Origin: Obelidium mucronatum
Taxonomy: Eukaryota > Chytridiomycota > Chytridiomycetes > Chytridiales > Chytriomycetaceae
DNA: 64,000 bases
Reading direction: 5' to 3'
Assembly (NCBI GenBank): GCA_025765595.1
Contig: JAIVFH010000012.1
Span: forward strand, 186,001 to 250,000
Numbering within the stretch: the first letter of the stretch is position 1; each line of letters opens with the position of its first letter. A model generated the notes under the pieces. The model was not told where the DNA came from and made no database searches. It was given only the letters and a program-made list of their open reading frames with translations. Of the stretch, positions 1 to 64,000 are shown in pieces. The position numbers and the translations under genes were made by a program.

Positions 1-36
1 GATGCACTGCCTCCAACATGAACCCATCGCGTTCTG

Positions 37-1666
37 CTACTCCATGAACTGCATCGTCGTCCTTTGAAACCACTTGGTACGGGTCCCCAGGATGTGCTCG
101 CGCTTAGCGGCGTAGGAAGCAGCTGTTCGATAAAGGCTCAAGATGTGAGATTGTGGTAAGATATCGGCGGGCTCAATTTCGCGAAGGATGTCGGCTGCGG
201 TGAGTGATGGGAGCTGTAGAGCCTGAAGGGCCGTTTGTTGGGCCAAGGATACGTTCAAAGTACCGCTTTTTTCGTTCTTACGGCTTGAGTTTGAAGTTGA
301 AGGTTCGATGGCTGTCTCGTAATGAGAGGTTTGAGACAAGGAGTAGCAGTTGCTGAATGGAGATTGTTGAAGCTTTCCCTTTGATTTAAGTACTGGAGCA
401 GCTGAAGAAACAAAAGCTGTTGCCACTGTACTTGAAGTCTTGGATGAAGGTGTTCCGATATTTGATTCGGCCAATCTTGACGGCGTTTGGGTGGGAGTAG
501 TTGGCGGTGAGAATGGCCGAACGATATCACCATAATCCGAAACCGGGGAAGCAAGACAATCATCGTAATGCTTTCCAACCATAAAACCTTCGTCTTCCTC
601 CTCGTCGTCAAACATTCCCAGGGTCTTTTGCGCCATGAACCAACTCTTGATGATGCGAAACCTTCCCACGGCCGATTCCAAGTGCTCCGGGATTGCATTT
701 AGGACGCGAATCAATACTGGTAAGCTCAAAGTCCACAAGTTGTTGTCTGCCAGTAACGCCCAGCCCCGCATTACCAGTCCCAGAAGAGGAGCCCGAATAA
801 AACCCAATACGCGGGTGCACATGCAATCACAACATCCTCCGCGCCATGAAAGCGACGAGGCTGCCGCCCACATGTCGCATGCAGCTTCTCGGCCTTGGCT
901 TGTCGACGGATCGTTGATTGAGAAAATGTGGGTGAAGACTTGGAGATAGATATCAGCACGCTCATTTAGACTGATGTGGTGCGCGGCTTGGTAGCACGCT
1001 AAAACGAGTCTCCAGTCTTCTGTGTCAAGAGAGGTGGCTTCGTCGTCCTCTTCCAGGGAATAAATATATCGGAGAACAATTCGAAATGCATCCGCTATAG
1101 ATGTGAAGGGGTTTTTTTAAGAACATAGGTTAAAAATCAAATAAGCAAGCGCTTACGGTCAAGAAATGGTAGCTCGACAATCAGTTGAGTCAAGCTTCCG
1201 GAATTAGTCACGGCGGATGCGGGAAGCTGCGCTTTAAAGAAGTCCGAGCGAGTACGAAGAATTAAACTGAATTCATTGTTTTGATTCACGTTATGCAAAG
1301 GAAGTGTTATTCAGGGTGGATGTGAGTGTACAATCATAACACTGACCAATGAGCTGTGAATTGAACGCGGTCCGACCCAACAATCAGAGTCACATCGCTG
1401 CCACTTCCAGAATCGAGCAACGAAAGGAGATCATTTCTGGGCGTCGCTTTGTGGGATGCCCGGCGGTCTTCGTGGGATTCTCTTGGTGGAGACGTAAATA
1501 TTCCCAAGAATGATTGGCGTCGTCTAACAGAAGCTGAAGTAAGAACAGTCGTTGATGTTGCTGCTGTAGATGCTGATGATGGCGCGTAGGAGGCAGAAGT
1601 CATGATTTTTGGTTGTTTGAACGTTATGTTTGAGGATTTTAAAAGGCTTGATTCATGGCCAAGCAT
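37..1666 (-). CDS. BTB/POZ-BACK domain protein
   Basis: Three exons, complement(37..1094, 1157..1266, 1347..1666), read continuously for 495 codons; a second in-frame ATG at 1603 would give 474 aa. The N-terminus is Ser/Thr rich. A BTB fold follows: SDVTLIV, then after the first splice the hallmark TAHCLILRTRSDFFKAQL, then FRIVLRYIYS after the second splice. A BACK-like helical region (LPVLIRVLNAIPEHLES) and a long low-complexity Ser/Thr/Pro tail complete it. There are no Kelch repeats, NPH3 or zinc fingers. BTB-BACK proteins usually dimerise and act as Cullin-3 substrate adaptors; that role is family inference. Introns are 61 and 80 bp with GT-AG ends. The stop TAG is at 37-39, so the gene is complete. 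Confidence is high for the fold and low for the target. Confidence 0.75.
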
Positions 1667-1941
1667 GTAAAACTATGACCAATGATGCGACCAGCATGTG
1701 TAATGAATCTGCTTTGCCGCATGTCGGAGTTTGTTCACCTGCATATTATCACGGTTGCAACATAAAAATGCCTTCTTCAATGGTACTACTAGCTGTGACC
1801 ATCAGGCGTCGACCTGCCGGCCGGGTACATGCGAAGAAAATATTGAAGTAAATCAGAAATTGAATAATAGGACTGAAGTTGCGATACTACTCCATAATCC
1901 AAATATGCTATAATTACTTCTACATCTTCTACGCTCTCATC

Positions 1942-2013
1942 GGCCCAATGGTCTAGTAGTAAGATGCTCGCTTCGGGTGCGAGAGGTCCGGGGTTCAATT
2001 CCCCGTTGGGCCC
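1942..2013 (+). tRNA. tRNA-Pro (anticodon CGG), intronless
   Basis: A 72-nt cloverleaf. The acceptor stem GGCCCAA (1942-1948) pairs with TTGGGCC (2006-2012), with discriminator C. The anticodon stem-loop is CTCGC-TTCGGGT-GCGAG, with CGG in the loop. The T arm contains GGTTCAATTCC (B box). No intron and no encoded CCA. Confidence 0.93.
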
Positions 2014-2221
2014 TTTGCATGAGCCTTTTGGGAGAATCGGTGATGGGTGGAGGGAGTGGTTTTAGAGATGTATCGAGGTGTTGAATGATGGGTATGATCC
2101 TATGTCTGTGCATTCACTCGCACCCAGTGCACCCTTGGAATGTGTTATTTCTCGATCCTATGTGTTTTCTCGTTCTTTCTTTCTTTCTCTGTTTGTCTCT
2201 TTGCCAATTCTCGGACAACCA

Positions 2222-4616
2222 ATGTCGCACCTCCAAACAAACCAAACCCGCAAATGCGACTGCTGCCTGACAACGCACAGCGTCCAGTGGCGAAAAGGAC
2301 CGCATCGCTTCGATGTTCTGTGCAACAAATGCTGCTTGCGGTGGAAGCGCGGCTCGCTCAAACTACAGGCTGGAGACAGTGAGGGCGTCGAACTGCGGCG
2401 CGCAGAGAACAAAGAAGAAGAAGAACAACAAGAACAAATAGAAGAACAAGTAGAAGACGAAGAACGGGCAGATAAAAAGCCCAAGATGGGCGCTCATAAG
2501 AAGATCCGAGAAACGAGGGCAAAGGCTGTCAATCAAATCCAACTGCCACCACCGCGAAGAACGACGCAGAAGTCGGCTGCTGCTGTCGTGGTGAAACCCA
2601 AGCAAACAACGGCTTCCGTGAAGAAGAAGGTATGAGCAGACGAGGAAAGTCCCCCTTCTCATCTCCAACTTTCAAACTCAGAAGAGTGCCAAACGTGCAC
2701 CCAAGAGAGCTAAAAGCCGAAGTAATCGAGCCCCAGCCAAACCACCAGCGAGTCTAATACCCGCCAAAAAAGATGATGAAGCCGATGGAGACGAATATGA
2801 CTACGAGTATTCAGAGGATGAGGATCCAACAAAAGTATACTGTTACTGTCGAAAAAGATACGACCCGAACCTCTTCTATATTCAAGTAAGCAGTTCCATC
2901 ATATTTTTCTTCAAAAACTCATGTGTGTCTCTTGACGTTTTTTCAAGTGCGATGGATGTGATGAGTGGTATCATGGAATTTGCGCCAACATGAAAGAGGA
3001 GGAAGCCGAACGGATTTTCCTCTGGTTCTGCCGTATTTGTGAACGCGATAGCGGCAGACGCCCTGTCTTTAAAAAGTTTTGCGCCGGTTGGCTGGCCGGC
3101 GAAACATTCCGAGAACAGTCCCTTCTTCTGGAGCAGCAGCTTCAGCCTTTTAAACAGCAGCAGCAGCATCATTCTTTTGGTCCTTCAGCAGTTGGAGAGC
3201 GTCTCACTCCAGAAACAGACGCAACTACTCCCTCAATATCAGATTCCCCAGAATCTCCTCCACCCATAGCAGACTCCCCGGAATCCCCACCACCCACTCC
3301 GGATTTCGTTGAATACGAGCATCTGGATTTCATTGATATCGAGGGATTAACCGAAGAGGCATCCGAATCCATCAACATTGAAGCAATATCTGTGCCCCAG
3401 TCCCCGTTACCAGTCGCGGTCAATCCACAACAACCCGAAAATCAGGAACCACGCGCATCAAAGGAAACAACTACCAATGCCAATGCTGACAAAATCTACA
3501 ACCATCACTTGAACCTCCTTCAAAAACAGCACCTATCCCATCTCTACCAAACACTTCCAACATGCCTCAAATATCTTCCAGATCCAATCGCTCCGCACCT
3601 GTTGCCCACAGAGAAAAAGACCACCGCGTCTTCGTCTTCTGCTGCTGCAGATTCCATGTCTACAATCAGTGGGGGAACCAATTCTCGATATTGCAGCGAC
3701 GTTTGTGGGAAAAGTATCTCGTATTATCACTTGCACAAGTCTCTCCCATCTCTGCCTATCCGCAAACACATGCACCCGCTCGTGAAACTGTTGGCACAGC
3801 GAAATGAAGACTTGCCAAGTCTAGAGGCCTTTGACGCGATAGACAGTGACAGGCTGAAAACATTATGGAAAGAAAAGCGGACCGCGAAGCAATGGGTTCA
3901 AGTGTGGGAGGAAGGGCGGAAATTGATTGATTTGTGTGTGTTCCGGAAGAAGGCTGTGAATTACTTTTTGGGGGCTGCTGCTTCAAGGATGGGGAATGAT
4001 GATGATAAAGAGAATAGTTTAATTGCTGGTGAGGAGGAGTTGGTGGTGCGGAAAAAGAGTTCCAAGAGGAAGAAGAGGAGAAAGAATCGGACAGAAGATG
4101 ACGGAGAGCTGGCTGTTGCGGATGAAGGTACAACGAATGCTGGCGTTGCTGAGATTTGCGGATTTGATACCCGGATTGTAGATGTGTGGTTGAAGCGGAT
4201 TGATAGCGGCGAGGCTTTAGAAAATGGGGTGTTGGTTATTTCCGACAATGACAGTGTAAATGAGGAGAACGAAGCCGACGGACTAGGAGGTAGATTGGCG
4301 GACCCTGTGTATGGATTAGATCTGGACGCTTTGTCATCGGCTTCTACCATGCTTGAAGTGCAGAATGCAGTTCTCCCGACAATGTGCTCAACACCAGGAG
4401 ACCGATGCAAATGCCATATAGATTGGGAAGAACTGAGACTTCAAGAAGTAGATGCTCATATTGAGTTATTGGTATGTAGCAATCTTGTCTTCATCATTTT
4501 TGCTAAGAAGCAAGTTTCTGTTCAAGATGGAAAAGGTGGGCGAAATCGTTGCCGAGGAAACAACCATTGTCGATAGAATGCGTAAACGAAGAACGCTAAT
4601 GGCTCTCACTTTGTAA
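2222..4616 (+). CDS. GATA-type zinc finger plus PHD finger protein, Spp1/CFP1-like (COMPASS subunit candidate)
   Basis: Four exons (2222..2629, 2682..2885, 2948..4471, 4527..4616) give about 741 aa. Near the N-terminus is a GATA-type finger, C-x2-C-x18-C-x2-C, with VQWRKGP and LCNKC. After a Lys/acidic linker comes a PHD finger around residues 190-240: CYCRK, CDGCDEWYHGIC and WFCRICE. The C-terminal half has the Spp1/CFP1-type pattern, RYCSDVCG followed by CKCHIDWEELRLQEVD and a short basic tail. Spp1/CFP1 proteins are H3K4me3-reading subunits of the Set1/COMPASS methyltransferase in the nucleus. The GATA finger is not part of the usual family layout (animal CFP1 has a CXXC finger). A more distal ATG at 2078 is in frame, but the DNA before 2222 is a CTTT-rich leader, so the MSHLQ start is preferred. 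Confidence 0.65.
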
Positions 4617-4707
4617 TATTACATAAAGAAGATCGTTTAATTTATTTACTCTATGACAAATAATTGTAAATAATTGAATTTCAAATTTACTGTCAACCTG
4701 TAAAAGC

Positions 4708-5949
4708 ATGGATTCAGAGATTGGTTTAGCGGTTCTAGCAGCCATCGCCACATCATTCCTTATCTACCGACTACTTCTTGCCCCGCTTCCCTTCTCTGTC
4801 CGGGATATCCCGGATTTGACTGGGAAGACGGCAATTATTACGGGAGCAAATTCAGGTCTTGGATTCGAAGCTGCCAAGGCAATGGCGTCCAAAGGTGATA
4901 TACGAAATACTTGACTAAATCATCTGATTCATCTTTGAAATTCTAAAACCTCAATCTATGTGTTCAGGCTGTCGAATGTACGGTTTGCTTGCAAGTGGGA
5001 ACGTGTCTTTTCTACTTACTACCCTCATATCAAACAGCATCATGGCCTGTCGCTCAGAAGAGCGCGCCCTTCAAGCCATCAAAGAAATCAAAGAAACAGT
5101 TCCTGACGCCGACCTCGCGTTTATGAAATTGGAGTTAGCTGATTGGGATAGCGTCAAGGCTTTTGCTGGAGAATTCTTGGCCTCCAAGAAACCACTTCAT
5201 ATTCTAATGAATAACGCAGGTAGGGGAATGATTTAAACAAAGGATGCAGTCTTTTTTTTTCAATCTTCTTTTTATTGAACTTTGTCTTTTCAAAGGAATC
5301 ATGGCACCACCGAAATTCCAAAAGTCAAAACACGGCATCGAACTCCAAATGTCTGGAAACCATTTGGGCCATTTCTACCTAACACTCCTCTTGATGCCGA
5401 TTCTCGAAAAGACGGCAGTCGCAGCAGCCAAAACCGGAGACTCCATCCGGATCGTAAACCTTGCCTCCATCGGCCACAGAATTACCTACTGGCGCGGCAT
5501 TGATTTCAGTAAAATGACAGACCAACGGGGCTACCAACCGTGGCTCGCCTATGGCCAATCAAAACTGTCTAACATCCTCTTTTCGAAACAACTGCAACAT
5601 CGGATCGACAAGCGATACCCGCATTTATCCAATATATACGTGAATGCAGTGCACCCCGGCGGAGTGTCTACAAATCTTGGATTTCAAAGTGCAAATGTTG
5701 GGAGTCTTGTGGAATAACCCAATCATGCTGGGTGTGGCTCTTTCTCCGAGTCAGGGCGCGTTGACGCAGTTGTATTGTGCAACGTCAAAGGAGATTGTGT
5801 GGAGTGGATATAAGGGTTGTTATTTTGTGCCGACGGCCAGGTTGGCGACACCCAGTTCTTGGGCGTGTGATGAGAAGCTGGGGGGTGAGTTGTGGGACTG
5901 GTCTGTGGATGTTTTGACCAAGGAAGGGTTTAGTGTTCCCAGCTTTTAA
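4708..5949 (+). CDS. Short-chain dehydrogenase/reductase, retinol-dehydrogenase type (copy 1), one frame break
   Basis: Exons 4708..4894, 4968..4977, 5038..5219 and 5296..5949. An N-terminal hydrophobic anchor precedes [18 protein letters not shown] (Rossmann TGxxxGxG), NNAG, a catalytic Ser region, and YGQSK (YxxxK), then the VHPGGVSTN loop. Such enzymes are NAD(P)H-dependent oxidoreductases, often ER- or peroxisome-anchored; the substrate is unknown. Exon 2 is a 10-nt micro-exon, needed to keep frame and giving [13 protein letters not shown], and it recurs in the next gene. Near 5700 the frame shifts by +1. Removing one G from GGG (5700-5702) restores a full C-terminus ending KEGFSVPSF. This is either an assembly indel or a young pseudogene. 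It is a tandem duplicate of the gene at 6066. Confidence 0.8.
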
Positions 5950-6065
5950 AAAACGAAGAGTTTGGTTTGTTGCGTCAAATAGGGAAATCAAATTTGATGA
6001 CAAATAACCTCAAATTACCAACCGTTAAAACATTACAAAAAAATCTTGAAAAGAAAAGAAGCTCT

Positions 6066-7428
6066 ATGTTTGTGAGTCCTGAAAGACAATCTGCCCATCA
6101 CTCTACGGCTCTAAGAAACATAACCTGTAGAGTCTATTTCGCTCAAAGTTCAGCGCCACAGATGTTCCCGACTTGACAGGAAAGACTGCCATCATCACTG
6201 GATCTTCCTCTGGTTTAGGACTCGCCTCCACTTACATGATGGCAAGCAAAGGTGCAGATAGTATTCTCACAAATCCTCTTTGAATGAAATGCATAAACCT
6301 TTTACTTTTGTAGGTTGTCACATGTTAAGTGAAACGAGTGGTTAAAAAAAGCGGCATTATTCTGACAGTTACACCCAACTTGAACCATTAGCATCATGGC
6401 TTGCAGATCCGAAGAGAAAACGCGCGCAGCAATCGAAGAATTGAAAAAAGTTGTTCCCAACGCCAGTGTTCGGTATATCGGCTTGGATCTGTCAAGTCTT
6501 GCCAGTGTTCAACAGTTTGCAGATCAAGTCAAGAAGGAAAAAATCTCCATCCATATTTTGATGAACAATGCGGGTATGGAATCAGTTTTTTTTTTTTTTC
6601 GAAAAGAGAGAATTGAATTCTTTTATAGGAATTATGGGGTTGGAGAAGTTCTCACTGTCCAAGAATGGTATGTGTTCAAAAGCATAAAATTCAATTTCTA
6701 AAGTGGTATCTATTCTATTATAGATATCGAACTGCAATTCGCAAGCAATCACTTGGGTCCGTTTTATTTAACGTCACTGCTTCTCCCCATCATTAAAGAA
6801 ACAGCTGCGTCTGCGGGGAGTGCAAGAATCGTGAACCTCTCGTCCATGGCTCACACAACGTCTTACAAGGCTGGTATCGATTTTGCAAACATTAACAGTG
6901 CAGAAAGTTAGAGCTTTTTTTTTGTTACACTTGCAGAATCTGACATCCAAAACAACCAGCTTACAAGCCATGGCTTGCATACGGCCAAATCAAACTCGCA
7001 AACATCTTGTTTACAACCCAACTCCAAAAAAAACTCGAGGAAAGTGGCGTCACCAACATTTACGTCAATTCTGTTCATCCTGGAATGGTGTCCACTAATT
7101 TGGCGAGCGGCGCGAATATTTCTTGGGCGTTGAGTACCCTTGTAAAGCAAGTGGCAGCAACTCCAGCAAACGGGGCTTTAACTCAGGTTTCTTTATTTTT
7201 TTGTTTTTCTTTTGTATGAAACTAATGATTTCATCTTATATCAACAAAAAAAGGTGTATTGCCACGTCGAATGAGATTGTTGAAAAGGGATACAAGGGAA
7301 TGTATTTTGTGCCAACGGCAACAGTGGGTGAAACGAGTGCACAAGGAAAAGACGAGAAGGTGGCGCGAGAGTTGTGGGAATGGTCAACAACAACGTTGAA
7401 GTCGAAGGGGTTTATTGACAGCGAATAA
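6066..7428 (+). CDS. Short-chain dehydrogenase/reductase, tandem copy 2, frame break in last exon
   Basis: Eight exons: 6066..6071 (only ATG TTT), 6131..6251, 6314..6323 (10-nt micro-exon), 6392..6573, 6629..6667, 6724..6906, 6960..7186 and 7254..7428. Family motifs are [30 protein letters not shown] as YxxxK, and [10 protein letters not shown]. It is more intron-rich than copy 1, with three extra introns, but shares two intron positions and the micro-exon. The last exon is one base out of phase: dropping one G of the GG at 7253-7254 restores ATSNEIV, matching ATSKEIV of copy 1. The exon starting at 6960 was chosen because the nearer AG at 6935 leads to a stop. Function is as for copy 1; the substrate is unknown. 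Confidence 0.75.
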
Positions 7429-7448
7429 GTCAACGAATGAAGCAATAA

Positions 7449-7811
7449 TCAGTTGTTCTGGTCGTCGGGGTCGTTGTACCACTCGATAAACTTGTCCCTT
7501 GTCTGCGGCGGCAGTGACTCGAGATACGCCGTCAGCCGCGCGTTCATCTCAGCCAGCGGCATCTCGCGCGCCGCCTGCAGCGAGTAGTGGTCCGAGTGCT
7601 TGTGATCGTGGAACACGCAGAAGCCCTCGGGCACGGCAGTGGCCTCCTGCATGCGGAACACGCGCAGCTGAGGAGAGTCCGCAGGGAAGTCCGCAAGAAC
7701 AGCGACCATCTTCGGCGACACCGGCCACAGCGGCAGCGACAGCGGCTGCGACGCTGCCACCGGCAGGCGCGGCTGGATGCGGAAGAGTGTGCGCGGGAAC
7801 ACAGTGTAGCG
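7449..7811 (-). CDS. Small protein resembling fungal Tse2-type ADP-ribosyltransferase-fold proteins; 5' exon unresolved
   Basis: An open frame of about 120 codons, GC-rich compared with its AT-rich surroundings. It opens at an AG acceptor (7813-7812) into RYTVFPRTLFR and ends PDDQNN. No in-frame ATG is available, so an upstream exon or a non-AUG start must exist. The N-terminal FPRTLFRIQ, a central RVFRMQEA, and the C-terminal VPEGFCVFHDH..SDHYSLQ followed by LAEMNARL recall the small Tse2-like family (a bacterial type VI toxin fold with fungal homologues of unknown role). This assignment comes from remembered family features only. Expression, activity and any toxicity are unknown. It sits back to back with the lectin gene at 8050. 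Confidence 0.4.
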   Translation of the reverse strand, partial: RYTVFPRTLFRIQPRLPVAASQPLSLPLWPVSPKMVAVLADFPADSPQLRVFRMQEATAVPEGFCVFHDHKHSDHYSLQAAREMPLAEMNARLTAYLESLPPQTRDKFIEWYNDPDDQNN

Positions 7812-8049
7812 CTGTGTGAGAAAAAGTTTTACTTATTAAATAAAAGCCTGAAGGAGAATTGTACTAACTAATAAATGTATTTTTAAATGAAAATGACAAA
7901 TTACCAGACAATTATCAATAATTGTGGCTGATCTTTCCAGTGTCTCTTTTAATCCCAGCCACAAAAGGATTTAAACAGCTCGACAAAGAGCAACAAAATG
8001 TCCTTAAAAATCAATCACATACCACAAAATATCAATGCACTGTTGGACC

Positions 8050-8560
8050 ATGGCCTCCCTTTTTTTATTTGGCGCCGTTTCTTCTCGTCGTGTAGGACTC
8101 ATTGTGGATGAAGGAAAGACCTGTTTGATGGGTGGAGAAACCATGAACAAAGACGACTATATGTTGGCACCAGCTGGCCACGTTCAGCTTACAATGCAGG
8201 TAAAGCTCCTCCCAAAAAAAAAAAAAAGTTCACCACCAAAAAAACTTAAAATAAATCCAGAGTGATGGAAACCTTGTTGTCTATGGTCATGATAATCCAA
8301 ATTGGTGCTGGTTTTATTGGTGCACGTACAGGGCTCGATGGGCAACAAATACTGTTGGTCAAGGGAACGTTTTTGAAAACCACATGAACGGAAACTTGAT
8401 CTTGTGGAGAGGCGACGGGCAATGGGCTTGGTCATCTGGAACAGTCTACAATGCTCCAAAGCATCTTTGTATCCAAGACGACGGGAACTTGGTGCTTTAT
8501 AATCAAGATCAATACAGTGATCGTGATGCAGTTTGGGCTACAAACACAGATTATAACTAG
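8050..8560 (+). CDS. Bulb-type (mannose-binding-like) lectin domain protein 1
   Basis: Two exons (8050..8199, 8261..8560), 149 aa. A short hydrophobic start (MASLFLFGAV) may be a signal peptide. The B-lectin repeats are visible as SDGNLVVYGHD, MNGNLILWRGD and the best copy DDGNLVLYNQD, with the usual Trp-rich turns (WATNT, WAWSSGT). Bulb-type lectins bind mannose through QxDxNxVxY motifs; here the first position is Q or I-Q with DDGNLVLY, so one site looks intact and others are degenerate. Probably secreted or vesicular. The intron interrupts TMQ|SDGN exactly as in the paralogue at 22816-23407. An upstream ATG at 8035 would lengthen the N-terminus by five residues. Confidence 0.8.
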
Positions 8561-8711
8561 AATTTCTTGCCAAGCAATAAATTGAACTCCTAGAGGGTTT
8601 TTTTTTTTCATTTTTAGGAAAATGTTCCGAGACGTGCCCACAAGGTTTTTTTTTCTCGGAACAATTTCTTTTCCTATTAAATTTCATTTCTTTTGATTTT
8701 CTTTTATCCAA

Positions 8712-9803
8712 ATGGACTCTGGGGAAGATAAGACCGCCATCAAGAAATCGCTGGTTGCAGCATTAATTCTCTGCTTTGTCTTTTTCCTTGTTGAGCTTGT
8801 TGCTGGTTGGCTTTGCGGCAGTTTAGCGATCCTGAGTGACGCCTTCCACTTGTTAAGTGATGTCGCGGGCTTTGGACTAAGTCTGTTTGCCATGCGTATG
8901 TCGCAGAGAGCTGCAACCAAAGGTGGGGTGATGCCGCATGATCATGATTCATGAACATGGATGATGTGGTACTGACGATACTTATCGATTTATCTTGACC
9001 CATATCCAGCTTTCTCGTTTGGTTACAAACGGTTTGAAGTTCTTGCAGCTGTCATGTCTACACTATCTATCTGGTAGGCTGTGGCTATGTTGTCTATATA
9101 TTCAATACTAAAAAACCCAATTGTTATTGCGGTTGCAAGGATAATCACAGTATTTCTTGTGATTGAAGCTGCCAACCGCGTTCTTAACCCAACTCCAATC
9201 GACGCACCAATCATGTTTTGGACTGCATTGTTTGGTGTTGGAGTCAACATTGCTTTGGCGTTTACTCTCCACTCCTCTGACGGCGGCTGCAGCCATTCTC
9301 ACGGAGGAGGAGGAGGTCACGGACACACTCACCCTCACGGTGGAAGTCATGAACACGCTCATTCACACGGTAGTAACTTGTCCAATGCTCATTCCCACGA
9401 CAGTCATGATTCCCATTCCCACAATTCAGCGCACAGCCACAGTCACAGTCACAGCCACAATAGTCATACCCACCAAAAATCTAATCCAAGTCTCTTGCCT
9501 GCTATAAATAATTGCTCTACGTCCATTACGGCCGAAGGTCCTCATTCAAAACATGCCAATTGCACTGGCAGGAAACATAGCTGTCACGGCCATTCTCACA
9601 CAACCGTGTCTGATACCACTCCGTTACTCAGCAGCAACGGCAGCAGCAATTCAAGCATCGCGTATGAAACACTGGAAGCTGGGCAACAGCATCATCATTA
9701 TTCAGGAGAAGAATGCGGTTCCGCCGGCGCACAACCTAAAAAAACCAACTGGTTCTGGTTCCTGCAAATGGATGTAAGTTTTTTCCTAGCCGTTAATTGC
9801 TTT

Positions 9804-9844
<41 letters not shown>

Positions 9845-10357
9845 GCGTTCAGTACTTACAACACATAAAAACAACCCCAGAATATGGATATTAACGTTCG
9901 AGCTGCAGCTGTCCACGTAATCTCCGACCTAATTTCATCCATCGGCGTCATGATTGCAAGCATTATTCTCCTTCTCAAACCCGAATGGACAATCGTGGAC
10001 CCCTTATGCACCTTCTTTTTTTCAGTTCTCGTATTTGGATCCACTTGGGGACTCATGTCGCGTTGTTTTGCGATTCTCTTGCAAGGAACGCCAAATTCGG
10101 TTCAAAGTCTCGGCGACAATGCGGTTGAATCAGCGTTGTGCTCGATTCCGTTTGTCAAGAGCGTTAGTAAATTAACATGTGGAGTTTGAGTCAAGATTCT
10201 CATGTTGCTGTGATGCGATTGGCGGTTGGGGTTGAGATTTTGGAAGGAGGTAGGTGGAGGAGGGGTGCTTCAGAAGGCGACGGTTTCTCGTGTTACTGAG
10301 ATTATGAAGGAACGGTTTGGAATTGATCAGGTTAATGTGGAGTTTGAGTTTTGTTAG
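8712..10357 (+). CDS. CDF-family zinc transporter (ZRC1/SLC30-like) with His-rich loop; two frame breaks near the C-terminus
   Basis: Exons 8712..8922, 9010..9073, 9140..9773 and 9881..10357. Membrane segments include the metal-site helix LSDAFHLLSDV and its partner HVISDLISS, both with the HxxxD signature expected for Zn2+/H+ antiport. Between helices IV and V lies a long loop dominated by His-Ser/Gly repeats (about 9285-9470), typical of vacuolar or Golgi zinc carriers. The CDF C-terminal domain (MWSLSQDSHVAVM, then VTEIMKERFG) is present but split across frames. One base seems missing near 10174 and one G extra in the GGGG at 10262-10265; the two cancel. The third intron holds a T-run of about 37 nt. 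Likely role: loading zinc into vacuole or secretory compartments. Confidence 0.8.
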
Positions 10358-10507
10358 AACGCGGAAGTTTCCGCAGAGGGCTTGTTATTAAAATTTTCAT
10401 TTGGAGATATATACAACCAGCCACACTATTACACTGATAAGATTTTATAATTAAGTAAACAGATACCCAAAAAAAAATAAAAAGAACAGATTTCATTTTT
10501 GAGTTGA

Positions 10508-13090
10508 TCATATAAAACTGTAACCAACTTCTTCCTCCGTTTCACCTCCCTTCACAGCACCCTCCTTTTTCTCGGCAGCAGGACTCGCCGCCCTCTGTTC
10601 CTCGTCTTGGTGAAACAAAAGATTCTGCGTTGAATTCCCACCCGCATCACCAACTACAAACGGTTCATGTTCCGCCAAGCTTCCATTCTTCTTTTCTTGA
10701 GCAGCAGCGGCTTCCTGTTCCTTTTGCAAATCGGTCAAGGAATCAAACCATCCACCTCCCCATGATCCAACAGTAGACCATAACTTTTTGGCATTCGTGC
10801 TTACGCTTTCTATGGCCTTTGTCGCGTTCTCTGGAAGAAAAAAAAAAGCACAAAAAAAAACAATTTCACACATCAGCTTCCTAATTTACATGTCTCTCTC
10901 CTCCACACTAATTTACCTTGCATTACATTGGGATCCTTGAATCCAGCAACAACAGTCGCGAATCCTTCCTGGGCCACTTTCCCAGCATTCAATGCAGCCA
11001 CCTCGGCGGCTTTCCCAGCCGTTGACAAGGCATGTTCAGCAACTTTCCCGAAATCTTGCGCTGCTTCCTTGGCTGTTGTGAGTGTCGTTCCAGCAGCGCT
11101 TCGGGCTGTCGATACCGCTTGCTCCAATTTCTCTTTTTTAACGGTGACGCAATAATAATAAAAAAAAAGTATATCGTTTAGATTTGAAGTGCCTCTTTTT
11201 TTTTTGTAGGTTTGTGTATTACCTGCCATCACTTTCTGTTGTTCCATTGACGTAAAATTCGTGACAGCCGACGCGATCCCGGCTTCAGCTTGCACAAACG
11301 CTTTACTCAAGTTTGTTTGGATAGGCGCCAAGGTTGTCTGAAGACCCCTGAATGCACTCGTTACGGGATCATCGTCTGCGACACCGTGTTTAGGATGACC
11401 AGGAGTTTTCAACCTGTTTCCAGAAATAAATAAAAAAAAACACAAAGAAGGCGAAGATTTTAATGGCGACAAGGCCACAAAAAAAAAGAAGAAAGAAAAA
11501 GAAAGACTTTGTACTCAACAAATCGCCTGGATTACTAACGGATCCGCAACCCACTCCTTGTAGTTGTCTGTTTCCATCCATAATTCGATCCAAGCGTAAT
11601 TGAAGTCAGCCAACAGATCCTTGTCTACCACTAAATATACATTAACTACAGTATATATTGAAAAAAAAGAATAAAGAGTTACTAACCTTCAGTATCATCC
11701 AACTCATCCAACCCACTCCCCGTCATCATAGTGTGTTTTGTTGTTACAAGGAGAGACGTGGTGTATTCCTCGAATCGTGCGCGAATGTAATTATCACTTC
11801 CTTCATAATCACCCAATTGATCCGAATTGAGATCATCTATGGGAATTCAAGCCAAAAAAAAGGGGGATCAGCAGTGGTTGCACCTTTTGTATCGTTTACT
11901 AATTCCCGTTACCGTGATCATAGTCCCATGAATCAATCACAGTATCCACGAGTTCTAAAGACAATTGAGACGGAGTTCCATCAGCAATGAATGAACGATA
12001 AAAAAAAAAAATAAAAAAACAAGTTAAAAAAAAAAAGGAAACCTTCAATAAAAGCGCGATCCGCTCCACCCAACGCGATTGCACTGGATAAACTTGAATT
12101 TATCAAATCAATAGCTCCAGTATCAGTCTTTTAGAATTCGGTGGGGATTGAGTAAAAACCATATAAAAAAAAGAAAAGAAAGATGCTTACGTTAATAATC
12201 GCATCAATATTAGCACCTCGTTGAACAGCGAAAATGGAATTACTTGTCCCAAAAACCCACGCCTTGATATCCGGACTCGTCAACAAATCAATCTGATGCA
12301 ACGAAATAAACGGCAAGAACCACGATTCTTTGCCAAACAGCTTCAACGGAAGCCCCAAACTCTCCCAATGCGACGCCGTTGACGCCAACCTCAAATCCGC
12401 AGCACTCTCTGCATTTGCAGGCAACAACGCGTCTTGCGGTTTCAATGTACAAAGCGACCGCAACAGCCCTGGAAACAGAGATAGAATGCCGTATTGGGTT
12501 TGTCCGAGTCGAGCCGTGTTTGTCCCAAAGAAGAGCACGCGGCGTTGGAGGAGGAGGAGTTTAAAGATTTGAAGCAGGCTTCCTTTGAATGTGGTGACGG
12601 TTTCTCTGAGTTTTAAGCCTGTTGTCAAGTCTGAATCGGGTATGTAGGAGTGGAATGTGTTTTTCAAGGTTTTGTAGAGTTCCTGTGTGTTGAAGGGGTG
12701 AATGAAGGGAATGAATGAGAGAAACGCGGTATGAAAGAGAAAACAAAAGGGATTCACCGCCGAAGGCGGTGTGGGGGGAGAGAATGAAGGGAACGAATGA
12801 GAGACACCGCCTTTGGCGGTTTGGAAGGGAAATCAAAAGGAGGGATTCACCGCCTACGGCGGTGTGGGAGGGTGAATGAAGGGACTGAAGGATGAAGGTG
12901 AGAATGAAGGATATGAAGGAAAAGACACCGCCTTCGGCGGTAGATGACCGCCTTCGGCGGTGTTGACTGCCTTCGGCAGTATCTTCGGCGGTAAAAGATT
13001 CACCGCCTTCGGCGGTACACAACCGCCTTCGGCGGTACACAACCGCCTTCGGCGGTGTTGACTGCCTTCGGCAGTATCTCGCCTTCGGCG

Positions 13091-13167
<77 letters not shown>

Positions 13168-14687
13168 ACATTATTACATCAACAACAACCAAATTCGAAA
13201 AATCCCTTTGATGAAAAAAAGCCCTTGTAACCAAAATCAACTTATCGACAACCAAACTAGAAATCAAGGGTTCAGTGGAAAGAACGACAAGAGCTTTTTG
13301 AACCATAGAACGCGTAACATCGGTAGTTTTGACTGTTAAATCGGAAGCAGGAATTTGACGAAAACAAGAGAGTCCGTAGATTCTGGGAGAACCAGAGATT
13401 GTAGGAATTTGAAAGTCTTGGGAGTTTTGTAAGTATCTTGTGTTTGAAAGGAAGAGATCTTGAAGTGGGAATATGAAAAGAAAGAATACACCGCCGAAGG
13501 CGGTGTACCCGACCGCCTTCGGCGGTACGTGAAAAGAAAGAATACACCGCCTTCGGCGGTGTACCCGACCGCCTTCGGCGGTACGTGAAAAGAAAGAATA
13601 CTCCGCCTTCGGCAGTGTACCCAACCGCCTTCGGCGGTGGACCCGCCTTCGGCGGTACGTGAAAAGAAAGAATACACCGCCTTCGGTGGTACGTGAAAAG
13701 AAAGAATACACCGCCTTCGGCGGTACGTGAAAAGAAAGAATACACCGCCTTCGGTGGTACGTGAAAAGAAAGAATACACCGCCTTCGGCGGTGTACCCGA
13801 CCGCCTTCGGCGGTACGTGAAAAGAAAGAATACACCGCCTTCGGCGGTGTACCCGACCGCCTTCGGCGGTACGTGAAAAGAAAGAATACTCCGCCTTCGG
13901 CAGTGTACCCAACCGCCTTCGGCGGTGGACCCGCCTTCGGCGGTACGTGAAAAGAAAGAATACACCGCCTTCGGTGGTACGTGAAAAGAAAGAATACACC
14001 GCCTTCGGCGGTACGTGAAAAGAAAGAATACACCGCCTTCGGTGGTACGTGAAAAGAAAGAATACACCGCCTTCGGCGGTGTACCCGACCGCCTTCGGCG
14101 GTACGTGAAAAGAAAGAATACACCGCCTTCGGCAGTGTACCCGACCGCCTTCGGCGGTGGACCCGCCTTCGGCGGTACGTGAAAAGAAAGAATACACCGC
14201 CTTCGGCGATGGACCCGCCTTCGGCGGTGGACCCGCCTTCGGCGGTACGTGAAAAGAAAGAATACACCGCCTTCGGCGATGGAACCGCCTACGGCGGTGG
14301 AACCGCCTTCGGTGGTGTGGCTTCGCCTACGGCGATGGGATCCCGCCTGTGAGTGTGGCGGGCTGCAAAGCAGTTGAATAAACACGTACAGACAAGATTG
14401 GCGCCATCATCTTCAGACTCGACACTCAAAGAATGGGCGCCATCAGGAATGCACAAGAAAGGCTGTAGTACATGGACTTTAAATTGATTGTTTTGGAATT
14501 GAAAAACAAAAAAGACAAAACAAAAAGCCCCAACCAAGACGGCGAGTTCATCGGGCAACGCGATGCCCGCCTGCTTTGAAGCGATCGTGCTCTGTTGTTC
14601 AGTATCGAAAGCAGGAACAGCGTAGTCGATCTGGTTCCCGTTCCTGTGGTGGAAGGAAGCGACGAGAACGTGCGTGATGAAAGACAT
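10508..14687 (-). CDS. AVL9: AVL9 homologue (DENN-superfamily late secretory protein), 11 exons
   Basis: Complement exons: 10508..10830, 10917..11132, 11223..11413, 11540..11630, 11687..11836, 11913..11954, 12043..12127, 12191..12682, 13190..13382, 14386..14462, 14535..14687; total 2,013 nt, 670 aa, all phases consistent. AVL9 hallmarks in order: ITHVLVASFHHRNGNQIDY, LPFLCIPDGAH across a splice, YGLSCFRQI, DVTRSMVQKALVVLS, FFHQRDFSN, RVLFFGTNTARL, GILSLFPGLL, FISLHQIDLL, VFGTSNSIF, YIRARFEEY and FNYAWIELWMETDNYKEW, then an Ala/Gln-rich helical tail. Avl9 acts in exocytic vesicle formation at late Golgi or endosomes. The introns at 12683-13189 and 13383-14385 are filled with hairpin arrays. 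The start codon lies 23 bp from that of epsilon-COP on the other strand. Confidence 0.9.
12754..13090. repeat. GC-rich hairpin repeat cluster in AVL9 intron 8/9 position (genomic 12683-13189)
   Basis: About a dozen copies of the hairpin ACCGCC-nnn-GGCGGT and the covariant form ACTGCC-nnn-GGCAGT (near 12967 and 13059), separated by spacers that are pyrimidine-rich on the AVL9 sense strand. The first copies (12754-12870) have loops GAA, TTT and TAC on the plus strand; later ones are all TTC. Confidence 0.95.
13091..13166. repeat. Poly(A)/poly(T) run of about 76 nt beside the hairpin cluster
   Basis: An uninterrupted A run on the plus strand, a T run in the AVL9 transcript sense, 23 bp inside the 5' splice site at 13189. 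Its exact length is likely unreliable. Confidence 0.95.
13488..14340. repeat. Tandem hairpin array filling an AVL9 intron, with a 288-bp higher-order period
   Basis: Roughly thirty copies of ACCGCCTTCGGCGGT (plus strand), each a 6-bp perfect stem with a 3-nt loop, set in the spacer ACGTGAAAAGAAAGAATAC or GTACCCG. A marker variant (ACTCCGCCTTCGGCAGT) recurs at 13599 and 13887, showing a 288-bp tandem duplication. The array lies wholly inside the intron 13383-14385 and ends a few tens of bp from the splice site. Confidence 0.97.
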
Positions 14688-14710
14688 TTTTTTTATTCAA
14701 GTTGAAAGAA

Positions 14711-17144
14711 ATGGCCGACACAGTCGGTAAGAAACAAGAGAGAGGACAGTGACCGCATCTAACAACACCGCAGACGAACTGCACTCGCTGCGCAAGGCGT
14801 TCTTCCTCGGCGGGTTCCAGCAGGCAGTCAACGAGGCGGCGAAGCGCGTGGCGCCCGCAGCGCAGGGCGAACAGAAGGCGGTGCTGCACCGCGCGTTTCT
14901 GGCGCAGGGCCGCCGCGCGCTGGCGCTCGACGTCGCTGCGGCTGACAAAGACTCGCCGGAGCTGCGCGCGCTCGCGGCGCTGGCGGCCGCCGACGCCGAC
15001 GCCGCCGCGCGTCTCTTTGCGACAACAACGGCGACGGCGACGCCGCTGCTCGCCGTCCTCGTCGCGTCCGCGCTGTTCAACGCCGCGCGCTTCGACGACG
15101 CCCTGGCCACGCTGCATGCGGCTGTCTCGCAGCGGGACTTTGACGTCATTGGCCTCAGAGTACAGACTCTCGTGGCGCTAAACAGACTAGATCTGGCGCG
15201 GAAGGAAGTCGCGGCAATGAAGGCCTGGGCTGATGACGCTACTCAGGCTCAACTCATTGAAGCTTGGATCAATCTGCTCGATCCTGAAAAGGCCAATGAC
15301 GCTTTTTACACTTTTGATGAACTCGTGGCTTCAAATACTGCTACCGCTAAACTCTTGACTAGTAAGGCCGTCGCTAAAATTCAGTCAGGCGACTTTTTGG
15401 ACGCCGAAGCTGTTTTGACTGAGGCTTTGAATTTGGTTCGGTTAAAGTACGCCGAAGGCGTTAAAGAAGTACGCCGAAGGCGTGAAAAACCACGCCGTAG
15501 GCGTGGACAGCACCGCCGTAGGTGGTGTATTTCTTTTTTTTTTTGTTTTTATACCGCCGTAGGCGGTGAAAGTACGCCGAAGGCGTAAAAAACCACGCCG
15601 CAGGCGTGGACAACACCGCCGAAGGCGGTGAATTCTTTCTTTTTTTGTTTTCATACCGCCGTAGGCGGTGAAAATCTTTTTTTTTCCTATACCGCCGAAG
15701 GCGGTGAATTTATTTCTTTTTTTTCTTCATACCGCCGTAGGCGGTGAATTTCTTTCTTTTTTTTTGAAGTACGCCGAAGGCGTGGAAAACCACGCCGCAG
15801 GCGTGGACAACACCGCCGAAGGCGGTGAATTTCTTTCTTTTTTGTTTTCATACCGCCGTAGGCGGTGAAGTCCACCAACACCGCCGAAGGCGGTGAATTT
15901 CTTTCTTTCTTTGTTTCTATACCGCCGTAGGCGGTGAATTTCTTTCTTTTTTTTGTTTTTATACCGCCGTAGGCGGTGAAGTACTTTCTTTTTTTGTTTT
16001 CATACCGCCGTAGGCAGTGAATTCTTTCTTTTTTTGTTTTCATACCGCCGTAGGCGGTGAAAATCTTTTTTTTTCCTATACCGCCGAAGGCGGTGAATTT
16101 ATTTCTTTTTTTTCTTCATACCGCCGTAGGCGGTGAATTTCTTTCTTTTTTTTTGAAGTACGCCGAAGGCGTGGAAAACCACGCCGCAGGCGTGGACAAC
16201 ACCGCCGAAGGCGGTGAATTTCTTTCTTTTTTTGTTTTCATACCGCCGTAGGCGGTGAAGTCCACCAACACCGCCGAAGGCGGTGAATTTCTTTCTTTCT
16301 TTGTTTCTATACCGCCGTAGGCGGTGAATTTCTTTCTTTTTTTTGTTTTTATACCGCCGTAGGCGGTGAAGTACTTTCTTTTTTTGTTTTCATACCGCCG
16401 TAGGCAGTGAATTCTTTCTTTTTTTGTTTTCATACCGCCGTAGGCGGTGAATTTCTTTTTTTTCCTATACCGCCGAAGGCGGTGAATTCTTTCTTTTTTT
16501 GTTTTCATACCGCCGTAGGCAGTGAATTTCTCGCCGTAGGCGGTGAATTTCTTTTTTTTTCCTATACCGCCGAAGGCGGTGAATTCTTTCTCTTTTTGTT
16601 TTCATACCGCCGTAGGCGGTGAATTTCTTTTTTTTTCCTATACCGCCGAAGGCGGTGAATTCTTTCTTTTTTTTTCATACCGCCGAAATTCTTTCTTTTT
16701 TTGTCTTCATACCGCCGTGTGAATCCCTTTTTTTTGTTTTTATACCGCCGTAGGCGGTGAGTTTCTTTCTTTGCAGTTCGTATCGCTTTTATATCTCTGT
16801 CAATACACATACCCTCCCATACCATACCACACCATACCACACCATACAAGTAACTAACCCATCATTCTATACCAGAACAACAATGAACCTGAAGCATTAA
16901 TCAACTTGATTGTTTGTGCCCATGCAACCGGCAAACCAGCCGAATTAGTCACACGTCTCACAAAGTATTATAATCATTGTGTTGTTCTTTTTCGTATAGT
17001 ACCGTTTTCACTTATTCTTTTTTTTTTTTCTTTCCTTCCCATCCCAGCCAACTCCGAGATGCTGCTCCAAATCACGTTTACCTACAAGAACTGTCGTTGA
17101 AGGAACAAATGTTTGATCGCAGTGCTCAGCGATTTGCTCTTTGA
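14711..17144 (+). CDS. COPE: Coatomer subunit epsilon (epsilon-COP)
   Basis: Exons 14711..14726, 14750..15435, 16876..16964 and 17048..17144; 295 aa (animal orthologues are about 308). Family motifs: DELHSLRKAFFLGGFQQAVNEA, AVLHRAFLAQG, LVALNRLDLARKEV, TQAQLIEAWINL, FLDAEAVLTEALNL, PEALINLIVCAHATGKP, LRDAAPNHVYLQEL and a C-terminal FDRSAQRFAL. A TPR-like solenoid subunit of COPI that stabilises alpha-COP in Golgi-to-ER retrograde vesicles. The only usable ATG (14711) requires a 23-nt intron, GTAAGA...ACAG, to reach the main frame; otherwise a frame error or non-AUG start must be assumed. The first 600 bp are very GC-rich. The 1,440-bp second intron is almost entirely hairpin repeats. Confidence 0.9.
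15448..16760. repeat. Tandem hairpin array filling the second COPE intron, with a 389-bp duplication
   Basis: Dozens of short palindromes of two types, ACCGCC-GNA-GGCGGT and (C)ACGCC-GNA-GGCGT(G), with loops GAA, GTA or GCA, separated by spacers such as GAATTTCTTTCTTTTTTTG. A block starting near 15668 is repeated almost exactly at 16057, offset 389 bp. Some units are broken (for example 16680 and 16712). Repeats run from just inside the 5' splice site at 15436 to about 115 bp before the acceptor. Confidence 0.97.
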
Positions 17145-17363
17145 ATTGTGTACAGCACCTTTTTAAATAAAAATAAAAAAATGAGTTCAGTTCATTTGAT
17201 TGGTGAATAAGCTTTTAGTTCAAATTGATTTGCAAATAAAGCAGTCGCTGAATAAGATGCGCCTCATGGTAAAAAAAAACACTATAAATAGAACAGACAC
17301 GTCCATTGAAATCTCTCCAACAGAAAAACACAGAGAAAAGTCAACTTACTCAACACAAAAAAC

Positions 17364-17492
17364 ATGTGCTACCAAGTCAAATGTCCAAAGTGCAGCAAGA
17401 CTACCTGGGGTGGTTGTGGAATGCATGTCGAATCTGCCATGGCTGGAGTCGCCCCTGCCGACAGATGTGAATGCCCCAAAGACAAGAAATGA
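17364..17492 (+). CDS. 42-aa Cys-rich conserved small protein
   Basis: A single exon of 43 codons. It has two CxxC-like pairs, CPKCSKTTWGGCG at the N-terminus and CECPKDKK at the end, plus one Cys near the start (MCYQ). Similar tiny MCYxVKC..C..TTW.GCG proteins occur in many fungi and plants; their function is unknown and a zinc-ribbon-like metal site is plausible. The start is supported by an A-rich leader (AAAAAAC ATG). It lies between COPE and the cyclophilin H gene. Confidence 0.75.
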   Translation: MCYQVKCPKCSKTTWGGCGMHVESAMAGVAPADRCECPKDKK

Positions 17493-17599
17493 TTTTCAAT
17501 CGACTACATATTCGATTGAATCCCTTTACTGTACAGAAAAAAAATCCAACAATAAAACCAGAGTGTTTAACTTAATATTTTTTATTCTCCGCCACTTAC

Positions 17600-18596
17600 T
17601 TACATTTCACCACACTCGGTGATTATAACAGGGACTTTTGGTTTATTGTTTGGACCAGTAGGAACGTTTTCAATTTTTCTAAGCGTGAGCAATCCATCAA
17701 TCAAACGACCTATGGTAGTTATTTTTTTACTTTGTTGTTGAGTATTCTTTTTTGATTCCCATCCATAACAGAGTTTTCTCTTACCAAAGACGATATGTTT
17801 TCCATCCAAAAAATCAGTCTTGGCACACGTGATAAAGAATTGACAGCCATTCGTGTTTGGTCCAGAGTTTGCCTGGTATCTTGTTTATCAATGAACTTGG
17901 AATAAATAATACAAAAAAAAACATGAACCTTACCATTGACAATAACCCTGGCGACGAATGCTTCAATGTAAAGTTTTCATCTGGAAACGTGTCGCCTCCG
18001 TAGATGCACATTGATCCAGTTCCATCGCCCTTCAAGAAATCACCTCCTTGAACCATGAAATCTATTCATTTTTTTTAAAAAAAAAAATGAGCGGATCAGG
18101 AATATAATACAAAAATAATGATACCCTTAATGATTCTGTGAAATGTACAGTTCTTGTATCCTTGTGGGACACCATTTCGCCTTATTCGTCCAATGAAAAA
18201 AAAAGTTCAACGTCAGCTTCCAGATGTAGAAAATGATGTTTCTTTATACTTGTATTCTCCTGTACATAGTTGTCGAAAGTTCTCGGCTGTTTTGGGGACA
18301 ACGTCTTTGAAGAGCTCCATCTTGATTCGACCAGCTTCCATTGATTGAATTGATTGATGCATTCATTTCATTGATTAGAGCCGAAATTCAGCGCATGAGA
18401 CTTTGCTTCAGGTTACCTGGTTGTCCAGCTGCAAGATAGGACAAAAAATCAGAACTGCGAACACACACACACACACACACAAGGTAAATACAAACCAATC
18501 GAAACATCAAAGAAAACCTACAAACCAAAAAAAACCAATGAGTTAAATAACAGAACAAACATGCACACCCAAGAGCCTCACAATTGGATTCGCCAT
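17600..18596 (-). CDS. PPIH: Cyclophilin H (U4/U6-U5 snRNP-associated peptidyl-prolyl isomerase)
   Basis: Eight exons, complement(17600..17709, 17785..17872, 17934..18061, 18125..18180, 18250..18334, 18417..18428, 18496..18517, 18582..18596), 171 aa. The full cyclophilin core is readable: [34 protein letters not shown] (catalytic Arg and Gln), [27 protein letters not shown] and DGKHIVFG. The C-terminus [16 protein letters not shown] is typical of the CypH branch. CypH binds the U4/U6 snRNP 60K protein in the spliceosome. The first three coding exons are only 15, 22 and 12 nt. The start codon is 19 bp from that of CDK11 on the opposite strand. Confidence 0.9.
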
Positions 18597-18615
18597 TTTG
18601 AAGTGAACTTTTTAA

Positions 18616-20103
18616 ATGTCTTCCAAAACAAGTAAATGGACAAACCACAACAACGATGATGACGATCAAGACTCGGATAATAATCAGTTAAAGACTCTTC
18701 GACCGGCAAAGAAGCAACGACTCGTTCACCCGCAGCCAATCAAATCGCCCGAACCCAACCAACAACAACATCAACAACACCAGCCGCTCATCACATCCTG
18801 CCGCTCCGTCGACAACTACGAAAAACTAAACCGCATCGAAGAAGGCTCCTACGGCATCGTCTACCGCGCGCGAGACCGCAAAACCAACGAAATCGTCGCC
18901 CTCAAAAAACTCAAACTCGAAAACGAAACAAACGGCTTCCCAATCACAACTCTTCGCGAAATCCACACCCTCCTCCTCGCAAAACACCCCAACATTGTCG
19001 ACGTGCGCGAAATCGTGGTCACGCCGTCGTACCAGGGCGTGTTTATCGTGATGGAGTTTGTCGAGCATGATCTCAAGTCTTTGATGGATTCAATGCGGTC
19101 GCCGTTTTTGATGTCGGAGATCAAGACTTTGATGGGGCAGTTGATTTCTGCGGTGGATTGTTTGCATCAAAAGTGGATTGTTCATCGTGATTTGAAGACG
19201 AGTAATTTGCTCATGAATAATCGGGGGATGATGAAGGTGGCGGATTTTGGGCTGGCGAGGCGGTTTACGGATCCGCCGGGGAATATGACGCAGTTGGTGG
19301 TTACGTTGTGGTATCGGTGAGTCTTTTCTTTCATGTTTCCTGACTGCATGGAGAGAATATCTGCCAAAGGGTGGTTAATTGTTTCCTGCTACTCCCATAT
19401 ATGTCTTATGACTGTTAAAATTCCTTTTTTTGTGAACCACTGCACAACTGATCGAAACTTCCATTTGGACAGAGCCCCCGAACTCCTATTGGGTGCCAAA
19501 GAATACACAACCACCATCGACATGTGGAGCGTCGGCTGCATTTTCGCCGAACTCGTCAACAAGGAGCCCCTGCTTCCAGGCCAAGGAGAAATCGACCAAC
19601 TCTCTAAAATCTTCAAACTGCTTGGAACTCCAAGTGAAAAGATCTGGCCCGGGTTCATGGATCTTCCGAATGCAAAGTCGTTCACATTTAAGCATCAACC
19701 GTTGAGTAGTTTTTTTTTTTTTTTTTTTTTATTGATGTCAACACGTCAACTGACCCAAAAATAAAAAAACAGTTTCAATAACCTAAAACTGCGGTTTCCT
19801 TCTTTAACTGCAAACGGCATTGATTTGATGGAGAAGCTTCTGACATATGATCCAAAGCAAAGAATCACTGCAGCGGAAGCCTTGAAACACCCTTACTTTA
19901 GCGAAAGCCCTCCTCCCAAAGATCCTTCCTTCTTTCCCACATTTCCAAGCAAAGGTGCTGGTGAAAAGAAGAAAATACACAGCCCTGGCGTTCCTTACGC
20001 TGTGCATGGGGGTGATGAAGAAGAGGTGGAAGGTGAAGAACCAAGAGGAAATATGAATTATTCCACGATGCAGAGCACAGGGTTTAGACTTAAATTCATG
20101 TGA
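18616..20103 (+). CDS. CDK11: CDK11/PITSLRE-type cyclin-dependent kinase
   Basis: Exons 18616..19316, 19473..19700 and 19773..20103; 419 aa. A short Asp/Gln-rich N-terminus precedes [19 protein letters not shown] (glycine loop with inhibitory Tyr), VALKKLKLE (catalytic Lys), PITTLREIH (the PITSLRE helix, Ser replaced by Thr), [34 protein letters not shown], and the C-terminal GFRLKF end shared with CDK11. All catalytic residues are present. CDK11 with cyclin L phosphorylates RNA polymerase II and splicing factors. It lacks the long RE/poly-Glu N-terminal extension of animal CDK11. The second intron contains a T-run. Confidence 0.9.
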
Positions 20104-20248
20104 ACAAAATACAAGGTTGTCAAGGTTATTTATGTTAATAAATGGGAGAGGTTCCCAAAAAACGTAATTTATTCCTCATCGCACCATGATTATCATCGCT
20201 TATAATGGCCCGAATTATTCTTGACCCTGCTTTTTTCTTCGGCGATTT

Positions 20249-22757
20249 TTATTTTTTCATTTGACTGGCATATTTCTTGGCCAGACTATCTTTCTGTGCC
20301 AAATAATCATCGCTCAGCTTTCTCATTGTCTTCAAGTAGTACTCCTCCTTCCTCTTGCGAGCAAACTTTTCCTTCCAATCATATCCCCAAACTTCAGATC
20401 TGGAGGAAATAAAATCAGCACATGTATCCACCACACTCAAACTAGCCAAAAAAAACAAACCTCTTTGGAAATAAAATCATCATATCTGCCAAAGTTCTCT
20501 TCAAAGTATCAGCGAACCTATAAGAACTCGTCTTGCCACCCTTTTTGTTGGATATCGATAGCTTGACGTCATCCACTCCAATCGAATACGCAATTCCGTA
20601 TCCATTCGCCCACGATTGAGAAAAACCTGCATAGAAGCTTCCGCTTCCCGCACCACTCGACGAAGATGGTATGCTGGATCCAATGTTGACAGTATCCAAT
20701 CCAACCTTACGTCCCACCACGCCAGCCCACTCGCTTCCGCCAAAGATTCCCTCAAGCTCCTCTTTTTCTGCACTCGATTCCGCAGCGGCAATCAACGCGG
20801 AGATATGGGACTCCATTTCAAGATCCACCTGCCGCGGGTCCACCTCCACAACCTCCCCATTCTCTCCCAAAGTCACACTCCCAGAGCCAAGCAAAAGGTT
20901 CTCCTCAGCCGCTCTGAACTGCCCACGCTTATCATCATACAACACATCGTCATCATCAAAAGACTCGGCAAACGCCCACGTCTCTTTGGTTCCATCGAAT
21001 CCAGTTACAAACTTGTTTGGCGATTCAGTGGAAAGACTGGTGCTCGCTGTTCCAGTCGTGGATTTATGCAATCGACGCCAGGTTACTGCCAAAGCAAGTT
21101 TCATGAACGCGCTTGGATCGCTACGTGCGACTTGCTGCATGTATCGGGATCCGTAAATATCGCTGTGGAAGAGCACGCTCTCTGCGTTGGTGGCGGCCAT
21201 GGTTTCAACGCGTTTCAAGCTTGTTGAGATTGCTGTTTCTAGTTCTGGAGTCAGTGTCCATGTGAGTTTTGTTGGTTCTGGGAAGAGGATTTGGGGTGTG
21301 GTGGTTGTTTTGTCGCCGGTTTCTTTGGAAGCCGTAGTTTTGTCAATCGCTGGTTCGCTGTTTTTTTTTTTTCAATTGAGAGAATCAAGCAAGTTAATTT
21401 TCTGAATATAACTGCCAGAAACCTATTCTTACTTGTTGGTCAAGTACTCTGCGAATCTGGTGTATGCCGAAATATCGACGCTTGAGACTTCTACATTGAG
21501 ACCAGTCCTTCCACTGGACGCCAAAATAATTTGTAATGGCTTATCGAACCATCGATTCCTGCCATTATTATTGTGGATGAATTGGTGGTGCGAGTGGTTG
21601 ATGTTGGCGATTGTTGAGTGGTCATCCAAGCAGACCACAAAGAGGGCCGATGCAATCGCGTCCAAATTCGATTGGTTTTCTGGACTCGCTGATGCCAGTT
21701 TGGTGTAGTTCTGTAACAAAGGCGTGAAGCAGAATCAGTATTGACATATCTTTTGAATGGCTGGAATAACCTCGGCCCATTCATCGCGATTCGTGGATGT
21801 CAAAGCTCCAACGTTTGGCTGAATATCTGTTTCCAAGCTATTGGCTCCAATGGCAAAGAGAAGTCTGTGGTTTTTTTGCTGTGAGTGGGAGAGAAAAAGG
21901 AAATAGACAGCCAAAAAAAAAAAAGACAACCTCTGGAGTTCTTTCAGTGTTGGCTTGTTTCCAATGTTATCGATAACATTCAGTTTATAGAATTGGTCGC
22001 GTGTGATCACAACAATGTGCTTCGAATCATGCTTGACAACAGAATCGACCGATTTTAGGGGGATTCGGGCTGCGCCAAATAAGTTTTCATATGGGTCACT
22101 TTGTTCCAGTTATTGATGTCAGTCTATGCTCTCGGACTTAAATGAAAAGAGGAGAGGCTACAAACGATTGAACAGTGTCCTTGAAGTTGAGAGCATTCAG
22201 AATTAATCCCGCAGCACGCTCGATTTGAAAGCTGGAAATAACATCTTTTGGAGGCGGCTTCGAAATGAGGGTCTTTGGATGGTTTGGGTGATCGCTAAGA
22301 ACGCACTGTCAGAAGGGACAAGCGCCATTTTGTGACACAAGAACTGGCCAAACTCAACTCAAGCTGAAACCACCAATTGGACTTTACGCAAAGCGAAGAT
22401 CTGGAGGTTAAATCTCGACCCAACACAACTTTGCTTTTGATGAATGCGTCCTTATTGTGTTTTCGAGCATGTCAGTCTTCCACTACTTCCACACTTTTCC
22501 ACACAAAAACACACCTTCTTGATCAATCGTTCTTGCAGAGTAGATCCCAGCGTTTCTTTGAATGCTTCTACTCTCTTCACAGTTTCTTGAAACTTTGATG
22601 GTTCAGTCACTGCCTCGATGCTGTTCAAGTACCTCCGGACTGTGTGGTCCAAAACCGGGGGTTGGGCGTGTTTTACGCCGGAACTTGAAAACAGGCGGTT
22701 TTGTGTGACTCGAGTTGCTAGTGTTGGCAAACGCAGTCGTAGCATTTTTTCTGTCAA
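20249..22757 (-). CDS. Divergent carnitine O-acyltransferase-like protein, catalytic motif altered
   Basis: Multi-exon. The N-terminal exon (22515..22757; ATG at 22757 or 22745) encodes a basic mitochondrial-type presequence and PPVLDHTVRRYLNSI. Later exons hold DPYENLFGAARIP, HIVVITRDQFYKLNV, NRDEWAEVI, NRWFDKPLQIILASSGRTG, DPSAFMKLALAVTWRRLH and YGIAYSIGVDDVKLSISN, then a last exon ending QMKK. This order is that of choline/carnitine acyltransferases, which shuttle acyl groups between CoA and carnitine. At the catalytic position, where the family has E-H-(S/T)xxDG, this gene reads E-V-S-S-V-D-I, so the essential His is missing. The segment around 22320-22500 does not match the family well and its exon limits are unresolved. 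A pseudoenzyme or decaying gene is likely. Confidence 0.6.
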
Positions 22758-22815
22758 AAAAGAAAACCATTCTACATTTCATTTTTTTATCAGAACAGAA
22801 TGAGGTTTATTTTGT

Positions 22816-23407
22816 TTAGGTTTGGCCCTTCCCACCGACATCCCACCAAGTGCGCCAAGTATTCGTGGACCACACGGCATCCCCTTCTCCGTAGCTGTCT
22901 TGATTGTACAAGACCAAGTTTCCATCATTCTGGAGACAAAGATGTTTTGGGGCATTGTAGATTGTGTTGGAATTCCAACTCCACTCCCAATCATGACTCC
23001 ACAATACCAAGTTGCCATTCATAGAATTTTCAAGCACCATCCCATTCATAACATTCGTAAGTAAATTGGTTGCCCACATAGCTTGCCATGTCCTGCCAGA
23101 ACAATCGTACTCGAGCTTCCCATCATTGTACTTGTATTCGCAAAATTTAACGGAGCGGTAGAGAACCAAATTGCCGTCTGACTGTTTTGGGAATGTCAGC
23201 AACTCATACGAAGAACAACGAACTGAATTGTACCTGCATTGACAGCTTGTCCCTTCGGAGAGGATTGAACAACTCAGCCCCATGCCACATTGTTTCTCCT
23301 CCCCGAAGACACATTTTGTCATGACCAACTGCATGACCCACATCGTAAGCCATTACAAGTGTAGTCGTAAACTGAATGGCGAGCAACAAGTATTGAATCA
23401 GAATCAT
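22816..23407 (-). CDS. Bulb-type lectin domain protein 2
   Basis: Complement(22816..23181, 23234..23407), 179 aa. A clear signal peptide (MILIQYLLLAIQFTTTLVMA) precedes a B-lectin domain with QSDGNLVLYRS, MNGNLVLWSHD and QNDGNLVLYNQD, which matches QxDxNxVxY almost perfectly. Four extra Cys in the first repeat (CEYKYNDGKLEYDC) may form a disulfide. A secreted mannose-type lectin for adhesion or recognition is the family expectation. The single intron is at the same codon (MQ|SDGN) as in the lectin at 8050, so the two are paralogues about 14 kb apart. Confidence 0.85.
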
Positions 23408-23589
23408 TTACGTGCGTGTCAAACCATTTTGTAGAGGAAAGAGCCCTGTTATATATGGTTGGAAAAGTGTGGCTGGTATTGAACACCAATTTTTGCCAAG
23501 TTATACACTTATCTCTCTGATATTTGAACTCTTCGTAAACCTCCCCTCAATTAATGACAATAAGTGACAATAAGAAGAGGAGTTTATAT

Positions 23590-26291
23590 TCAATAACCCT
23601 TCATATCTTTCACAACCACCTCTTCCCTGTCTACAGACATGCGCCCATACCCCAGCAGCTTCATGGAGAACACTCCAGTTCCTGCAGTCATACCCCGCAA
23701 AGTAGTTGAATAACCAAGCATTGATCCAAGGGGTACTGTGGCAGAAATAACATGGCTTTCGTATGAACCCGACTCAGATACGCCACCCGTCGATTCAGTT
23801 CCGAGTGCAATCACATGCCCTCTTCGTGTTCCCGTCAAGTCCTTGGTAACAGCTCCAACATACTTTTCAGGAACAGTCACTCCAAGATCCATGATAGGCT
23901 CCAACAATCGCATAGGACACTTTGGAGAACTTCCAGTGGAACTAACACCTCTCATCAAATCTCGCATGCAACGTCCAATCGCTCCCCGTACACCGGCTAA
24001 AGAGGTCAACTCTGGTTTCTCCAATCTGACTTCCAAAACAGTGACTTTCAAATTAACCACAGGGAAACCCAAAATCGGACCTCGAGCCAAAGCACCGTAA
24101 ATTCCACCCTCAATAGCCTCTTTCAAGTCTTCAATCGACGGATACCCATTAGGCGCCATTGGAATCAAGGGGCCCTTTCCATTTCGTGATGGAATCATCA
24201 GCAAAGGAACTGGAAACATATCCTTGACATCAAAATGAGACGCCATATCCACGACATTGACGGGCTTTGTTGTTCCGGTTACATCAATCCAGTCTTGATG
24301 GTTGTTCTCGGATCCTGTTGCAGCTGCTTCCTCCAACTCCATACCTTCCACAAGCAGCCTCACTCTCAATTTCGAATGTTTGCCGAAAATATCTTTGTCA
24401 TAATCGAGAGTGTAATCAATTGGGCCCACAACATCTCCCGGAATCGTCTCGCGATAAGAAATTGAGACTTTTCCCATTTGTGCAGCACACTTGTGAGTAT
24501 CCAACAGCCGTTCGGACGCGATTTCCAAGTGAAGCTCTCCCATGCCCCCCAAAAGAGTCTGCCCACTGTCTGGATCTGTTGTGACGACGAGAGACGGGTC
24601 TTCACGCACAAGAGCATTGAGAGATGTTTCAATTTTACGAGCGTCGTTGGATGAAATTGGTTCCACGGACCTCACAAACACGGGTGGAGGGAGATGAATG
24701 GTTTCTAGCGTAAAAGCTGACGCAGGTGGCTTGATTTGCTTAGAATGCTGGTCGTTTGATTTTTTGGTGTTGCCTTTGGCGTTATTGATGCTGTGCTGGT
24801 TTGCAATCAAAAGTGTATCTCCGGTTTTGGTTTCCGTTAGACCAAGAACACATGCAATGTTTCCAATGGAGACGCTGGGAATTTCTTCGTAATCATCAGC
24901 GTACATTTGCAAGATTTTAGTTGCTCGTTCGGTTATTCTCTGGGAAGAATTATAGAGAACCACACGTGGCTCCAAAGCACCTAATTTTCATTATAAACCC
25001 ATAAATACTCTGAAATTCTATGAATTGAGACATGCCTGAATAAACTCTAATGAAAACCATGGCTCCGCGTTTCTCGTCATGGATAATCTTGAAAGCCAGT
25101 CCAGAGAAATTTTTATCATCATAATTGACAGTGGTTGTCTCTCCGTTTGGCAGTGTTGCGACAGGAGGCAGTCTCTCTGTTGGGCTTGGGAGATAATCCA
25201 CCACGGCATCCATCACAGGCTGAACACCAGTATTTTTAAATGCCGAAGCACACATAACTGGAACCACTTTTCCATCTCCCGTCAGTCGCCTGAGTGCTGA
25301 TTTCAATATCGAAGATTTTAGGGCAAAATGAGACCCATCAGCTTCTTCCAGAAAAGCCTCCACAACTTGATCATCCAGAGCAGCCAACTGTTCCACCAGA
25401 GAGACTCTCGCATCAAATATCTGATTCCACAGTTTTTCCACGTGCTCCTGCTTTACTCCTTCCAAAGCACCACAGTCCCGACAACAAACTTCGACAAAAG
25501 AATCCAACCCAACCATAGTGTCTATTTTACTTCTTTGTACAACGCTCCCTGTGTCATTAGCCCCGAACTCAACCACGGCCATCTCAATCAAGTCAAACAC
25601 ACCCTTGAACTTTGGGCCAACAGGAGTTTCAGCAAAGATAGGCCACTGAATGACGACAGGCGAGCCCCAGCCTTTCAACCGATGATTAATAGCAGACAAT
25701 GCACGTGCGAAGGAGCTCCCTTCGCGATCCATTTTGTTTACGACAATCAACCGCGGAATCTTTTGCCGATTCGCTTGCCGCCAAACAGTTTCTGTTTGCG
25801 CTTCCACTCCTGCGACCCCATCAAGAAGAACAATCGCGCCATCGAGAACACGAACAGAGCGTTCGACTATTTTACTTTTTTCAACATCCTTTCAGTTTGT
25901 TTTTCTCTTCCTAACCTTCCATTGTGAAATCCACATGTCCTGGCGTGTCAATCAAGTTGATCCGGTGGTCGTTCCAGAAGAGAGGAATGCAGGCCGATTG
26001 GATAGTAATCCCCCGCGACCTTTCGGCTGGAAGGTAGTCAGTGACGGTTGACCCAGAGTCGACATCGCCAATGCGCTGAGTATATCCTGCGTAGTAAAGC
26101 ATTCGCTCGGTGATTGTTGTCTTTCCAGCATCAATGTGGGCCAGCCTTTAGACAGAGTGAGTTTCTTTCATGGAAGTGTTTTTGCTCTCTTACACGCCAA
26201 TGTTTCGGATTCGATTCGTTGCAATGTCACTGCTGAATCTGAATTGGCATTTCAGTTTTACTGTGAGTTTGAAGAGTGGTCGTTGGAACAT
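23590..26291 (-). CDS. GFM2: Mitochondrial elongation factor G2 (ribosome-recycling GTPase)
   Basis: Complement(23590..24980, 25036..25866, 25916..26145, 26194..26291), 849 aa. A mitochondrial presequence ([14 protein letters not shown]) is followed by [14 protein letters not shown] (G1), RGITIQSA (G2), DTPGHVDF (G3) and NKMDR (G4), then domains II-V ending with [28 protein letters not shown]2 proteins work with ribosome recycling factor to split mitochondrial ribosomes. Assignment to EF-G2 rather than EF-G1 rests on overall sequence impression. Exon 3 ends at a GC-AG intron (TCAG|GCATGT) at 25036/25035. Exon 1 uses the strong donor GTAAGA just after NIGV. Confidence 0.85.
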
Positions 26292-26510
26292 CAAAATGAA
26301 AATCTTGTCCCAAACCAGCCAGAAGCATGGGCATAATCCATGTTACCAATAGAATGACAGTAAATGCTAAGTGCTGCCTGTCTCATCCGGAACACAGCAT
26401 AACATGAAATAAAACCCAGTAAATATTCGGTTGTAAATTAAGTGCTTGGTCTTAAATGGGTTTTAAAAGTGGAAAAAAACGAAGAACACTACCCAATACC
26501 AGCGTTGAAG

Positions 26511-27806
26511 ATGCAATCGCTTCTTAGTCTTGCCACAGTCGCCGCAATTGGCCTATCCCTCGTTCAAGCATTCCCAGTGATATCCGAATGTGTAGCTGCA
26601 AACTGGGATCTCGGACCAAACTCGGATCCACACCCAGGCTTAATCCTGCCCAACCAGCTTGTCTATATCCAAGATCCAGAGGTATGCTGTGAACCTGCTT
26701 TCTTTTATCAGAACAATGGTTAAGTTAACAATTACTGTGGCTGACAAAAGAACTTTTGTATCAACTTACCCGATTGGAACGATCCATATCTTCATGCCTA
26801 CTATTACAGCCATGCTGACGTGTTTCCAACGGTTGTAGCTGCTGAAGGTTACGTTGCCAGCTTTTGTGTTGGGAAGAAACCGAATGACCAAGTGATGACG
26901 ATGCCTTCCAACGGTATCCTCAGTGCTCACGTTCTGAGAAACTTTACTGTACCAGGAAAAAGGTTTCTATATTTGCGTCCTTTTTTATTTGTTTGTGCCG
27001 TCGGTGAATTGTTTTCACCGCTTTACAATCGTGATAATTGAGGAGTGTACTTTCCACTCGCCTCTATAATTCGCCTTTTGATTGACACACTGCAACATCA
27101 CTCATTATTATCTCCTCTTAGGTACATGCAAATTTGGGGGAAAATGAACTGCTCTGAATTGAAAATCAATTGCACACCAAGTGCTCCAGATGTGTATGAT
27201 GATGGGGGTCAATGTAAGTCGTTTGAAAAGAAAACACGAAAATTAATTTAATTAAGACATGGTGATTCTTTAGATGACTCTGTGCGCTTTCGAAACTGCG
27301 GAAAAGAACCGTACAGTGGTGTTGATCCTGTATTGCAAGGATCCACTTTCATCAATTATGTTGAACAGGCGGGTGATGGGATCTACTGTATGAGAGTCTG
27401 TGAAGGAGGTACAGAGGATGGTGACCCATGTAATGCAAAATTGGACACTGCGGGATGTAGCGTGACAATGAATATCCGGCCAGAGGATTTGTATGCAGAT
27501 GGATTTACGTTTATTGATGTTACGGGTGCTCAACCAGCAGTACCAAGTACTCCACAATCAAATCCAAATCCAGAGGCTCTTCCCCCATCTGCAGAACCAC
27601 AGCAGCAACAACCTGTCCCAATTTCACCGCAAGTACAGTTTTGTATGAGTGAGTTCCAGCAAGGAACTGATTACTGGGGGAAGAGAGGGTGTATTTGGAC
27701 TGGAGCTTGTCCATTGGGAGGAAGTTGGTCTGTGAATGACGGAAAGTGTGACTGCTTGCCAGATACTCCAATTTGGGATGAGCCCAATTATCGCTGTGTT
27801 GCTTAA
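26511..27806 (+). CDS. Secreted Cys-rich protein of unknown function
   Basis: Exons 26511..26681, 26751..26962, 27122..27213 and 27274..27806; 335 aa. A signal peptide (LATVAAIGLSLVQA) precedes an extracellular-looking body with many Cys and a segment YCMRVCEGGTEDGDPCNAK..DTAGC that resembles fungal cell-surface proteins annotated as macrophage-activating glycoproteins. A Pro/Gln-rich linker follows, then a C-terminal Cys module (FCMSEFQQGTDYWGKRGC...CDCLPD). No catalytic motif is recognised. It is likely a wall or secreted protein. It is divergent from GFM2, with start codons 219 bp apart. Confidence 0.65.
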
Positions 27807-27963
27807 TTGAATATTGCTTTTGCAAACCAATAAAAAGGTATGGAAAAAAACAATGTCGTTGAGGTTCTTTAAGCAAGCCCTTGACTCGCGGAAACAACGA
27901 TACGATACAATCAACATTTATCAAATACATAATTGTCATTACGACTTAGGTACACAAAAAGTT

Positions 27964-29289
27964 CTAAATCTCATCGTCAATCTCGTCATCCAACAAACTC
28001 ATTCCAGACATCATACCAGGTTTTTGCCGTAAACCACGATCCACAATCTGGGATTGAGTATGCGCTCCGTGAATTGGACTCACACCGTAATAATGATGAT
28101 GCATTTGTGCAGCGCCAGCTGCGACTCCAAATTGAGGGATCCCCGACGGATTAGCCGCGAAGCTCCCGTTTCCAATCGCATTAGAATTAGTTGGCAACTG
28201 ATGAAACTGTGTCTGTGACGAGTGATGCTGAGGAGAATAATGATTCTGTATGTGATGCTGGAGTTGAGGAGGTAATGTTTTGAGATTCTCAAAAGATGGC
28301 GCCGTGAAATACAAGTACATTGTTCCAAAAAAGAGAACAGAGCCAAAGATCTTGATATGGAGCAACACAATGTTAGGAGATCCAAGAGCAAACCCCAAAC
28401 ATCTCACCATTGTTTTCACGCTTAATGGTTCAAATAATCGATTCAAGACTTCTGCGATCGCCTCTGCCCCGACTTTAAGGCGCCCAATCTCATGTGGGTC
28501 TCGGTTCATACACAATTCCCAGTCAGAGCACATTTGCTGCATTGCAGGAACTCTGTGCTCAGGGGGAGAGCATTTATTTGCCAGATACATTTTGCTGCAA
28601 TCATGAACTTGCTGGATGATGTCTGAAAATCGCATGATAATGAGATCGCAATTCAATAGCAACGTTGATATAATTAACCTTGGGAATATTCAACTGCTTT
28701 CATTTCCAAATCATGTTGTACAGTTTTGATAAACTGGAAGATCAAATAAACAGACAGACACATTGTGAAGAGCGTGAAAGCTAGCCGTAAGTATCTATAA
28801 TTCAAATTGTAAATAGACAGATCCGCCCCGAAGAGTCTCGGCCGTTCATTACCCCATGAGGATATATGGCCACAGCAAATGGTTGGAAACAGTGCTATGG
28901 GAAGTTGGGTGTGTTTGACTGTTCCTCGAATCCCCAGCAAATATTCGCCCAACGAATGACAAAAGTCCGGGTTTTGGCACAATAGTGCCAGGGCTTTCAA
29001 TAATGTGTTGGGAGTTGATTGCAGCGGTTTGTACGGTCTGCTTCCGTTTCTGCACATTGGACGAACTCGTCGAGACTTTCTCTACTTTGTCTTTAGAAGC
29101 AGGCGTTGATTGGAGTTCTTTTTCTGTTGATGTTTTTGCTGATGTTTTCTTGATGCCAGACTGCTTTCCGTCCATCTTTGCCAATGCAGGAGATTCAGGC
29201 TTAATCGGTACTGTTGGCGCTTGTGCAGTCCAGCCAGCGAAGGAACTGTGGTCGTCAACATCCATTGGTGCATAGCGGTTTCTGTCCAT
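27964..29289 (-). CDS. Brr6/Brl1 family nuclear-envelope protein
   Basis: Complement(27964..28622, 28679..28794, 28853..29289), 403 aa. A disordered N-terminus precedes a transmembrane helix (FTLFTMCLSVYLIFQFI), then the luminal Brr6_like domain with paired cysteines: DCSKMYLANKC, MQQMCSDWELCMNRDP. A second transmembrane segment (IKIFGSVLFFGTMYLYF) and a His/Gln-rich tail follow. Brr6/Brl1 proteins sit in the inner nuclear envelope or ER and support nuclear pore assembly and membrane fluidity; the disulfide-bridged luminal domain is the family hallmark. Both introns are short. Confidence 0.85.
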
Positions 29290-29442
29290 CTTTTTTATTT
29301 TATTTTTTTTTATGGTTTGACTGTGTACCTATGCTCGGAAGCTAAAGCCCGTTCCTAATTTCTTTAAAGAAGTAGGAAATCGGATACGTGTTTCTCCCAC
29401 TGAAAGGTAAATCGGGTGTGCTGCAAATCTCTCCTCGAAATC

Positions 29443-31362
29443 ATGTCTGCTTCAGTATCGGAGGACGCCAATCCGTTCAGCGACCGAAGTGCGATTGCTC
29501 TACAAACACTCGAAGAGATTGATTTTCCTTCTAATGATCTTGAAGCATCGCGCTCAATGGATGATGTGTTAGGCGATGGGAAGAGTGTTCTGGCCGTCAG
29601 CATTGCTGTTCCGTCCATCATCAATTCTGTAAATATCAATGATCATTGACGCGTTTGTTAAATTTGTTTATTTCTTGCGGCGCGTTGGGCTAACTTCAGA
29701 GAACAGGCTGCAGACTTGCAGCAGAGCCACCAGAATTTTGCGTCACACTATTCTTCAGCCAATGGAAGCGACTTTTCCATCGCATCAGCACAATCGCATA
29801 ATATCAGCTCTATTAGAAGCAAAAGAAACCAAGTGTCGATTGCGAGAGCCAATACTGCTGATAGGGCAGATAAGCAATCGCCGTCACCGCCAACACAAAG
29901 GCGAGTTTCACTGTTGCCTGCCTCCGCTGTAAGAATAGATAATTATTGCTATTGGTTTCAATAACCTGACCAAAAAATTTGCAATTGTAGCTGGGACGAA
30001 ATTCCCCCACGCAGTCTAACAATGGATCTCAAGCAGTCACGCCACAGCCTCCAAGCCGAATGCTATCTCCAACTGTTTCAGGATTTCTTGCACAATCCGG
30101 TCCGAATTCGCGACCCTCAAAATCTCAGCGACATGAGAAGGTCAAACCTCCAGCCTCCTTTGCAGAACTTACTGCAGCTCAGTACACAGCACTCCAACGG
30201 GCATTTGAAACCAACAATGTCGATCTCCATGAGTTGGTGGCAAGAATCAATCTTCTCAAAGACAACTCTGTTTGGGCACATGCAAATTCAAACGACAAAC
30301 ATGTGAAACATTTGAATCCAAGGAGAACAGATATTTCTCTTATACCCATTCAAGGCATGGCTATCGTCAAGAAGCGAGGAATTCGGCGGCTCATTGGCAA
30401 AATTAAACGAATTCTCGATTGCGACTATTCTGATCCGGCAGTTGATCCTGAACATGAAACACGACTTGAAGACGAACTTAAACCCGATTATTTCCCACCA
30501 CCTCCACCAGCAACGCTCGTGAACGATGATTCGTTGAGTTTAGCGATTCATTATCATGAAGAGGGAAACTTGAGACTTTCAGCTTGGTATCTGAAGAAAG
30601 CGGCAGTCTTGCAAGCCGATGATACCATGAATCCGTTGGCTTTATATTTACTAGCTCTTACACGAAGGCATGGATGGGGTCTCGCCCTTGATAAGCACAA
30701 GGGTAACTCTCTCCAACATGTATCGATTCTAACAAATAGCGTTATCTTTGAAACAGCGTTTCTCGAACTAACGTTATGCGTGGAGAAACTTATTCTCATG
30801 ATACCTGGCCTCGTTCAAATTAAACTTCAACAAGGCGAGGAAGTGGCGGAGTCGGTTTTATTGGTGCAAGCTCCATCACGAGACGCATCAGATAGCAACT
30901 TGCAAATGAATCACAGAAACAGCTCTCTCTCTTTGTGGAAGCAAAGACGGTTAAGTAGAGCTTCAAATGGTGTTTCTTCGGCGTTTAGTTTGTTCTCAGT
31001 CACGTCGTCCCACCAAGAGGTCCTCAGTCTGGACGATGGTTTGTAAGCCAGGTTCACTATGAAAAAAAAGTTTTAACATATTTCTAGCAATGAATATGCT
31101 ACCTCTTCCTTTGTTCGAAATCGCAGTCTCGTTGATGCAGGGTTGGGGAGTTCCTAAATCCATACCAGCAGCAATGTACTTTTACAAAGTGGCAGCAACA
31201 CTTGGGGATGTGGATGCAATGTTTGATTTGGGGTATCTTAATTTGAAATTAGGGAATAAAATGGAGGCGGCAGTTTGGCTACGCGATGCTGTCGCTGGGG
31301 GAAGGGAATTGACTGGGGAGACTTGGATCTTCAAAAGGAAATGGGGCGGCGACGGACGATGA
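29443..31362 (+). CDS. Sel1-repeat protein, Dsf2/Skt5-like
   Basis: Starts MSASVSEDANPFSDR at 29443. Exon 1 ends near 29628 and exon 2 near 29928, but the junction between them is not resolved in frame. Exons 29991..30702, 30757..31038 and 31088..31362 join cleanly. The N-terminal half is Ser/Pro-rich and disordered. The C-terminal half has Sel1-like helical pairs: AIHYHEEGNLRLSAWYLKKAA, PLALYLLALTRRHGWG, LFEIAVSLMQGWGVPKS and AMFDLGYLNLKLGN. Sel1 proteins are scaffold adaptors; yeast Dsf2 and Skt5 relatives act in polarity or chitin synthesis, an analogy only. Confidence 0.65.
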
Positions 31363-31468
31363 AACGCATTGATCGTTAGATAATAAACTCTTGTGGATAG
31401 AATAACAGATAAAATTTTATAATGTAGTTATTAATAGAAGTACTCCTTTCCCTTTCTTTTTTGTTTTC

Positions 31469-34400
31469 ATGTTTCTTGAAGTGGATTGTCAACTTTGCAG
31501 AACGTCGCTGTTCCTCGAAGACAACAGTCCTCTTGAATCCGAAGAAGAAGACGCTCAAGGAGTTTGGATTGATTGTGGCCATGTTATCTGTAATTCGTGT
31601 GTAGCCCTACAAATCTCATTGGATAAGGAGAAGCTATGCCCCTGCGCAGAATCCCACTCTTTGAGCGAAAGCCCCTCAAAATCAACGGCTGAAGTGATTG
31701 ATCTCACTCTGGAGGACGCTTACTTCACATGTTGCAATGATTTGTGTCGTAAGGTGCTGACAATTGGACGAACACTTGAACTGGAAGCAAACTATCCAAT
31801 GATTGTTTGTATTTATTGCGAAACCAAACTTTGCTGCCAATGCCGCTCGATGTGGCACCTGAACGGAGTTTCCTGCTTGGACCTAAAAGGAAAAGGAAAA
31901 GGAAAGGGAAAGGAGGCCAGGATTGTGCTACCAGAAGCTGACTTTGACAATGCGAATCCCAAAAAACTCCAAGAACGCCACATATCAATTAGGAAGGAAG
32001 CTACCGAGAATCCTTTCAAAAGACGCGCCATTGACTTGGGTAGTGAAGTAACAGACGTCGATGCCCTTACGGCTTCCTCCCTGAGACATGATATACCCCC
32101 AATTGATTCGAATGAGCTTCCTGAGTTTGTCCAGCTTAAGCTAATGGACGCACTGGATTTGGTACACGCCAACGAACGAAAATCGAAAGAAATGTTGGAC
32201 ATTGTTGAATCATTGAAGTCATTGGGCTATTATTCTTTTCTAGAAGCGATGATGGGCGACTCGGTAGATTCGGAGGTGGGAGCGATGTTTGTTTTTCCAT
32301 TTGATTGTTTTCTCATAATTATGCTCATTCAAAGAGTCCGTGTTCATCCAGTGCAAATACACATACAAGTCAAGCATCTATTTCTAAACCCTTGCCAAAA
32401 TCGCTGATACGAAAGGTATCGCGTGCTCCAAATGAGTCTTCTGGTATTAACGCTTATTCCAGCCATCTTTGAACTCGTCACAATCACACCATAGCAGAAT
32501 ACTCAACAGAACCTCAATTCTCAAACATCATGGATCGGTATTCTCTTCAAGCCCATCAAAGTCATATTTGTCTCCGATATACTTCAGTCGCGGTTCTCCC
32601 TTTTACCTCATACACTTCCAACCAAGCAAAAACCCACCTTGGGAAAAAGACTTTTTCAAACTCACCCCCACAATGCTCCTCCCTTATACCCTTCCAAAAA
32701 AAGTGTCAATAATTCGTGTCAACTACAAGGGTACTCATCGGAAAGATGATTTGGAAAAGTATCGTGAGTTTTGTGAAGCTGGGTTCAATGATACACACGA
32801 ATTTTTCACATGCACGAGAGCTATGCTTGAAAAGCGGGACTGCTTAATGATTGAGCGGGGAAAGCGAGACGAAGTAATGCGGTACCTATCCCTGGACTCT
32901 GTAATGGATGTATCACGAGTTGTAAAGTACAGCGGGCTGATGATGAATGAATTGGAAAGCGGCGTCGAAGAAATAACGAATGTATTTGTCAGAATACAGA
33001 GTGATATTACAAGGATGGGATATAATTTCACCGATGGTTGTGGACGGATCAGCCGCGATTTGGTCGTGCAGCTGCTACCGAATGCGAATCCTGTTCCATC
33101 TGTTCTTCAGATCCGGGCCCCTGGATTGAAAGGCGTTTTAGTTGTTGATCCGACACTGGAAGATCGCACTGTTGTATTTCGGAAGTCAATGCAAAAACTC
33201 AACATTCTAAAAATACAAGGAGAAGGAAGAGTTGAAAAGTTGCCGATTGCTGTTTTAAATTATTCCAAGCCACTCCTCTGCAGGGGTTTAAATATGCAAG
33301 TTATTTACATTTTGTTGGAAAGGGGCGTGAATGCCAAAGTAGGTGTGATCAATTGTAAACAGCCAACGCTAAATCGAATTTCAACAGATGATATCAGAAA
33401 AAGATTGCCAATACAAAAATGCTGTGAATCACGCTTTGGTGGATATTCAAGCCGCCTTTGATTTCCTCTACATTTGCGGCCATGACCGCGAATTCGAGGA
33501 ATTACAGAACATTCTGTCCAAAACATATTCTCGCAAAGAATCTTTGAAATCTTTCTGGAATCGATTAAAGACGTTGCAAGCAAGCCAAATCGGGAAGTGG
33601 CGGAGAGGAAAACAAACCAACCCTCCCCATTCCGTTCGTGACGATCCAGACGAACGACTCGAAGATATTGATCCTGAACGGAGAGTGGTTCTTCCAATCC
33701 GAAAGTCAAATCTGCTATTTGGAGTCTGTGATCACCGTGGTATTCTAGAACCTGGGCAATGTTATGCCCATGTTTTGTTGCCAAATGGAAAATCCGAAGT
33801 CTTGAAAGGACGAGTCGCCATAATGCGGAACCCTTGCTACCATCCTGGAGATGTTCTGCTTGTTGAAGCTGTTGATTTGGACGTATTCCATTCAATACAC
33901 AACGCGATTGTGTTTTCTGTCAAAGGAGAACGACCTGCAGCAGACGTATGTAGTGGCGGTGACCTGGATGGAGACCGTTTTCTTGTCATATGGGACTCCG
34001 ACATTTTGCAAAATATGAAACCAGTGGCAACTTTCGATTATAGACCCCATGTTGTAGCACGTTGTATCAGTCAGACAGTTTCGAAATTGGGTATCCTCAC
34101 TGCGAAGCAATCCTTGAAAAGGCGAAGGGCAAATGACGAGGACGCAGACGTAATTTCTGGCGCTTCAAAAACGGATCTAATTGACTATCTTATATCCCAC
34201 GGCTCAAAAGATACAATTGTCGGTCGAATTGATGCTCTCCTTTTGAATTTCCAAAAGTTTGAGTTTCAACCAAACGCAAAGTCGATTTTAACGCGAGATG
34301 AACTTGTTTGCCTATTGACGGCCTTATTTGCAGCCAGCGTCGATTCCATGGGAATTGATGTGGATGCCATGGTCCATGCAGTATTGAAGGAGATCAACAA

Positions 34401-35076
34401 CAGCAGAACTCCCAATTTATCGGTGTTTAAGATGCTGCACGAGGAATGCATTAGAAATACAGAAGCTACAGCTACATTCGTGAAAGCGTACGAAAAGCAA
34501 GCAAGTTTGTTGTTTTCTTTGTTCATGGATAGTGTGAGAGAGGGCCATGAAATGTGGAAGTCTCCAGTGGAAAAGTTTATACCAAGCGAGGTTAACAACC
34601 ACTACGGTTTAACTGCCCGTCTGATGAACGCTCGACGGCTTGTTCACCCTCAAGCAACAAAAGGCGTTATGGCATCCTTGTTGGACAATGACTTTGATCT
34701 GTTACGGGGGTGTTTGGATGAAAATACGTTTATGACATGCTGCCAAGCTGTAAGTGGACTGGAAGCTAGGATTGATTCGAGCTTAAATGCTTGTCAGGTA
34801 TGCTTTCATAACTATTTTGTAAACTTACTGGCCTAAAGTACTAAGGCAGTCGGAAGAATTGACTGCGATACAGTTCTCGGAAGATGTTATTTTGTTTGAG
34901 AAATGCTACAAGAATAGGCTAGAGTTTGAAAATCTCTTCAATCTACACGCATGTTTTGGTCGGATTATCCGCAAGATATGTAGTTTGGTTAAACGGCACA
35001 ATAACCAAAACAGCATGTCTCAAAACATCACTACAAATGTGGGCAGGATTCTGAAGTGTGAACTCGATATGATGAA

Positions 35077-35168
<92 letters not shown>

Positions 35169-37538
35169 TGTGTGTGTGTCAACTTGCTAAGGTGTGACTC
35201 ATTAAAACCGTTTCACTACAAAGTGGACTTCCAATCTACCCTTCGAGAATTGCTTTGATGGATTGCTTCCACGAAAATCGCGTTATGCTAGTAGTTTCCG
35301 AAACAGGTGGCCCTTTTCATATTTAGGAAGACTCGCATTAACTTTTCCAAAGGGAGCGGAAAATCAACGTGTACCCCAAACTTCGTGGCGAACGAACTTC
35401 TCATCAATGACCCAAACCTGGCGGCAAAACCTATTATTGTTGCTCAACCTCGCCGGGAAGCCACGACTACGTTAGCGCGGCGCTTGGCAAATTCGCGGAA
35501 AACAAAGTATGGCGAAGAAGTTGGGCACCACATTGGCCGCTCCAGTGCCCAAGGACGAACACCAATCATTCGCTGCGTTACATATGGTATTCTGCTCCTT
35601 TATGCGCAGAAAGATCCGGACTTGGCGGACTTCTCTGTCATCATTCTGGACGAAGTTCATGAATCATCCAGTGACCTTCACTTTTTGTTTTCGATTCTGG
35701 AAAGGGCGCTCACAGTAAACTCAACTTTGAAAATCATTCTCATGTCTGCTTCAGTTAATATTAGAAGCATTACAAAGTTTTTTGAAGGGTGTCAAGTGAT
35801 AACCGTTGATGGCCGTAGCTATCCCGTTGAAGAGGAGTACAGCGGCATCCTTTCGCTCCAACCGGATCAATACGTTGCAAATGCTATAGCCAAATGCAAA
35901 GAAATCCATGAAAATGAGCCAATTGGGGATAATCCGGACGTTTTGGTCTTTTTACCAACAAAACGGGATATCGATGAAGCCGTGTTTCGATTGAGGATCA
36001 AGAATCCCGTTCCAAACCTTCACGCGTTTCCTTTCCATTCAAAGATGGGCCGAGAAAAGAAATCTTTTATCTTGAATCGACATCCTTTGGAGGACTGGGT
36101 GAGACTGAGTAGGAAAGATCGAGATGTAGGTTGATTCTTGTTTTCGAAGAACAGTACTGATGTCTTTCATTGAAATAACTCAGTATCAACAAAGCAGTTT
36201 TTTAATCGATGTGGATGAGGATGCTGAAGTGATTGAAGTGATTGATTGGGAAGTTAAAGTCGAAACTCCACCGACGAACAGTGAAACCTCACGCCGCGTA
36301 ATTTTTTGCACCAATATCGCCGAAACATCTCTCACGATTCCTTCAATTGGATATGTGATTGATTCTGGGCTTCAGTATACTGTTGATGTTTCTCCCATCA
36401 TGAAAGTTCGGCATGGAAAGCTACAACCAGCTGTAAGTGAATATTATTATTGGTTCGTGAACTCATTTTATTTTAGACAAAGACTTCTGCTATTCAAAGG
36501 AAGGGGCGAGCAGGCCGCTTAGGTCCCGGCAAGTGCTTCCGTTTGTATTCTCTCGAAGATGCAGAAGAATTTCCAACCGAATATCCCGCTGCTCCAAAGA
36601 GCTTTGAAATTCACCTGCTTCAAATAATTGACGTGTTTCAAGACCTGCTCACCTACAATTGGTTCAAGAAACCGTTGGATGCTGAGGTTGGTTGGGCATG
36701 GAAGGTGCTCGTTGAGTCTGAGTTTGCAGCCGAAGATGATGTGGAGTGCAAGCAAGTTATATTGCCTGACGGCAGAATTGCAATGGAGTTCCTTCGTCAT
36801 GATGTTTCGAGCGAGATGGTTTTGTTTTTACTTCGTGTCTGGAGGTCACCCGACGCTGGAGATGACATTCGAGACCATTGCGCAACCATTGCAGCTTTCC
36901 TGTCTTTTGGTACTGCGGATATCTTTATCGATGGATTCCGATATAATGATTTCGTGAAGGCGGGATACCCAGAGGAATTTAAAACTTTCAACAGCAACGA
37001 CGCATTGCCATCGAGTTTTTGTAAAGCGAATCTATTTATTGTTTGGTCAAAACTTGGAAAAGAGGAGCGCGAAGTTTTTTGCGATAAGATGAAGCTGGCG
37101 TCGTTTGGAATGGAATCCATCAACGAAATTCGGCAATTCATTGTAAACTACTTGGACGGCCGGAATGTTGGCAAGGAAGAAAGAGAGGGCAAACAAAAAC
37201 GGGCCATAAAAATGAGCGCCCAAGACCGACAAAATTTTATATTGGGAAAGCTTGGGGAGGGATGCTTTATGAATTTGGGCTTTATTACTGACCGTGGGCA
37301 GTCGGTTGCGTTTGTTGTCAACGACGAATACTGCATCGCAAAATTGGACCAGACTGAAGCAAGCATGTTTGGATCAAAGAGCGATTGTGGATTGGTTCTA
37401 TTCCATTCAATTAGGCGGCAAGCGAGCTCTTGGGATCAATTTATTGTTGGGCACATTGACCCATTGCCTGGATGGCCAGCAGTGATACCTAATTCGTTTT
37501 TAGCAAAGTATTTGGACTATGATCTCTTTCAAGCTTGA
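31469..37538 (+). CDS. RING/IBR-like zinc region + RNA-dependent RNA polymerase + DExH-box helicase fusion
   Basis: Nine exons (31469..32275, 32335..32415, 32463..33338, 33388..34797, 34850..35079, 35224..35306, 35353..36125, 36184..36432, 36477..37538) total 5,571 nt and join in phase without a stop: 1,856 aa. Residues 7-59 form a RING-like C/H pattern (CQLC, CGH, CNSC, CPC). A SUMO-interacting motif VIDLT lies at about 76-80, then an IBR-like Cys set to C136. The RdRP core spans about 350-1000 with FTDGCGRIS (about 485), RNPCYHPGD and the catalytic DLDGD (about 780). The helicase begins near 1140 with SGLPIYPSR, Walker A GSGKST (about 1164), DEVH (about 1262), SAS, NIAETSLTI and QRKGRAGR (about 1510), then a C-terminal extension. 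Expected role: making and unwinding double-stranded RNA in RNA silencing. Confidence 0.85.
35080..35180 (+). repeat. (GT)n microsatellite forming the 5' end of an intron in the RdRP-helicase gene
   Basis: About fifty GT units with one GGGT interruption, starting at the first intron base after ATG AAT AG. The intron (35080..35223) ends ACAAAG and joins RdRP to helicase exons in frame. Confidence 0.9.
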
Positions 37539-37623
37539 TGTCTTTGTTACTTTTATAGAATACAATATTGGCCTTTACAAAAGTATGCAGATGTTTGCCA
37601 TTCTGAACTGCAACACATCCAAT

Positions 37624-39170
37624 CTATCTTTCACCGAGAAAGTAAACAACTAAATTCTTGCCCTGGAAGTTGAGAAACCGCGTTTGGACTTGACCAGGTG
37701 ATTTCTTCTCTTTAATCCATTCCACCAAATCCATTGTTGTGGCTACCGGATTTCCATTCTTGAGGTATCGATCACTAAAGTCGTCCCGAAAGACGCAACA
37801 CGGTATAACTGCAAACGGTAGGTTGCATGCAATAGCTGTTTCGACAATTGCGCCAGTCGCCTGATCTGGATGCAACCCAACCAGAAGTGAGGCTGCTCTT
37901 ATTTCATCTGTTACAGACTCCGGAGTAAAATACTGCTGCTTGTATTTGAATGGAAGATCCGCCAGAAGAGCTGTGTCTGGTTGTCCTGCTTCAAGTTCAT
38001 GCTGACTGCCAACTTTGCAGGAATCCTCATGTTCCTCAAACGCATCCTCTTCATCAGCACCATCCATATTATCAATATCGTTCTCCTCAGTTTCATTGGT
38101 GATACTTTCACCTTCCTTGAAACCTTGATGCTTTCGCCGTTGCTTTTTAATCCATTTCTTCAAACCAAAGCCAACTTTGAAAGGCCGTGAGTCAACAACG
38201 GTGCATTTTGCGACTCCACGATCAATTAAATCAAGACTCAGTTGCCCCCCACCGCCGGCAATGTCGTAAACTCCAGATCCCATTGACAACGCTTCAGGAC
38301 CGCCAAAAGTTTCCAGGAGCCAGTCTGCAAAGACTTCCGCCCTCAATGCATGTGGCGCTTTTTGTGACATTGGAGTAGGGTCTTCCCAATCCAGAGTCGC
38401 ATTCTCCAGTCGTTTAGCAAGTCTCTGAGAAAACAGTAGCTGAGGATCCACCAGAAACAAAAAAAAAACCGCGAACAACTCACCTCAGCCAGCCAAACTT
38501 TCCTAACTTCCGCGACCTTCTCCTGCGGAACGTGAATAAACCCACACCGACCCCCTAACGGACAATGCTTCCCACCACTGTTGATCCAAAACTTGCAAAC
38601 CTGTTTCTGCTCCTCCAACACAGCTTTCTTCTTTACAAGAGCTTGTCCACTGGATTCATCACAAGCACAGTCATGAACTGGCATTTCGGCCTCAAATCCC
38701 CGCCCAACAAACTGCTCAATGGTTATACATTCGCTGGTTACATCCACTCTGGCTTCCAACAGCCTCCTTCCTTGATCTTGCTCAATCTGTGAAACATCAA
38801 CCCATCCAGTTGCCACATCTGCAAAAACTAGATTGCCTGTCACTTGGATTTTATCCCCGAGTTTCACTTTCCCCTTCCTGTAGCTCGTGCAAGTACCGCT
38901 GGGCAAATTGTCGGATTTAATCACTAGAGTTATTTTGGAGCAGCAGCTGCAGCAGCAGGACGTGTGACTGGTTGTTGGAGTTGTTGGTTGTGGGAACCGG
39001 AGGTCGATGAACACAAGTTTCGAAAACCGACATCGAATCCGAACGATTTGGCCACGAAATGTAATTCCTTCGATGGTGGGTTGTTGTTGTTGTGGCGGGT
39101 CTTGTTCTGGGCACAGAAGCGATTTACTGTGGGCTGAACGAAACTGGTGTATGGTTTGTTGGGGAATCAT
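37624..39170 (-). CDS. OB-fold/CCCH zinc-finger protein with C-terminal methyltransferase-like domain
   Basis: Complement(37624..38439, 38484..39170), 500 aa. The N-terminal part has an OB-like strand pattern (GQIVRIRCRFSKLVFIDL, GDKIQVTGN). A C3H1 finger follows: CKFWINSGGKHCPLGGRCGFIH. The C-terminal half has a Rossmann methyltransferase glycine motif (VYDIAGGGGQLSLDL, VVDSRP) and LLVGLHPDQATGAIVETA, then AVIPCCVF. The same C-terminal block occurs in uncharacterised fungal and oomycete proteins. The CCCH finger and OB fold suggest an RNA or tRNA substrate, which is inference. An acidic insertion (37990-38100) separates the motifs. The exact modification is unknown. Confidence 0.65.
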
Positions 39171-39232
39171 TTTAAAAAAACAGTACACATTCCATTTATT
39201 TAAATACATTGATCTTTGGGGTTTTTTTATAA

Positions 39233-39427
39233 TTAAAGAATCAGATTTGCCATAACGTCCGTTAGTGTATTCTTTTTGTGATTCTTTGCTTCAATACAGA
39301 AACTGCTTGAGGACTGGTTCAGCTGACTGCTGCTACTTCTACTACCGTTGCTACTGCCTGTCTCGCTTCCTCCAAACAACTGCAAACTGGCGGCAAGGGC
39401 AAGAGCAGTGCGAGTAGCAAGATTCAT
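39233..39427 (-). CDS. Possible 64-aa small ORF, weakly supported
   Basis: MNLATRTALALAASLQLFGG followed by a Ser/Gly/Asn-rich stretch and a short basic end. It fills most of a 470-bp gap. The N-terminus could be a signal or mitochondrial presequence. No family is recognised and the composition may be chance. Confidence 0.25.
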   Translation of the reverse strand: MNLATRTALALAASLQLFGGSETGSSNGSRSSSSQLNQSSSSFCIEAKNHKKNTLTDVMANLIL

Positions 39428-39640
39428 GCAAGATTTATCTGAAACTTATCAAAACACTGATCTCCCTTGTTAACACTGTTTCACAAAGTCGAAAAAGAAA
39501 TGGACCAGCTGAGATCACAACTGTATTCCGCAATGGAAACAAAGAACAAAGCTGTGTCTATTTCCTAACGCGGGAACCAAAGACACGTGTCTGAAGTAGA
39601 AGCTGTTTTTGGGAGTGGGAAAAAAAATTCAATTTTAAAC

Positions 39641-40911
39641 ATGTCAGAAAAATCGAGCTTCAGCGTGCACCCAGCCGTATACATTGCCGTCTGGATCTTC
39701 TGTTCAGGATCGGTCATTCTCTTCAACAAATACATCTTGCATACCCTCGAATTCCGTAAGTAGTCCATCCTTGCAACAGAAAAAAAAACAAGCGCTCGCA
39801 ACACACCACTCAATCAACAACAAACACAAACAACAACACACATATCCAGCGTTCCCCATCTTCCTAACAACTTGCCACCTTGTATTTGCCACGATTGCCA
39901 CTCGAATCCTCGAACGCACAACCCCTCTTCTCAAGAACCTCAAGAACGTTGAGATCACTCAAGATGTGTTTCGAAAAGCCATCTTGCCGATTGGGTTCTT
40001 TTTTTCAATGTCGCTGGTCTTTTCGAATAATGCGTATTTGTATTTATCTGTTCCGTTTATACAAATGTTGAAGGTGCGTGTCTGTGTGTGTTTGTTGTGA
40101 TGTTTGGTGTGCGTGGGATTCTTATAACAACAACAACCCCATATATACAGGCAACGACACCAGTCGCCGTATTACTCGTCGGCTACGCTCTCGGAATCGA
40201 AAAAACAGATTACTTGATCCTTGCCAAAGTGTCTGCCATTGTTGTTGGAGTGATTATAGCCTCGTATGGCGAGATTGAATTTGTTTTGATTGGTGTCCTG
40301 TTTCAAGTTCTGGGGATCGCTACGGAAGCGACTCGGTTGGTTATGGTGCAGCAGCTTTTGAAGGATTATAAAATGGATCCCATGGTTTCGTTGTACCATT
40401 TTGCACCAGTTACGTTTTTTTTTTTTTTTTTGTTTTTGGTTGGTGTTTCGTCTAACAATTGATTTTTTTTTGGCAGGTTTGTGCTATAATGAATGGCATC
40501 GCATGCATAATCGTCGAAGGAAATACACTCACCTACACGAAATTCACAACTCAAGTCGGCTTCCCAATCCTCCTCCTCAACTGCACGATCGCACTCTGTC
40601 TCAACATATCCGTCGTATTCCTAATTGGTAAAACCTCCTCGCTTGTAATGTGTTTATCCGGAGTGTTTAAGGATATCCTGCTGGTTGCGATTTCCGTCTT
40701 GATTTGGGCGAGCCCTGTGACAGTGTTGCAAGTCTTTGGGTATGGGATTGCGTTGATTGGGCTTGTTTGGTATAAACAGCCGGATATTGATGGTAAGAGT
40801 TTGGGGGTCGCTGTTGTTTTGTTGGCGGTTGTTTCGTTGTTGTTGAGTATGCAGAGTGGGTTTGGTGGTGGAGTGGTGGGGTATAGCAAGACTCATGCAT
40901 CCAAAGTATGA
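39641..40911 (+). CDS. TPT-family (triose-phosphate/nucleotide-sugar transporter-like) membrane protein
   Basis: Exons 39641..39755, 39850..40073, 40151..40408 and 40477..40911; 343 aa, about ten hydrophobic helices. Family signatures: VWIFCSGSVILFNKYIL in the first helix, FSNNAYLYLSVPFIQMLKATTPV in the central repeat, and the second-half equivalent GKTSSLVMCLSGVFKDILLV (conserved Lys). These drug/metabolite-superfamily carriers exchange sugar phosphates or nucleotide sugars in Golgi or ER membranes. The substrate cannot be read from sequence. The third intron contains a long T tract directly after the weak-looking donor CCA|GTTACG. Confidence 0.85.
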
Positions 40912-43145
40912 ATTTTTTTTTTCATTTCGCGTTCTTTTACATGAGAATATACTGGATAAATAACATGCATAAAGTTAAAAGTTTTTTTTTATATTCTTTT
41001 TTAATCACAATCGTTGCTACTGCCCAATGTTGACCAGATACCAACCAGAGAGGATATTTTCAAACTCATTTTTCTTTCTCCTATTGTACCATGAAGGCCT
41101 TGAATTACATGTTTAGTAGTGGATAAAACAAAAGGAGACAAGTAGGGACGGGAGTGAAGAAAAGAAACCCCCTCAGTAATCAATAAATCATTTTTGTAAG
41201 TTAACCCTCACGGTATAATAAATGTATTCAGGTCTTTTTTGCAATAGTTCACATCAAAGGGGGTGAGACAAGGCTTGAAGAAGAGTGGGGGAGACGAAAC
41301 ACGCGAAGAATACACACCCTATCCATCAATTCGATCCAAGAGACAATCGAAAAACGAAAAACTGGTATCAACATCTAAAAAAAACCCCGTTTTAGAAAAC
41401 AGTGAGAGGCAGGGGGAGGGAGACAAAAAAAAGTGTTGGATAAGTCCGTCTCCTCAGGCTCATTAAATCATTTTTTTAGACCATCACGTATAGAATCCGG
41501 GCTATAAAGTTATCATCCACGGAGACAAAACTTTCCTTTTTTCCTCCAACAAAAAAGAGAAAGCAAAACTCACCCAGCAACCAACATCGACAAGCACAAG
41601 CCTTGATAATACATATAACGGCTATAGACCAAAAAAAAAGTCCTGAAAAATGAGGCAAAAGAGGTATTGTGAGTAAACAAGGAATAAACCATGATGAAGA
41701 AAGAGAGATAGAGGAATGGAGAGAAGGAGAACATCTTCAGTGTATAGGGTCGTCATATTATCCCAAGCCACTTATAATCGCCCCGGCAAGGGCAGCGAGA
41801 ATGGGTTTTGATAGGACGCAAATTAACAAAACATCTCGAGATACGGATTCTTTTTTGGTAATACTGTGGATAACTGTGAGTGGGTGGGGAAAACGTACCG
41901 ATTCGGGCCCTCAAACAATATTCCTAAAAGTTCGACGGATGTTTTGTGTTTACCGAAAGCCCCTTAAAGAAAAGAAGAAAGAAGATATTTAATACAGGTA
42001 TTTTAAGCAAAGAGAGAGGGCATCAAAAATTAAACGCGGTAAAAACGAGTGAAATATGTATCAGGGTAACTGTATCCATTTCCGTGCATCGACGAAATTG
42101 TGAAGTTCCGTCTCAAACAAGAGGTGTCAGAATAATTTTAGATGTTGAATCATCATAATATTTCACTTTTTTTTTGTGGGGGAGAGAGGGAGAGAAAGGA
42201 GAGGAGGCGAAAAGCGAGTGTTATGTACCTTGCCCGACGACAAATGATTCGACTTGGTAGAAAGGGTTTGGAAACGGAGGGAGAATGGCAAATCCTAGAG
42301 TGAGTAAAAATAATTGATCGTCAGTAAAAAGCAAAAGCAAAAGACAAAGAGAGCAAACGAGGGAAGAGGGGGGGAGAATCAGAAAGTGAAGAAATTCAAA
42401 TTGAATTGTGACCCTCATGGTTGACATAAATCAAGGTCGTGTCATGTTTTCCTCTTTTTTCCCCCCTTGTCCCTCACACGCAAGAAGAGTTAAATAAAGT
42501 TAACATACAAGGCTCCGAGATATAAGCGCTGACTCCAAAGAAACGATAACTGTATAAAAGATTCAATCAATTTAGAGTCGGTATTTTGTAAAGACATTTG
42601 ACCAAGTTTTTATTCCTTGATGTGGGAATACAACAAAGAATCAGGGAATTGTAGTTATAAGAAACCGTCATTTTTGAGGCCGTTGAGGCCTCAAAATTCG
42701 GATCAATTGATCATCATAAGCATTGTTCATCCATCGGAAATGTTGGGATAGAGTACGGGATAGATTTCAACGCACCACACAAGGCAACGCTCAATTTTGG
42801 ACTCAAACGGTAATCGTACTCGGACTTTAAAACATGATCGTCATCGTCGACACTAGCAATAATAGTCCCTGCTAAAAAAATCATCATGTTAATCTTTTGG
42901 TTTCAAACGTCAAACAGTTGAAGAGTGCAAAAAAGAGTACAACAGTTGAAACCATCTTTTTCCATATCATCACAAGAGTGTGTGACAGTAAAGAGAAAAG
43001 GTCAGAGATCTTGGTGTATAAAAATAGAGTCATCATAGATCAACCACCAAAGTGGTTGTAAGCTGCGATTGTGTCATCACGATAGGTTTCTGGCTGCGAG
43101 GGGGGGAAAGAGAGAGAGAGAGAGGGTGCAGAAGGAAGAAGGTAC
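40912..43145. other. 2.2-kb gene-poor stretch
   Basis: No open frame with family-like sequence, no tRNA and no coding periodicity that I can see. It has purine-rich tracts (about 41400-41430, 42180-42210, 43095-43125) and a small hairpin at 42672-42696. It could hold UTRs, a promoter or a long noncoding RNA; nothing decides this. Confidence 0.5.
42672..42696. repeat. 10-bp perfect inverted repeat, 5-nt loop
   Basis: TTTTGAGGCC (42672-42681) pairs with GGCCTCAAAA (42687-42696) around GTTGA. It is isolated in gene-poor DNA. Confidence 0.8.
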
Positions 43146-43200
43146 CTCTTTTTTTGATGAAATAACTTTTCTTTCACAATTTATTTCATCAAAAAAAGAG
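43146..43200. repeat. 20-bp perfect inverted repeat with 15-nt loop
   Basis: Arm 43146-43165 (CTCTTTTTTTGATGAAATAA) is the exact reverse complement of arm 43181-43200. The end of the second arm is 48 bp before the ATG of the UIM/SIM gene, so it is either in its 5' leader or its promoter. Confidence 0.95.
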
Positions 43201-43248
43201 CAAAGGAAAGCCTTTTTATCAAAGCCGAAAAAGACCCGATGTGACGGT

Positions 43249-45066
43249 ATGTCCAACGACACGCCCGCAGTAAGGCTTGACGCCGCCGCCGCCGCCTTCG
43301 AACCCTAACGCACTTCGAACCCTAACGCACTTCGAACCCTAACGCACTTCGAACCCTAACGCACTCCTTCGAACCCTAACGCACTCCGCCGCTTCGCAGA
43401 CCCGAGCCGTCGCAGCGCTGCTGGACTTTCTGGCGCCGGCGCGGCTCGGCTTTCCCGCGCCGTGCGACGCCGCGGCGCTGGAAGCCGTGCGCCGAAAACA
43501 CGCCGCGACGCTCGCCGCCGCCGACCGCGTCGTGGCCGCCGCAAAAGACGCGCTGCTTTCTGATTGGTGGGCCGCCCAGCGCGCGGCCGTCGCGGCGCCG
43601 CTTGCGCTGTGGGCGGACGGCGCGGGTGTCTATCTTTTTTTTTTCTTTTTTTCTTTTTTTTTTTCTTTCTTTCTTTCTTTCTTTTCTTTTTCTTTCTTTT
43701 TATTTTTTTGTTTTCTTTCTTTCTTGACTAAAAAAACAATCAATCAGACGCGATTCGTGCTTTCTACGCGCTCGAGGCGGACATTGCAAGCAACGCCTTC
43801 TCCGAAGACGAGCTGCAGGAAAAGCGCATCGACCTGCGCGACTTGACGGCTCGCCTCAGGAACGCGTCGTTCGAAGGAATGAAGCTGATTGTCATGCCCG
43901 ACGACCCCGAATTCGACAATCTCGTCGAAAAGAGAGTCCGCAAAACCTGGTGGCAGGACGAAATAAACAGGGCAACGGACCAGGAAACTACAGATGCCGA
44001 ATTGGTGCTCGTGTCAACCAGCAGCAGCAATTCATTGAGCTCGTCAACGCGTACCTCAAAAGTCAGGAAATCGTACAAGGAGTTGGAGGATGAAGAATTG
44101 GCCACAGCCTTGTCGCTCTCGCAATCAACAGCAGTAGCTCCTACAAGAAGCGCGACGAAAAAGAGAAATGCTGCAGAAATGACTTCAAATGGATCGGACC
44201 ACGTGATTGATTTGTCTGACGAGTCTCCTGCGAATCCACCACCACCAAAAGTTGCGAAATCAATGGCTCCGAAACCACAAGAATCAAAACCTCAACCGTC
44301 CGCCGTCCGTCAACAAACGTTTTATAATAATCCTGCTCCTCCTCCTCCTCCTCTTCAGGCTCCTGAACAATGGGAAATGTTTAGTGCTCAACAGGCACAA
44401 CGAGAGAAGTTGAAATTCAATCGAAAGCCCAATGAGCTGATTGCGCCACAGCCATACCACCACCAATCCTTCAATACTTCCACTTTCATGTCCGACATTA
44501 TAGGTTTCTCTTTTATACTTTTTTTTTAATAATTGTTGCAACTAAACTCGCATACTGCTTTTTTTCTTTTGATTCAAGCCAATAATACCAACAACAATAC
44601 CCATACCAACATTGATCATATTTTCTATCCCGCCGAAGAACCAAAACCTCCTCCAAAACCCGTCAAAATCAACCGGGATTTCAACAGATTAGGAACTACA
44701 TTGTCATCTGTGGCTTCATCAGTTAGAGGCTATGTCATGGATTATGTCACGGGAGGATCACCAACACGGCAAGGCCAACAGCAACAGCAGAGCCAACAGA
44801 TACAACAACACCAGCAACAACAGCAACAGCTACAGCATCCTTCCAAACTCGTAAAGTTGTGTCCCCGTTGTAGCAAAATAATGGGAGACGTGTGTTATAC
44901 GGTTACCTGCCATATTGGAAGAGTAGCTGGTGATACGATTAAGGACGTTCAACGCGACGAACCATCACCATCACCATCGCCCGTCATGAAGACGAAAAAA
45001 CAAACCAAAGCTCAAAGAGTAGCTGTTGGGACGGAAGGAAGTATCATCCTTGTGGACGACGATTGA
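43249..45066 (+). CDS. Uncharacterised protein with ubiquitin-interacting and SUMO-interacting motifs
   Basis: Exons 43249..43269, 43400..43625, 43748..44503 and 44579..45066; 496 aa. The Ala-rich, very GC-rich exon 2 resembles the style of the COPE start. A UIM-like helix EDEELATALSLSQ lies in exon 3, soon followed by a SUMO-interacting motif HVIDLSD. A second SIM-like motif (SIILVDDD) ends the protein. There is a poly-Gln tract and a Cys quartet candidate (LCPRCSKIMGDVCYTVTC) near the C-terminus. No enzyme domain is recognised. A ubiquitin/SUMO reader in DNA repair or proteolysis is a guess from these motifs. The first coding exon is only 21 nt and is followed by an intron with a minisatellite. 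Confidence 0.6.
43297..43384. repeat. Five-copy 17-bp minisatellite with telomere-like core
   Basis: Unit TTCGAACCCTAACGCAC at 43297, 43314, 43331, 43348 and, after a 3-bp insert, 43368. It lies inside the first intron (43270-43399) of the UIM/SIM gene. The core AACCCTAA equals the TTAGGG-type telomere permutation. Confidence 0.95.
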
Positions 45067-45288
45067 AAAAAAAAAATAAAAATAAAAAACATTTGTTTGA
45101 TAGCTAATTTACTTTATCAGGTGAAGTTGATATTGGCTTTTCTCCAATCATGTGAATCTTTTAAATGTTAAAGGAAGTTTTGAACTATACCAAGATTAAA
45201 TTAACGTAAAGGTCTACTAATAAAAGTATCTACTATCGATTTTATTTGATGTATCTAACGGCTTGATTCTAAAGAGGGGAGGGTGAAT

Positions 45289-46935
45289 TTAGGGAGCAAC
45301 AGTGAAGGAAGGAACGTTGGTCAAGAGCCAGAACAAAAGACCAGCAGTGATAGAAGCCACTGGCAAAGTCAAGGCCCACGAAAGAGCGATCCAACCAAAC
45401 ATCTTCCAGTTAATGGCCTTGTAGTTACCACCCACAATACCAACTCCAAGAGTAGCACCAACGATACATTGGGAGGTAGAGACAGGGAGAGCCAAGAAGG
45501 CAGCAGTAATAACAGTCAAAGCAGCACCGAGTTCCATAGCGAAACCACGGGATGGGGAGTGGTAAGTCAAGTTGTTACCCAAGTTACGCATGATATTGTA
45601 TCCGTAGAAAGCGAGACCAAAGTTGATGGCGATACCTCCGAAAGCCAACATCCAAACTGGGACTGGAGCCTTGGCGTTGGAAGCAAGCTGACCGTTGGCC
45701 CAAATACTGTAGACACCAGCGAATGGACCGACAGAGTTGGCGACATCGTTAGAACCGTGGGAGAAGGACGCAAAGGAAGCAGTCATGACTTGGAGGAAAG
45801 AAAAGAGGTATTCCGTCTTGTTGTCGTACACGTGAACGTTCTGGTGCAAGTGCTTGGCAGAGTCGTATTGGTCCTTGGCAATGTCGTTGTAGAAACCCTT
45901 CAAGGCAACCTTCTTGAACTTGATCCAAGCTGGGTGACCCTTTTCTGGGAGTTCTTCGGCTGCTTCGACTTGCTTCACTTCCTCAACGACTTCAGTGGTG
46001 GTGGCTTCGACTCCTTCCAACTTGATGTGTGGAGTCATGGCTTCGTTCAAAGTGGCGGCCAAGTGTTCATCGCGGGGCTGAGTTGGGACAAACCAGATGT
46101 AGAAGATGTGGTACCATTTCAAGTTCTCTTCCTTGACCAACCGTCTCATGAAGAATGGAATAGCGAAAGCAACACAGAAAAGCAAAATGACTCCAGTCAT
46201 GCATCCAATGATGGTGAAAGCCTTGGTCAAGTCTCCAGAAAGAGTAACGGCACCACCTGGGTTGTTTCCACCAACAGCAATACCCCAGTCACCACGGCCG
46301 TTCTTCATGATAACAAAGAACGAGACAATGAAACCAGTCAAGGTAAAGTAGACAGGAATAGAGTAGATACCACGCGTAAGAGAGTGCTCAGGCTTGGAGA
46401 AGACAATGAAACGTGTAAGCCCGTAGATGGTACCAGCGAGAATAGCAGAAAGGGTTGGAGCAAGAACCCAACCAGAGACAACGTAGGCGACACCACGCCC
46501 GTTCCAACCCCAGTTGACAGCTTCGGTACCGTAGGCAGCAACACCGACACCGACCAAGGCGCAGACAATGGAGTGGGTGGTGGATGGGTGCATACCGATA
46601 CGGATACAACCCATAATCCAGAGAGAAGAGGCAATCAAGGCACACATGAATGCAGTCATGAGCAAATCTTGACGAGCGGCAAAGTAGGCAGAGTTGACAA
46701 TGTTGTCCTTGATGGTACCAGTGTTGGCGGCACCCAAAAGGACGGCACCTCCGAATTCAGTGAACAAGGCAATGCAAACGGCTTGAGTGTAAGTCAAGGA
46801 TCTGGAACCCACAGAGGTAGCAAAAGAGTTGGCAACATCGTTGGCTCCAATGGAGTAACCGTCAAGGAATGCAAAGAGAAGGGTGATCACAAAGATCCCA
46901 GTGTATGAGTTGATTGGCAGTGGTACAATTGCCAT
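45289..46935 (-). CDS. PHO89: Sodium/phosphate symporter of the PiT family
   Basis: A single exon of 548 aa. Both inverted PiT signatures are intact: GANDVANSFATSVGSRSLT in the N-terminal repeat and SHGSNDVANSVGPFAG in the C-terminal repeat, separated by a hydrophilic loop (about residues 270-370). Around ten to twelve hydrophobic helices. It imports inorganic phosphate with Na+ at the plasma membrane. Codon choice is strikingly biased (GTC, ACC, AAG, GGT, TCC), unlike its neighbours. This suggests strong expression and creates a long open antisense frame that I reject as a gene. The start codon is 429 bp from the divergent channel gene. Confidence 0.93.
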   Translation of the reverse strand: MAIVPLPINSYTGIFVITLLFAFLDGYSIGANDVANSFATSVGSRSLTYTQAVCIALFTEFGGAVLLGAANTGTIKDNIVNSAYFAARQDLLMTAFMCALIASSLWIMGCIRIGMHPSTTHSIVCALVGVGVAAYGTEAVNWGWNGRGVAYVVSGWVLAPTLSAILAGTIYGLTRFIVFSKPEHSLTRGIYSIPVYFTLTGFIVSFFVIMKNGRGDWGIAVGGNNPGGAVTLSGDLTKAFTIIGCMTGVILLFCVAFAIPFFMRRLVKEENLKWYHIFYIWFVPTQPRDEHLAATLNEAMTPHIKLEGVEATTTEVVEEVKQVEAAEELPEKGHPAWIKFKKVALKGFYNDIAKDQYDSAKHLHQNVHVYDNKTEYLFSFLQVMTASFASFSHGSNDVANSVGPFAGVYSIWANGQLASNAKAPVPVWMLAFGGIAINFGLAFYGYNIMRNLGNNLTYHSPSRGFAMELGAALTVITAAFLALPVSTSQCIVGATLGVGIVGGNYKAINWKMFGWIALSWALTLPVASITAGLLFWLLTNVPSFTVAP

Positions 46936-47364
46936 TTTGAGGAAGTTTCTGAATGGAAAAGGAAAGTGGGTTGGAACCAGCTACATTTATACCCGAACTT
47001 GTCTGCTTTCGTTAATTTGGGTGGTTCTGATTTCCATAATTTTTGAAAGGGCACACAACCCATACGATCCACTTTATCCACTTTTTCCCATAATTATACC
47101 ATGGGTTTTGCGATTAAATTGAATTTGCCAATCAGGCTGTTCACTAACGATCAGTGACGATATGATTTGCAAGCACGATATTTTACGGAGGCCGAGAAAG
47201 TCAATAAAAGCCTGGAACATCAAGCAAAAAAAACTCCGCTAGATTCACTCACAACTGAAGGCAGGGGTTTGTCGGCAAAATTGGGTATCAATGAGGAAAA
47301 AAACGGAGGTATAATGAATTAAAAATAAAATGTTGCATGATTATTGATTTTTATTTTACCAACA
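46936..47364. other. Shared upstream region of PHO89 and the channel gene
   Basis: 429 bp between divergent start codons, AT-rich, with no ORF or clear conserved element that I can identify. By position it should contain both promoters. Confidence 0.4.
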
Positions 47365-49327
47365 ATGACATCTCGACAACAACAACAACAACCAACTGTT
47401 TCTGTGAAGCCTTCCGTATGGAGCCCTATATACCAAGTCCGACGATTATCTTCAAAGTTCTTGAGTAAAGAAGCAGTACATAATCCAGCTTTCAGGTGTG
47501 TGTGTGTTGACGTTTGTTGCACTCCAGTTAACACGTCCGACCCGGTTTTTTTTTTTTTTTTTTGGTAGAAACGTTCGAAATCCATACGCGTATACCATAT
47601 GGCAAGCTATCAGAGTCCGAGACACGATTATTCCAACTATAGCACCCGTGCTGTGTGCAGTTCTTGTTGAATCTGTTGTCGTGGCTGTAGTGTTTCTGGT
47701 GTACAAGGTTCCCATCAACTTGGACGACCGGTAATTTCCTTAAAAAAAGATGCTGTTCAGTTTTTTCTCAAGTATTCGGGGTTTCTTTTTTTTTTTTTTT
47801 TTTTTTTAATAAGGATGATATCAATGATGGGCTCGGCAATCGCAATGTTGCTCGCGTTTCGAACGAATCGGAGTTTCGAAAGGTATAACCAAGGATCCCA
47901 GCTCTGGACAAACTTGACAAATCAGGTATAATTAGCTGAACTGCGTAGGGGGAGGGTGTATTCCGAAACTAAACCTTTCCCCTCCTTCGATTGGGAGACA
48001 AAAGATTCGACATAGCGCCCGATTAATCTGGACAACCATAACACCCACAACCGAAGACGGCAAACAAGAAAAACTCAAAATCATGAAACTTTTATTGGCG
48101 ACCGCTGTAGCAACCAAACACGCGCTTCGTGGCGTGGATCCATATCATTTCAAAGATTTGAATCAATTGCTTCCCGAGGATTTTGTTACGCAGGGGAAAC
48201 TGAGTCCTCGGCTGCGCCGGAGGGATTCGGTTCTTTTTAAGGAAGGCGTTGCGTCGAGTTTGGATGAGATGTTTGGAAGCGGTGGGATAGGGCTTTCTCC
48301 AACAAATACCAGTAACCGCAACAGCAGTAGTAGCAGAAACACTGAAAAACTGAAAGCTGTTCCTCCACTCCCATCAAAGATCAACAACAACGCCACCACT
48401 ACTTCCCCTACCACCACCACAGCCACCACTGTGAAATTCACCAACAACCAAGACACCGACAACGAAACACCAACCCTCTCCAACCGCCGCCACAGCATCG
48501 CCACCCCCACAATGCTCCGAGTCCACTCCCGTCTCACCAGCGAAACCCCATCCACCGCCTCCTCCTCCTCCAGATCCTACTCCCGAATAACACTAACCAG
48601 CAACAACAACAACAGCCCCACCCTCCCACTCCCACCCTCCCTCCACGCCCGCAAATGCATTGGAAACGTCATAAACGTACCTCTAGACATCCTCCACCAC
48701 ATCAACCACTACGTGCGCACGCAACGCAACCTCCCCCTCTCCACCCTCACCCCCGAAGACGCAACCCCAACCCTCACCGCCATAAGCACCGCCATCGACT
48801 CTGTAACGAAATTCGAACAAATCCTATACTTCCCCGTCCCCACAACCTACGAAATCCACATCAAACAAGTCCTCCTCCTCTATTTCATCCTACTGCCCTT
48901 CCAGCTTGTGAAACCAATGGGTTGGGCGATGGTGGTGGCAACGTTTGTCATGTCGGTTACTTTTTTCGGGGTGGATGCGATTGCTGGGGAGATTAGTGAT
49001 CCGTTTGGGACGGATGAGAATGATTTGCCGTTGGATTATTTTTGTGTAAAGTTGAAGGATGATTTGGAGTATATTATGGATGGGCAGTTTGATGTGGGGG
49101 GTGGGTGGGTGGGGTCTGGGTCGGAGGCGGAGGAGGAGGAGGAAGGTGAAGGGGAGGTGGAGTATCGGTTTGGGAAGAAGAGGATTATTTCGGTTTGTGG
49201 GAATGGTGGTAGTAGTAGTGGTGGTGGTGGTGGTGTTCATGGATCGTCGATTGAGACTGCACATGAAGTCGGTGACCGAAGCAACAACAATCGGGGAACA
49301 CCAATGCAGTTACGGAAAAGAAAGTGA
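47365..49327 (+). CDS. Bestrophin/UPF0187-like anion channel
   Basis: Exons 47365..47495, 47569..47730, 47814..47925 and 48005..49327; 575 aa. Conserved pieces: hydrophobic IIPTIAPVLCAVLVESV, LLAFRTNRSFERYNQGSQLWTNLTNQIRH, PTTYEIHIKQVLLLYFILLPFQLV and GVDAIAGEISDPFGTDENDLPLD, the last being the Ca-binding-like acidic motif region of the family. A disordered Ser/Asn/Thr-rich insertion (about 48290-48640) and a Gly/acidic tail are lineage-specific. Family members form pentameric chloride or bicarbonate channels. The first three introns are short and contain T or GT runs. Confidence 0.85.
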
Positions 49328-49510
49328 CGGTTGCTTTTACGAGGCAAAAAAACAAAAACCGGAAAACCCCACCCGCAACCCCATGATGAAAAACATTCAA
49401 AAAAAAATACATTTTAATTTTAAAAAAACTGTACGTGTGTTTTTTGGATTGATAACTTGTATTTGAGTTTGCGTGTGTGTTTGTGTCATTTTTCTCACAC
49501 TCAAGTTGAC

Positions 49511-50001
<491 letters not shown>

Positions 50002-50064
50002 TTATAGATTTGAATGAGGTCCATATATATTTATTATAGTTATAGTTTTTGAAATCCAGATTCA

Positions 50065-51425
50065 TCAGATAAACGCCATCGCTGGTTGCGCTTGCTGTTG
50101 CTGATCTGCGGCAGCAGCCTGCGCAACATCACCCCTCCGTTCTCGATTGTACAAGTAATCATCACTTTCGGGAAACAAGCTTGCAAAGAAATCATGAATA
50201 AAGTAATACGTCTCCTGGAAAACAGTTGTTTCATGAATAACTCCATGCAGCTGTTGAGTCGGTGAATCTGCTGCTGTAGCAACAGGAGTCGCTCTTGGTT
50301 GTTGTGGTTGTTGTGGCCGCAATTGGAGATACCACGCGCGAAACTGAATCACAAAGAAGACACAGGCGGCTCCCATAATAATCATACTCCTGCTCGAAAC
50401 ACCGCCTCGAGTAATCATGTATACCAAGAAAGATAGTTTGATGGCCAAGTAAAATGGATGTTCCACGCGACGGCGAATAGCCATTTGTAAAGCTGCATCT
50501 CCATTGGCAGCATTTCCACCACCGCCGGCGGCAGCGTTTAACGCTTCTTGCTGTTGTTGGACGGCGAGTAAGGCTGCTGCATCGCCAAATTCATCTTCAT
50601 CGTGATCGCCAAAGAGGTGATGAAAGGCTGCAGCAACATGGCCGACTATTCCAACGTTCGCGTTGGCCGCATTTGGAGCAGGTTGGACAGGTTGCGGCTG
50701 GTTGCGCTGGAACAATGGCAGGAGCAACAGGTTGGACTAACAGCGATATTTGGAAGTGCAGGTGACGGTGGTACTGGGCCAACGGGGTCTATTGACGGGA
50801 CCGAACGGGAGACTGATTGCTGAAGAGATATCTGAGTTGCATCGATGATCGGAGGGAACTGTGTGCGTGGCTGTTGCGGTGGCACCGCGTGAGAGTCTAG
50901 CGTCATTTGCAGCAAGTGTGGCTTCCCACTTTGGGTGAGCGCCAATGTCAGCAAAACAGCGATCGACGCAAGACCAAGAACCAAGACTTACTTGACCAGC
51001 ACGATGCGTGGCTGCGGCACGACGCCCCTCGCCCTGAACGCCTCCTCCATGCCCGCCATCAGCGCCGCCACTTCCGCCTCCGCCTGTCTCTCTTCCCCCA
51101 CCCTCCCGCCCGCGCACTCGCCCTCGCGCACCGCCACCACGAGATGCACCACGGCGCCGTTGTCGTCGATGCGCAGACAGTCTTTCAGCGCTTCGGCGTC
51201 CGCAAGAAGGCGGCCGGACGACACGAGCCGCTGTTCGGACACGCGCGGCTGCTGCGGGTGGCGCGCCGCGAGCCACGCTTTGAGCGCAAGGACCGTGTCT
51301 TGTTGGGCTTCATTAGTAAGATAGAAGAAAGTAAAAAGTAAAATAGTACCACTCGGCGCCATGCGCGCGACTAGGGCCGCACTGCTCTCGGGCGTCTGCG
51401 GCGTCTTGATGGTGATGCTGAACAT
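50065..51425 (-). CDS. HERP/Usa1-like ubiquitin-domain membrane protein (ERAD candidate)
   Basis: Complement(50065..50706, 50742..50928, 50992..51307, 51350..51425), 406 aa. The N-terminal ubiquitin-like domain includes FSITIKTPQ, TVLALKAWLAARHP, SEQRLVSSGRLLAD and VVHLVV, the HERP style. A Pro/Gln-rich linker, then FYLAIKLSFLVYMI and MIIMGAACVFFVIQF give two membrane segments. HERP and Usa1 scaffold the Hrd1 ubiquitin ligase in ER-associated degradation. Two introns are tiny: 42 bp (3n, with TACTAAT branch site) and 35 bp. Read-through of the 42-bp intron would also stay open. Exon 2 is very GC-rich. Confidence 0.7.
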
Positions 51426-51492
51426 GGTCTGTGATGAAAGGATTCGATGGCACAATTTGGCACGTTTCTATTGGTCGACTTGAATCCAAAAA

Positions 51493-52093
51493 ATGAATAA
51501 TGAAGAAGAAAACACAACATCATCACATTCACCGACTCTTGTTCTCCAAAAAGGAATTGTTCTATTCAAGAAACGCCTCTCTTTGAACGAACAGAAATCG
51601 CTTGTTGAAACGGCAAATGACCTCAATCTCGGCTCAACGTCATTCCGCTGCCACAACGAAAAAGCCCGTCACATGCAGATGCGCACCCTCAAACACCCAC
51701 GGATCCCACCCATCCTCGTTGATTTGTACAGTGACTTAATAAACGAGGCCGAGCTGGCCTCACCTGCAGTAGCCCCCACAAGAAGGCTGGGCGTCTGTGT
51801 AGCCAACCAGTATTCCGCCATCTCGCGCCTATCGCTGCATGACGAGCTGGGAACTCGTGGTGCTGTTGTTTCAATGTCTGTTGGTGATTCGGCTGTCTTT
51901 GTCTATAAAAACTCGTGGAAGAAAAAGTCCTCTATTGAAGAGAATCATTCTTGAAAGCGGGGATGTTCTTGTTTTTGGTGGCGTCGCTCGTGGTATCGCT
52001 CATGGCGTTGAATCAATCAAACCCAACACGTGTCCCAGTGAATTGCAAGAATTGGTTCAAGGGAGGATTAATTTCAATATACGGGAAAAGTAA
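51493..52093 (+). CDS. AlkB-like 2-oxoglutarate/Fe(II) dioxygenase, one frame break
   Basis: Two overlapping frames together match an AlkB protein: IVLFKKRLSLNEQKSLV, GVCVANQYSAISRLSLHDE, RGAVVSMSVGDSAVF, then in the +1 frame RIILESGDVLVFGGVARGIAHGV and GRINFNIRE. The frame change is at the A5 run 51922-51926; one A fewer restores the protein. AlkB enzymes oxidatively demethylate nucleic acids. The distal His (IAHGV) and the 2OG-binding Arg (GRINFNIR) are present. The first iron motif is HD rather than the usual HxD, which may reflect another missing residue or loss of activity. It is divergent from the HERP-like gene, 67 bp between starts. Confidence 0.65.
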
Positions 52094-52196
52094 AATAAAT
52101 GGTGAGCGAGGTATGAGCGGTATTCTCGCAATCATCAATTTAAAGCCATAATATTGTGTTTGATTACTAGACTAGTGATATCAAAGAACCCCTCTT

Positions 52197-55100
52197 TCAA
52201 GAAAACAAATCCGAATAAAACGCGGCCATTGACGACGACGCGAGTTTATGCCGTCCACAAATCTCTTCAATCATTAGCCGTCGAGCAGTTTGCGGACGCC
52301 GGTATCCAGGCTTCATCACCCTTGCAACAAGATGCCCGCTCTGCGAAGTCATTCGGACTAGATTCCCCAAGGCGCGTTTATTGAACAACCATTCCATCGA
52401 CAAGTGGCCCAATGGCAGGATTGTCTTCGATAGAACCAGCGGCCGTCATCAAACGGACATTATACAATGCATTAGGACGCCGCAAGAGATTTTGGATGAA
52501 TCACAATCACTGTACTCGCATTCAATGTGATGTTGCTTGTGACTCGCTTGACTACATTATCAATGTCAACCAGATTTTCAATCCACAAGATTGTAACGAT
52601 GTTTTCGCTGATGCTATTCATGTACACGGTCTTTAAAGCTTCGTTTTCGGGCGCCTTCATTGTGTACGGCGTTATAAACAGCATTTCCACATTTCTGGTT
52701 GCAAAGTAACTGGTTGTCTTGCAGAACTGAGCAGACAAGTTTCCACGGTAACCAACGTGACGGATCCAATGCAACAGGTGAACCTATTGAATGCAAGAAC
52801 TCGTAAAAATCTGGCGTGGTTGATTTCGGATGTATCATTTCTTCAATTGTCGTTGTGCAGTTTTTGGCGTAGAGTACGCTGAACACCAAAACACTCTCTC
52901 CTGATGTATTCATTGTATTTTTTTTCCAGGAGTCAGAATTGTAAAGTTTTTTTAAAAAAAATATTTACTCAACTCTGGAAGCGCATCCATTTTTTCCAAA
53001 TCCTTTAAGGAATGCTTCTGACATGACCATTGGTTTCAACTTTTCACGAGTGTCAAGATTAATGTACCCCATATGTGACAGAAATTGTCTGAAAACCGCG
53101 CATGGGACATTCACGTCAAATCGATCAATTGGGGGTGTTGGTCGAATGGCTGTATCAACACAAAGACGATCATCACTAGTTTTTTTTTAAGCAAGAGTCG
53201 TTCGAATGAATTCCATCAGTATAGTACGTTGATACTCACTCTGCGCTGTTGTAAGTCGCCTTCTCAATCTCAATACACCTGTCCAATTTCTTTTTCAACA
53301 GCTCGAATCTTCTCCCTTCTTCAGTATCTGGATTCAAAAGCTCTGAAAACTTTGGAATAGCAGACTCGTTGAAACATTCCCCCCGCAACACGTCGGAATT
53401 TGGCGGAATATAAGGCGGCAATTTTGGTCGTACGTGGTACTCGCCCCCGTTATCTGTATTGCTCGGGAAGTTATTGTTCGACTCCATGTAGGCAGCCGAA
53501 GTCCTCGCAGATGCCCCGTTATTCAGCGCTTCCAGCTGAGTTTGAGATTTCCTCTCGGCTTGAAAAGCTTCCGCAATGTTTCCTTCTGTTTCATGGGGGA
53601 GAAGCTGTTGTTCCTTCAGTTTCACAGGGCTGGGTGGTTTACGGACATGTCCACCAAGTAAAGGCGCCGATTTGGGTCTCAGCGGTCTTTCGGGTGGCGG
53701 CGGTGAAAGACTCTCTCCAACAGCCCCATTATTATTCTCTCCTCCTTCTCCGGTACTTCCTTTCCCTTCCTGATCCGCCTTTGAAGAACTCCTTGAATCG
53801 CCAAAACCAGCACCACCAAACTGCTGCCTCTGCATCTCCTGATACGCTTCCACACGCTTCGAATCCTCCACATACTTGTACCGCAACACCCAACTAAACT
53901 TCCCCGTCGAATCACGTACAATCAAAATCAATTTCGGATCCCGTGGCGGTTGAAGCGTGAAATCCAACTCTGAATCAACCTGTCCTTTGGAGCCCCCGGA
54001 CCGTCATCATCGTCACTGTCGATGGAGCATCCTCGTCCTGATTCACGTGCCCATTCGGGTTGCTCCAGGAGACCCATTAGGATCCGGTTGTCGTAGACAA
54101 AGTATCGAATGTATTTTGGGTACAACTGGATGGATTGAGGGGATGGGAAGGCGTTTGTGGCCTCGGGGGCTGCTCCACTCGTCCAACTTCCACCACTTGT
54201 GCCACCACTAACACCACCACCACCAAAACCCCCATCCTCAGCAGTACTATCCCTTAACCCCGCTTCACTCCCCACACTATTCCTACTACTCGCGAAAATC
54301 GAATTCTGCAACAACCGTTCTCGGATCATCAGAATCCGGGCCAGTTCTTTCTGTTCTTGGAACAAGGTGCTGATTCTGGTGACGCCGAAACTGGCACGTC
54401 CGCGCGGGAAAGTTTCCGAGATGGAGGAGGAGTTGGTTTAGTGCGATTTCGGCGGCGCTTTTCACGGCGCTGTCGGCAGTGAGTTTGGCGAATGTTGAGA
54501 CGCCCACGTCTGGTTTGTTGTTATTGTTGGGCTGGTTGTGGGGAAGAGGAAGGGTTGTTGGTGGGAATGGTATGAAGAGTTGGGGTGCTGTTGTTGCTGT
54601 TGTTGTTTGGTCCTGTAGCTGCTTGCTGATTGATTGTCACGGCTGCAACTAAAGTTGAGAGTGGGTTCAACAAGGTTGCACTGCGTTTTTGTTTCCCGCG
54701 ATGTTTCCGTAGAGTATCAGGTCGTCATTGAACTCACGTTCCCGGCGAATGCAGCGAAATGGTTGGCGAGAGTTGTTTTTTCGGTTCCTGACGTGATACT
54801 GCTGGCGCCGCTGGCCAGACCAGCTGAAAAGTTTGGCGACAAGTGGGGATGGCGTGTGATGACCTGTCGCAAGAAGGTTTCCGTTACTTCCGTAATTGGA
54901 TCCAGGTCTGGAGGATGTGGGATTATGAGTCTGGGTTGTGTGGTGGTGGTTGTTGCTATTATTGCTTCCACCGACTACGCTGAATTCATCGTCTCTGGCT
55001 AAAACGGATACTCCGCGGACAGAGTGTTGCATTTACTTTGGCGAGACATTCTTTTTCTTGTTCCACCCAGTTGCCAATAAGAACCCAACGTAGCAGGACA

Positions 55101-57855
55101 GTCGTATCCTCGAATAATATTGTGTTGATTGGCCTGTAAGTTTTAAGATTAGCCTTTTTATCCATGCCACTGAATCAAAGCGACAATTTTGAAAAAAGCC
55201 AACTTAACGACAACATTATCTTCCGCAAACAGCCCATCAATATAGTTACACAAGGAAACCACAACATCTTTACAAGACCCCTTTGAAGCCTTATCAATCG
55301 CCTCCCAAAAGAATGTAAGCTGTGTCAAGACATCGAAAGCACAAGATTGAACATCCTGAGGCCACACTTTGGACAGAATCTTTTCCTTTACGGTCCCTAG
55401 GACGAGAGATACAGATGCGGGACAAAAATCAATTTCTTCGATGCTGAAGCAGGATAGGAGGTGTAAAACGTGTTTTGTGTTTGTGGCGGATTGTTCAACG
55501 TGGAGAGTGTTGAGGAGAAGGTCCAAGAGGTAGGGTTTCAAGTTTTTTAACGCGACGGTGTTCTGCGAGGATGACATTGGATGGTCTGAATCGTTATCTC
55601 TGTTGTTGCTTGGGCGTATAGAGGCGTATTGATCGTAAGATGGATAACAGGCACGAATCTGGATATAAAAAAAAACGCAGCCAGTCACATTAAATAAACA
55701 AGGGATTATAAAAAAGTAAGAACGAAAATAAACTAAAAAATATTAAAAAAAAAAAAAGATACGAAACCTTATCGCCAAAATCACTCCTCTCCAAAACAAC
55801 CAAACTCTTGATCCCCACATTTTCAAACACATTCAAAACCCCCAAAATCCCACCAATGATTTTCAAACACCCTTTCCGAAGTTCTTCCATTGTTACAATA
55901 CCAACTGGGAAGCCAGTTTTATCTACTGACGGCAGGAATACGCTTTAGTCCAACGGCAAAGTCGTGGACTAGCACACGAGATCCTTCCAAGTCCATCAAA
56001 AAAAAGTTTTCGCATCCCATCATGATTGATGTGAGCGTTTGTGGATGGCCGGTGCGAAGGGCAATCGATATGCATGAATAGATGCGGGAGAGATAGGTTG
56101 GGAGGAATTTCGTAGCGCGGTTGAGGGGAGCAGATTATTTTGCATAAGGATTCCAAATGCTTCCGAGATTCCATCTTCGTACCTATAATCGGTATTCAAG
56201 ACAATTTAAAAACAGAAACTCACAGAAAAAATAATCATACTCTGGTGATTTTCGAGTGACTGCCTCGAATAACCAAGGTCCAAACATGTGTAAGAGAGTG
56301 TTTCCATCTGGAGCCGTAACTTCTGGATGGAATTCCCTTCGAGTCCCTACAAGAAGGAACGAATCAACCACGCGTGATATTCCTTTGACTGCCACGTAAA
56401 AGTTTTCCGGGGCCTCGATTGCGTTGATATTTCCAATGATATCTGTATTCGAAGTGACGTTCATCAAAAAAATGGAACAAAAAAAAACAATCTTGGGGGA
56501 GTTGGTTTACATGTAAATTTGTGCCAAGCATAAACAGTGAACTTTTCGGACAGATCCAAATTGAATGTTGGTGAGGAAGGAAATGAGACAGTGAGTGTAT
56601 TTTGTTCCCTCCTTGTCTCCGTACAGCAGTTGGATGACTCGATTTGATAAAGCAAGAGTGACTGCGCTCCAATTACGAACGATTTCTACTCGATGAGTCC
56701 ATTTTTCATATTGATCCTACAATGAAGAAAATTATCGCGTTTGTTAACCACCATTTCTTTGCAAGGGAATTATTTTTCACCTTCAAGCAAGTCCAAAGAC
56801 CGACATCCATTTCTTCGCTCCTCAACCACACTTCAATTAAAACTTTGCTCAGAAAATCACAAAGCGCGTCTCCCATTGTTGGACCCGGATTGACATCCCC
56901 AACACTTGCTCTGTCTGCATTCCCAGCTGCCCCACTTCTTCCCCAACGAGACAAAATTGGCTTTTCTGAAACAGGTGTCCCAGTGTTTAAGCTCGCACTG
57001 TTTACACTGGATTCAATATAGCTTCCCCGTCTGCTTTTGAGAACCAATGTAGGTTCCGTCAACAGTCTGTCTGCACATCCCAATAAAACTTTAAGCAGCA
57101 CTATCCAAGTATCTCGTGAAAAGTCCAAATGGTAAGTCTGTTGTTGGGTGGAGGCTGGATTCGAATTTGAAGTTGTTTGCGCGGCACATGAAGTGGTCTG
57201 TTGCTGAGCCGACGTGAGGATCATAAGGAGAATATGACGACAAAGCGTGACATGTGTATTCACAAGGGCTTCCGATGTGAGGATTTCTTGGGTCGCTGGT
57301 TGTTGGGAGTTGCTGATGGGAGAGGAATCATATGACTTTCTTGGCTGGAAGAGGAGAGACGCGTGCATGAATATTTTCTGTTATTTTTTCGTATAGGATG
57401 GGTGAGAATCAGTGATTGGGAATAGGTCAATGTCTAGATAATCGAAGCAAGACCTGCCAAAATATCTGCTCATAGCCTTTAGATCCAGGTGGCACCATTA
57501 AAGGATCTCCGCCCTCCAACAGCCATGTTTTATACACGTTGATGCATTCATTGACAATAACAACGTCTTCGATCGGCAGATTGAAACCATGCCCCAAAAG
57601 CTCCATGTACCATTTGACATGGGTGAATGAAGTGAGAGTGTGCGTATAGTTTAACGTGACAGATCTTTGTGTTAAGCACTGAACAGCTTCCCAAATCATC
57701 TTCTTCCGAACAATCAGTGGCAGTGGGGCGATGATGTTTGTATCTACATTAACGCGTTTTCAACTTCAAGGCTAATCATATTTGGAGATATATGGCAAGT
57801 TATTACCATCCTGATGCGAAAGGAGTCCGAGTTGTCCAATTCGATCAAGGAACAT
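52197..57855 (-). CDS. RALGAPB: RalGAP beta-like GTPase-activating protein (Rap/Ran-GAP domain), multi-exon, two frame breaks
   Basis: Starts MFLDRIGQLGLLSHQD at 57855. N-terminal exons carry RALGAPB-like helices (MELLGHGFNLPIEDVVIVNECINVY, FSRDTWIVLLKVLLGCADRLL). The centre has PKYIRYFVYDNRILMGLLEQP and LILIVRDSTGKFSWVLRYKYV. The C-terminal Rap/Ran-GAP region includes FRQFLSHMGYINLDTREK, HVGYRGN, YFATRNVEMLFITPYTM, IVTILWIENL and VIVIHP. RalGAP beta forms the complex that inactivates Ral/Rheb-type GTPases. Single extra bases at TTTT (52490-52493) and near 52384 split the last exon; correcting both gives DGMVV..KRALGNLVRMT. Exon limits in 53.2-57.7 kb are approximate (at least ten exons). The usual GAP Asn-thumb helix (HIGND in relatives) is not clearly conserved. 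Confidence 0.75.
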
Positions 57856-57894
57856 TCTGTTATAAACCTGGGGTTTCAAAGATCTTTAAAAAAA

Positions 57895-58706
57895 ATGCTA
57901 ACGCGAGAACAAGTTGTCGAGTTTCTGACTACTGTTCGCTTCACTGGCTTTGATCTTTTGAGTGCGGCGATCGCATCCCTTGCCTTTGCCTTTGCAGGTG
58001 TTCTACCTGACTTTGGGGGTTGCTGAAAGTGTCAAAAGCGATGCTGAGTCGAAAAAGAAAGAGTCTGAAAGCAAAGAAGAAACCAAGGAAGCAGGAAGCA
58101 AGGATGCTGCAACAAAGGAGGGCAGCGATGAGGATGAAGATGACGATGATGAGGAGAGTGGAGACGATGACAGTGCCGACGACTCTGAGAGTGACGACAA
58201 CGGGTCTGATCTGCCGCTTCTTTCAAAGACAGCTGGTCCAGGGAGACTGGAAAATGGTTCTTTTAGTGCGAACGGATCTGGACATGGGCAAGGGAAAAGC
58301 GGCTGCTCAGGTGCCTTTTTATCCCTCAAGCACTTTCAAGAAGCTCGTCATAATCCATGTATAGTGTTGCCATGCTACTCTAGCTGCTTTCAGAAAGATT
58401 GAAGTCAAAGATCCGAAAGGATTGCGGTGCTGGGAAAAGTATGGACAAGCTAAAGTTACTTTGAAGTGCCCCAACGAGGACGAAATGTTGGCACTGCAGA
58501 AGAAGGCGCGTTCAATGGGAATCGTCGCTGAAAGTATTCGTGATGCTGGGAGAACTCAAATTGCTGCCAATTCACGTACTGTCTTGGCTGTCGGGCCAGG
58601 TATACAGTGGTCCCCCACCAGTAATGTCATCGTGTACTGATTTTAATACCATTTAGGCCCAAAGAAACTGATTGATGAAGTGTGTGGACACCTGAAGTTG
58701 TATTGA
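57895..58706 (+). CDS. PTRH2: Peptidyl-tRNA hydrolase 2 (PTH2), two frame breaks
   Basis: An N-terminal hydrophobic segment (LLSAAIASLAFAFAGVL) and a long Lys/Glu/Asp linker precede the PTH2 domain: DWKMVLLVRTDLDMGKGKAAAQ, CCHATLAAF (family CSHA), GQAKVTLKCP, SIRDAGRTQIA, TVLAVGPGP and GHLKLY. It releases peptide from peptidyl-tRNA at the mitochondrial outer membrane or ER. Introns follow AAAQ and AVGP. Extra G bases at 58015-58019 (G5) and 58241-58243 (G3) must be removed to keep frame. The catalytic Lys, Asp and Thr of the family are present by motif. Its ATG is 39 bp from the divergent RalGAP beta start. Confidence 0.8.
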
Positions 58707-59816
58707 AAAAAGGATGAACAACAGAATAAGAATAAAGTATTGGAAAAATATGCAAGAGCTATACACTGAAATTGCGTATCACTAATCCAGTATGATAATT
58801 CCAAACAGCATAGTAATATTAATAAGCTTTCGGAATTCTGCGGCTTTCCAAAATGGCGAACCAAGTCTTGTTTCGTCCAGTACAATCACAACACGCCGGT
58901 TCAGATTGCCACTCACTATGATTCCCAAAGAGTGAAGCGAGAGTGGCCGCTGCTTAATGTCGCTGATGTAATCCTCGCTTACCGTCCTGGCTCTCTCTTA
59001 GCGGATACTCCAATCGAATTTCTTACCCTCTGCCTTCCTGACGGAGTGACTCGATCCACTTCTGGTCTCAGCGACAATTGTTTCCTCGCGGGCGATGATA
59101 ACGATACTATTCTGGATCTTGGCTGCGAATTGAGTGATCTGATGTCTGTTGGTGCGAATTCGAAACACTCTCTAATTATGAAATCAGGACAACGTATGTC
59201 TCCTTTTCTTCAGAGCTGGGCGCTGCTGCTGCTTTAACGGATATCGCATCAATTGTGGCTGCAGCACGTCTGTTATTCAAACGAACTGCTAGCACTTTCG
59301 CACTTATAATATTTGTCATTTTTAGTCACCAGGTCTTTTTACGACTTCGGAAAATTCATCATTTTAATTTTTCTGTATCGCTCATGATTCATCAGTAAAA
59401 GCGTCGAAATGAAAAAGAAACGAGAAAGAAATGGTTGCACCACAACTTACTTGTCACTCATTGGAACGTATTAACATCAAAACATCGAACAGGCTCCGAG
59501 TCGATCATCAAAGAAACCGAAGATTAGCGCATTGGCGGCAGCAGCAGCGGCAGCTCGCCTGAATGACGAACAAGCACAGGAATTATGTCGACATGTCAAG
59601 TTACTTGGCCTGACAGCAAAGCTGGCCCACATGGGACACATCAACTACTTTGCAACATTATATGATCGACCTCCTGAGGTCATACAAGTAGGGAACTTTA
59701 TCAACCAACCTGTCTTGTTTTTTCTAACGCTTTCGCCAGGCATTCATTCGCGTTGCCATCAAGGATCAAGCGCCTGTTTCTGGGGAGATACGCGTGAATG
59801 ATCTGAATACCAGTGG

Positions 59817-59824
59817 CAGTGGAG
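59817..59824. repeat. Left target-site duplication of the MITE
   Basis: CAGTGGAG, identical to 60326-60333. Confidence 0.9.
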
Positions 59825-60325
59825 TAGGAATGCGGAAAATGTACCTGGCCCGGATAAACCCGATCCGATTTGGGTGTCTTTGGGTGTCTTGGGTGTCTTC
59901 GGATAAACCCGGTCGGATACAACCTGGTATATACGAGCTGTCAGTTGAATCGTATTTAGAACTCAAAGAGCTGCCTGTTAACATCAAAAAAACGCGATAA
60001 ACAACCATTGCAGTTGCCCTTTGTAAATCACAGTTTTAAATGTTAGTTTCTACTCGAGAAGCAACCCCAACCTCCACATCTGATGATGGGCCTGTCTTAA
60101 CCCCACGTACAAGCGCAAGGAGAGTGCCTCTTCTTTTCAAGTATCCTGATCTGGAAAATAAAAAGAAGTTGCAGGAAAAAGTCCTTATTCTAAATAAAAT
60201 ATGAATTTTTTTGGTTGATGACTAACGCTATCGGATAGACCAGGTAAACCCGGCATTTTACCGGATCGGATCCTGCCGGATGGCTAAATCCGAAGGTACC
60301 AGATTTTCCCGGATGCGCATTCCTA
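59825..60325. mobile_element. 501-bp hAT-type MITE
   Basis: The left end TAGGAATGCGG...GTACC is inverted at the right end (...GGTACC...CGCATTCCTA). Subterminal motifs such as CGGATAAACCCG are repeated. There is an exact 8-bp target duplication, CAGTGGAG, on both sides, the length made by hAT transposases. Nothing inside looks like a transposase, so it is non-autonomous. Excising the element with one duplication copy restores an open frame SGSGVTESVS in the host exon. Confidence 0.88.
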
Positions 60326-60333
60326 CAGTGGAG
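60326..60333. repeat. Right target-site duplication of the MITE
   Basis: CAGTGGAG, identical to 59817-59824. Confidence 0.9.
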
Positions 60334-62734
60334 TAACTGAGTCTGTTAGCACATCAGGAAGCTCATCAACGTCAACTCATGTTGCCAATCAATCTCTCCA
60401 ACCAGGTAACCGTTTGTCAACTACTATTGCTGAGTATTACGATCTATTCTAAGGAGGATTGATAGGTCCACCGCCATCCAATGATCTCGAAACAATCAGA
60501 ACCAGCTTGTCCGAACTACAATCACAAGTCAACCTGCTTCGTGGTTCAAGCAACCCTAGTTTGGACGAGAGACGGAACTTGTCATCAAGCGAACTTCGAG
60601 AAGCACCAGTTGTCCTGAAGCAGACAGTGTTTGCACGTAAGCCGCCATCTGCATCGGTATATTCTCGTTACCAGCTTTGGTCGAAAAACAAAATGAAGGG
60701 TACTATTATTTGTGTTTTGTCTTCTGTTTTTTCATTTTGATTTTCCTTTACAGCCTTTAATTGCCAAGGATTGGCATCAGATTCCACATTCAAGCCGTTG
60801 AACTTCACACAATGGGAAGCTAAACAAAGATCTGCAACTGGCCAGACGCTCTATCATCAAATTTTAGAGGGTAAAACTGAAGAGCACAAAACACTCTGTG
60901 CCGATTGGATGGATGAAGTCGAAAATGCAAAGAAGCATGAGGAACCAATGGTGTTGTCAGCCAATATTGCGGCAAGAATGCGTAATCGCGAGATTGAAGT
61001 TTTCAAACGGGTTTCTCAAAGTTTGGGTATGCAATCTACTTTTCATTCCTAAACGTTGTTTGATCAAGAAGATAGCCACCAAGGGCGTTGAACTGCAAGG
61101 TTGTCTATTCAATGTCGAAAATGGAGCCACTGAAGACGTCAGCACTGGAAGAACTGGAAAACGGGTCAGCAAAAAGCTTTACAATATCCCTGCCGCACGC
61201 CCTCCATCTCTCTTTCGAATGGTTCTTTTTAAGAAAGATCCAGATCACGCGAAAAGACTGGTCCTTACACATGCTGAGAAGCATTCATTGGAAGGAATGC
61301 GTTCTCAAGTGAGACGGTTGCTGCTGCAGAAACAGAATGCCGCCCTTCAGGAATTCAAGTTAAACCGTTCCAACAAATTCCAAATATCCAAGCTACTGTC
61401 TGAAAATGGTTTCAAAGGAATCGTGATGGATGGATATCCATTCCAGAACGCAAAATCATACAGTTGCTTGACCATGGCTGTAAGTATGTTGTAGTAGCAA
61501 TATAGCCAATTAAACGTAACTGCAGCAATGCCAAGAAGTTCTGTCGAAAATCAACAATCTGAGGTTTCGCCAGGTTGCCCTGGTGGATTCGAATTCAGAT
61601 GATGACCAGGATGACATTGAGAACAGCAGCGACCACAGTATAGAACCTGGAACTGATGATCGGATTCGTGATCTGGAGGATAGTGACACCGAAGATCAAA
61701 CTATTGGTTCACAGGAAAGCCACGATGAAGGCAACGGCTCATTTTCTGCCTGCGATCAATTTGACACAAGTTTTACTGACAGTACGTTGGCTTTGACCAC
61801 TTTCGAAAATCAGTTGGACTTCAACTTAAGTTCATCAATGCCTCGGTGCTGGAATCCTTTGGTTTTGGATACCTCCTACGCTATTGGAGAAGGGGCGGAT
61901 ATGGAGCTTGTGGCAGCAGAATCTTTGCAACTACTGATGGAAGCTGGCGAAACTGAAAACTTCAGGTGCTAGTAATGCACAAGCAACTCGTATGTTCCTG
62001 TTGGAATTGGGCAATGACTGGGGATCGGACTTTTTTTTCACTTTCTTCTGCTACTTTGTATTCTTTTTCTTTTGCTCTTGTTTGGTTTCTTGAAGTAATA
62101 GAATTTTGTCCCAATTTATCAACTGCATCGTAAATTACTTGTGCCTTTACCGTGACCCCAGAATCCAGACCTCCTGGGCCCTTCAACTATATCAGTCTGA
62201 GGTTGCAATTTCTATCATCATACCACTTCCGCGCCTTCCCTCTTTTGACTGCGTATTCCATTGATGGGCAACGGTTTGGCACGGCTTTCAACAACACTAT
62301 GCAGAATCCCAATAATGGGTTCCCACTTAAATACCCAGTATGTTTCATTACTACTTCCGGCTTGCATGAACCTATCGCGATGGTGAAGAACCAGGTAATA
62401 CAACTTTCTGCTTGTTTTGATAGAGAAAGACGTGTAAGTGGCGAGTAACTGATTCCACACACCAAATTGACTCTCTGTTCAGACTAATCTGTCTGGAATC
62501 CTGGATCAGCATGAACGCGACTATTGTAAAGAGAGGGGGTAAGTGCGAGAGGGGAGCTTTATGGATGGATGTTACCACTTACTCGCAACTGTGAGGGACG
62601 CAAATTCACCACATGCTCCATGTTCAAAATACTAAGAAAATATATGCTGCAATGTCTTGAATTTGACTTTGAATAAATGCTGGATGGTTGACACCAAAGG
62701 AGCGCGGAATAGAAATATTTCGGGGTTACTATGT

Positions 62735-63980
62735 TCAGTTTATTATTTGATTATCCCGCAAATTTTGGCGACTCAGAACAGAGTCTTTTGAACAAAAAGC
62801 TGTATGAATTGAAGCCAACTGTGTTTCAGTAAACAACGATGCGTTCCCAACTTCTGTAAACAACTCTAAGGCCTTTTGTGCTTGCTGCAAGTACGCGTTT
62901 TCGACAGCCATCCTTCTCTTCACTGTACGTTCCCAGGCTTCAGCTTTTGACTTGTTGTTGCTTGCTGTAATGGTCCCAAGAACAACATTCCAATGATTCT
63001 GAGCTCGGGATTTGTAATATTCGACTACATTGCGCAAACAGCTTCGGTGATGGTAAAGGTCCTCAAGCAGCCTCCAAAACATGGTTATTACTGCCTTGAT
63101 TTGACTTTGTCCTAAAACATCTGGCACAACAGCAAGTGCGCTTTTAACCGCAGCAAACGTGAGAGGGGCCTCTTCAATTGGTTCCATTTCTGATCATGAG
63201 CGACTTCAGTAACAATCCAGAAAATAATAAAACAAGTACCATTAAATTCTCGCAACTTATAGTATATGCTTGCAAACGTTGTTGATAGAGCCTTTTTGAG
63301 TCTTGACGCCATTTTAGTACCAGGGCCCCGTTTTAAGTGCTTGTCGATTGAAACAATAGTTCGGGCAAGATCATCAATCTGGAGGCGCAATTCATCCTTT
63401 GATGAGAGCAAGTCTGCCCCAAGGCGATTTAGCAGCCTTTGGCGGGCAGCTGTTGTTTCCTTTACCACATCATCGTAATTTGATTCCATAGCAGTAGCCC
63501 AATTATCGGCAAGCATTAATCGAATGCTATCCAACTCAGAAAATGCTCCAACGAGTTTGGTTACTGTCCATGACACAAGCCCTCGAATCTTTGACTGATT
63601 ATACTGTTCACACACTAATACAATATCCATGTGTCGATTCTCTGCTGTTTCATGTTGAGTAAGCCGAATGCTTCGTGACAAGTAACTATGAACTCGTTCA
63701 ACGCCTTCGCCTTCAATAGTCTTTCCCAAACCATGAATTTGCCGCGGACTGAACAGACATTGACAGTCTTTTCCATGGGCATAAACGTGCATGGCTGGGA
63801 TAAATAGAAAGAAAAGCTCTTGATCAATAATAGAACTCAATTTGCGGTGGGCAATTAGATGAGACAGTTCTTTGCAGGCAACATCATATCCCAAGACAAA
63901 CGCTCGACCGGGAAATGATTCCAATCCCCAACGGATAACATCATCTGCATACCAAAGAGGTTCTCCACCAAAAGGAACAT
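62735..63980 (-). CDS. KDZ (Kyakuja-Dileera-Zisupton) transposase, C-terminal part; 5' end outside window
   Basis: Complement(62735..63189, 63240..63980) with an AG acceptor at 63982-63981, so earlier exons lie beyond position 64000. Recognisable KDZ blocks: GRAFVLGYDVACKEL, FIPAMHVYAHGKDCQCLFSPRQIHGLGKTIEGEGVERVHSYLS, then AENRHMDIVLVCEQYN and a long helical region, with the last exon rejoining REFNEMEPIEEA. The acidic residues of the GEGxER motif are intact. KDZ elements are cut-and-paste DNA transposons common in early-diverging fungi and basidiomycetes. The part seen has no stops or frame breaks, so it may be young. Confidence 0.8.
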
Positions 63981-64000
63981 CTGAAAATAATAGTGAGATC

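What the first reader, a model, noticed from the sequence alone, without database searches (positions are those of the whole stretch)
31469..37538. Single gene encoding RING/IBR-like zinc region, RdRP and DExH helicase
Three modules that are normally separate proteins join in frame over nine exons (5,571 nt, no stop). RdRP motifs (FTDGCGRIS, DLDGD) and helicase motifs (GSGKST, DEVH, NIAETSLTI, QRKGRAGR) are complete. The junction SLNACQ|SEELTA and MMN|SGLPIYPS are both phase-consistent. RdRP plus Dicer-type helicase is known in Dictyostelium, but there the helicase is N-terminal and of another class; I do not know of a RING-RdRP-DEAH order. It suggests a self-contained dsRNA synthesis and unwinding machine, possibly SUMO-tethered via VIDLT.
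Basis: partly seen in the sequence, partly recalled or inferred. Interest (0 to 1): 0.92.

Follow-up and report, generated by a model that had tools for sequence, protein, structure and literature searches.

The report
Chytrid RNA polymerase fused to helicase
A chytrid fungus carries a gene that joins a zinc-finger region, an RNA-copying enzyme of the RNA-silencing kind and an RNA motor in one protein; relatives with the same copier-then-motor order turn up in other chytrids, a water mould genus, a diatom and environmental samples, so the fusion looks real and old, though no transcript has been seen.

Summary
A nine-exon gene (31469-37538) encodes 1,852 or 1,856 aa: RING/IBR-like zinc region, cellular RdRP (DLDGD), linker, and a DEAH-type helicase with its C-terminal winged-helix/ratchet/OB module. 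It is not a private oddity. RdRP->DEAH order occurs in 25 of 251 database proteins listed by three searches (chytrids, Aphanomyces, a diatom, metagenomes) and in a second, diverged gene of the same genome that shares three introns at identical column and phase, one exactly at the helicase start. In the domain trees the non-diatom fusions hold together; the diatom helicase falls outside, so a separate joining there is likely. The RdRP part is sister to mostly Dikarya RdRPs that carry an SF1 (Upf1-type) helicase at the same end. The genome has Dicer and Argonaute genes. Most likely role: dsRNA synthesis for RNAi with a helicase in cis, a one-protein counterpart of fission-yeast RDRC. The SUMO idea is unsupported; the RING/IBR is plausible, a RING is seen in one other species, and RING2 is lacking. 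No transcript evidence; one allele as assembled is frameshifted near the C-terminus. New variant of a known kind (RdRP-helicase fusions); not found described in the papers searched.

The parts
31469..37538 (+). whole gene, ATG to stop, nine exons: 31469-32263, 32335-32415, 32463-33338, 33388-34797, 34850-35079, 35224-35306, 35353-36125, 36184-36432, 36477-37538
   Evidence: donor of intron 1 may be 32264 or 32276
31487..31645 (+). RING-like zinc motif, residues 7-59 (last pair is CxC)
   Evidence: below Pfam cut-offs
31694..31708 (+). VIDLT, SIM-like motif, residues 76-80; absent beside the Physocladia RING
31730..31876 (+). IBR-like zinc motif, residues 88-136; no RING2 follows
   Evidence: below Pfam cut-off
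32463..34797 (+). RdRP region in exons 3-4 (HMM hit residues 403-880, then a C-terminal part to residue 1054)
33961..33975 (+). catalytic DLDGD, residues 776-780
34798..34849 (+). intron 4, between RdRP C-terminal part and linker; reading through it meets a stop ending at 34836
34850..35079 (+). linker exon joining RdRP and helicase; 33 of 72 residues identical to Siphonaria P0001, 11 of 73 to the own-genome paralog
35080..35223 (+). intron 5, phase 2, mostly a GT microsatellite; same alignment column and phase as intron 4 of the own-genome paralog
35224..36566 (+). DEAH helicase core, two RecA domains (introns at 35307-35352, 36126-36183, 36433-36476); end approximate
35649..35660 (+). motif II DEVH, residues 1258-1261
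36495..36518 (+). motif VI QRKGRAGR, residues 1506-1513
36567..37535 (+). winged-helix / ratchet / OB module of DEAH helicases

Best explanation
It is a cellular RdRP of the RNA-silencing kind fused at its C-terminus to a complete DEAH/RHA-type RNA helicase, with a RING/IBR-like zinc region at the N-terminus in this gene. The RdRP copies single-stranded RNA into double-stranded RNA that the organism's Dicers can cut. The tethered helicase moves 3'->5' on RNA (recalled for this family), the direction in which an RdRP reads its template, so it can run ahead on the template and strip structure and proteins. It is thus a one-protein counterpart of RdRP-plus-helicase complexes such as fission-yeast RDRC. 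The zinc region probably serves protein contact or ubiquitin E2 binding. Shown: gene structure, domains, motifs, conservation, presence of Dicer and Argonaute genes. Inferred: all activities, the RNAi role, the direction argument and the role of the zinc region.
For: Open nine-exon gene. RdRP before DEAH in all 27 of 254 scanned rows that hit both domain HMMs: 25 of 251 listed database proteins, the window gene and the own-genome paralog on C76; the gap between the hits is 201-398 residues, 578 in the diatom. Paralog: the exon with DLDGD stays open through the linker to the helicase-start intron, and 3 of its 5 introns share column and phase with 3 of the window's 8. Linker conserved in close relatives, 33 of 72 and 33 of 77 identical. 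DLDGD in 25 of 27, Walker A 26, DExH 26, motif V 26, motif VI 24; the misses look like partial or gapped gene models. Helicase tree (23 of the 27 fusions used): 22 non-diatom fusions plus P0153 on one side of a 100/100 branch. RdRP tree (20 of the 27 used): all 20 in one clade, 97/88. DEAH C-terminal fold. Own genome: exon-level matches, haplotigs included, to Piwi (20), RNase III (13) and Dicer dimer (6). Alleles: dN/dS about 0.23; residues 1132-1591 17 synonymous to 3 nonsynonymous. RDRC = Rdp1 + helicase Hrr1 + Cid12 (passage of PMC2965749).
Against: No transcript, protein or small-RNA data. The database fusions are automatic gene models, some probably merged with neighbours (P0002 with a nucleotidase, P0149 with a Prp43-like helicase). 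Linker identity falls to 10-14 of 66-75 in distant members. The C134 allele as assembled is frameshifted and ends after residue 1604. A third, unfused RdRP exists on C490, though interrupted there, so RNAi need not rest on this gene.
Confidence: 0.68

Rival explanations
1. Two tightly packed, separate genes: the RdRP ends at the stop inside intron 4 (34836) and a DEAH helicase starts at an ATG in the linker exon (about 35015); gene predictors merged them in every genome.
For: The stop exists if intron 4 is kept; an in-frame ATG lies in the linker exon; some database models are probably merged; the linker is poorly conserved in distant members.
Against: In the own-genome paralog there is no intron there and the exon with DLDGD stays open through the linker; the helicase-start intron is shared at the same phase. 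In close relatives the linker is conserved from its first residues. All 27 keep the order, 26 with a gap of 201-398 residues.
Confidence: 0.07
2. The fusion is real but works outside RNAi, for example in RNA repair, rRNA or mRNA quality control, with the RdRP part acting on helicase-delivered RNA.
For: The DEAH helicases closest in sequence (PRP43, PRP22, HrpA) act in splicing, ribosome assembly and rescue (recalled); the three Dicers read here keep their own helicase motifs, so no lost Dicer helicase needed replacing.
Against: Eukaryotic RdRPs with known roles act in RNA silencing (established knowledge); Dicer and Argonaute genes are present.
Confidence: 0.15
3. The gene is decaying: paralog B or another RdRP does the work and this locus is only partly functional.
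For: One allele frameshifted in the C-terminal module; RING/IBR below cut-offs; alleles differ by 10 nonsynonymous to 7 synonymous codons in residues 1-330.
Against: The window allele is intact, its catalytic motifs are kept, and dN/dS over the whole gene is low with 17:3 in the helicase core; the frameshifts may be assembly errors.
Confidence: 0.1

Closest known systems
Helicase-RdRP proteins of Dictyostelium (RrpA/B/C), peronosporomycete oomycetes, Hydra, Nematostella
   Same: one polypeptide with helicase and silencing-type RdRP
   Different: there the helicase is N-terminal and DEAD-box, described as Dicer-like (passages of PMC4791657, and PMC3661229; Pythium P0025: helicase 287-743, RdRP 1182-1740); here it is C-terminal and DEAH-type with WH-ratchet-OB
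Mostly Dikarya RdRP-SF1 helicase proteins (e.g. P0008, P0013, P0021, P0041)
   Same: RdRP first, helicase at the C-terminus in the 4 of 4 checked; sister of the RdRP-DEAH group in the RdRP tree
   Different: helicase is superfamily 1 (AAA_11/AAA_12, Upf1-type by recall), after a longer spacer (about 700 residues)
Fission-yeast RDRC (Rdp1-Hrr1-Cid12)
   Same: RdRP working with an RNA helicase (passage of PMC2965749)
   Different: separate proteins; includes a poly(A) polymerase, which was not seen in this gene
DEAH/RHA helicases PRP43, PRP22, HrpA
   Same: helicase motifs and C-terminal module
   Different: not fused to an RdRP; here an insert, acidic and long in several members, lies between motifs IV and V
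Seminavis robusta P0036 (diatom)
   Same: RdRP 145-625, then DEAH helicase 1149-1511
   Different: its helicase falls outside the chytrid/Aphanomyces fusion clade, on a long branch; C-terminal Cys-rich stretch with no Pfam match

Membership tests
Eukaryotic cellular RdRP (PF05183) | Pfam match over cut-off | tested here: met
   78.4 and 129.3 bits vs 23.8
Eukaryotic cellular RdRP (PF05183) | DxDGD catalytic motif and similarity to solved RdRPs | tested here: met
   DLDGD at 776; Arabidopsis-type RDR2 chain 7eu0_M E 5.8e-25, 2j7n (QDE-1 by recall) E 2.1e-12
Eukaryotic cellular RdRP (PF05183) | RNA-templated RNA synthesis | not testable with these tools
   needs purified protein
DEAH/RHA helicases (SF2) | motifs I, II, V, VI | tested here: met
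DEAH/RHA helicases (SF2) | WH-ratchet-OB C-terminal module | tested here: met
DEAH/RHA helicases (SF2) | ATPase and 3'->5' translocation | not testable with these tools
   needs biochemistry
Dicer-type helicase-RdRP proteins (Dictyostelium/oomycete kind) | helicase N-terminal to RdRP | tested here: not met
   helicase hit 1128-1570 follows RdRP 403-880
Dicer-type helicase-RdRP proteins (Dictyostelium/oomycete kind) | Dicer/RIG-I-type helicase | tested here: not met
   best PDB relatives are PRP43, PRP2, PRP22, DHX8, DHX15, HrpA
RBR ubiquitin ligases | RING1 and IBR | tested here: inconclusive
   spacing patterns met, Pfam scores below cut-off; single-sequence model poor, pLDDT 43
RBR ubiquitin ligases | RING2 with catalytic Cys | tested here: not met
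   residues 137-330 hold one Cys
SUMO-targeted ubiquitin ligases | conserved SIM beside RING | tested here: not met
   no VIDLT-like motif in the Physocladia protein, the only other one with the RING

The most novel reading that the evidence does not exclude
Cellular RdRPs have been joined covalently to RNA helicases several separate times, with three helicase classes and at either end: DEAD/Dicer-like N-terminal (Dictyostelium, oomycetes, cnidarians), SF1 C-terminal (mostly Dikarya), DEAH C-terminal (chytrids and Aphanomyces), and a separate DEAH joining in a diatom. A motor in cis is then a general need of dsRNA synthesis, met by whichever helicase was at hand, and the chytrid enzyme is a complete dsRNA factory with a zinc recruitment module.
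Probability: 0.35. Interest if true: 0.78.

Novelty: new variant of a known kind. Interest (0 to 1): 0.58.

Why it matters
How an RdRP copes with structured, protein-coated template RNA is an open point; helicase partners are known as separate subunits. A single polypeptide with both activities fixes stoichiometry and can be expressed and tested. The pattern across fungi (related RdRPs, different C-terminal helicases) makes helicase coupling a comparative question. RNAi in chytrids seems little studied.

Tried and rejected
Two-gene reading: rejected on the paralog's intron-free junction, the shared phase-2 intron and the linker conserved in close relatives, short of cDNA proof. Fusion unique to this genome: rejected. 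Dicer-type helicase: rejected. Compensation for Dicers that lack a helicase, noted for other lineages in PMC4791657: not seen; 3 of 3 Dicer loci fetched show all five helicase motifs sought. Seminavis C-terminal Cys cluster as RING/IBR: no Pfam match at E <= 10, so not claimed. The 22 non-diatom fusion helicases as a clade of their own were rejected by the AU test (p 0.000114) because P0153, not labelled a fusion, nests inside; its first residues resemble the RdRP end of P0152 by eye, so it is probably a partial model. Left out of the trees: P0143, P0145, P0148, P0195 (helicase tree) and P0004, P0143, P0145, P0148, P0149, P0154, P0195 (RdRP tree), most with partial domains. Whether Aphanomyces got the gene from chytrids or by descent: unresolved. 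Structure of the RING exon from one sequence: not usable, pLDDT 43. Whether other species have the RING: mostly untestable; in the window the RING ends 344 residues before the RdRP hit, and 3 of the 25 database fusions (P0002, P0148, P0149) have that much sequence there, of which only P0002 has a RING core. Lists are capped at 120 of 148 and 120 of 2,353 hits, so counts of fusions are lower bounds. Ten literature searches (69 and 71 aimed at known relatives) gave no description of an RdRP-DEAH fusion in the listings or the passages read; the library holds open-licence PMC papers only.
Full report
What is there. The window is C12:186001-250000 of a 48.3 Mb, 694-contig genome. The closest named relative of the gene is from Siphonaria sp. 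JEL0065 (Chytridiales, Chytriomycetaceae), so I take the organism to be a chytrid of or near that family. The finding's gene splices into one frame through nine exons. Exon 1 has RING-like and IBR-like zinc motifs, exons 3-4 the RdRP with DLDGD, exon 5 a linker, exons 6-9 a DEAH helicase. Intron 5 is mostly a GT microsatellite; the C134 copy is 76 bases shorter there and no tandem array is found in it. Two donors for intron 1 are possible, giving 1,852 or 1,856 aa.

Is it one gene? Four lines say yes. First, the copy on C134 is collinear over the 10 kb fetched, two pieces at 97.9 and 95.9% identity, so I read it as the other allele; its coding indels before 36753 are 6 and 3 bases, and codon differences are 56 synonymous to 45 nonsynonymous over about 1,226 and 4,333 sites, ratio about 0.23. 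By region (synonymous:nonsynonymous): residues 1-330 7:10, RdRP 19:19, linker 1:2, helicase 1132-1591 17:3, the rest 12:11. The zinc region and linker alone show no constraint at these counts. Second, contig C76 carries a diverged gene, 34% identical, with the same RdRP->DEAH order. Its exon with DLDGD stays open through the linker; 3 of its 5 introns coincide in column and phase with 3 of the window's 8, one being the phase-2 intron at the helicase start. Third, the linker is conserved in close relatives, 33 of 72 residues with Siphonaria and 33 of 77 with Rhizoclosmatium, but only 10-14 of 66-75 in the paralog, the Chytriomyces copies and Blyttiomyces. Fourth, 25 of 251 listed database proteins, plus the two own genes, hit both domain HMMs, all with RdRP before DEAH; gaps between the hits are 201-398 residues, 578 in the diatom. 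P0149 also has an N-terminal DEAH that looks like a merged Prp43-like gene. None of this is transcript proof.

Against: as assembled, the C134 allele has +1, +1 and -1 base changes at 36753, 36876 and 36923 and stops after residue 1604, losing most of the C-terminal module. Assembly error and a real truncated allele are both open.

Distribution and history. The database fusions are from Siphonaria, Physocladia, Entophlyctis (two species), Rhizoclosmatium, Chytriomyces, Blyttiomyces, Phlyctochytrium (two species), Irineochytrium, Clydaea, Aphanomyces (two species), Seminavis and unnamed sources. Of those looked up, Siphonaria, Physocladia, Entophlyctis, Rhizoclosmatium, Chytriomyces, Phlyctochytrium and Irineochytrium are Chytridiales, Clydaea Lobulomycetales, Blyttiomyces of uncertain place in Chytridiomycetes, Aphanomyces an oomycete and Seminavis a diatom. 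In the helicase tree (44 rows, 23 of the 27 fusions) the 22 non-diatom fusions plus P0153 form one side of a 100/100 branch; the diatom helicase lies with ordinary DEAH helicases on a long branch. In the RdRP tree (49 rows, 20 of the 27 fusions) all 20 form one clade, 97/88, again with a long diatom branch. Its sister, 100/99 for the pair under midpoint rooting, is a group (95/64) of nine RdRPs that I labelled RdRP-SF1, mostly Dikarya (P0009 by eye from its end, P0010 by its Pfam list), and two without a listed helicase, P0012 and P0014. In the four RdRP-SF1 proteins checked the helicase follows the RdRP; in the oomycete P0025 a helicase precedes it.

How it probably works. The genome has Argonaute and Dicer genes; 3 of 3 Dicer loci fetched show all five helicase motifs sought, so the fused helicase does not stand in for a lost Dicer helicase. 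Inference: the RdRP makes dsRNA for Dicer; the helicase in cis clears the template, since both motors go 3'->5' along it (direction recalled for DEAH helicases). Fission-yeast RDRC has the helicase as a separate subunit (passage of PMC2965749). The zinc region may recruit a partner or an E2. The SUMO proposal rests on one five-residue motif whose like occurs in 3% of whole-protein shuffles and which the Physocladia protein lacks.

Novelty. RdRP-helicase fusions are known from Dictyostelium, some oomycetes, Hydra and Nematostella, with the helicase first (passages of PMC4791657; PMC3661229; PMC4030286). Ten searches of open-licence PMC papers found no account of an RdRP-DEAH fusion in the listings and passages I saw, though the proteins lie in public databases under automatic names. 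I therefore call it a new variant of a known kind. In PMC12663654 and PMC4290597 I saw passages only; none described it.

Names of motifs, the RING, IBR and SIM patterns, the Upf1 likeness of the SF1 helicases and the copia and lipase labels are recalled or read by eye, not from a family search.

Noticed in passing
L011 (C490) 3-1712 and 7577-8248: A third, non-fused RdRP gene of this genome is interrupted by an insert carrying a long ORF that reads like Ty1/copia (2119-7197, minus strand; by eye).
   Followed up: partly
window 12927-14316 and 15467-16772: Dense arrays of short GC palindromes with TTCG or GAAG/GTAG centres (CCGCCTTCGGCGG and kin), in tandem repeats of many periods.
   Followed up: no
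window 63115-63999, minus strand: KDZ (Kyakuja-Dileera-Zisupton) transposase match (64.6 bits), close to the window end.
   Followed up: no
P0036 residues about 2275-2461: The diatom RdRP-DEAH protein ends in a Cys-rich stretch resembling paired zinc fingers, with no Pfam match at E <= 10.
   Followed up: partly
P0008, P0013, P0021, P0041 and kin: Many listed Dikarya RdRPs carry a C-terminal SF1 (AAA_11/AAA_12) helicase and are sister to the RdRP-DEAH group in the RdRP tree.
   Followed up: partly
paralog B, P0006, P0007 (helicase region): An acidic insert of very variable length sits between helicase motifs IV and V in the fusion proteins.
   Followed up: no
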